Below, piece after piece: positions 1 to 36,516 of a DNA stretch of 36,516 nucleotides. Source of the stretch: an uncultured Granulosicoccaceae bacterium (GTDB taxonomy: Bacteria > Pseudomonadota > Gammaproteobacteria > Granulosicoccales > Granulosicoccaceae); assembly GCA_938003855.1 (NCBI GenBank), contig CALKXD010000188.1, positions 1 to 36,516 of the forward strand, written 5' to 3'. The notes beneath the pieces are model-generated. The model saw only the letters and a list, made by a program, of their open reading frames with translations. It had not been told where the DNA came from and did not search any database. A program made the translations under genes and the position numbers. The number at the start of each line of letters is the position of its first letter. Positions within the stretch are counted from its first letter, which is position 1.

Positions 1-18
1 ATTGTTGCAAATTGTGTG

Positions 19-912
19 TCAGGTTTCGGCCTCCGGTGTCAGGCACAGCAGCAGCAGAGCCGCCAGAATTCCAATGACTCCGGGAATTACCAGCAGTTGC
101 ACCCAGCCATGGCCGATCAATCCTTCCCACAGAATAACAAAAGCCGGTACCAGGTAGCCATAAGCCATCACTTTTGCTGAAGGCAATCGTAGAGTAGCGT
201 ATTGCACCAGAAACACAGTGCCAGCGGTGGCGCCAATGCCCAGATATAAGGCAGCAGCCCAGGCAATAGGCGGTAGCGTCAGCCAATCAGTGGCGGCGAT
301 CGATCCAGCGCCGTACACCAGCGTAATGATCAAGCCGCCACAGATGCAGCCGAAGGTATAGACGGCCAGTGGTTCGCCGTTGTTCAGCTTGCGCCCCATC
401 GGCGTATAGAGCGCATGCATCGCACAGCCGATGAAAAACAACCGTTCACCGGCCTGGAAGCGCAGATCGAGAATCGCGTCGATATCGGCACGGAAAATTA
501 CCCAGATAGCGCCGACACCGGCGATCAACAGAGCGCCTGCGGTCTTCACGGTGGTGACCTGGCGCAGTAGCAAGTAGCCGGCAATGGCACTCATAATCGG
601 CGTCAGTGTGAACACAGCACTGCTGGATACCGGGTCAGTAATTCTCAACGCCTCAAACATTAAAATGAAATAGCCTGCCAGCAGTCCGCCCACCACCAGA
701 TAGCGCCAAGCGTGTCGAAAGTGCTGGCGTTGCATGAGTGGGGCGGAAACCGCTCCGACCACGATTGCGGCGATGATAAAACGCAGTGCGGTGAGAGCAG
801 TGGGTTCAATCCATGGTGCGGCAATATCGCCAAGTGTAAATGACACCGAGATTGTCGCTGCGAACAGAAACATGGCCGCATGTCCGCGAAGGGCTTCGCG
901 GCGGTCAGTCAT
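19..912 (-). CDS. DMT superfamily (EamA) transporter
   Basis: A 297-residue, strongly hydrophobic protein with about ten predicted membrane spans arranged as two EamA-like halves, the usual length for the drug/metabolite transporter superfamily. Family hallmarks visible include a hydrophobic N-terminal span starting near residue 12, the LRF segment near residue 43 and a short charged loop (PEAET) at the C-terminus. Such proteins usually export amino acids, metabolites or nucleotide-related compounds from the cytoplasm, but substrate cannot be read from sequence. The gene ends 18 bases from the window edge and starts at an ATG 67 bases downstream of the CoA-transferase stop on the same strand, so the two may be co-transcribed. 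It is one of three EamA transporters in the first 7.3 kb; the three are clearly different in sequence. The family call is secure and the substrate unknown. Confidence 0.9.
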   Translation of the reverse strand: MTDRREALRGHAAMFLFAATISVSFTLGDIAAPWIEPTALTALRFIIAAIVVGAVSAPLMQRQHFRHAWRYLVVGGLLAGYFILMFEALRITDPVSSSAVFTLTPIMSAIAGYLLLRQVTTVKTAGALLIAGVGAIWVIFRADIDAILDLRFQAGERLFFIGCAMHALYTPMGRKLNNGEPLAVYTFGCICGGLIITLVYGAGSIAATDWLTLPPIAWAAALYLGIGATAGTVFLVQYATLRLPSAKVMAYGYLVPAFVILWEGLIGHGWVQLLVIPGVIGILAALLLLCLTPEAET

Positions 913-979
913 GCGGAGAGCCGCTGCCTATTCTGTGTGATCGGCGTGGTGTGCCCGTGGTTGGGGTCATCGTCAGTGG

Positions 980-2323
980 CTATAGAGTCATTTCAAAATC
1001 GGCATCGGTGGCGCTTCGTACATCATCGAGTGAAGCCCCCGGCATCAGTGCCTGCAATGCAAAGCCATTGTCATTGATGTTGAATACCGCAAGATCTGTG
1101 ATCAGCGTCTGTACTACCCCGGGTGCAGTCAGTGGCAGGCTGCATCGCTTAACCACTTTGCTGCTGCCGTCTTTGTTGCAGTGAGTCATGGTGGCGATAA
1201 CCCTGCCGGCACCCGAGGCCAGGTCCATGGCACCGCCGACCCCCAGCAGCGGTTTGCCCGGCACTGCCCAGTTGGCGAGATTACCGTCGCTATCGACTTC
1301 CAGTGCACCGAGCACAGCGGTATCGATGTGGCCGCCGCGAATCATCGCAAACGACTCGGCGCTGTCGAAATAACTGCTGCCCGGCATGGCGGTGACCGGA
1401 ATCTTGCTGGCGTTAATTGGGAAGTCCATGGCGCCGCCTGAGGTGGGTGCCGGGCCGACGCCCAGCATGCCGTTTTCTGAATGCAGTACAATGCCGTGCG
1501 CTGTGGTGATCAGATCTGCGATCAGCGTCGGTATGCCTACCCCCAGGTTTACTATTTCGCCACTGTGCAGCAGTGACAATGCCATTTCGGCAATTGCCAT
1601 GCGGGTGGCATCCACCTTTTTAGCGCCACCGGATATAGAAGCAGAGCTGCCGAGGTCAGCGGCGGAGATCGGGGCCTGCACCAGATAGTCGACGTAGCAC
1701 CCGGCTGTATCAATAGCATTGGGCTCTATCTCACCGGTAGCGACAATCTCCTGTACCTCAACTATCACCGTGTCAGCCGCTGTAGCTGCCGCATGATTAA
1801 AGTTATTTTCCGTCAACCGGTACTGCAGGTTGCCTGCGGTGTCAGCGCGCCAGGCGCGAATGAATGCAACATCCGCCCGCAACGCCTCAACAAAAACCAT
1901 CTCGCGTCCGTTGATACAGCGGGTTTCTTTATCGTCAGCGAGTGGTGTGCCTACGGAACTGGGTGTAAAAAAACCACCAATGCCCGCGCCACCGGCTCGA
2001 AGCGCCTCACTGAGGCTGCCCTGGGGTAACAAGTCGCAGGTGATTTCACCCTTCAGGTAAGCCTCGACGACTTCTTTATTGGACGTAAAGTACGAGCCGA
2101 TGGCATGGGTGATTTGCCGGTTTCGAATCAACTTGCCACCGCCAAGTCCGGGTTCACCGACGTTGTTGCCGATATAAGTAAGCGCGCTGACATCGCTTTC
2201 TGCCAGTGCGTTTATCAGGTTGATCGGGTAGCCGGTCATACCAAAGCCGCCGCACACCAGTCGATTGCCGGTGCTCACCAATGCGGCGGCTTGTGCCGGT
2301 GTGATTTGCGGAGTCTCTTTCAT
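980..2323 (-). CDS. single-chain 3-oxoacid CoA-transferase (fused A and B subunits)
   Basis: A class I CoA-transferase of about 447 residues in which the A-type half (about residues 1-225) and the B-type half (about 238-447) lie in one chain, as in mammalian SCOT; many bacteria encode them as two genes (AtoD/AtoA, ScoA/ScoB). The A half shows the glycine-rich [11 protein letters not shown] segment. The B half shows NLGVGIPT and the catalytic SENGMLG motif, whose glutamate (about residue 283) forms the glutamyl-CoA thioester. It should move CoA from succinyl-CoA or acyl-CoA to a 3-oxoacid or short-chain acid in the cytoplasm. The reading frame can begin at TTG 2326, but ATG 2323 is preferred because an AAGGCAGG-like ribosome site lies upstream at suitable spacing. 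The acid substrate is not determined by sequence. Confidence 0.9.
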
Positions 2324-2568
2324 CAAAACCTGCCTTGTCGTGAACGTAGATGATGTCGTTTTAACAGCGACCCGCTAAGCCGGCACGAGGGCGTCGCTAG
2401 CGGTGCAGGTTATAAGGTAACACTTGTCGCTGCGATATCCGCGTTTGCCGACATGAAACACGTCATTATCCATCGGCACACGTGCTGTTTTCCGCCTTGT
2501 GTCCGCTGTGGTTTGTGGATGGAACAGCCTGGTTGCGTAAATCGTCGCACTGCGCGCTCACCGGGTGC

Positions 2569-3456
2569 TCAGGGATCAGCGCTGGTGGTTTTGTTTTTAC
2601 TTTCCCGGTGAAGAACATACAAACCGCTAAGTATAATTAACGCAGCACCGCACAATGTGGCAAGCGGCGGGACTTTATCCCATAAAAAATAATCAAGCAG
2701 CAAGGCCCATAAAATAGCCGAGTATTCAAACGGTGATATCGCAGAGGCTTCGGCCAGAGAAAATGCATAGGTGATAGCGAAGTGGCCGCTTACTGCCAGT
2801 AGCGATAACAGCATCACCAGCATCCATTCAGTGGCATTCATGCTGGTCCAGAACATAGGCAGCAGGAGGCAGGCAACTAGCCCCACGCCGGCGTTATAGC
2901 TAAACACCAGCGAAGCGACCGATTCTGTTTCTGACAGCCAGCGTCCGGAGGTAAATAAGATCGCATAGGATACGCTCGAGACCAATACCAGCAGGTAGCC
3001 GGGAAGTGAGCCGGTGCCGGAGGGCGCCATGGCCACCACCACACCCAGATAGCCGATGATCACGGCAGCGGTTCGGTGCCAGCCGACCTGCTCCCGTAAA
3101 AAAAGTGCCGAGATAATAGTGACTGCGAATACCGAGGTGAAAAAAACCACCACGGCATCGGTGAGCGGCAGATACTTAAGGCCAAGGAAAAAAGTTAACG
3201 GTGCGATTATCCCCGATGTTCCGCGCGCAGCCTGAATCCAGGGGCGTTGCGGTCTGAGTTGCTGCAGGTTGTTGCGTAACCAGTAGCCAGCCAGCAACGC
3301 GATGACGATAACCACGCTCCGCACCGCCAGTAATTGCAGGGCGTGTATGTTGCCAACCACCATCCACTTGGCGCTTGCATCCATGCCCGCCAGTAGCGCG
3401 ATCCCTACCAGCATAGCCAATGCGCCCCGCCGTAGATTGTTTTTTCGTTGAGTCAC
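2569..3456 (-). CDS. DMT superfamily (EamA) transporter
   Basis: A 295-residue membrane protein with about ten hydrophobic spans and the two-fold EamA repeat. The N-terminal ALAMLVGIALLAGMDASAKW segment is typical of the subgroup often annotated as S-adenosylmethionine or amino-acid exporters, and a polar tail (RESKNKTTSADP) closes the protein. The start codon is GTG; no convincing Shine-Dalgarno sequence is visible, so the exact start is uncertain by a few codons. The gene is on the minus strand between the CoA-transferase and the amine oxidase, with gaps of about 245 and 124 bases, so it may be its own transcription unit. Substrate is unknown. Confidence 0.88.
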   Translation of the reverse strand: MTQRKNNLRRGALAMLVGIALLAGMDASAKWMVVGNIHALQLLAVRSVVIVIALLAGYWLRNNLQQLRPQRPWIQAARGTSGIIAPLTFFLGLKYLPLTDAVVVFFTSVFAVTIISALFLREQVGWHRTAAVIIGYLGVVVAMAPSGTGSLPGYLLVLVSSVSYAILFTSGRWLSETESVASLVFSYNAGVGLVACLLLPMFWTSMNATEWMLVMLLSLLAVSGHFAITYAFSLAEASAISPFEYSAILWALLLDYFLWDKVPPLATLCGAALIILSGLYVLHRESKNKTTSADP

Positions 3457-3580
3457 TGTGGCTTACTACAAGTCTGTGGTGATCGAGAGCCGGGTGGCCT
3501 GCTGCCAGCCCGATCATAACAGTGTGGCTGATACCTCAGTGATTAAACTTGCGGTTGCCTGTCTAAGTCCGGGTATGTAC

Positions 3581-4879
3581 TTATAGAGAGGCCAGATGAT
3601 CCTGTAGCGCGTACCACTTAACCGCCATCGAAACACCCGCTGAATGAAATCGATGCAGCGCGAATTTGTCCGGGACCGTGACCGGAAACGCGCTGGTCTG
3701 GTCAGAGGGTGCGATGGTCTGATCAGCGAGAATTTTTCCCATCATCGAGCCCATGCCAACGCCACGCCCGTTGTAACCCATCGCCGCAGTTAAACCGGGT
3801 GCTATGCGATGAAAAAACGGCAGCGTGCTTTTTGTCATCGCTATACGTCCGCCCCAGTGGTAGTCCCATCGGGTGTCGATCAGTTGCGGGAATACATCAA
3901 GCACACGGCGTTTCAGGTTGCTGTAGTCGCTGGCGCAGAATGCATCGCGCATCGGGCCATGATCACCGACACATAAGCGGCCGTCGCGGTCGTAGCGAAA
4001 ATACAAAATCAGTTTCCGCTTATCGACAAAAGTGACCTGGTTGGGCAGCACCGACTTGCGCAGATTATCCGATAGCGGTTCGGAGGCCATCAGCACGGAG
4101 CGCACTGGCACAACGGCCTGTTTGAGCCCGGCCACCAGATTACCAGTGTAGCCGTTGGTGCAAACCAGCACTTGCTCACTGGTGACTGAGCCGGTGGCGG
4201 TACTGACAAGCCACGTCGCCCCGTGGCTCTGAAGACCATCGACACCACTTTGGGTGTGTATCGAGGCACCGGATGCCATTGCGGCCCGTGCCAGTTCACG
4301 CGTGTACGACAAAGGTTGCAGTGAGCCGGCCATCGGCACGAATAGTCCTCCCTTGTAGCGACTGGTGCCGGTACGCATGGCGAGTTCGTCGCCGTCGAGT
4401 AGTTCCAGAGAGCAGCCATACTCTTCGTATTCGCGTGCCAGTGCAGCCTGACCCGGCAACTGTCTGCTGTTAACTGCCCCCTGGGCCCAGCCGTTTTGTA
4501 CCGGGTCACACTGCAGTGAAAGTTCGTTGATAAGTGAAAACACGTGGTCCGGTGTCCTGACCACCGTGTCGATCAGGCGCTCTCCCTGATCCACGCCAAA
4601 CTTGTCGATCAATTGCCGGGGGCCGAGATTCAAACCTAGGTTGACCTGACCACCGGCGCGACCGGATGCGCCGAACCCCAGACCAGCGGCTTCCAGAACG
4701 CACACCGAGACGCCCTGGTTGCTCAGGTGCAGCGCCGCGCTCAGACCCGTCAGGCCACCACCGATTATGGTCACGTCGCAGCGTTTGTCGCCGTGCAGCG
4801 GGGCCGTTGGCGGGGCCGCCACCGCGGTTGCCATCCACAGTGCGTCCCGCGAACCGTCGATCGGGTACTTGTTGTTCAT
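3581..4879 (-). CDS. FAD-dependent amine/amino-acid oxidoreductase (DAO family, PuuB-like)
   Basis: A 432-residue DAO-superfamily flavoprotein. The Rossmann motif IIGGGLTGLSAA at about residues 38-49 and the acidic VLEA end of beta-2 (Glu63) bind the FAD ADP moiety, and GASGRAGGQVN (70-80) resembles the GASGRNGGQ block of gamma-glutamylputrescine oxidoreductases. The C-terminal GYNGRGVGMG stretch is the usual second FAD-contact region. Enzymes of this type oxidise secondary or primary amines or D-amino acids with release of an aldehyde or imine plus H2O2 or reduced carrier. No gamma-glutamylputrescine synthetase or aldehyde dehydrogenase lies nearby, so a PuuB role is only one option; sarcosine- or other N-methylamine oxidase activity is equally possible. 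The start ATG has no strong ribosome site. It is divergent from the TauA-like gene. Confidence 0.85.
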   Translation of the reverse strand: MNNKYPIDGSRDALWMATAVAAPPTAPLHGDKRCDVTIIGGGLTGLSAALHLSNQGVSVCVLEAAGLGFGASGRAGGQVNLGLNLGPRQLIDKFGVDQGERLIDTVVRTPDHVFSLINELSLQCDPVQNGWAQGAVNSRQLPGQAALAREYEEYGCSLELLDGDELAMRTGTSRYKGGLFVPMAGSLQPLSYTRELARAAMASGASIHTQSGVDGLQSHGATWLVSTATGSVTSEQVLVCTNGYTGNLVAGLKQAVVPVRSVLMASEPLSDNLRKSVLPNQVTFVDKRKLILYFRYDRDGRLCVGDHGPMRDAFCASDYSNLKRRVLDVFPQLIDTRWDYHWGGRIAMTKSTLPFFHRIAPGLTAAMGYNGRGVGMGSMMGKILADQTIAPSDQTSAFPVTVPDKFALHRFHSAGVSMAVKWYALQDHLASL

Positions 4880-5229
4880 GAAAGGTTCAGCCCACCCGGG
4901 GTTTCATAGTAACCGGCATTCTGCTGAAAACGCGTTTGCGAGTACAGTGGCAAAAGCAAATGACCGATCACTTGCGGCTCGCTCATTGCGGTTTCGGTTA
5001 AGCGCGTGGCGGTATTCTCACGGTAATTGGGATCTGCATCACATGCTTTTACCAACGGGCTTGCCTGTCCGCGACGATTTCATCCTGCCTCATCACCGAA
5101 ATCGATTAGTCACTTTCAAATTTGCGATTCAGACGGGATAATGCTCGTACTTCGCCCCCCGGGCTAAGTCCGAGCGACTATTCCCCGCCGTTATCACCGA
5201 TGGCGCCGGGTTCAAACTGGAGTTAATAA
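4880..5229. other. divergent intergenic region between amine oxidase and TauA-like gene
   Basis: About 350 bases separate the divergent starts at 4879 and 5230. No credible gene is seen. The region must carry the promoter(s) of both genes. A GATAAT hexamer at 5137-5142 could be a -10 element for the forward gene, but no good -35 sits at the right distance. A GGAG ribosome site at 5219-5222, seven bases before the ATG, clearly belongs to the forward gene. Confidence 0.5.
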
Positions 5230-6207
5230 ATGCTTTCTACTAAAACAATTCTCAAGACACTGTCAGCCACAGCGGTTGCCGCGGCGATGGTCGCGCCTGC
5301 GCAAGCGGCTGACGAAGTAAACGTTGCATTCTTCCTCGAGTGGGCCACGCCAAACATGATCGCCAAAGCAGAAGGTGCTTATGAAGACGCGATGGGCGTT
5401 AAAGTTAACTGGACCAACTTTGATGCGGGCACACAGATGACAGAAGCCATGCTGGCCGGTGATATCGATATCTCCTATAGCCAGGGCCTCGCGCCTTTCA
5501 TCACCGCGGTTAACGCCAACGCGCCAATCAAGACCATCGCTATTGCGGTAACCTACCCGGCCAATCCTTGTGTTGTTGCCAACGGTTCAGGCATCACCAA
5601 AGACAATGCATCAGAGCTCGAAGGAAAATCAGTAGCGGTTCCTCTGGCGACCATGGCGGATTACAGCTTCCGTATGCAAATGCGTGCGCTTGATGTCGAT
5701 CTTGATCAACTGACCATCGTTGATCAGGTGCCGGCGGACGCTGCGGTTTCTCTGGCAGACGGCAGTGTTGCTATGGCATGCCTGTTCGGTGGTGATTCCA
5801 TCAAAAAAGCTCAGGAACACGGTACTGATCTGATGAGCGCGGCTGACGCTGATGCGGCAGGCATTGTCAGTTTTGACGTAGTTTCTGTGACCGAGAAATT
5901 TGCTCAGGAAAATCCAGAGCTGGTTCAGGCTTTCATGGACGCCACTGATGAAATCAACACATCCTGGGCCACTGATCAGTCCAAGCTTGACCTGATCATG
6001 AAAGAGTCTGGCATGGATAAAGAAACCACCATGAACCAAATGGAAAGCATGGGCTTTCCGTCAAACGCGGATCAGCTGAGCTCATACTTCAACGAAGACG
6101 GCCTCGCTGCAACAGCGTTTGGTATTGTTGGTGGCGCTTTCGCGACTGATGAAAACCCTGCGCGTGATGACTACAGTGCTGTTATAGATACTTCATTCCT
6201 GAAGTAA
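5230..6207 (+). CDS. TauA-like periplasmic solute-binding protein (orphan)
   Basis: A 325-residue ABC-type substrate-binding protein of the taurine/nitrate/sulfonate (NMT1/TauA-like) class. Residues 1-26 form a signal peptide ending in APAQA, followed by the mature start ADEVNVAFFLEW. The pattern TQMTEAMLAGDIDISYSQGLAPF is the usual ligand-pocket stretch of this class, and the length matches the family. The protein should bind a small organic anion, such as taurine, another sulfonate or a similar osmolyte, in the periplasm. The start is fixed by GGAG seven bases upstream. Unusually, no permease or ATPase of the TauBC type is adjacent: a strong terminator follows within 25 bases and the next gene is an unrelated exporter on the opposite strand. 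The transport partner must be encoded elsewhere. Ligand identity is inferred only from family. Confidence 0.88.
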   Translation: MLSTKTILKTLSATAVAAAMVAPAQAADEVNVAFFLEWATPNMIAKAEGAYEDAMGVKVNWTNFDAGTQMTEAMLAGDIDISYSQGLAPFITAVNANAPIKTIAIAVTYPANPCVVANGSGITKDNASELEGKSVAVPLATMADYSFRMQMRALDVDLDQLTIVDQVPADAAVSLADGSVAMACLFGGDSIKKAQEHGTDLMSAADADAAGIVSFDVVSVTEKFAQENPELVQAFMDATDEINTSWATDQSKLDLIMKESGMDKETTMNQMESMGFPSNADQLSSYFNEDGLAATAFGIVGGAFATDENPARDDYSAVIDTSFLK

Positions 6208-6230
6208 GCTGCACGGTTGTTAAGTTGTTA

Positions 6231-6263
6231 AAAAGCGGGTGGCATTGCCACCCGCTTTTTTTT
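6231..6263 (+). terminator. strong intrinsic terminator after the TauA-like gene
   Basis: A perfect 9-bp G/C-rich stem (6235-6243 with 6247-6255, loop ATT) is extended by four A:T pairs and followed by a run of eight T residues. It starts 23 bases after the stop codon. Because the stem is flanked by A's on one side and T's on the other, it can also terminate the minus-strand transporter gene that ends at 6302. Confidence 0.93.
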
Positions 6264-6301
6264 GTGCCAACAAAACGCACGCGGGTTTCGGGTATTGTCT
6301 G

Positions 6302-7186
6302 CTAGCGCGGCACCCGCAAACTGATCGGGGTAGCTCGGCGTGCATTGCGGACTGCGATGATGGTGACGCCAAGCAAGGTCAATGTGCCGCCGAGCATTAT
6401 TCTCGGAGTCAGCTGGTCGTCGAGTAACCACACGCCGAAGCCAATCGCAAACAGGGTTGCCAGTGAGGTCAGCGGAGCAACACTGGTCACCGGGTAGCGT
6501 TGCAATAGAAAATACAAATAGCCGTGTCCGAATATAGTGGCACCGACCGCCGAGTACAGCGGGCTCCAGTAGTCACGCCACGGTATTGATGCAATTTGCG
6601 CAACTGTCGGTGACTCGACTATCAGTGTGGCGGCGCCGAGAACCAGCGTGGCAATAACGGCAATCCAGGCTTGCAGCACAAACACACCCACGCCGGATAT
6701 ACGCCGCATCAATATAGCGGCCACAGCCATCGCCAAAGAGGCCAGCGTTACCAGAATCAGTGCTTCTATATGTTCCGGCCCCATCGGCGCAAACCCGATC
6801 ACAGCGACACCACCGAATGACATGGCAATTGCCAATGCTCGCATCAAAGCTACTCGCTCCTGCAGAAACAGAACCGCCAGAATGGTTGAAAAAGGTACAG
6901 TCAGTTGCGCTGCGATCGCCACCGACGACAGACTGCCGGCGATGTGCAAACCGTAGAACATCAGCGTGTAGTGACCGGCTCCCAGACACAGGCCGACCAG
7001 CATTACGTTGCGCATCTGCCCGGGTATCCAGCGCAGAAACGGCAGCAGGATCACCAGCGCGATGGCAAACCTGACGGTGCAGAACAGCAGTGGACCAAAG
7101 ACCCCGGTGCCGATTTTACCGGCAATGAAATTCAACCCCCATGCCGCGTTGATCATAACTAGCAGCAATAGGTGTGGGTAGGTCAA
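6302..7186 (-). CDS. DMT superfamily (EamA) transporter
   Basis: A membrane protein with about ten hydrophobic spans and the typical EamA start INAAWGLNFIAGK, followed by two homologous halves; the second half ends in RNARRATPISLRVPR. The open frame can be extended to a GTG at 7324 (340 residues), but the added 46 residues are not hydrophobic and have no family resemblance. TTG 7186 gives 294 residues, the normal family length, so it is preferred; ATG 7155 is a further alternative but would cut into the first membrane span. None of the candidates has a good ribosome site. Role: export of an amino acid or other metabolite, substrate unknown. It is divergent from the adenine deaminase and shares the terminator region with the TauA-like gene. 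Confidence 0.87.
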   Translation of the reverse strand: MTYPHLLLLVMINAAWGLNFIAGKIGTGVFGPLLFCTVRFAIALVILLPFLRWIPGQMRNVMLVGLCLGAGHYTLMFYGLHIAGSLSSVAIAAQLTVPFSTILAVLFLQERVALMRALAIAMSFGGVAVIGFAPMGPEHIEALILVTLASLAMAVAAILMRRISGVGVFVLQAWIAVIATLVLGAATLIVESPTVAQIASIPWRDYWSPLYSAVGATIFGHGYLYFLLQRYPVTSVAPLTSLATLFAIGFGVWLLDDQLTPRIMLGGTLTLLGVTIIAVRNARRATPISLRVPR

Positions 7187-7510
7187 AGACAGGCAGGCGC
7201 TGGCAGGTGCCGACGCTGAGTAGTTGCTTGCAAGGGGATTGAGTCCGTTGGCGTGATTGTGGCCCGGCCGGTAATGCTGTGCGAACAGAATCGGGCAGCG
7301 GGCCGGACGGTTATTGCATCGCACTGACGATAGCGAGAAGCACTGTGCAAATTGTACACCGGTGGCCGGTAGCGGATGCTGTGCTTTTGTCAGCGCTTTG
7401 CGGCAGGTGTATGGTGATGATACCCGCAGGTGACGTGCTGCAGACTATGACGCGGCAGACGTTAGTGCTTATCGTCATCATCGCTCACACAATAAGCAAC
7501 GGAGAGATCT

Positions 7511-9307
7511 ATGTTTCCTACCTGGCAGCAAAGTGCTGCAAGACTCATCGCTGTCGCATCAGGGCGCGAGGCCGCTGATATGGTGCTGAAAGGTGGTGTC
7601 TGGGTTAATGTCCAGAGTCGCGAGTTGCTGGCCAGTCATGACATCGCCATTGCAGACGGCCGCTTTGCCTATTGCGGACCGGATGCCAGTCATTGCATTG
7701 GCGATGATACACACGTCATCGAGTTGCACGGGCGCTATATGGTGCCGGGGTTGTGCGATGCACATATGCACATTGAAAGTGGCATGCTTACCCCGGCCGA
7801 GTTTGCCAGAGCTGTTATTCCTCATGGCACCACCACTATGTTTACCGACCCCCACGAAATTGCCAACGTGCTGGGTCTTCGGGGTGTGCGGCTTATGCAT
7901 GATGAAGCCCTGTTGCAGCCGATCAACTTATATACCCAGATGCCGAGCTGTGCGCCATCAGCACCCGGACTTGAAACCACAGGTGTGGAAATCAGCGCCG
8001 ATGATGTGCGCGAGGCGATGGCCTGGCCTGGCATTATAGGTCTCGGCGAAATGATGAACTTCCCGGGTGTCATTAATGCTGATGCAAAAATGCTGGCTGA
8101 AATTGCCGCCACTCAGGCGGCCGGAAAAACGGTGGGAGGGCACTATGCGTCACCTGATCTAGGACCGGCCTTTCATGCCTATGCCGCCGGTGGTCCGGCC
8201 GATGATCATGAAGGCACTTGTGAGGCAGATGCGCTGGCGCGGGTGCGGCAGGGTATGCGCCATATGATGCGGCTTGGTTCGGCCTGGTACGACGTCGAAA
8301 GCCAGATCACGGCGGTGACCGAAAAAGGCCTTGATCCACGAAACTTTATATTGTGCACTGACGACTGTCACTCTGGCACGCTGGTTACAGAGGGTCATAT
8401 GGATCGCGTTGTTCGCCATGCCATAGACTGTGGCGCTGAACCGCTGGTCGCGCTGCAGATGGCGACCATTAATACTGCGACGCATTTTGGTCTTGAGCGT
8501 GAGCTGGGTTCTATTGCCCCCGGTCGTCGAGCCGATGTCATCATCACAGACGATCTAATCACCTTGCCGGTTGAAACGGTTATCGCGCGTGGGCAAGTGG
8601 TGGCTGAAGGTGGAACCATTACCGTTGAATGCCCACATCTGGATTGGCCGGCAGACGTTAGAAACACTGTGGTACTTGGAAAAAAGCTGGCCGCCACCGA
8701 CTTCGGTATTGTTGCACCGGCGGGCAGTACGTCGGTCTCGGCCAACGTGATTGGTGTTGTTGAAAACCAGGCCCCCACCAAAGCGCTGACCGCGACACTT
8801 GCTGTCGACGGCAATCTGGTCGGTTCTGATCCTGCGCAGGATGTGTGTCAGATAGCGTTGGTTGAGCGCCATCGTGGCACCGGTGGTGTGACCAATGGTT
8901 TTGTATCGGGGTTTGGCTATCAGGGTACGATGGCAATGGCGTCTACCGTTGCTCATGACAGTCACCATATGATTGTTGTCGGGACTTGCAAAGAAAACAT
9001 GGCGCTGGCGGCTAACCGACTCGGTGAAGTAGGAGGCGGCGTCAGCGTCTGGCAGAATGGTCGCGAGTTGGCGCTGGTTGAGCTGCCAATTGCGGGGTTG
9101 ATGTCAGACTCTCCAGCTGCTGATGTGGCCGCCGCGGCAGACAATATGGTGGCGGCTATGGCGCGGTGTGGTTGCACCTTGAATAACGCCTATATGCAGC
9201 ATTCTCTACTGGCGCTGGTGGTTATTCCTGAGCTGCGAATCAGTGATCTCGGCCTGGTCGATGTAACAAAGTTTGAATTTACCCCGTTATTTAACGAATC
9301 AACTTAA
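7511..9307 (+). CDS. ade: adenine deaminase
   Basis: A 598-residue amidohydrolase that matches proteobacterial adenine deaminase (about 590 residues) from end to end. It converts adenine to hypoxanthine and ammonia in purine salvage, in the cytoplasm. The metal-binding HMH pair is at residues 85 and 87 in PGLCDAHMHIESG, followed by the PHGTTTMFTDPHE block. GEMMNFPGV, the GGHYASPDL histidine, CTDDCHSGT (catalytic Asp/His region) and the NTATHFGLERELGSIAPGRR block are also present. The C-terminal domain has the family stretch AHDSHHMIVVG. The start is set by GGAGAG at 7501-7506, four bases before ATG. The gene stands alone: a long leader follows before the ABC operon, and no purine permease is seen beside it, although the divergent EamA transporter could be functionally linked. 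Confidence 0.93.
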   Translation: MFPTWQQSAARLIAVASGREAADMVLKGGVWVNVQSRELLASHDIAIADGRFAYCGPDASHCIGDDTHVIELHGRYMVPGLCDAHMHIESGMLTPAEFARAVIPHGTTTMFTDPHEIANVLGLRGVRLMHDEALLQPINLYTQMPSCAPSAPGLETTGVEISADDVREAMAWPGIIGLGEMMNFPGVINADAKMLAEIAATQAAGKTVGGHYASPDLGPAFHAYAAGGPADDHEGTCEADALARVRQGMRHMMRLGSAWYDVESQITAVTEKGLDPRNFILCTDDCHSGTLVTEGHMDRVVRHAIDCGAEPLVALQMATINTATHFGLERELGSIAPGRRADVIITDDLITLPVETVIARGQVVAEGGTITVECPHLDWPADVRNTVVLGKKLAATDFGIVAPAGSTSVSANVIGVVENQAPTKALTATLAVDGNLVGSDPAQDVCQIALVERHRGTGGVTNGFVSGFGYQGTMAMASTVAHDSHHMIVVGTCKENMALAANRLGEVGGGVSVWQNGRELALVELPIAGLMSDSPAADVAAAADNMVAAMARCGCTLNNAYMQHSLLALVVIPELRISDLGLVDVTKFEFTPLFNEST

Positions 9308-9654
9308 AAGGGGTGCTCAATCCTGCATGACTGTGAAAGGCGTCAAATTCTAGAGAAGTACAGGCAAGCGTATCGTCCAACAATGTTCAGATTGCGTCAC
9401 GGGTTGCAGTGCGGCACTCGTGTGCCACCCGTTATTCGGTCGGATTCTGTCGACCGCCGGTGCTCGAAATCGTGTGTCCCGAACTTGTGTTAGACTGAAT
9501 CCTGAGCACGCTGCTGCCCCGAAAAAAGCAGCTGTGCGACTACTGTGTGGTTGTACTGCTAAGGGGGAGCATCAGATTTTTACTGCCGGACGTCGCTTTT
9601 TGCTGTGTTGCGGACAGCGCTTTCCGGCTGACGAAAACTCAACAAGGGGAAAGT
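9308..9654 (+). other. leader region of the ABC transporter operon
   Basis: About 347 bases between adenine deaminase and the binding-protein gene. The reading frame of the binding protein remains open back to a GTG at 9547, but the added residues are unlike a signal peptide and the strong AAGGGGAAAG site at 9644-9653 marks ATG 9655 as the start. A TAGACT hexamer (9491-9496) may be a -10 element, without a convincing -35. No gene is supported in the gap. Confidence 0.45.
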
Positions 9655-11286
9655 ATGTCCAGAATTAAACGAAATGACCCGACCATGGCTAATCTGAGCC
9701 AGACTGATCGGGAAATTCTTTTTCAAATGGCGAGCAAAGGCGTCAGCCGTCGCCAGTTTATGGGCTGGCTGATGGCAGCCGGTGCCTCTGCGACATCGGC
9801 CGGTGTTTTGTTCGGCGGCATGAGTGATGCCGTTGCTGCAACCCCCAAGACCGGTGGACGGCTGATTATGGCTGCTGATCAGCACGGTCCCAACGATACG
9901 CTTGATCCTGCGCTGTTTACCTCTGCCGCCGATTATTTTCGCGGTCGCATGTTCTATGGCTCACTAACCCGCCTGACAGATACTCTGGGATACGAGCCTG
10001 AACTGGCTGAAGAAGTACTGTCCAATGATGCGGCAACGGAGTGGACATTCAAAATCCGCAAAGGCGTTGAATTTCACAACGGCAAGTCTCTGACCGCAGA
10101 TGATGTTCTGTACACCATGAATCGCCATATGGGTGAAAATTCAGTCTCCAAGGCATCGGCGCTGGTTTCTATGGTTGATCGCTGGGAGAAAGTGAACAAC
10201 CACGAGGTGAAAGCGATATTATCATCACCTAATGCGGATCTACCCATTGCACTGGGTACTTTTCACTTCAAAATTGTGCAGGACGGCACCACTGATTTCT
10301 CCAATCCGGTAGGTACCGGGCCTTACACAGTTAAAGAATTCAAGCCTGGTGTTCGCACCGTCGGTGCGCGCTTTGCCAACTACTGGGGTGAGGGTGGTTA
10401 CCTCGACGAGATAGAACACTATGGTATCGGTGATCCGGTCGCACGCCTTAACGCATTTCTGGCCGGTGATGTCGACGCTATGGTTAATCTGCCGCCTAAA
10501 GCTATCGGTCAGGTTGAAGCTGCCGATGGCAAGGAAGTCTGGTCATTGAATTCAGGTGCCTATATAAATGTCACGCCGAGGCTTGATATGGCACAGTCCA
10601 GTAACGTGCACCTGCATAAAGCGATGCAGGCACTTATGGATCGACAGCGTCTGGTTAAAGGCGTCTATAAAGGTCAGGCATCACTCGGTAATGATCACCC
10701 GATCGCCCCTGCGTATTTTGATCACTGCCCTGACATCCCACAACGAATGCTCGACCCCGACAAAGCCAAATTTCACTTTGAAAAATCCGGTCTGGGGTCA
10801 ACGGCGATCCCGGTAGTGGCTGCTGAAGTGGCGCCCGGTGCTGTTGATCAGGTGCTGTTCATGCAGCGTGAGGGCAAGAAGATCGGCATGAACTTCGAGG
10901 TCAAGAAAGTGACCACTGACGGTTACTGGGGATCGGTCTGGTTGAAAGAACCCATCTGTGTGGCCTCCTGGAACATGCGTCCCACCGCCAATATCATGAT
11001 GACTCTGGCCTTCAAGGGTGACGCTGCCTGGAATGAAACGCGCTGGAAGAATGACAAGTTCGATCAACTGCTTGTTGATTCCCGTGGTATCACTGACGCT
11101 GAAAAACGAAAGCAGGCATACTGTGATTTACAGACCATGATCCACGAAGAAAACGGTATGTCGATACCGATTCATCGCAACTATGTCGACGCTGCCGCCA
11201 GCCATGTTAAAGGACGCACACAGGTGCCTCTGAATAACTTCGGTGGCGCTGAAAGTCCTGTCACACTGTGGCGTGATGACGCGTAA
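9655..11286 (+). CDS. ABC transporter substrate-binding protein, family 5, Tat-exported
   Basis: A 543-residue periplasmic binding protein of the peptide/opine/nickel family (SBP_bac_5). The N-terminus has an unusually long polar region, a twin-arginine motif SRRQFM at residues 31-36, a hydrophobic stretch and an AVAA cleavage region near residue 61, so export through Tat as a folded protein is expected. Family landmarks are GGRLIMAADQHGPNDTLDP, the KGVEFHNGKSLTADDV block and the NPVGTGPYTVKEF motif. It is the first gene of an operon with two permeases, a fused ATPase and a choline-sulfatase-like gene, so the ligand may be a sulfate ester or osmolyte instead of a peptide; this is inference from context. 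The start is chosen from the ribosome site at 9644-9653; an upstream GTG at 9547 would add 36 residues. Confidence 0.9.
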   Translation: MSRIKRNDPTMANLSQTDREILFQMASKGVSRRQFMGWLMAAGASATSAGVLFGGMSDAVAATPKTGGRLIMAADQHGPNDTLDPALFTSAADYFRGRMFYGSLTRLTDTLGYEPELAEEVLSNDAATEWTFKIRKGVEFHNGKSLTADDVLYTMNRHMGENSVSKASALVSMVDRWEKVNNHEVKAILSSPNADLPIALGTFHFKIVQDGTTDFSNPVGTGPYTVKEFKPGVRTVGARFANYWGEGGYLDEIEHYGIGDPVARLNAFLAGDVDAMVNLPPKAIGQVEAADGKEVWSLNSGAYINVTPRLDMAQSSNVHLHKAMQALMDRQRLVKGVYKGQASLGNDHPIAPAYFDHCPDIPQRMLDPDKAKFHFEKSGLGSTAIPVVAAEVAPGAVDQVLFMQREGKKIGMNFEVKKVTTDGYWGSVWLKEPICVASWNMRPTANIMMTLAFKGDAAWNETRWKNDKFDQLLVDSRGITDAEKRKQAYCDLQTMIHEENGMSIPIHRNYVDAAASHVKGRTQVPLNNFGGAESPVTLWRDDA

Positions 11287-11301
11287 GTAGCATGAAACCC
11301 T

Positions 11302-11335
11302 GGCCCTCACAGCACGCTGAGGGCCTTTTCTTTTT
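11302..11335 (+). terminator. intrinsic terminator/attenuator between binding protein and permease genes
   Basis: An 8-bp perfect stem (11302-11309 with 11318-11325), an 8-base loop and a T-rich tail TTTTCTTTTT lie 16 bases after the binding-protein stop and 22 bases before the permease start. Hairpins at this place in ABC operons commonly stabilise or partially terminate the transcript, giving more binding protein than membrane components; this role is inferred. Confidence 0.85.
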
Positions 11336-11356
11336 GTCTTTCAGGCAGACAGTTTC

Positions 11357-12307
11357 ATGCTATCTCTTCTGATAAAACGACTTGGTATCGGTTTGGTCAC
11401 CGTGTTCGCGGTGTCCCTGATCATTTTTTTCGGTACTAAAATTCTACCCGGTGATGCCGCACAGATTCGTTTAGGGCAGGCGGCTACCGCCGAAAACGTC
11501 GCAGCGCTTCGCGAGCGGCTGGGCCTTGATCAGCCGTTGCTTGTGCAGTATTGGAACTGGCTGAAGAATTTCCTGTCTGGCGATCTCGGTGTCTCTTTGT
11601 CTGGCGATGTACCAATCACCGAACTGATCAAAGACCGCTATCGCAATACACTGTTTGTCAGCTCCCTGACTGCTTTGATCGGTGTGCCCATTTCCCTGGC
11701 CCTGGGTATTCTAGGGGCAATGTTCCCGCGCAGTATCTACGACCGGGTGCTGACATTTGTTTCCGTGTCGCTGGTTGCCGCGCCTGAGTTTTTTACCGCA
11801 ACTTTGCTGGTATTGTTTTTTGTATTCTGGCTTGGCATCGGTAACGCCGTGGTTGTTGGCAGTGTTGAAGGTAAAGGTTTCTTCGAGCTCATTGCGCACT
11901 TTGGCTTACCGATTACCACCTTGTGCTTTGTTATCGCATCACAGCTGATACGCATGAGCCGTGCGGCTGTGTTGAATGTCATGAACTCCCCTTACATTGA
12001 AATGGCTATATTGAAGGGAGTCCCGCGCAATCGAATTATATATCGACACGCATTGCTTAACGCTCTGGGTCCTATTGTCAATGTGGTTGCGCTGAATCTG
12101 GCTTACCTGGTCACCGGCGTGATTGTGGTCGAGGTTTATTTTGGATATCCGGGACTTGCAACCTTAATCGTTCAGGGGGTGCAAACACGTGACTTTGTCC
12201 TGATACAGGGGCTGGGCATGCTGTTTTGTCTGACTTATGTGGTACTGATGCTGATCGCTGATATAGCCGCCTATATGTCAAACCCTCGTCTCCGGCACCC
12301 TAAGTGA
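11357..12307 (+). CDS. ABC transporter permease, DppB type
   Basis: A 316-residue inner-membrane permease of the dipeptide/oligopeptide type. It opens with a first membrane span (about residues 9-29), then the family stretch LGLDQPLLVQYWNWLKNFLSGDLG (split by a short loop), about five further spans, and the cytoplasmic EAA loop EMAILKGVPRNRIIYRHAL that docks with the ATPase. The C-terminal YFGYPGLATLIVQGVQTRD block is standard for DppB proteins. The stop codon overlaps the start of the next permease in GTGA. The ribosome site for the ATG at 11357 is weak, consistent with reduced expression relative to the binding protein. Confidence 0.93.
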   Translation: MLSLLIKRLGIGLVTVFAVSLIIFFGTKILPGDAAQIRLGQAATAENVAALRERLGLDQPLLVQYWNWLKNFLSGDLGVSLSGDVPITELIKDRYRNTLFVSSLTALIGVPISLALGILGAMFPRSIYDRVLTFVSVSLVAAPEFFTATLLVLFFVFWLGIGNAVVVGSVEGKGFFELIAHFGLPITTLCFVIASQLIRMSRAAVLNVMNSPYIEMAILKGVPRNRIIYRHALLNALGPIVNVVALNLAYLVTGVIVVEVYFGYPGLATLIVQGVQTRDFVLIQGLGMLFCLTYVVLMLIADIAAYMSNPRLRHPK

Positions 12308-13248
12308 GTAGCAATAAAATGAGCACCGACAGTCCTGCCGATCAAGCTCACTACGTAGCGCCCTATGATGACGGAGTCAGTTTTGACGAACTGCCGGATT
12401 CAACACCGGGTGGCAAGTTCCGGCTGTCTTTTACCGGTTGGGTTGGGACTATTGTTGTCGTGTTCTGGTTGTTCATTGCTGTGTTCGGACCGTTTATCGC
12501 GCCGTACGATGAAAATGATCTGCCGTTCCCGGACGCCTATAGCGAGTTTCAGGAGCCGCAGGCTGGTGCACTGCTGGGTACGGATGTGATGGACCGCGAT
12601 GTACTGTCCCGCATTATGTTTGGTGCCGGCCGCACGATGGGTATCTCGTTTGTCGCGACGGTGCTTGCCTATTTTATTGGAGTAGTGCTCGGGATCGGTG
12701 CCGCGGTGTCGTCACCCAAAGTGGATATGGTGATGAGTCGCATCAACGATGCATTTTTAAGTTTGCCGTCGATCATGCTGGGTCTGGTCGTGGTGGCTGC
12801 GGTCGGGTCGTCGATTCCGGTATTGATAGTCACCGCCGGTGTCATCTATGCCAGTGTAATTTTCAGGCTATCCCGAGCGCTTGGCATGGAGATCAAGGTG
12901 ATGGACTTCGTCGAGGCCGCCCGCGTCAGGGGCGAGGGTCGCTGGTGGATTATCCGTCGGGAAATCTGGCCGAATGCTGCCATGCCACTGATGACAGACT
13001 TCGGTTTACGGCTGATCTATGTGATTCTGTTTATATCCAGCCTCAGTTTCCTTGGTCTGGGAGTGCAACCACCACAGGCAGACTGGGGCTCGATGGTTCG
13101 CGAGAACCTCGGTGCACTGCAATATGGTACATCGATTATCCCGGTGATCGCACCGGCAATTGCTATCGCCACACTGACAGTGGCGATTAATCTCATCGTC
13201 GATGATGTCTCCGCGCACAGCGGTGGCAAACTTTCCAACCGGCTATAG
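12304..13248 (+). CDS. ABC transporter permease, DppC type
   Basis: A 314-residue partner permease. A soluble N-terminal segment of about 45 residues precedes the first span, then a periplasmic loop with LLGTDVMDRDVLSRIMFGAGRT, the signature of DppC/OppC proteins. Five more spans follow, with the EAA loop EAARVRGEGRWWIIRREIWPNA. It starts with GTG overlapping the previous stop by four bases, which indicates translational coupling; an in-frame ATG five codons later is a possible alternative start. The stop is two bases from the start of the ATPase gene. Together with the DppB-type gene it forms the membrane channel. Confidence 0.93.
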   Translation: MSSNKMSTDSPADQAHYVAPYDDGVSFDELPDSTPGGKFRLSFTGWVGTIVVVFWLFIAVFGPFIAPYDENDLPFPDAYSEFQEPQAGALLGTDVMDRDVLSRIMFGAGRTMGISFVATVLAYFIGVVLGIGAAVSSPKVDMVMSRINDAFLSLPSIMLGLVVVAAVGSSIPVLIVTAGVIYASVIFRLSRALGMEIKVMDFVEAARVRGEGRWWIIRREIWPNAAMPLMTDFGLRLIYVILFISSLSFLGLGVQPPQADWGSMVRENLGALQYGTSIIPVIAPAIAIATLTVAINLIVDDVSAHSGGKLSNRL

Positions 13249-13250
13249 CG

Positions 13251-15089
13251 ATGACAACTCCTAACAATACCGGGGAAATCGTCTTCGAAGCGGTTGATCT
13301 GAAAATCAATGCGGTACGTGATGACAAAAGCGAACTGCCTATTGTTAAAGGTGTCAGTTTCAAAGTCCGGCGCGGCGAGGTCGTCGCGCTGATCGGTGAG
13401 TCCGGTTCCGGTAAAACCACTATTTCGCTGTCGGCCCTGGGCTACTGCAAGCCGGGACTGAAATTCGCCGGTGGCGAGGCGCGTTTGCTTGGTCAGGATC
13501 TGACGCCATTGTCGGTAAACGAACTGCGCCCGATACGTGGTGAGAAAGTGGCCTATCTGGCGCAGAGTGCTGCGGCGACTTTTAATCCGTCGATACTGAT
13601 CAACGAGCAAGTGACGGAAGCACCGGTATTGCATGGATCGAAGACCCGCGCTGAAGCCGACAAAAAAGCCCTGGCGCTGTATCACGCGCTGGAGTTGCCG
13701 GATCCTGAAACCATTGGTGAGCGCTATCCTCATCAGGTGTCCGGCGGCCAGTTACAGCGGCTGATGGCTGCCATGGCGCTGTGTGGCGACCCCGACCTGC
13801 TGGTGCTCGATGAGCCAACCACAGCACTCGATGTCACCACGCAGATAGAAGTACTGAAAGCATTCAAACAAGTGATACAGGAAGAAGGGGCGGCGGCAAT
13901 TTACGTCACCCACGACCTCGCCGTGGTGGCACAGGTAGCCGACCATATCGTGGTGCTGTACAACGGAGAGGTCAAAGAAGCCGGTCCTACCGAGACGATT
14001 ATCAACCACCCGCAACATCCTTATACGCGACGCTTGATGGATGCAATCAAGCCGTTACCAGAGGCAGGGCAAGGTGAGACAACATCAGATGATCATCTGC
14101 GGGATGCGCCGGCCATTGAAGTGAGAAATGTTGATGCCGGTTATGGTCGCATCAGTAACGGAAAACCTGCGATCCAGGTGCTGCGTGACATAAACATATC
14201 GATCGAGCGTGGTAAGACCGTCGGTGTTATCGGTGAGTCGGGCTGCGGTAAGTCGACGCTCGCACGGGTTATAGCCGGTCTGCTGCCGCCATCGGGTGGT
14301 AGTATGCTGCTGGACGGCGAAATGCTCGCGCCGGGTATCGACGAGCGGAGCAAAGATGAATTGCGCCGGGTGCAGTTTGTTTACCAGATGGCCGATACCG
14401 CACTCAACCCGCGCCACCGGATACGTGAAATTCTAGGTCGTCCGGTTGAGTTTTACGAACAGGCAACCGGTAGTGCTATTCAAACCCGTGTTGACGAGTT
14501 GCTCGAGTTAGTTGAACTGCCACTACAATTTGCCGATCGCTATCCACACGAATTATCCGGAGGCCAGAAGCAGCGCGTTAACCTGGCGCGCGCACTCGCA
14601 GCCAGACCTGAAGTCGTACTCTGCGATGAAGTAACCTCGGCGCTCGATACCATTGTCGGTGCCAACGTGCTTGAACTGTTAAAGCGCCTGCGTCGGGAAA
14701 CCGGTGTGTCATTTGTATTTATCTCACACGATCTCTCCACCGTGGCATCGTTCGCCGATGAAATAGTGGTGCTGTATGCCGGTAGGGTTGCCGAACAGGG
14801 CCCCACGGATCGTGTGCTGTCACCGCCCTATCACCCCTATACGCGGTTGTTGATCTCGTCCGTACCGGAGACTCGTACCGGCTGGCTGGAAGACACCGCT
14901 AACTCCCGCGAGGCACAAAGCTCGGTGCAAGCCGGTGTGCAGCTTACCGCTAAGGGTTGTCCGTTTCACAACCGTTGTCCGCGGGTTATTGCCGGTGTAT
15001 GCGCTGAGCAGGATCCCCCCCGGCGTGTTGCCGGCGGCCATGTGATCGAGTGTCATCTGGAGTTGGCGGACCTGGGTGGCCAATCCTGA
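13251..15089 (+). CDS. fused double ATPase subunit of peptide-type ABC transporter (DppD-DppF)
   Basis: A 612-residue protein with two complete nucleotide-binding domains in one chain. Domain 1 has Walker A GESGSGKTT (about 49-57), signature VSGGQLQR (163) and Walker B LLVLDEPTTALD (183 on). Domain 2 has GESGCGKST (328), LSGGQKQR (435) and VVLCDEVTSALD. The C-terminal oligopeptide-transporter extension CPFHNRCP...C (about 570-590) is present. In domain 2 the Walker B glutamate is retained (DEVT), so both sites look catalytic. Such GsiA/YejF-like fusions energise uptake through the two permeases just upstream. The ATG is two bases after the preceding stop, and the next gene follows after 41 bases. 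Confidence 0.94.
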   Translation: MTTPNNTGEIVFEAVDLKINAVRDDKSELPIVKGVSFKVRRGEVVALIGESGSGKTTISLSALGYCKPGLKFAGGEARLLGQDLTPLSVNELRPIRGEKVAYLAQSAAATFNPSILINEQVTEAPVLHGSKTRAEADKKALALYHALELPDPETIGERYPHQVSGGQLQRLMAAMALCGDPDLLVLDEPTTALDVTTQIEVLKAFKQVIQEEGAAAIYVTHDLAVVAQVADHIVVLYNGEVKEAGPTETIINHPQHPYTRRLMDAIKPLPEAGQGETTSDDHLRDAPAIEVRNVDAGYGRISNGKPAIQVLRDINISIERGKTVGVIGESGCGKSTLARVIAGLLPPSGGSMLLDGEMLAPGIDERSKDELRRVQFVYQMADTALNPRHRIREILGRPVEFYEQATGSAIQTRVDELLELVELPLQFADRYPHELSGGQKQRVNLARALAARPEVVLCDEVTSALDTIVGANVLELLKRLRRETGVSFVFISHDLSTVASFADEIVVLYAGRVAEQGPTDRVLSPPYHPYTRLLISSVPETRTGWLEDTANSREAQSSVQAGVQLTAKGCPFHNRCPRVIAGVCAEQDPPRRVAGGHVIECHLELADLGGQS

Positions 15090-15130
15090 ACTGACTGATT
15101 GGTATCGGCTAACTACATCGGAGGACTTTT

Positions 15131-16648
15131 GTGACTACGCCATCATCAGTGCCTAATATACTGTTTGTACAGACCGATCAATTAACCGCCTTTGCACTGA
15201 GTGCCTACGGCAACACATATAGCAAAACACCGCATCTGGATCAGCTTGCGAGTAACGGTGTGGTGTTTGATACCGCCTACTGTAATTTTCCATTGTGTGC
15301 GCCATCGCGCTATTCGATGGCTTCAGGGCGGCTGGCCTCACGTATTGGCGCTTACGACAACGCGGTTGAATTTCCTGCAACGATACCTACCTATGCGCAT
15401 TACCTGCGGGCGGCCGGTTACCAGACCTGCTTGTCCGGTAAGATGCATTTTGTCGGTCCCGATCAATTGCACGGTTTTGAGCAACGCCTGACGCCGGATA
15501 TCTACCCGGCTGATTTCAGCTGGGCACCCAACTGGGTCGATGAAGGACAGCGCGATACATCAGACACGACGGGGGTGACGACTTCGGGTCGCTGCCGTGA
15601 CAGCGTACAACTGCAGTATGACAACCTGGTGCAGTCTCAGGCGCTGGCCAGGCTCGATGAGATTGCCGCAAGCGGTGACAAACGTCCTTTTTTTCTGCAG
15701 GTCTCTTTTACCCATCCGCACGATCCCTACCTGTGCCTCGAAAAACACTGGGATCTCTACAATGGCCTGGACGTACCGATGCCACAGGTTGGGGTTATGC
15801 CCGCTGACCGGCACGATATTCACTCGCGGCGAATACTGGCGCAGCATAGTATGCTCGATTTTAAATTTGACCCGGCCGATGTCGAGCGGGCGAGGCGTGC
15901 CTACTACGGGTCAGTGAGTTACATCGATGATTGCGTTGGTGACCTGGTGGCATCGCTGGAAAAAAACGCATTGCTGGATAACACGGTCATTGTGTTTACG
16001 TCGGACCATGGCGAAATGCTTGGTGAGCGCGGTATGTGGTTCAAGAAGACCTTCTTTGAGCACGCGCTGCGTATTCCGCTGCTGGTCAGCTGCCCGCAGC
16101 GCTATTCGGCCTGTCGGGTGTCAACACCGGTGTCTCTGATCGATCTGCTACCCACCTTTATGGCCTGGGCGGGCGGTGTTAACGAAGTCGAACCACTGGA
16201 CGGTCAGGATATATCATTGTTTATAAACAACCCGGTGCAGGATGAAAACAGACTGATCTGTGCCGAGTATCTAAGTGAAACAACACCGGCTCCGATCTAC
16301 ATGTTAAAGCGCGGGCGCTATAAATTTATCAGCTCGATCGCTGACCCGGATTTATTATTTGATTTACAGACCGATCCCGATGAGCTGATCAACCGGGCCG
16401 ATGATCCGGCGTTGGCTGAAGTGGTCAGAGAATTTAAAAGGGATATTACCCGCAACTGGGATAACGACACTCTTACCCGCGACATACTGCTAAGCCAGAA
16501 ACGCCGACTGCTGCTGAACCGTGCCAGTCGCAACGGTACTCAGCCCGGCTGGGACTATGACAAAGAAAGCGACACCGATATACCCTGGTACCGTGGTGTG
16601 CAAGGGTATAATCAGTGGGCCTATAACTATGTGCCGGTCGATGACTAA
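15131..16648 (+). CDS. betC: choline-sulfatase-like cytoplasmic sulfatase (BetC type)
   Basis: A 505-residue alkaline-phosphatase-fold sulfatase without a signal peptide. The formylglycine motif CAPSR has the modified cysteine at residue 56; Asp16 of QTDQ and the TSDHGEMLGE block bind the metal. Long stretches, including YDNAVEFPATIPTYAHYL and SGKMHFVGPDQLHGFE, resemble rhizobial choline-sulfatase closely, more than they do general arylsulfatases. The expected reaction is choline-O-sulfate to choline and sulfate, feeding glycine betaine synthesis or carbon use. It starts with GTG behind a good GGAGGA site (15120-15125), and is the last gene of the ABC transporter operon, which suggests that the transporter brings in its substrate. 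Choline dehydrogenase and betaine aldehyde dehydrogenase are not in the window. Substrate specificity could differ for a related ester. Confidence 0.85.
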   Translation: MTTPSSVPNILFVQTDQLTAFALSAYGNTYSKTPHLDQLASNGVVFDTAYCNFPLCAPSRYSMASGRLASRIGAYDNAVEFPATIPTYAHYLRAAGYQTCLSGKMHFVGPDQLHGFEQRLTPDIYPADFSWAPNWVDEGQRDTSDTTGVTTSGRCRDSVQLQYDNLVQSQALARLDEIAASGDKRPFFLQVSFTHPHDPYLCLEKHWDLYNGLDVPMPQVGVMPADRHDIHSRRILAQHSMLDFKFDPADVERARRAYYGSVSYIDDCVGDLVASLEKNALLDNTVIVFTSDHGEMLGERGMWFKKTFFEHALRIPLLVSCPQRYSACRVSTPVSLIDLLPTFMAWAGGVNEVEPLDGQDISLFINNPVQDENRLICAEYLSETTPAPIYMLKRGRYKFISSIADPDLLFDLQTDPDELINRADDPALAEVVREFKRDITRNWDNDTLTRDILLSQKRRLLLNRASRNGTQPGWDYDKESDTDIPWYRGVQGYNQWAYNYVPVDD

Positions 16649-16676
16649 CCCGCTGTTGTTGCACTGCAGTGACACC

Positions 16677-18704
16677 TTACAACGCGATAGCCAGACGATA
16701 GGCATCGAGCATCGCCGCGTGCATTGATCGGCTTGAGACAGCATCGCCTACCCGGTATAGCGCATAGCTGCCATCACTGATCACCGGCTGCGGTCGGGTG
16801 TCCAGCAGGGCGTCTATATCGAGTGCGCCCTTGTTCGATGCAGAATCCTTTAGTGTCTGAAACAGACTGTCCACTGGCAGCGTGCCGCGTTCGACGATCA
16901 CCTGATCGGTCATCAGCTCAACGCTTTCGTCGGTGAGGTCATTGCGGAAAACTGCTCTGAGCCGATTGCCGTCGGGCGTTACTTCCAGCAGCATTAGATC
17001 CTGCAGCATACTGATACCTTGCTTATACAGTTGCTTGCGATGTGATGCCCGCTCGGCATAGCCAAGTTCGGCGGTAGGGCGGTCGTCAATTGAGGCCAGT
17101 GTGACACTGGCACCTTTGCTGGCCAGATATTGCGCACAGGAGGCGGCTTCGTGTCGGCCGGTACCGTCAAACACAAGTACCTGCTCGGCGGGCTGGACAT
17201 CATTGCCAAGGATGTCCCAACTGCTGAGGCAGTGCTGTCGGCCAGTGATACCATCAAGGTTGGGCACACCGCCGGTCGCCACAATAATGGCATCGGGCTG
17301 CAGTGCCAGCACATCTTCGGGCTCGGCGTAGCAGTTCAAGCGCAGCGTCACACCCAGATGTTCGAGTTCAGCAACCCGCCAGTCAACCACGCTAATGATA
17401 TCGCGCCGCCAACCGGATCTGGCGGCAAGCAGTACCTGGCCACCGGGCCTGGATGCCGCCTCCAGTACCGTTACGTGGTGACCACGCTCAGCGGCAACAC
17501 GGGCGGCTTCCAGTCCGGCCGGCCCGGCACCGACGACAACAACTTTTTTTTCTATTGTGTTGGCGGCCGGTATCACTTGTGGCAGTTCGGTTTCGCGGCC
17601 AGTGGCCACATTGTGTATGCAGGAGGGTTTTTTGTGCATGCAGTGGCTGGCACCGAAGCAGGGCCGTATCCGATGTTCATCACCGCGTTGAATTTTATTA
17701 ACGATTTGCGGATCGGCAATATGGGCACGTGTCATCGCCACCATATCCAGTAAGCCCTCGCGGATGGCATAGCGCGCGGTGGCGATATCAACGATACGGG
17801 CGGCGTGAAACACCGGGACGGATACCGCTTGCCGGACACCGCGCATACGCTCCAGAAACGGTGCCAGCGGTTCGGTCATGCCGGGCATGTTATTCTCTGC
17901 CAATGCTATTTCGGTATCCATTCGACCGAATACGCAATTGAGAAAATCAATCGCGCCCTCCTGCTGCAGGGTTTGCGCAATCGTCAGCGCATCGTCATGG
18001 CTCAGGCCACCGCGATTTTCCTCCAGAGACATGCGTATACCCAGTAGAAAATTATCGCCGACCTGCCTGCGTATTTCTTCGTGCACCAGTAGCGCAAAGC
18101 GCATACGGTTGGCCAGGCTGCCGCCGTATTTGTCGGTGCGCTGATTGGTGTCCGGAGAGAAAAACTGACCGATCAAGTGCGCACCGGCGTGTGTTTCCAA
18201 TCCGTCCAGTCCGCCTTCATAGCAGCGGCGGGCTGCCGCGCCAAAAGACTTCACCACGCGTTGGATATCAAACTCATCCATCTCACGCGGAATGCTGCGG
18301 TGCAGAGTTTCGCGCAACGGGCTGGGCGCTATTGTCGGCAGCCAGTTTTCGACTGTCGCGTCGCCGCGACGTCCCAGGTGGGTGATCTGGCACATCAGTG
18401 CGGTGCCGTGAGCGTGTATGCGGTCGGAAAACTGCTGCAGATAAGGAATCACCGCATCATCGTCGACCCGCAACTGGTCAAAAACACTGGGTGAATCCGG
18501 TGCCACATTTGACGAGCCGCCGAACATGGTAAGGGCCAGACCGCCTTTGGCTTTTTCTTCGTGGTAGCGTTGGTAGCGCTCGGCCGGCATACCGTGGTCG
18601 TTCACACCGGCCGCATGGCTGGTACTCATTATGCGATTTTTAAGTACCAGACTGCCGATTTTCAGTGGGTCGAATAGCGGATCGTTGTTGCTCTTCGGGG
18701 TCAA
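16677..18704 (-). CDS. NADH:flavin oxidoreductase, TMADH / 2,4-dienoyl-CoA reductase type
   Basis: A 675-residue two-part flavoprotein. Residues 1-340 are an Old Yellow Enzyme-like FMN barrel (LFDPLKIGSLVLKNRI at the start; GLETHAGAHLIGQFFSPDTN catalytic block). The C-terminal half is a pyridine-nucleotide-disulfide-reductase-like domain with GAGPAG at 392-397. The iron-sulfur region between them has only three cysteines, at 349, 355 and 362, with alanine where the family usually has the second cysteine and a short final spacing. Relatives demethylate trimethylamine, dimethylamine, N-methylproline or betaines, or reduce dienoyl-CoA. Next to a choline-sulfatase an N-methyl compound is a plausible substrate, but this is inference. 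The start is TTG, chosen because GGAG lies eight bases upstream. It converges with the sulfatase gene, 28 bases away. Confidence 0.87.
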   Translation of the reverse strand: MTPKSNNDPLFDPLKIGSLVLKNRIMSTSHAAGVNDHGMPAERYQRYHEEKAKGGLALTMFGGSSNVAPDSPSVFDQLRVDDDAVIPYLQQFSDRIHAHGTALMCQITHLGRRGDATVENWLPTIAPSPLRETLHRSIPREMDEFDIQRVVKSFGAAARRCYEGGLDGLETHAGAHLIGQFFSPDTNQRTDKYGGSLANRMRFALLVHEEIRRQVGDNFLLGIRMSLEENRGGLSHDDALTIAQTLQQEGAIDFLNCVFGRMDTEIALAENNMPGMTEPLAPFLERMRGVRQAVSVPVFHAARIVDIATARYAIREGLLDMVAMTRAHIADPQIVNKIQRGDEHRIRPCFGASHCMHKKPSCIHNVATGRETELPQVIPAANTIEKKVVVVGAGPAGLEAARVAAERGHHVTVLEAASRPGGQVLLAARSGWRRDIISVVDWRVAELEHLGVTLRLNCYAEPEDVLALQPDAIIVATGGVPNLDGITGRQHCLSSWDILGNDVQPAEQVLVFDGTGRHEAASCAQYLASKGASVTLASIDDRPTAELGYAERASHRKQLYKQGISMLQDLMLLEVTPDGNRLRAVFRNDLTDESVELMTDQVIVERGTLPVDSLFQTLKDSASNKGALDIDALLDTRPQPVISDGSYALYRVGDAVSSRSMHAAMLDAYRLAIAL

Positions 18705-18863
18705 TGGTTGGCTCCGCAGCGATGACAGAAATCACACTATACCTGATCGAGGGCCCGGTCGACGGTGGTGAGGCCGGGTCGGGGTTTGCTGCGCTACAAT
18801 GATGATCGAGCCGGTGTCAGCAGGGGGTGTCGGTAGAGTAACTTACAGTGTCGGCAGGTCAGT

Positions 18864-19766
18864 ATGGATCATCGTGGATTTATTAAATCTCTTAATTCAG
18901 AGCAACGTCAGGCACTGACCGGAAAATCAGATGCAGTCGCCTTTCGGTATCTTGCACTGCACTGGGGGCTTATAGCCGTGGTTGGCTGGCTGATTACCGA
19001 GCGGGTCTGGTTGTGGCCGTTGCTGATGGTGGTACAGGGGGTGTTAATTATATTTTTGTTTACCCTGCTGCACGAGACAATACACCGGACGGCTTTTGCA
19101 ACGCGCTCGTTGAACAATCTGGTAGCCCGTATCTGCGGTCTGGTGATTTTGCTGCCGCCTGACTGGTTTCGTTATTTTCACTACGCCCACCATCGTTTTA
19201 CTCAGGATCCCGACCGCGATCCTGAGCTCATGACCGCTAAACCTGAAACCACCATTGAGTACCTAAAACATCTGACCGGGGTGCCGGTGTGGATCGGTCA
19301 GGTGTCGACACTGTGGCAAAACGCCCGCGGGGTCTGCTATGACAGGTTTGTACCACCCGATGCCAGCGTCGCGCTGCGAACCGAAGCGCGATGGATGCTG
19401 GCTATCTATACGGCATTGGTTGTAATTTCGCTGATGATCGGCTCCACGTTGCTACTAACGGTATGGATTATTCCGATGCTGCTCGGCCAGCCCTGGTTGC
19501 GACTGTATCTGCTGGCCGAACACGCACGCTGTGCGACGGTGCAAAATATGTTTGCCAATACCCGAACTACCTTGACGAGCTCGGTTGTGCGCGTGCTTGC
19601 ATGGCAAATGCCTTACCACACCGAGCATCACACCTACCCGAATGTGCCGTTTTTCCGTCTGGCAGAATTGCATGTGTTAATGAAGGGCTATCTGCAAGAG
19701 ACCGAGACAGGCTATATGACTTTCAATCGAAAATATCTGACAGCGTTGTCCAATAGCGGAAAGTAA
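18864..19766 (+). CDS. membrane fatty acid desaturase / hydroxylase family protein
   Basis: A 300-residue integral membrane di-iron enzyme with the three histidine boxes of the family: HETIH at 70-74, HYAHH at 106-110 and HTEHH at 252-256. An extra histidine is present in AEHAR (220). Four hydrophobic spans flank the boxes, as expected. It should insert a double bond or a hydroxyl group into a lipid-linked or small hydrophobic substrate, using an external electron donor that is not encoded nearby. The ATG at 18864 has only a weak purine-rich site upstream. The gene is divergent from the TMADH-like flavoprotein, which might share regulation through the 159-base gap. Exact substrate unknown. 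Confidence 0.87.
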   Translation: MDHRGFIKSLNSEQRQALTGKSDAVAFRYLALHWGLIAVVGWLITERVWLWPLLMVVQGVLIIFLFTLLHETIHRTAFATRSLNNLVARICGLVILLPPDWFRYFHYAHHRFTQDPDRDPELMTAKPETTIEYLKHLTGVPVWIGQVSTLWQNARGVCYDRFVPPDASVALRTEARWMLAIYTALVVISLMIGSTLLLTVWIIPMLLGQPWLRLYLLAEHARCATVQNMFANTRTTLTSSVVRVLAWQMPYHTEHHTYPNVPFFRLAELHVLMKGYLQETETGYMTFNRKYLTALSNSGK

Positions 19767-20379
19767 CCGGTGGTTCTGTAGCGCTGTTTTATTTTGTGTT
19801 ACCAGAGCGATGAAACTCTCAGGCAGTATCGTCACAGGCTGCCGCCGCTATAGATGTGCAATCGGCACATCGGTGGTATCGATAAAATTTCAGAATCAAG
19901 GGCTCCGTTGTCTGACGATGTGGCGGAGGTAACTGGTTCTCTCGAGCCACGCTCAATGGCTATTGAGGAACCCGAAGGAAAACTGTCCGGGCTGGCCTGT
20001 GTGTGCGATAAATCTATCTATCAGCGAGTGGGCGTAGCCTGCCTTATAGCGCAGACGGTTCACGATCACCTATGATGCCCGCTGACGTTTTTTTTGCAAC
20101 TGGTTATGTACGGCTTTGTTTAAACCCTTCTGTCGTTGTGACTGTGCGTCGTATGAGTGGCTGTGGTAGCGGGTTTTTGGGCAGAACTGTGCAAATCAAT
20201 CAGCGCCGTGTACGCCCGCTGCGTTATTTTTTTGATGGTGTGTAATTAAAATGGCAGTGATCTCTGCGATATCGAGGGTTGTCGTGTAACATGTTTGTGG
20301 ACACATTTTCCGAAACAGCGATTACAACGCGTTTGTCGTCACACAGCGTGACGGTCAATTGATTGGGAGGAGAGAGAAA
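19767..20379. other. 613-base non-coding region before the repeat-protein gene
   Basis: No convincing gene. A possible 73-codon forward frame at 19854-20075 resembles nothing known and has no ribosome site. Between about 20026 and 20095 an AGTGGGC segment can pair with GCCCGCT (one G-T pair) just before a run of eight T's, so an RNA ending near 20095 is conceivable, though the loop would be long. The final part carries a 17-base palindrome (20337-20353) and the very strong GGGAGGAGAG ribosome site of the next gene. Confidence 0.4.
20337..20353. promoter_or_regulatory. perfect inverted repeat upstream of the seven-repeat gene
   Basis: CGTCAC and GTGACG are separated by five bases, 27 bases before the ATG of the repeat-protein gene. 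The arms are perfect and TGAC-like half-sites are common for dimeric bacterial regulators, but no regulator can be named. It would also form a 6-bp RNA hairpin in the leader just before the ribosome site. Confidence 0.4.
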
Positions 20380-21741
20380 ATGCTGGGAAGAAAGCTATCA
20401 GTTGCTTTGGTGTTGGTTGTCGGTGGTGCGGGTGGCACATCGTCCGGTCTGTCGCATGCCGATGGTAACCGATTACCGACCGACCCGGTGACCGGTGCCA
20501 CGATCTACGGAACCACTTCAGCGGTTGCCACTGTAACCGAATCTGAGACCGTCGGGGATTCTGCCAGTGCTGCGCCGGCGCCGGCGATGCAGCGGTTTCC
20601 CACCGATCCGGTGACAGGTGCAACAATCTATCCGGCGGAGGCCGAAGTGGCGACCGCCAGCGATGTGGCTGAAACTAACAGACTGCCGAGCGATCCGAAA
20701 ACCGGTGCAACGATATACCCGGATTCTGCAATGCCGGCGGCGGTTGCTTCGGTCACAGGTACCGCGGCAATGACCGCTGGCGGCGACAGCGAGCGCCTGC
20801 CCTATGATCCGGTCACCGGAGCCACAGTGTACCCGGGCGATGAACACGCCAGCGCTGCAGTCGCTGACCCGGCGGACAATTCGCTGGTCGCTGCAACTGA
20901 GCCGGAGCCTGAACTTGACCCCGGGCGGCTGCCGGCAGATCCGGTCACCGGTGCCACAATCTATACAGCGGTGGCAGCAGAAGCCACAGAAACGGAGACC
21001 ACATCTCTGGCATCCGGTGAGGCACCCGATGATGCCGTTGAGCCTGCCGGGAACCGACTGCCGTTTGATCCGGTAACCGGAGCGACCATATATCAATCGG
21101 CGCCGGCAGAGAGCAGCGGCGAGGACTCGCAAACCACAGGCAGTCTGGAAGTCGCGCCGAAGCCGGCAGCGGATACTGAAACTGCGGCCACGGACACAGA
21201 TACTGCTATAAGCCCAAGTGCAGTGCTGGCGACCACTGAATCCACGTCACCACGTATAGCGTTTGATCCAGTCACCGGAGCCAGTATTCACGAGGTGGTA
21301 GCAATGGCCGGTACGGAGGATCTCACCGTAGACACAGCCACACTGCTCCCCGGAGTTGCAACCACACTCAGTGAAGAGACTATCGTCAAGATCGCCGAGA
21401 TGGGCAACACTGATATCGACAACAACCTTAACGGCATAAGTCGCCAGCTTGGCCGGGTCTTCGGGGTAACGTCCTCGGTGATGCTGACCTCTACCGATGA
21501 AGCATCGGCTACGGTAGCGCTGCCGAGGCTTGTCACAGCCAGCAGTAGCCTGGACGAGGTTACAGATTCTTTTGCCGCGCTGCCGGACGCCGCTAAACAC
21601 CCGCTGAAAAAAGCCATTGGCAGCAGCCTGATGCGACTCACGCCGCTGGTTGATAATACGCTCGGCAAAGAGGGCGTTGGACCGGTATTAACGCCGGTGA
21701 TCGGGCCGATGATGGAAACACTGAACGGATTGACCAAATAG
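20380..21741 (+). CDS. exported seven-repeat protein of unknown function
   Basis: A 453-residue protein that I do not recognise. Residues 1-27 form a signal peptide (basic start, hydrophobic core, LSHA end). Residues 31-304 carry seven copies of a 13-residue motif with consensus RLPxDPVTGATIY, separated by 16 to 53 residues of Ala/Thr/Glu/Asp-rich, probably disordered linker. The last copy is the most diverged (RIAFDPVTGASIH). Residues about 310-453 look folded and partly helical, without repeats or recognisable motif, and contain no cysteine. Composition is acidic and proline-poor outside the motifs. The start is ATG 20380, because the GGGAGGAGAG site directly precedes it; the frame is open back to TTG 20359. 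The product is probably periplasmic or surface-located; there is no C-terminal anchor. Neighbouring genes do not suggest a pathway. Confidence 0.85.
   Translation: MLGRKLSVALVLVVGGAGGTSSGLSHADGNRLPTDPVTGATIYGTTSAVATVTESETVGDSASAAPAPAMQRFPTDPVTGATIYPAEAEVATASDVAETNRLPSDPKTGATIYPDSAMPAAVASVTGTAAMTAGGDSERLPYDPVTGATVYPGDEHASAAVADPADNSLVAATEPEPELDPGRLPADPVTGATIYTAVAAEATETETTSLASGEAPDDAVEPAGNRLPFDPVTGATIYQSAPAESSGEDSQTTGSLEVAPKPAADTETAATDTDTAISPSAVLATTESTSPRIAFDPVTGASIHEVVAMAGTEDLTVDTATLLPGVATTLSEETIVKIAEMGNTDIDNNLNGISRQLGRVFGVTSSVMLTSTDEASATVALPRLVTASSSLDEVTDSFAALPDAAKHPLKKAIGSSLMRLTPLVDNTLGKEGVGPVLTPVIGPMMETLNGLTK
20470..21291 (+). repeat. seven coding repeats of a 39-base unit
   Basis: The units start at 20470, 20593, 20680, 20794, 20926, 21055 and 21253 and each encodes 13 residues with the core DPVTGATIY (DPKTG in unit 3). 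Synonymous codons differ among the units (for example GTG ACC GGT, GTC ACC GGA, GTA ACC GGA), so protein sequence is conserved more than DNA sequence. This points to selection on the peptide motif and to old duplication, not to recent slippage. Confidence 0.92.
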
Positions 21742-22053
21742 TGTTCAGACTATGTGACAAAGGCGGCGCCGCAAGCATAAACCGTTGCGTCGTAAACACG
21801 TTGGGCGTCTCTGCCATGTGATCCGGCACGCGCAGTAGCGTCGTTGTAACATCACCGTTTTAAAATTAATGTTGCGCCAGTGGGGTGTGTTCACAGTAAC
21901 AGGCATCAGCCGCGTGGGCGCACGCTGCGGGCCGCCGCAGTCAGCGGGTAGATGGCACGATTTTCCCATCAGCCGGGGTCATAGCAAGTTACCCCGGAAA
22001 CGCAACTCATCAATACCTGGCTGTATTCCCGAACCCTGGCAATTCCGGCTCCG
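21742..22053. other. intergenic region upstream of the PhoD-like gene
   Basis: About 312 bases with no supported gene. A 10-base G/C palindrome (GCGGCGCCGC) lies about 25 bases after the repeat-protein stop but has no T-run. GGGGT...ACCCC (about 21975-21995) could form a weak hairpin in the leader of the phosphatase gene. No clear sigma-70 promoter could be assigned. Confidence 0.4.
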
Positions 22054-23094
22054 TTGGTCGCAGCCGTTGTACTTACCGGTGCAACTGTCCTGTGTTGCCT
22101 GTTGATGAGCGCGGCAAGTGCCTCTGAACTGACCCGTCTGGCGTTTGGATCCTGCAATCATTCTCACCTGCCGCAACCAATGTGGTCGATCATCGACTCG
22201 CATGAGCCCGATGTGTTTCTGTGGACTGGCGATGTTATCTATGCAGACACCCACGACGCCGCGGAGATGCAGCGCAAGTATGCTGAGCAAATGGCGAATC
22301 CCGGATACCGGCAGTTTATTGAAAAATACCCGGTAGCCGGCATTTGGGATGATCATGATTTTGGTGATAATAACAGCGGTAAAAGTTACCCGTTAAAGAA
22401 GCAAAGTCAGCAGTTTTTCCTTGATTTCCTTGGTGAACCCGCCAACACAGAGCGGCGTCAGCGCCAGGGTATCTATACCAGTCACACTTATGGCGAGGGC
22501 GACAAGCGGGCACGCATGATACTTCTGGATACGCGGTATCATCGTGATCTGCCGGGAGTAGGTCGCGCTGATGTGCTTGGGGAAGCGCAGTGGCAATGGC
22601 TCGAACAGCAGTTTCGCGACAATACCGCGGCGATTAACTTCATTGTCAGCGGCGTGTCTGTGCTGTCGAATCAGATGCCATTTGCCGAAGAGTGGAATGA
22701 TTTCAAATGGTCGCGCAAACGGCTGTTCCGACTGATTGACAAGTACCGGCTGAACGGTGTGATTTTCCTGACCGGAGACCGCCACTTTTCAGCCCATTTG
22801 TCAGAGACAGAGCGGGGTCAGCCCTACCATGAATTCATGAGCAGCGGTCTGACACACTATATGAACCGTGCATGGGTGTCGCGAATCTTCCGGTTCTACT
22901 ATGGTGATGAGAACAGCTACTTCGGCCGTAACTTCAGTATGCTGTCTATCGACTGGGACAGTGATCCGGTGCGGTTGCGGTTTAATGTTTACGATGATCA
23001 AAACCGTCAGCAGGTCGACAAAAGCCTGTGGCTCAATGGCCGCTACTGGTCAGATCAGTCGATGCAATTGTCGAACGCTTACGGGAGTGAGTAA
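22054..23094 (+). CDS. PhoD-like alkaline phosphatase family protein, exported
   Basis: A protein of up to 346 residues of the PhoD-type metallophosphoesterase family. Metal-binding blocks are FGSCNH, WTGDVIYAD, WDDHDFGDNN and the late TGDRHFSAHL. An N-terminal hydrophobic segment ending in SAASAS looks like a signal peptide, so the enzyme should work in the periplasm or outside the cell, releasing phosphate from phosphodiesters or monoesters. It is shorter than classical PhoD (over 500 residues) and matches the compact PhoD-like group in marine bacteria. The start is unsure: TTG 22054 preserves a plausible signal peptide, while the only nearby ATG (22105) would remove most of it. The frame is open upstream to 21985 without an ATG or GTG. 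Confidence 0.85.
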   Translation: MVAAVVLTGATVLCCLLMSAASASELTRLAFGSCNHSHLPQPMWSIIDSHEPDVFLWTGDVIYADTHDAAEMQRKYAEQMANPGYRQFIEKYPVAGIWDDHDFGDNNSGKSYPLKKQSQQFFLDFLGEPANTERRQRQGIYTSHTYGEGDKRARMILLDTRYHRDLPGVGRADVLGEAQWQWLEQQFRDNTAAINFIVSGVSVLSNQMPFAEEWNDFKWSRKRLFRLIDKYRLNGVIFLTGDRHFSAHLSETERGQPYHEFMSSGLTHYMNRAWVSRIFRFYYGDENSYFGRNFSMLSIDWDSDPVRLRFNVYDDQNRQQVDKSLWLNGRYWSDQSMQLSNAYGSE

Positions 23095-23226
23095 TCCGGC
23101 GCTTGTTCATTGTGATGGGGCTTTCCCGCAGCGCCACTCAGGCCAGTTAGACAGGCACAGTCAGTCAGGCGCGGTAAATCAGGCACGGTAAATCAGAGTC
23201 TGTGGCTATCAGATTGCAACGCTGAA

Positions 23227-24150
23227 TCATTGTTGCGGGATCGCTGATACACCGGACAAGGTAACGCCAAGAGGGCCACGCGGAATAGCCAGGTTCAGTG
23301 TTTGCCCGCCGCGTAACACAGAAACAGAAACCAGCTCGCCGCGTATGCCATCACGGGTAGCGTTTTGCAGCTCACGAGAGGTGTAAATGAGGGCGTCAGC
23401 GTACGCCAGTACTATATCGCCTGTGGTAATCCCGGACACTTGTGCCGCCGAGCCATTGATAATACTCCGAACCTGAACGCGGTTGCTTTCGCCTGCTGCA
23501 TACAGATAGTTATCGTAGGCCGTATCACCGATCTCAGACCGAATGTCGACCCGTTGCTCGTGCAGTTCACGCATTTTTTCGCCAAACTCGTCCGAGTCGC
23601 GCCAGCCTTCCCGGGACGCCGTGTCGATGAGGTCGAGTCTGTCCAGTGTCCATTGATCACTGCGCTGCTTGATTTCCACTGCGGTGCCCTGATCGACTCC
23701 GGCGGTTATCAAGCCGTCGTATTGCGTCTGTGTGGCTGAGACGTTACGGTTGCCGCCGCGGCCGGTGGAGTTGTGCAGGTCTGCACCGGTAGCGCTGGTC
23801 GCCGCATCGTCGCTTAGAGCGCCCGGCAGAAAGCGCTCGTCCTGATTTGCCTGGAGCGAGTTGATGGCATCGACAGTCTGGCGTAACTGGTCGCGCTCCG
23901 AGGCGGCGAACGCCAGTTCCTGCTGCAGCGTTTGTATTTGCGTCTGCAGTGTTACCAGGGAAGGTTCCCCTGTAAATGCAGCCACCGACGTCTGTGAGTC
24001 AGCCGCTGCAGTCACAGCGCCCGGGCTGACTGTCTGATGGTCACTCTGACTCCGGCCGATCTGTATCCAGCCTGACATTTGCAAAAAAAGCATGGTGAGT
24101 ATTCCCGCAACAAATGCCACGGGGATGGCTGGAATCCAATTCTGTTTCAT
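23227..24150 (-). CDS. membrane-anchored coiled-coil and PDZ-domain protein
   Basis: A 307-residue protein with a single N-terminal membrane span (about 8-25), a low-complexity Ser/Thr/Ala stretch, a coiled coil near residues 65-100 (LVTLQTQIQTLQQELAFAAS) and a polar linker. A further charged helical region (about 145-190) precedes a C-terminal PDZ domain from about residue 205 (VQVRSIINGSAAQVSGITTGDIVLAY, read in two pieces, then SVSVLRGGQTLNLAIP). The topology puts the PDZ domain in the periplasm. There is no protease domain, so it is an adaptor or binding protein, with a layout loosely like GspC but without that family's other features. It lies downstream of and on the same strand as a small exported protein gene, 177 bases apart. 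Confidence 0.75.
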   Translation of the reverse strand: MKQNWIPAIPVAFVAGILTMLFLQMSGWIQIGRSQSDHQTVSPGAVTAAADSQTSVAAFTGEPSLVTLQTQIQTLQQELAFAASERDQLRQTVDAINSLQANQDERFLPGALSDDAATSATGADLHNSTGRGGNRNVSATQTQYDGLITAGVDQGTAVEIKQRSDQWTLDRLDLIDTASREGWRDSDEFGEKMRELHEQRVDIRSEIGDTAYDNYLYAAGESNRVQVRSIINGSAAQVSGITTGDIVLAYADALIYTSRELQNATRDGIRGELVSVSVLRGGQTLNLAIPRGPLGVTLSGVSAIPQQ

Positions 24151-24196
24151 CGGCTATAGAAAGTCTTTAAGCACTTGGTAAAGTGGTGGGTATCAC

Positions 24197-24239
24197 GTGC
24201 TTGTGGTAAGCACACAGACTGCGGATTATAGCCGCAGTC
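24197..24239. other. two adjacent hairpins upstream of the PDZ gene
   Basis: GTGCTT/AAGCAC (24197-24202 with 24208-24213) and GACTGCGG/CCGCAGTC (24217-24224 with 24232-24239) are perfect stems. They lie between the small exported protein gene and the PDZ gene, both read leftward. Neither has a T-run, so they may be processing or leader structures instead of terminators. Confidence 0.45.
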
Positions 24240-24327
24240 GGTTGAACTGCGACGGTTGTTTAGCGGGTGCCTGACAGGCGGCGGTGTCGTTAAACAACGC
24301 GCCGTCCACATTGCTGTCAGGCAATCA

Positions 24328-24900
24328 TCAGCTTTGCAGCAGACTGGCCTTGCCGTCTTGCGCGACCTGAACGCCGATTTGCAGCGAGCGGACATCCGTA
24401 TCCATACTGGCTACGTGAAGCGGCGCGGCTGCCGGACGCAGTGGGTGCGCGGCGCGTGTGGCGTTTCGCACAGAATGTGTCCAGGCCTGGTTTGGCCAGA
24501 TTTCCAATTGATTTTTGCCCCGTTGCTGTCTCGACAGCAACGCGTTGAGGTCGAGCACCTGATTGCGGTATTGAATAAACCGTGGCTGAAATGATTTAAC
24601 GATTAGCGGCTGTTCTGTGGTGTTCTCAATTAGCACCCAGTCGTCGAGTTCTTCTCGATTCATTTGTATATTGATGGTCAACTGCTGCGGTGAATCCAGC
24701 GTGGTTTGCTTTGCTGCTGCCGGGGTGGCCTTGGTTGGCGCGATGTGGTCTGCGACAGCCGGTGCTGCCATGGCAGACGCGGCCACCACACCGGCGGTGG
24801 CGGTGATTTTTTTCAGCGTGTCGCGTTTGGATTTGTCATTAAGACCGGCGTGGGCCGGATTGGTGGGTTGCGCCTTTGATTGATGCTTATTTTCTGTCAT
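24328..24900 (-). CDS. small exported protein of unknown function (paralogue of 35697-36188)
   Basis: A 190-residue protein. A 25-residue polar head is followed by KRDTLKKITATAGVVAAS and a hydrophobic Ala-rich segment ending in APAVA, a signal-like region with a KR pair that recalls a Tat motif, though it lacks RR. The mature part has a beta-rich section (about 74-122) with LTINIQM...DDWVLIENTTEQPLIV and ends in LDLNALL, then a variable tail. The same plan is seen in the gene at 35697-36188. The sandwich-like alternation suggests an Ig-like or similar domain, but no named family is recognised. The start is ATG 24900, because GGAG lies six bases upstream; the frame is open to 24939. The PDZ gene follows downstream on the same strand. 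Confidence 0.7.
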   Translation of the reverse strand: MTENKHQSKAQPTNPAHAGLNDKSKRDTLKKITATAGVVAASAMAAPAVADHIAPTKATPAAAKQTTLDSPQQLTINIQMNREELDDWVLIENTTEQPLIVKSFQPRFIQYRNQVLDLNALLSRQQRGKNQLEIWPNQAWTHSVRNATRAAHPLRPAAAPLHVASMDTDVRSLQIGVQVAQDGKASLLQS

Positions 24901-25110
24901 GTAGTTCTCCATGCCGCCCCAAAGTGTAGAAGCAGTCAATAGTAATCATTGGGGTATTTGCCGCTAAACCACCGTTGAAGACTGTAGAAATGTGTGTCTT
25001 TCAGCCTTTGCAGTTGTCGGGTCCCGTTAGTATGCCGCTGTGTCGGCTGTCAATCGACGCAATCCCCGGTGCAGGGCACTGCAGATTTCTATAGGTATTA
25101 AAAACATCAG

Positions 25111-25752
25111 TCACGGTAGTTCCAGTCCCGAGTGCGGATCAATAGAATACGGATACACGGTATCCAGAAAGCGCGATTGTGCCTTTATTTGTGTAATCCA
25201 TCGCTGTATATGGGGGTACTCATGCAAGGGCAGCCTTGCTTCATCCGCTCTGTGTGCATAGGCAAAAACCGAGATATCGGCGATAGTGTAATCTGCACCG
25301 CCAAGATACTGATTGCGTTCAAGCTCCTTGTTTAGAATATTCAGTGTTTTCAGTGAACCATGGCGTTTGCCGTCAAGCACCTCGGCGGACCGCTTTCGAT
25401 CCTTACCGGTCATTACCCAGTGACGCAGTGTTGCCACCGTTGATTGAACAGTTTCCCCTTCAAAAAAAAGCCATTGCATAACGGTGGCGCGCCGATAGCG
25501 GTCTGCAGGTAAATAGTCGGTGTCTTCGGCCAGATAGATCAGAATCGCATTAGACTCTGCCAGTGTGCGGCCATCTTCAAGACGCAGGGCCGGCACTGCA
25601 CCAGTGGGATTGATAGCAAGAAACGCGTCGCGCTGTCCTTCGCCTTCAAAAATACTCACGTAGTGTTGCTGGCAGGGAAGGTCAAGGTGGCTCAGTAGCA
25701 AGCGTATTTTATAGGCGTTTTGTGAGGGTAGGTAGTCGTATAGTGTAAGCAT
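25111..25752 (-). CDS. glutathione S-transferase family protein
   Basis: A 213-residue cytosolic protein with the two-domain GST plan. The thioredoxin-like N-terminal domain starts LTLYDYLPSQNAYKIRLLL, with Ser10 as the probable glutathione-activating residue; NPTGAVPAL holds the cis-proline and LAESNAILIYLAE the gamma-glutamyl contact. The helical C-terminal domain contains the conserved YTIADISVFAYAH N-capping box. It resembles bacterial GSTs of the type often found beside dehalogenation or detoxification genes, but no such neighbours are seen. The ATG at 25752 has no strong ribosome site. It stands alone between an exported protein gene and the agmatinase pseudogene. Confidence 0.9.
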   Translation of the reverse strand: MLTLYDYLPSQNAYKIRLLLSHLDLPCQQHYVSIFEGEGQRDAFLAINPTGAVPALRLEDGRTLAESNAILIYLAEDTDYLPADRYRRATVMQWLFFEGETVQSTVATLRHWVMTGKDRKRSAEVLDGKRHGSLKTLNILNKELERNQYLGGADYTIADISVFAYAHRADEARLPLHEYPHIQRWITQIKAQSRFLDTVYPYSIDPHSGLELP

Positions 25753-25985
25753 AGAGTGTCTGCCGGTAGTAGTGTCAAGGGGTTATAGTAGTCGTTGATT
25801 TCTAAATTCCAGAACGGATTCTTGCGCTATTTTCGGTGCGATCTGTCAATGAGAACTCTGCAAAGCTGACCTGCACTCCCACTGATACAACCCGGGCTGA
25901 AACCACTGTGACCATAGAAAAATAGACCGAAGCGCCACCCGGGTCACCGAATGGCTTGTCCGGCTTTCCCTTAACCCTCGATCCC

Positions 25986-26431
25986 GATAATCTTGACACT
26001 GATATCGTTAGTCAGGGCGTGCCCTGCGGGTCACCTTATGGGGTCGATGATGATTGCCAATGACCAGAGCCGGGCACCGGATGCGATTTGTCATAAGGCT
26101 CGGGATGCAGCCTGGGAAGAACCACGCTCACGAGTGTGCTTTGACTGGGGTCCCGGTGGTCCGTTGCTCAACAATCGAGGTGTATAGGTTGTTGACCGCG
26201 CTCAATGCACCGACACCCGGTGGCCTGACCTGGATTCAAATCAACAAGCTGATTCGCGGCCTGGTCGGCAAGGGCTGCGTGCCGGGCATGGGTCTGGTTG
26301 AACTATCCTCCGCTCTTGAAAATAGCAGAACTACGCATATCCATGCCGGGCGTCTGCTCTGTAATTTGATCGGGGCAACCGTGCGCGGCGCGTATTACGA
26401 CCAGGACCGGCCCATGCCTGCCGGTAGATGA
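25986..26431 (+). pseudogene. agmatinase/ureohydrolase-family pseudogene (frameshifted, core deleted)
   Basis: Pieces of an agmatinase-like protein appear in all three forward frames. In frame of 25986 the translation includes DTDIVSQGVPCGSPYGVDDD, the N-terminal strand of the family. A shift leads to IANDQSRAPDAICHKARDA (about 26053-26110), which matches the RAPxAIR region. A second shift near 26186 leads to APTPGGLTW...GKGCVPGMGLVELSSALEN...AGRLLCNLIGA, the C-terminal helix region, ending at TGA 26429-26431. The whole metal-binding core (GGDHS, DAHxD, DxDxxDP) between the last two pieces is missing, so no activity is possible. Stops also interrupt the frames. It is a decayed relic. Confidence 0.75.
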
Positions 26432-26433
26432 GT

Positions 26434-27879
26434 TCAGGGTCTGGTGTATCCCGGTAGCTCTATCACGTAACTGTCTACCGCGCCGGAATCGTACCAGTCC
26501 GACCCGAACACTATTCTTGTGCCTGACGGGCTTATCGTTGCGTGAGGCTCACCGAAGTAGGGTGCATAGCGGCCGTTGACGGCATTTTTGCCGGTGGAGC
26601 GATGATGCGCCAGTCTGCAGGTGACCGGTTGCTGCGGATTGGTGTCGGTTAAATAGATCTCCGAGAACAGGGCCGGTGCCGGCTGTTGATTGCTGAAATA
26701 CCGTGCCTGCCCGGCGCTGCCTATACTGGACAATGCGACCCACCCCGGTCGCTTGTGTGCGAGGGCTGATAAATGCGTGCTGCTGGTCGGGTAGGGGTAG
26801 CCGTGCTGCTCGCTGATAATATTACGACAATCACCGGTTTCCAGATTGTGCTGCACCAGATGACCAACGCCGCGACGAGCGTCGCCATCACAGCCGTGCG
26901 GACTTGAGCCAAACGCCACCTGATACAGGGCATCCTGCCCGGTGCTGGTGGAGCCAATGGTGGAGTGTTCTATCGACGATTGTAAATCGGGGGTAACAAG
27001 AACTTTCTCAAGGGTGTTGTCGAGTACTTTGCCCTGTAACCAGTAACGCGTGCCACTGGCTGTGGGTGTCGGGGCGGTGCTTGCCGACCACGGGGTTGCG
27101 TTACCCGTCGGTTGAATTATTGTCCTACCGGTGCTGATGCGATAGCTGAACATGATTGTGTTGCCGTCGTCCCGGCGACAGCGAAACCCGAATTGATCAT
27201 CATCCAGAGATTGCATGTGAACGTCACTGCCTGCGACTGGCAGGGATGTGCCACACCATTGACTGAAGTCGGCTATTAATTCTGACTCGTTAGTCCGTGG
27301 GTTGAGTCGTCTGAACTGACCGTAGTCATGCGCCGCCGCACTGACATAGAACAGTTCATCAGGGTTGCTATGGCTCCAGTAAGCCTCTTCTAGATCTGCC
27401 GGGGAAAACAGCAGCGGGTGGATAAACTCATAGGTATGTCCGTCTCTCAACTGGTGGCCGTTGCCGTCCGTGCCGGTACGGTAGAGCAGTAACAGCGACT
27501 CGTCGGAGTTCCATGCCTGCATGGTACTGTACGCCGGTTTATGCACCTCGCCGGTAACGCTGTCGGTTATGCGGATAACGGTCGCACCGAGAGCGGGGTC
27601 GGTGTAGGCGACGTTGACGTCGGGCTTTGGCAATACCGGGATCACCACCTTGCGTGTATCGGTAATGCTGCCATGGCACATCGCAGTGCCGGCCGTACCC
27701 GCTATAGTATGGTGGTCTTGTTCACTGCGATCAGTATCGACACTTGCCGGTGCGGTGCACCCGCCTGAAAGCAAAAGCAGAGCGCCGCCAGTCAAGCTTG
27801 CTGCAACGGTGCTTCGCAGTTGGCGGCCGGAACACGCAGGCGGTGGCTGATAGATGTTCAGGGTTGGTATAGTGATCAC
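26434..27879 (-). CDS. lipoprotein with probable beta-propeller fold, unknown function
   Basis: A 481-residue protein. A basic, polar N-terminus (SGRQLRS) leads into a hydrophobic core and LSGGC, a permissive lipobox with Cys near residue 41, followed by an acidic stretch. The rest is beta-rich, with repeated blocks of the TolB/WD-like type: VIRITD...STMQAWNSDESLLLLYR, FYVSAAAHDYGQFRRLNP, and a last blade ATISPSGTRIVFGSDWYDSG. This pattern is shared by oligogalacturonate-lyase-like and TolB-like propellers, but no catalytic motif is recognisable. Several cysteines may form disulfides in the periplasm. The start is GTG 27879 with no clear ribosome site; no ATG precedes the signal region. The stop lies three bases from the end of the convergent pseudogene. 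Confidence 0.7.
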   Translation of the reverse strand: MITIPTLNIYQPPPACSGRQLRSTVAASLTGGALLLLSGGCTAPASVDTDRSEQDHHTIAGTAGTAMCHGSITDTRKVVIPVLPKPDVNVAYTDPALGATVIRITDSVTGEVHKPAYSTMQAWNSDESLLLLYRTGTDGNGHQLRDGHTYEFIHPLLFSPADLEEAYWSHSNPDELFYVSAAAHDYGQFRRLNPRTNESELIADFSQWCGTSLPVAGSDVHMQSLDDDQFGFRCRRDDGNTIMFSYRISTGRTIIQPTGNATPWSASTAPTPTASGTRYWLQGKVLDNTLEKVLVTPDLQSSIEHSTIGSTSTGQDALYQVAFGSSPHGCDGDARRGVGHLVQHNLETGDCRNIISEQHGYPYPTSSTHLSALAHKRPGWVALSSIGSAGQARYFSNQQPAPALFSEIYLTDTNPQQPVTCRLAHHRSTGKNAVNGRYAPYFGEPHATISPSGTRIVFGSDWYDSGAVDSYVIELPGYTRP

Positions 27880-28666
27880 CTGGCAACGGTATCGAAAGAT
27901 AATAAGTCTACAACGAATAAAGTTGTGATGTAATAGCCGGTAAACAGAAGGGCATGTTGCTCAAGACTGACTGTTTCTGTTGCTGGCGCACGGACGATTA
28001 ATGACGTGCAGCCGTCAAAAGGCCAGCGCCGGTGTCTGCCTTTTGTGCAATCTGGATTCTTTCAGATCACCTGTTTTTTACTTTTTGGTCGGCATGCATC
28101 TTATACGTTGTATAACGCACCTTCCGGTGGCTGCATTGAGTTGGTCTGGTTTTCCGGTGACGCATTTGCAGGACAGTTTGAATGCTCACAGAACTAACAC
28201 TACAGCCCGGCCGCTTGCGGCCGATGGTCAGTAAAATAGCGTTATCGCCTCGTCGGTGCAGTTAAGCTTACAAATCTGATGACGCAGGCTGTCAGTAACG
28301 CCGTATCGTGAGTAACCAACCGCTTTGCTGTTCTGCTGTAGTATCCTCTGTAGCTTCCACAGGGAGGAGAGCGACGGGGACGAAATCAGTGAGTCATTTG
28401 GTGTTTGTGGTCTGGTGTGAAGGTTGGTAGTGCGGCTTGCTGTTCGGTGAACAGGACGTCGAGCCCTTTGCAATAGTCAGGTCAGGTTTAATGCTACACC
28501 TATATAGAATATCCATGTCACCAGCGCCTGCCGTGGCGGGTTGTCATTAGCCGGTATCGGCTGGTTGACATGTGTTTGTAAGTGTTGCGCAAATTCAGTA
28601 GTAATCGAATAACTCACTTGATAAAATCGCGCCGTGGTTTGGTCGTGAGTTATAGGGGAGTTAGCA
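27880..28666. other. 787-base non-coding region
   Basis: The longest gap in the window. Several frames of 60 to 100 codons exist on both strands, but none has a ribosome site, a recognisable motif or plausible composition. A 16-base palindrome CGGCCGCTTGCGGCCG (28208-28223) and a short hairpin AGCCG/CGGCT (about 28551-28564) are present. The divergent genes at both ends must have promoters here. The forward gene's site GGGGAG (28655-28660) is clear. Confidence 0.5.
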
Positions 28667-29677
28667 ATGAAATATTTTCCGACACTGGTGCCGTTTCTGT
28701 TGTCAGGGGGGCTGGCTGTACCGGTCCTGAGTATTGGTACTGCCGTTGGCGCTGATCCGGCTGCCATTGACATTGGCAACGCTATTTTCACAAACCGCAG
28801 CGCGGATTGCGCAGATTACGCCGGAGTCTATTCTGCCAGCGTTAATGATGTTCAACGCACGGTGAGTTTTGAATCATCAGTGTCACTGACAACGGATGAG
28901 AAAAACTGCTACCTACAATCCGATTCTATTCCTAATTACAATTTCAACGAACCCCCGGCCCGTTTCGTTACACCGGTAGCTGAGGCAGACTTCTCTTTTA
29001 CGTTGCCACGTGCGGCAGTGGCGGCTGATGAACCCACACCATTGAGTCCGCGCAGCTACGATGCAGTGTTGCTGAACGGCGTTGTGATCGATGTACTATC
29101 CGCCGGGTGTTATAATCCGTCAGCATCTAGAGCAAACCAGTTTGGTAACACAATGGCCGGCTGCAGTGAGTCCAATACATGGCAGCTTGATGCCTTATGG
29201 TCGATAAACAATTTCGGCACTGATGCTCACAACGCGCATACCCAGCCGGATGGTACCTACCATTACCATGGCAACCCGAATGCTCTGTTTGACACTAATC
29301 CCGGCACCGAAGGATCCCCGGTCATCGGGTTTGCTGCGGACGGATTTCCGATCTACGGCAGTTGGATACCCGATGCCAGCAGTGGCAAGTTACGCAAGGC
29401 GGTGTCCGGTTACACCCTGAAGAAAGGCCAGCGACCGAGCTCTGAAACCGACCCGGGCGGCACTTATGACGGTATGTATGTTCAAGACTACGAATACACC
29501 AGTGCCGGTGATCTGGACCAATGCAATGGCATGACTGTCGATGGGCAATACGGTTACTACGTCACTGACGGCTACCCTTTTTTGTTAGCGTGCTTCACCG
29601 GCACAGCTGACGGTTCTTTTAGTAAGCGTCCTAATAAAAACCATCAGCACAATAAAAAGAAAAAGGGCGGAAACTAA
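28667..29677 (+). CDS. exported YHYH-domain protein
   Basis: A 336-residue protein with a signal peptide (about residues 1-29, ending in AVGA). The YHYH motif is at 198-201 in DGTYHYHGNPNALF, followed by VIGFAADGFPIYGSW, the two defining blocks of the YHYH domain. Cysteines are paired along the mature chain (48/81, 148/166, and two near the end), fitting a periplasmic or secreted protein. The C-terminus is a very basic, Asn/His/Lys-rich tail (KRPNKNHQHNKKKKGGN) that looks disordered and could bind an anionic surface or nucleic acid. The function of the domain is not established; a link with metal or with sulfatases has been guessed from context only. Here a sulfatase gene follows in the same direction, 258 bases on. 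Confidence 0.85.
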   Translation: MKYFPTLVPFLLSGGLAVPVLSIGTAVGADPAAIDIGNAIFTNRSADCADYAGVYSASVNDVQRTVSFESSVSLTTDEKNCYLQSDSIPNYNFNEPPARFVTPVAEADFSFTLPRAAVAADEPTPLSPRSYDAVLLNGVVIDVLSAGCYNPSASRANQFGNTMAGCSESNTWQLDALWSINNFGTDAHNAHTQPDGTYHYHGNPNALFDTNPGTEGSPVIGFAADGFPIYGSWIPDASSGKLRKAVSGYTLKKGQRPSSETDPGGTYDGMYVQDYEYTSAGDLDQCNGMTVDGQYGYYVTDGYPFLLACFTGTADGSFSKRPNKNHQHNKKKKGGN

Positions 29678-29683
29678 TAGTGT

Positions 29684-29753
29684 GGAAAGTTGAGAGGATG
29701 TTGTCTGGCAGGCATCAAAGCCCGGTCGGCAGGTTAATGCCTCTCATCTTTCC
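29684..29753. other. long stem-loop after the YHYH gene
   Basis: A 14-base arm (29684-29697) pairs with 29740-29753 with one mismatch, and the inner GGCAT/ATGCC can extend the pairing. It begins seven bases after the stop codon. It may act as a terminator or 3'-end stabiliser although no T-run follows. Confidence 0.6.
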
Positions 29754-29935
29754 GTAAACTCCGGTGCTTGCGGAATTGTTAAGTGGCCCCTCATTAACTG
29801 TCGTTATCCGGGTTCAATCGGCGGTGATTCACGTCCACCGGTTTTCTGTCGTTTCACGACTGTTTATTGATTGCAGCGATACTCTGAGTCAGCTAGCCAC
29901 GGCTTGAATCCAGTATCGCGTTATCGGATCGAATT

Positions 29936-31219
29936 ATGAAACGTTTAAATGCAGTAGCCGCATTACTGGCAGGCTTGCTGGCGACCAAGACAGTGGATGC
30001 CAAGCCCAATATACTGCTTGTCATTGCAGATGATGCAGGGGTGGATGTATCCCGTTGTTATCAGCTTGGAGAGCAACAGGCATTGATGCCAACGCTTGAG
30101 CATTTGTGTGAAACCGGAGTGGTGTTTGATAACGCCTATTCTGCACCCGTGTGCTCTCCGACACGTGCCACTATCATGACCGGGCGATACGGGTTTCGCA
30201 CCGGTATTGGTGCGCCGATACCAAAGAGAGGCGGTACTGGTTTATCGAGTGACGAAACCAGCCTGTTTGACCTGCTGAACACGACGGATTACGCAAGTGC
30301 TTTGATTGGTAAATGGCATCTGGCATCTGCGGTGACTGACCTGGGGCATCCGGCCGACCTTGGTGTTAACGAGTATTTCGGCATGATGTCAGGTAGTGTG
30401 CCGGACTACTTTGACTGGCAGGCTAATGATAATGGCACCACGGTCGAGGTATCGCAGTACAGCACCACGGCGTTAACCGACCGGTCCATTGACTGGATTA
30501 ACTCTCAGCAGTCGCCGTGGTTTTTGTGGCTTGCCTATAATGCGCCGCATACGCCGTTTCATTTACCACCAAAGTCGCTGCACAGTTTTGATGAGCTATC
30601 TGGCAGTGTCGCAGACATTAAGGCGAACCCGTTGCCGTATTTCCAGGCTGCACTGGAGTCACTTGATACTGAAATGGGGCGCTTGCTGTCGTCATTGCCT
30701 GAAGACGTACGTGAGAACACCATGGTAGTTTTCATTGGCGACAATGGCACACCGGGTCAGGTTGCACGACATCTTTATGGCGATAAAGGCGCCAAGGGAA
30801 GTATCTATGAAGGTGGCACGCGTATCCCTTTTGTGGTGTCCGGGCCCGGTGTCGATGCGGGGCGCAGCGACGCTTTGGTCAATACCAGTGATCTATACGC
30901 CACCATCGCCTCATTGGCAGGGGCATCGTCGAGTGCCGCGGACTCCATCAATATGGTGCCGGTCCTGCACGGTGAGCCCGGCGGCCGCCGCCATGCCTAC
31001 GTTGAGCTTTTTGGCAATAACCGCCGCGGGCCGGACAAGGCCGGGTGGGCAATACGCGATAAGCAATTCAAGCTGGTGACCGAGAAAGATCAGCCTGCGA
31101 AATTATTCGATCTGAGCGCTGACCCCCTCGAGACAACTGATCTGCTGCCCAATGGCAACGACGCTGTGCAACGCAAAGCCGCAGAACTTCTGCAAGCTGC
31201 CACGGCCTTAAAGCAGTAA
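29936..31219 (+). CDS. periplasmic sulfatase (arylsulfatase family)
   Basis: A 427-residue cysteine-type sulfatase with a signal peptide (residues 1-22, ending VDA) and a mature start KPNILLVIADDAG that supplies the metal aspartates 32 and 33. The formylglycine motif CSPTR has its cysteine at residue 73, followed by MTGRYGFRTG. GKWHLA and the late VFIGDNGTPGQ metal block are also present. It should hydrolyse sulfate esters, perhaps from algal polysaccharides or small aromatics, in the periplasm; specificity is unknown. It is short for the family but all catalytic blocks are present. It needs a formylglycine-generating enzyme, which is not in this window. The ribosome site is a weak GGAT. Confidence 0.9.
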   Translation: MKRLNAVAALLAGLLATKTVDAKPNILLVIADDAGVDVSRCYQLGEQQALMPTLEHLCETGVVFDNAYSAPVCSPTRATIMTGRYGFRTGIGAPIPKRGGTGLSSDETSLFDLLNTTDYASALIGKWHLASAVTDLGHPADLGVNEYFGMMSGSVPDYFDWQANDNGTTVEVSQYSTTALTDRSIDWINSQQSPWFLWLAYNAPHTPFHLPPKSLHSFDELSGSVADIKANPLPYFQAALESLDTEMGRLLSSLPEDVRENTMVVFIGDNGTPGQVARHLYGDKGAKGSIYEGGTRIPFVVSGPGVDAGRSDALVNTSDLYATIASLAGASSSAADSINMVPVLHGEPGGRRHAYVELFGNNRRGPDKAGWAIRDKQFKLVTEKDQPAKLFDLSADPLETTDLLPNGNDAVQRKAAELLQAATALKQ

Positions 31220-31305
31220 TACGGGTAGCGGCTGATCGGCCTTGCTGGTAGCCGGACCGTTGAGGGTCGGCCCCTGACTTGACTCAGGATATGCAAAAAG
31301 CAGTA

Positions 31306-31325
31306 TACTGTATGAGTATACAGTT
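31306..31325. promoter_or_regulatory. LexA (SOS) box
   Basis: TACTGTATGAGTATACAGTT has the invariant CTGT-N8-ACAG core with perfect inverted arms CTGTAT/ATACAG, and matches 16 of 20 positions of the Escherichia coli consensus. It lies 12 bases before the ATG of the radical SAM gene. It overlaps a TATACT hexamer (31304-31309) that has TTGACT (31279-31284) 19 bases upstream, so LexA binding would block the promoter. DNA damage should induce the gene. Confidence 0.9.
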
Positions 31326-31337
31326 TTGGAGTGCGCA

Positions 31338-32417
31338 ATGCACGAAACCCCGTTGGTGCGTCGTGGCAGAGGTTCCCTGAGCAATGCCACCGGCAGATTC
31401 GAGTCAACCCTGCATCGCGAAATTGACGATGGCTGGTGTTCCTACATCGAGCCCGAAACCCGCATCCGCACGCAGTGGCGGCACGACTGCAATCGCACGG
31501 TTATCACCCGCAATAAATCGCCGGATATAAATTTCGACCGTTCAATCAATCCGTACCGCGGTTGCGAGCACGGCTGCATTTATTGCTTCGCCAGACCCAG
31601 TCATACCTACCTCGGCCACTCCGCAGGGCTGGATTTCGAGACTCGTCTCTACGCCAAGACAGACGCCGCCGCTTTGCTTCGGGCAGAGCTCTCAGCCCGA
31701 TCCTACCGCTGCGAACCAATAGCTGTTGGCGTTAACACCGACGCCTATCAGCCGCTGGAAAAGAAATTAGCCATTACCCGCCAGTTGCTTGAAGTGCTGC
31801 TCGAAGCCAGTCATCCGGTGTACTTAATTACCAAGTCATCGTTGATAGAGCGCGATATCGATCTGCTGTCCGAACTAGCCGGCAAGAATCTGGTTTCCGC
31901 CTGTATTACTATCACCACACTGGATCGTGAGCTGGCAAGAAAGCTGGAGCCCAGGGCTACTACCCCGCACCGTCGCCTGCAAACCATCAGTCGCCTGACC
32001 GACGCTGGCATTCCGACGCGGGTATCGGTCTCTCCGGTGATTCCGGCCTTGAACGAAGAAGAAATAGACAACATCGTGAAAGCTGCGGCCGGGGCGGGCG
32101 CTACTGCGGCACATGCAATAGTATTGCGGCTACCCCACGAGCTTCAGCAGTTGTTTCCTGAGTGGCTCGAAATGCACTATCCCATGCGCGCTGCCAGGGT
32201 GCTGAAGGCAATCCGTTCGTTGCGCGATGATAAGCTCAACAACGCCGACTTTGGTGCACGTATGATGGGCAGCGGACCACGTGCTGACATTATCAGACAA
32301 CGGTTTGAGTTGGCCTGCAAGCGCGCTGGTATTCACTGCGGGCGTGATCTTCAGCTTGATACAACGCGTTTCAGGCCGCTGTCGGCCGGCGGACAACTGT
32401 CTCTGTTCGACGGCTGA
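31338..32417 (+). CDS. PA0069-family radical SAM protein, SOS-regulated
   Basis: A 359-residue radical SAM enzyme. The iron-sulfur motif CEHGCIYC has cysteines at about 76, 80 and 83, within the family stretch SINPYRGCEHGCIYCFARP, and the following blocks (VGVNTDAYQPLEKK, YLITKSSLIERD, SVSPVIPALNEEEI) identify the PA0069 / Rv2578c group related to spore photoproduct lyase. The reaction is unknown; the relationship and the SOS box suggest repair or processing of damaged nucleic acid. ATG 31338 is chosen because GGAG (31328-31331) lies six bases upstream; TTG 31326 would remove that site and extend the frame by four codons. It is a single gene and converges on the TauD-like gene. It is not a sulfatase-maturing enzyme, which has additional cluster motifs. 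Confidence 0.92.
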   Translation: MHETPLVRRGRGSLSNATGRFESTLHREIDDGWCSYIEPETRIRTQWRHDCNRTVITRNKSPDINFDRSINPYRGCEHGCIYCFARPSHTYLGHSAGLDFETRLYAKTDAAALLRAELSARSYRCEPIAVGVNTDAYQPLEKKLAITRQLLEVLLEASHPVYLITKSSLIERDIDLLSELAGKNLVSACITITTLDRELARKLEPRATTPHRRLQTISRLTDAGIPTRVSVSPVIPALNEEEIDNIVKAAAGAGATAAHAIVLRLPHELQQLFPEWLEMHYPMRAARVLKAIRSLRDDKLNNADFGARMMGSGPRADIIRQRFELACKRAGIHCGRDLQLDTTRFRPLSAGGQLSLFDG

Positions 32418-32444
32418 TGTAAATGGTTTGTCAGTGGCAGGCGT

Positions 32445-33272
32445 CTAGCCTGTCGGTTGATCGCCCTTTAGCGTGATTCGGTGCAGCAGGCGTCGATGCC
32501 CCTGATAATCATTAATCGGGTAATGCAGCGTACAGCGGTTGTCCCACAGGGCAATATCACCGGTTTGCCATCGGAAGCGGCAGGTATATTCGGGCTGAGT
32601 CTGCAGCGTAAACAGTGTCTTCAGCAAGGCGGTACTTTCCTGCTCGGTCCATCCGCTGAACTGCGTGCTGTGTGCCGGGCTCAGGTAGAGACTCTGTCTG
32701 CCGGTTTCAGGGTGGATTCGCACCACCGGATGTTCGGCCATCAGATCTGCGGCTTGCACGTCTGTGCCCTGATCGCCAAGCCTGTTGGCGCGGGTCGCAG
32801 CCACTGCCTTGTTGCCAGCGCGGGCCACAGCCTTAAGGCTCTTTAAAGTACCGGCCAGCCCGTCGGATAAGGCGTCAAATGCCGCGTATTGGTTGGCAAA
32901 CAGGGTGTCGCCGCCGATCGGTGGAATCTCAATAGCGTATAACATGGTAGCCATCGGTGGACATGGCTGATAGATGGTGTCGGTGTGCCATACGCCGCCG
33001 AAGTTGACGGTTTCGTTTTCCTTTTTCAATACCTCGGTAATCTGCGGGTAGCCCGGGAGTCCGGACAGAAAAGGGTAAGTGTCAGGCTCGCCAATTTGCG
33101 ATGCGAAGACCATTTGCTGTTTGGGGGTGAGCTGTTGGTCACGAATAAACACCACCAGATGCTGCAGCCACAGGTGTCGCAGTTCCGTGATGGTGTCTGA
33201 GTTGAGTCCCCGGGCGACATCGATGCCGCTGACGATAACCCCGATCCCGTTACTCAGTGGCTCTGTTTGCAT
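32445..33272 (-). CDS. TauD/TfdA family 2-oxoglutarate dioxygenase
   Basis: A 275-residue Fe(II)/2-oxoglutarate dioxygenase. The iron ligands are His96 and Asp98 in GGVWHTDTIY and His250 in NRCTLHYPIND. Arg261 and Arg265 stand 11 and 15 residues after the last histidine, the same spacing as the 2-oxoglutarate-binding arginines of taurine dioxygenase. GGDTLFANQYAAFDALSD is the usual family block. It hydroxylates a carbon next to a leaving group such as sulfonate, sulfate or ether, or a carnitine-like substrate. It is not in an operon with a sulfonate transporter, so taurine is not certain; alkylsulfate dioxygenase activity would suit the sulfatase-rich setting. The ATG at 33272 has no clear ribosome site. 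Confidence 0.9.
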   Translation of the reverse strand: MQTEPLSNGIGVIVSGIDVARGLNSDTITELRHLWLQHLVVFIRDQQLTPKQQMVFASQIGEPDTYPFLSGLPGYPQITEVLKKENETVNFGGVWHTDTIYQPCPPMATMLYAIEIPPIGGDTLFANQYAAFDALSDGLAGTLKSLKAVARAGNKAVAATRANRLGDQGTDVQAADLMAEHPVVRIHPETGRQSLYLSPAHSTQFSGWTEQESTALLKTLFTLQTQPEYTCRFRWQTGDIALWDNRCTLHYPINDYQGHRRLLHRITLKGDQPTG

Positions 33273-33324
33273 GGGTTAATTCACTGTCAAAGAATAAGCA
33301 AGCCTGGTCTATTAGCACTTGGTG

Positions 33325-33927
33325 TTACCACATTTTCGCCTTGGCGTTTTCGGGGTAGTCGGTATCGTAAGTGCTGCCATCAAAACCGGCTTTGAATTCT
33401 TTGATGAAATCACCGGCAGTAGGTACCTGGCTGCTTTCGTCGTCACTGGTCCACAGGGTTGATCGCATCATCGCTTTAGCACACTGGAAATAGACTTCTT
33501 CGGTGCTGATCACTGCGACGGTTTTCGGCTGTTTGTTGTTACGTTCGAAATGTGCAAGTGCCTTATTGTCAGTGGTCAGTATGCCGCGACCGTTGATGCG
33601 CACCACATTGTTGCTGCCAGGTACCATGAACATCAGTGACACTCGCCCGTCCCTGACGATATTGCGCAGCGTATCGATGCGATTGTTGCCACGCCAATCG
33701 GGAAGCCACACGGTTTTGTCGTCGGCGATATGAACAACCGTCTCGATATCACCACGCGGACTCGCATCGGTGCCCTCCGGCCCAACTGTCGAGACAATAA
33801 CAAAGCGTGAAGCCTCGATCCATTGACGGTAGAGTGGCGTCAGGTGTGTTGCTACTTTTTCCAGAGAGGTAGGGACTGCTGCGTCGTAGAGTGATTCCAG
33901 CTCATCGATGGTTTCAATTGCTTTCAT
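33325..33927 (-). CDS. PPOX-class FMN-dependent flavoprotein
   Basis: A 200-residue protein of the pyridoxamine 5'-phosphate oxidase-like split-barrel fold. Visible blocks are RFVIVSTVGPEGTDASPRGD (FMN phosphate contact), WLPDWRGNNRIDTLRNI and SLMFMVPGSNNVVRINGRG, followed by VYFQCAKAMMRSTLW. These fit the MSMEG_1061-type family often annotated as FMN-dependent PPOX proteins, whose substrate is unknown. ATG 33927 is chosen because AGAGGTG lies directly upstream; an in-frame ATG at 33948 would add seven residues. The gene lies between TauD-like and P450 genes on the same strand, with gaps of 52 and over 230 bases. Confidence 0.88.
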   Translation of the reverse strand: MKAIETIDELESLYDAAVPTSLEKVATHLTPLYRQWIEASRFVIVSTVGPEGTDASPRGDIETVVHIADDKTVWLPDWRGNNRIDTLRNIVRDGRVSLMFMVPGSNNVVRINGRGILTTDNKALAHFERNNKQPKTVAVISTEEVYFQCAKAMMRSTLWTSDDESSQVPTAGDFIKEFKAGFDGSTYDTDYPENAKAKMW

Positions 33928-34082
33928 AGTGCACCTCTGGGCATCCATTGCATCGGTGTTGTCCGGTGGTCGGGTGTTGTATTCGCGTTAAAGGATACAC
34001 CAGGCGATCGGCTATAAATACCCGCAGTGATACCTTTGGCTGGCGGCGGCAATCCATCTCTGCATGGCGATGCGCCAGTGAC

Positions 34083-34104
34083 GGCTGGCTTGTGTCCGCC
34101 AGCC
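34083..34104. other. G/C-rich hairpin between P450 and PPOX genes
   Basis: GGCTGGC (34083-34089) and GCCAGCC (34098-34104) form a perfect 7-bp stem with an 8-base loop. A second GGCTGGCGG lies about 45 bases before it. No T-run follows on either strand. It may be a transcript-end or REP-like element. Confidence 0.4.
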
Positions 34105-34182
34105 AACCGCTGCGCGCTACCGCCAAAGCACTGTTTAACTAACAGCGCTGCCGGTGAGTTTACCTGCCCCGCCGTGAGTCAT

Positions 34183-35484
34183 TCAGGTGGTCCACTCGAC
34201 CTCGAGTTTCTGCACACCACGAAACACCAGAGTCGGCAGGTAATTCCAGCTTTGATCATCCACCAGGTGCAGCGAGGGCAGGCGGCGGGTCAGCTGTTCC
34301 AGAATGACGCGCATTTCGAGCCGTGCGAGCGGCGCTCCCATGCAGAAGTGTGCGCCCAGCCCCAGTCCCAGATGCTTTTTTGCGTTTCGGCGCGTGGCGT
34401 CGAACTTTGCGCCGTTGGGAAACATGTCTTCGTCGTGATTGCCAGAGCCCATCATCATCAGTATTCGTGCACCCTTGGGAATCGTGACGCCGCCGAGTGT
34501 CGATTCACGGGTGGTTATTCGCCGCCAGCCGAAAATTGAGGAGTCGATGCGAAGAATCTCTTCAACGGCATTTTCAATAAGATCAGGCTGTGCGCAAAGG
34601 AGTTCCCATTGTTCGCGGTCGGTCAGCAGGTGACGCAGGCCGTTGGCAGAGGCCTGGGTGGTGGTTTCATGCCCGGCAAACTGCATCAGGAACATCACAT
34701 TGTAGAGATAGTTGATGGTAAACAGTGACGGGTCATCGTGGTGAATGCGTATCAGGTCGCCAAGGTAGTTGTCACCGGGGTTTCTATAAGCGCGATCAAC
34801 CAGATCTTTGGTGAACTGCCAATGCTCACCCATGCCGTGCATCATCGCTACCTGCTCTGTTTCAGTCGGTGAGCCCCAGTTGACTATCGCCCGGTCGGAG
34901 CCGAGCTTTTTTACGAATACGGCATCTTCGTCGCTGGCGCCAAGGAACAGAAAAATCGCCAGTGCCGGTACTTCGTAGAGCAGCTGCGATACAAGCTCGG
35001 CATGGCCATCGCCAATGAACCGGTCAATATAGCGATCGACAATTGCTCGAATTCTGTCTTCCATTTGATTGACGCGCTTTGGGGTAAACGCAGTGCCGAA
35101 TATTTTCCGGTGATGCTTGTGAGTGGCCGACGATTCGTCCACCAGTGACGGCTCGATGGCAAGGTTCTGTTGATCGCGAATTTTTGCTGCAGCCGGGCAG
35201 ATCGGGGTGACCGGGTGGCGGGCATTCAGTGGCGAGTAGGTTTCCGGATCACGATACACGGTGGCGATATCGTCGTACTTAAGGACTACCCAGTAATTGT
35301 ATTCCGGGCTATAGAAAACCGGTTCGGACTCACGGGCCTTGTCGAAGAACTGATACGGGTTCTGCAGGTACTCAGCGGAGAACGGCTTGAATGCCTGAGC
35401 TGTCTCGCTGGCCGGGCAAGTGCTGTCCGGCATCGCGTCAGCTGGGTCCGAATGAAACATACCGAATTGGTTGTCAGCAGACAT
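34183..35484 (-). CDS. cytochrome P450
   Basis: A soluble bacterial class I P450 of about 433 residues. The I-helix oxygen-activation motif is AGHETT in FLMQFAGHETTTQAS, the K-helix ExxR is EEILR, and the heme loop is GLGAHFCMGAPLAR with the thiolate cysteine near residue 381. The usual first phenylalanine of the FGxGxHxCxG motif is replaced by leucine (LGLGAHFC). It should insert oxygen into a small hydrophobic or terpenoid-like substrate, taking electrons from a ferredoxin and reductase that are not seen here. ATG 35484 is preferred; TTG 35508 would add eight residues. The spacing from that ATG to AAGG is a little long, so the start carries some doubt. Confidence 0.92.
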   Translation of the reverse strand: MSADNQFGMFHSDPADAMPDSTCPASETAQAFKPFSAEYLQNPYQFFDKARESEPVFYSPEYNYWVVLKYDDIATVYRDPETYSPLNARHPVTPICPAAAKIRDQQNLAIEPSLVDESSATHKHHRKIFGTAFTPKRVNQMEDRIRAIVDRYIDRFIGDGHAELVSQLLYEVPALAIFLFLGASDEDAVFVKKLGSDRAIVNWGSPTETEQVAMMHGMGEHWQFTKDLVDRAYRNPGDNYLGDLIRIHHDDPSLFTINYLYNVMFLMQFAGHETTTQASANGLRHLLTDREQWELLCAQPDLIENAVEEILRIDSSIFGWRRITTRESTLGGVTIPKGARILMMMGSGNHDEDMFPNGAKFDATRRNAKKHLGLGLGAHFCMGAPLARLEMRVILEQLTRRLPSLHLVDDQSWNYLPTLVFRGVQKLEVEWTT

Positions 35485-35696
35485 AGCGTCAAAGGCCTTG
35501 GCTATCAAATAGCAGGCAACATAGCACAGCCTGTGTACTCAGGCATAACCGCAACGCCCGGGTGTCAGCCGTGGGGTTGCAGCATCCGCTGTGCATTGAC
35601 TGCGTGCGCTCCCGCCCGAACGGTTTATTGTTAGACAGTTTTGGTGACGTGGGCCGGGCGGTACGTCCTGTATAGCGCTGATCTGCCGGCGGGCCT

Positions 35697-36188
35697 CTAG
35701 GCGATTGCGATATTGTCCACTATCGAGACACTGGCGAACGAATTACCGTCAGCGACAATGCTCATGGTTCTTTTCAAGGAGTCCGTCAGAGACAGTCCGC
35801 AGGCCTTTTGGGTGGTCATGACGGATGCTGTGTGCTGTTGTAATGGTACTACGGTACTTTCCCCCGCTGCCAGGTGCAACGGACCGTCTTTGAGCAACGC
35901 AGAAAAATTAAACTGACCCCGTGGTACGTTGGTCACGGTTGGAGTCATGTGAGTGATGGTCACGGCACTGTCAGCGGTGTTTTTAAGGACCACTTCCAGA
36001 TCATTTTTTGTTGCTGAAATCCGCGTAGTAACTTCTATATTTGCCAGACCCGGCAAAGCGCAGTCATGTGTGGTGCCGGTGGTTGCCAGCAGTGCTGATG
36101 CACCTGCCGATGTTGCTACAGTGGCAGCCAAGCCTGCAGAGGCTGCGGCTATCGTTTTAATGGTCTTGCGCTTTGCGTAATCGATCAT
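35697..36188 (-). CDS. small exported protein of unknown function (paralogue of 24328-24900)
   Basis: A 163-residue protein. Residues 1-37 form a signal-like region: basic start YAKRKTIKTIAAASAGLAAT, then an Ala/Ser/Thr-rich hydrophobic stretch. The mature part has a beta-rich section (about 51-99) with IEVTTRISATKNDLEVVLKN and ends in FNFSALL, in the same order as the homologous blocks of the gene at 24328-24900, and a C-terminal section with two-fold alternation. Cysteines 43 and 130 could form a disulfide. I do not recognise a named family. ATG 36188 has a short GGA upstream. No neighbour on the same strand is close enough to suggest an operon, although a possible gene ends about 195 bases upstream. 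Confidence 0.75.
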   Translation of the reverse strand: MIDYAKRKTIKTIAAASAGLAATVATSAGASALLATTGTTHDCALPGLANIEVTTRISATKNDLEVVLKNTADSAVTITHMTPTVTNVPRGQFNFSALLKDGPLHLAAGESTVVPLQQHTASVMTTQKACGLSLTDSLKRTMSIVADGNSFASVSIVDNIAIA

Positions 36189-36382
36189 GTGTTATTCCGG
36201 TTAGTCCCGGACAGAAGCTGGTATTTAATACGTGATTAACAAGGCGATTATCGGTTAATTAAAGGTTGTTGACAATTTGGTGCTGTAGTTTTTTGTAACT
36301 GAATTCCCGTGTGTTGCAGAGATCTTAACCGTCTATAGACAGAGTACGTAGATTTCATGCAGAGGGCAGACCAGCATTGACG

Positions 36383-36516
36383 TTACCGGCGACGGCTGAG
36401 GAGCGGTGTCACAGCGCTTTTTTTAAGCTGATTAAACTCGGCAATGAAACTATCGCCGACGCCATACAACTCCCTGTCAACATCGTAGCTGTGATAGCAC
36501 AGCGGTCTGAGGGTAT
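36383..36516 (-). CDS. possible 3' end of a gene cut by the window edge
   Basis: From the right edge, a minus-strand frame is open for 43 codons and ends at TAA 36383-36385. The translation (LCYHSYDVDRELYGVGDSF, then IAEFNQLKKSAVTPLLSRRR) has the composition of a real soluble protein, unlike the other frames here. The short length leaves family and even reality uncertain. Confidence 0.35.
   Translation of the reverse strand, partial: TLRPLCYHSYDVDRELYGVGDSFIAEFNQLKKSAVTPLLSRRR

Follow-up and report, generated by a model that had tools for sequence, protein, structure and literature searches.

The closest described systems to the gene reported here come from several directions. TolA and TonB couple to a proton motor through a histidine in their transmembrane (TM) helix, and chignolin, a designed 10-residue hairpin, has Tyr2-Trp9 as its cross-strand pair. 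The sequence of chignolin is GYDPETGTWG (PMC6435801), and the repeat tract of tolA varies in length (PMC3477136). Also already known is a family in which a DUF937 domain is followed by a TM helix and a C-terminal domain (CTD); this family itself has no known function, and we found almost nothing on DUF937 in the open-access literature searched. We analyzed a stretch of 36,516 nucleotides (the window) from an uncultured marine gammaproteobacterium of the Granulosicoccaceae, in which one gene carries an undescribed repeated motif built on this DUF937-TM-CTD family.

The gene and its exported product

We compared the locus with that of its ortholog (L053) in "Chromatiales bacterium (ex Bugula neritina AB1)" (G012, hereafter AB1). 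AlphaFold2 is abbreviated AF2, and its bridges are given by residue number.

20380..21741, + strand: gene for an exported motif-CTD protein (P0001, 453 aa), from its translation, its RBS, and an AB1 ortholog with conserved flanking genes
20380..20460, + strand: signal peptide, residues 1-27, cut between SHA and DG predicted by eye, no Cys
20470..20508, + strand: motif 1, RLPTDPVTGATIY, residues 31-43, AF2 bridge 34/41
20593..20631, + strand: motif 2, RFPTDPVTGATIY, residues 72-84, AF2 bridge 75/82
20680..20718, + strand: motif 3, RLPSDPKTGATIY, residues 101-113, AF2 bridge 104/111
20794..20832, + strand: motif 4, RLPYDPVTGATVY, residues 139-151, AF2 bridge 142/149
20926..20964, + strand: motif 5, RLPADPVTGATIY, residues 183-195, AF2 bridge 186/193
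21055..21093, + strand: motif 6, RLPFDPVTGATIY, residues 226-238, AF2 bridge 229/236
21253..21291, + strand: motif 7, degenerate, RIAFDPVTGASIH, residues 292-304, AF2 bridge 295/302 at low confidence
21406..21738, + strand: C-terminal four-helix domain, residues 343-453, from alignments, AF2 (pLDDT 87-96), and homologs in 44/48 family genomes
22054..23094, + strand: PhoD-like phosphatase, syntenic neighbor, conserved in AB1
23227..24150, - strand: protein with an N-terminal TM and a PDZ domain, syntenic neighbor, also near a TM-linker-CTD gene in three g4 genomes

The open reading frame starts with the ATG at 20380, and GGGAGGAG (20365-20372) sits 7 nt 5' of it. The protein consists of a signal peptide, seven motifs on disordered Ala/Thr/Glu/Asp linkers, and the CTD (about residues 343 to 453). 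Its N terminus, MLGRKLSVALVLVVGGAGGTSSGLSHA cut before DG, is by eye of the Sec signal peptide type and has no lipobox, and the AB1 ortholog likewise starts with a signal peptide, in agreement with the original prediction made from the DNA alone. The seven motif starts given in that prediction (residues 31, 72, 101, 139, 183, 226, and 292) match the translation exactly, and its view that no described family has these features held up in searches of Pfam, NCBIfam, PHROGs, and PDB sequences, where neither P0001 nor its CTD gave anything above the cutoff. A match to Lmo2446-like_N (E 0.006) covered one motif copy, lay under the family cutoff, and was dropped; with a single motif as query, phmmer gave no match in the PDB. 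No DUF937 domain (PF06078) above the gathering score and no TM helix were found in P0001, which has a signal peptide in place of the TM, the latter being on a separate gene (L002). Neither an Rfam RNA nor a promoter above chance was detected at the locus. The plasmids, phages, and IMG/VR searched contained no relative and so gave no link to mobile elements.

Synteny is loose: a desaturase and the PhoD and PDZ genes are found in two genomes of the window's genus (g1), the PDZ gene also in the three g4 genomes, and no consistent functional gene appeared across the neighborhoods examined. In AB1, a reverse transcriptase (RVT_1; L053:2131-3423, + strand), retron-like by eye, lies just past the PhoD/PDZ pair; none of this type was seen at the window locus. 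Two small proteins of the window (24328-24939 and 35697-36188, both - strand) are also exported, have a similar layout, and matched nothing in Pfam; two others (15131-16648 and 29936-31219, both + strand) are sulfatase-like by eye, with CAPSR and CSPTR motifs.

A conserved 13-residue motif

A peptide representing the motif is RLPYDPVTGATIYP. Six of the seven copies in the window protein are strict, fitting P.DP.TGA[TS][IVL]Y, and the seventh is degenerate; shuffling the protein 20,000 times gave a mean of 0 strict copies, against the 6 observed. The consensus from 43 copies in nine proteins is R[LYF]PxDPxTGA[TS][IVL][YF], with D, T, and G invariant and DP present in 42/43. When copies were compared with each other, pS was 0.66 and pN 0.16 in the window protein, and the same trend held within each of seven proteins (pS 0.66 to 0.76, near saturation; pN 0.09 to 0.23; pN/pS 0.13 to 0.34). 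Since synonymous sites are saturated and nonsynonymous change is low, it is the peptide and not the DNA that selection keeps, as had been claimed from the codons of this one gene. Between the window protein and its AB1 ortholog, identity is 80% in the motifs, 68% in the CTD, and 32% in the linkers (62 gapped positions); the motif is under strong purifying selection while the linkers drift. The random variation among close relatives that would have spoken against the original prediction did not come true, the copy number varying from 4 to 8 per multicopy protein, at a spacing of 25 to 107, with the sequence held over genus-level distances.

We then looked for the motif elsewhere. When the 48 genomes of the family were searched by pattern, dense clusters appeared in seven proteins, whereas backward controls were near zero, and from these genomes and the genome_contigs scan multicopy carriers were found only in Granulosicoccaceae, the scan having used the exact 9-mer DPVTGAT[IV][YF], which diverged forms elsewhere could escape. 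Exact matches in other phyla were lone copies in unrelated proteins and were taken as chance. Multimotif proteins occur in 2/14 genomes of the window's genus, so the motif system is accessory.

We modeled the full window protein with AF2 on an alignment of five sequences (pTM 0.31). The linkers had pLDDT values of <50, and six of the seven motifs were the islands with pLDDT ≥50, at a modest confidence of 49 to 61 in the motif blocks. DSSP assigned a beta-bridge between motif positions x3 and T10, seven residues apart, at 7/7 motifs. Because this bridge has the Tyr2-Trp9 spacing of chignolin and the DPxTG turn is common to both, each motif probably forms a small beta-hairpin. No motif was docked on the CTD in this model, which at its pTM is uninformative on that point.

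The C-terminal domain and the split of the gene

AF2 folded the CTD with high confidence into an up-down four-helix bundle, and residues 300 to 342 appeared at low confidence with one short helix. The original prediction had a distinct domain at residues 310 to 453; a separate domain is indeed present, and both AF2 and the alignments move its start to near 343. A CTD profile was positive in 44/48 genomes of the family (27/28 good ones), in 5/369 genomes of the class, three of these five being from Granulosicoccaceae itself, and in 4/299 genomes of the phylum, the window's own genome counted. The homologs outside the family were again DUF937-TM-CTD proteins. The lipid-binding four-helix domains of fungal Afmp4p/Mp1p (PDB 5j5k and 5e7x) ranked first in both Foldseek searches of the CTD, at E values of 0.1 to 0.15 and VIA Z scores of 8.6 to 8.8, level with unrelated bundles. 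All fold matches were generic (VIA Z ≤9.8, under the kinship level for helical bundles), and we considered but did not adopt lipid binding from the likeness to Afmp4p.

The window's genome contains two partial relatives of the protein, L003, which has only the CTD in common with it, and L002, which has only the motifs. L003 is a DUF937-TM protein (PF06078, E 6e-22), and alignment and profile show the window CTD to be homologous to that of the DUF937-TM-CTD proteins. We distinguished five architectures, with motif numbers in parentheses.

Form a, widespread: DUF937, TM, linker (mostly 20-80 residues), CTD
Form b: TM (MWKKVIPIAAVLILGWIGLNL), Ala/Asp/Thr/Glu linker of 230-770 residues, CTD
Form c: form b with motifs; L055 (4), L056 (6), L057 (5; N terminus cut by the contig end)
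Form d: signal peptide, motifs, CTD; window protein (7), L053 of AB1 (8)
Form e: TM, linker, motifs, CTD absent; L002 (4), L054 (7)

L067 and L142, which combine DUF937 with a long linker, look like intermediates between forms a and b. Most CTD proteins are motif-free, and single, degenerate MRHPVDPETGETLY copies were seen in G034 and G028. Forms d and e co-occur in both motif-bearing g1 genomes, that of the window and AB1, and form c occurs without them in Granulosicoccus (G035 and G063 are MAGs of this genus). In the CTD tree, the window protein grouped with its AB1 ortholog and the G035 motif protein, which is from Granulosicoccus, at 96/82 within the TM-linker-CTD clade; with motifs and CTD in one protein and a CTD of this clade, the window protein fits the TM-linker-motif-CTD group. 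As side observations, four TM-linker-CTD proteins (L061:7298-10189, L059:7694-10276, L010, and L011) have linkers of 550 to 770 Ala/Asp/Thr/Glu residues made of short tandem units (e.g., ATEATEATEA) that are likely length-variable. DUF937 is expanded in Granulosicoccaceae (the window's genome gave five matches), yet G057, despite its three CTD proteins, lacks DUF937 altogether.

The TM segments of L002 and L054 scored 44 to 80 against those of the fused proteins in 11/12 comparisons, exceeding all 497 unrelated hydrophobic segments used as background, the best of which scored 37 to 47; the twelfth comparison (L054 versus L014) was within background. The N termini of form d had no homology to the TM anchors of relatives. 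The simplest reading of these sequences is that the gene was split, or was duplicated and then lost complementary parts, and that motifs were retained in each product. The anatomy of the protein and the split are well supported; duplication with differential loss could also yield these two genes with no pairing of their functions.

A putative envelope tether and its known counterparts

Comparison shows an ancestral form with a cytoplasmic DUF937, one TM helix, a short linker, and the four-helix CTD. The derived form in Granulosicoccaceae has lost DUF937 and lengthened its linker to 230 to 770 Ala/Asp/Thr/Glu-rich residues, with 13-residue motifs in the linker in some species. In the species of the window and in AB1, separate genes encode the TM end and the CTD end, with several motifs on each. 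Each motif may be a chignolin-type hairpin on a floppy string that serves as a docking clip, and many weak clips may bind a common periplasmic scaffold or one another, linking the exported CTD half to the TM-anchored half. We tentatively propose a passive tether between inner membrane and periplasm that has been split in two, in which the window protein would be the periplasmic half with the CTD and the hairpins would be docking clips; we infer its periplasmic location, the hairpin fold, and the docking. That the motif would join both halves, directly or via a common scaffold, is suggested by its retention in both, which is the best clue and not proof, because linker motifs could persist for another reason. 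The motifs are dispensable for CTD function, since most CTD proteins lack them, and no partner or co-conserved receptor gene was seen in the neighborhoods examined, where neighbors vary between loci. A two-piece trans-periplasmic tether, whose inner-membrane anchor and distal effector domain are rejoined by multivalent chignolin-like clips on both, would be a new way of building an adjustable envelope connection, and we consider it improbable.

It is rather unlikely that the hairpins bind nothing and only give a long disordered periplasmic linker stiffness, spacing, or protection, the two genes being independent paralogs. Their confinement to low-complexity linkers, their variable number (4 to 8) and spacing (25 to 107), and the many motif-free CTD proteins fit such a passive role, but the motif is fixed at thirteen positions, exposed R, Y, and T among them, which is more than a generic hairpin needs, and the pN/pS of 0.13 to 0.34 and the 80% versus 32% identity of motif and linker between orthologs also speak against it. 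The multivalent binding first put forward for this protein, here of a peptidoglycan, polysaccharide, or outer-membrane ligand and independently of the TM-motif protein, is reasonable but unproven, and we judge that form of it unlikely. Exported beads on flexible linkers, a conserved aromatic and Arg, and carriers that include host-associated and marine bacteria speak for it; yet no carbohydrate-binding family matched, a 13-residue hairpin is small for a glycan site, and the retention of the motif in both split halves is left unexplained. Recognition by a protease or modifying enzyme, through the Asp-Pro bond, the invariant Thr, and Tyr, is very unlikely: the invariant DP-T-G core resembles enzyme recognition sites, but no dedicated enzyme was found in the neighborhoods examined, seven cuts would shred the protein, and a C-terminal sorting TM is absent. 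Finally, a motif that has no function now and is left over in relaxed linkers from an earlier repeat domain would agree with the patchy distribution and the degenerate copies (motif 7 and the single copies in G034 and G028) but is extremely improbable given that every multicopy protein shows synonymous saturation with few amino acid changes.

If the proposed split tether is true, the motif would be an undescribed, strongly selected beta-hairpin repeat acting as a docking element in the bacterial envelope, an orphan four-helix domain would be tied to the common but functionally uncharacterized DUF937 family, and the fused and split architectures would be a natural pair for probing the role of long periplasmic linkers.

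Relatives of the window protein resemble TolA and TonB in plan, with an N-terminal TM, a repetitive Ala-rich periplasmic linker, and a C-terminal domain of about 100 residues, and the length of their repeat tract is variable like that of tolA; unlike TolA and TonB, they have an all-helical CTD, and motor genes were not seen adjoining. No Pfam or NCBIfam profile of a TolA or TonB C-terminal domain matched, and none of the relatives' TM segments inspected had a His. Because the relatives lack both, they are unlikely to be proton-driven and more likely to act as a passive tether or sensor. LPxTG sortase substrates have one C-terminal sorting motif followed by a TM and a basic tail; we rejected this class for the window protein, whose seven motifs are internal and which ends in a helical domain. 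The fungal Mp1p/HsbA-like fold has a bundle that resembles the CTD at a level within the generic range for helical bundles, and a sequence family match is absent. The DPxTG turn and the cross-strand pair at i, i+7 are common to chignolin and the window motif, but the latter is natural, repeated, and longer, has Arg-Pro and Ile-Tyr flanks, and is known as a predicted structure. DUF937-TM-CTD proteins such as L003, from whose architecture the TM-linker-CTD branch descends, have a CTD homologous to the four-helix CTD described here, whereas the window protein has neither DUF937 nor TM and has a signal peptide and motif repeats. Its closest full relatives are the Granulosicoccus proteins L055, L056, L059, and L061 (CTD 52 to 58% identical), and it has the motif in common with L055, L056, and L057; those TM-linker-(motif)-CTD proteins are in one piece with an N-terminal TM anchor, whereas the exported window protein is separate from its TM half.
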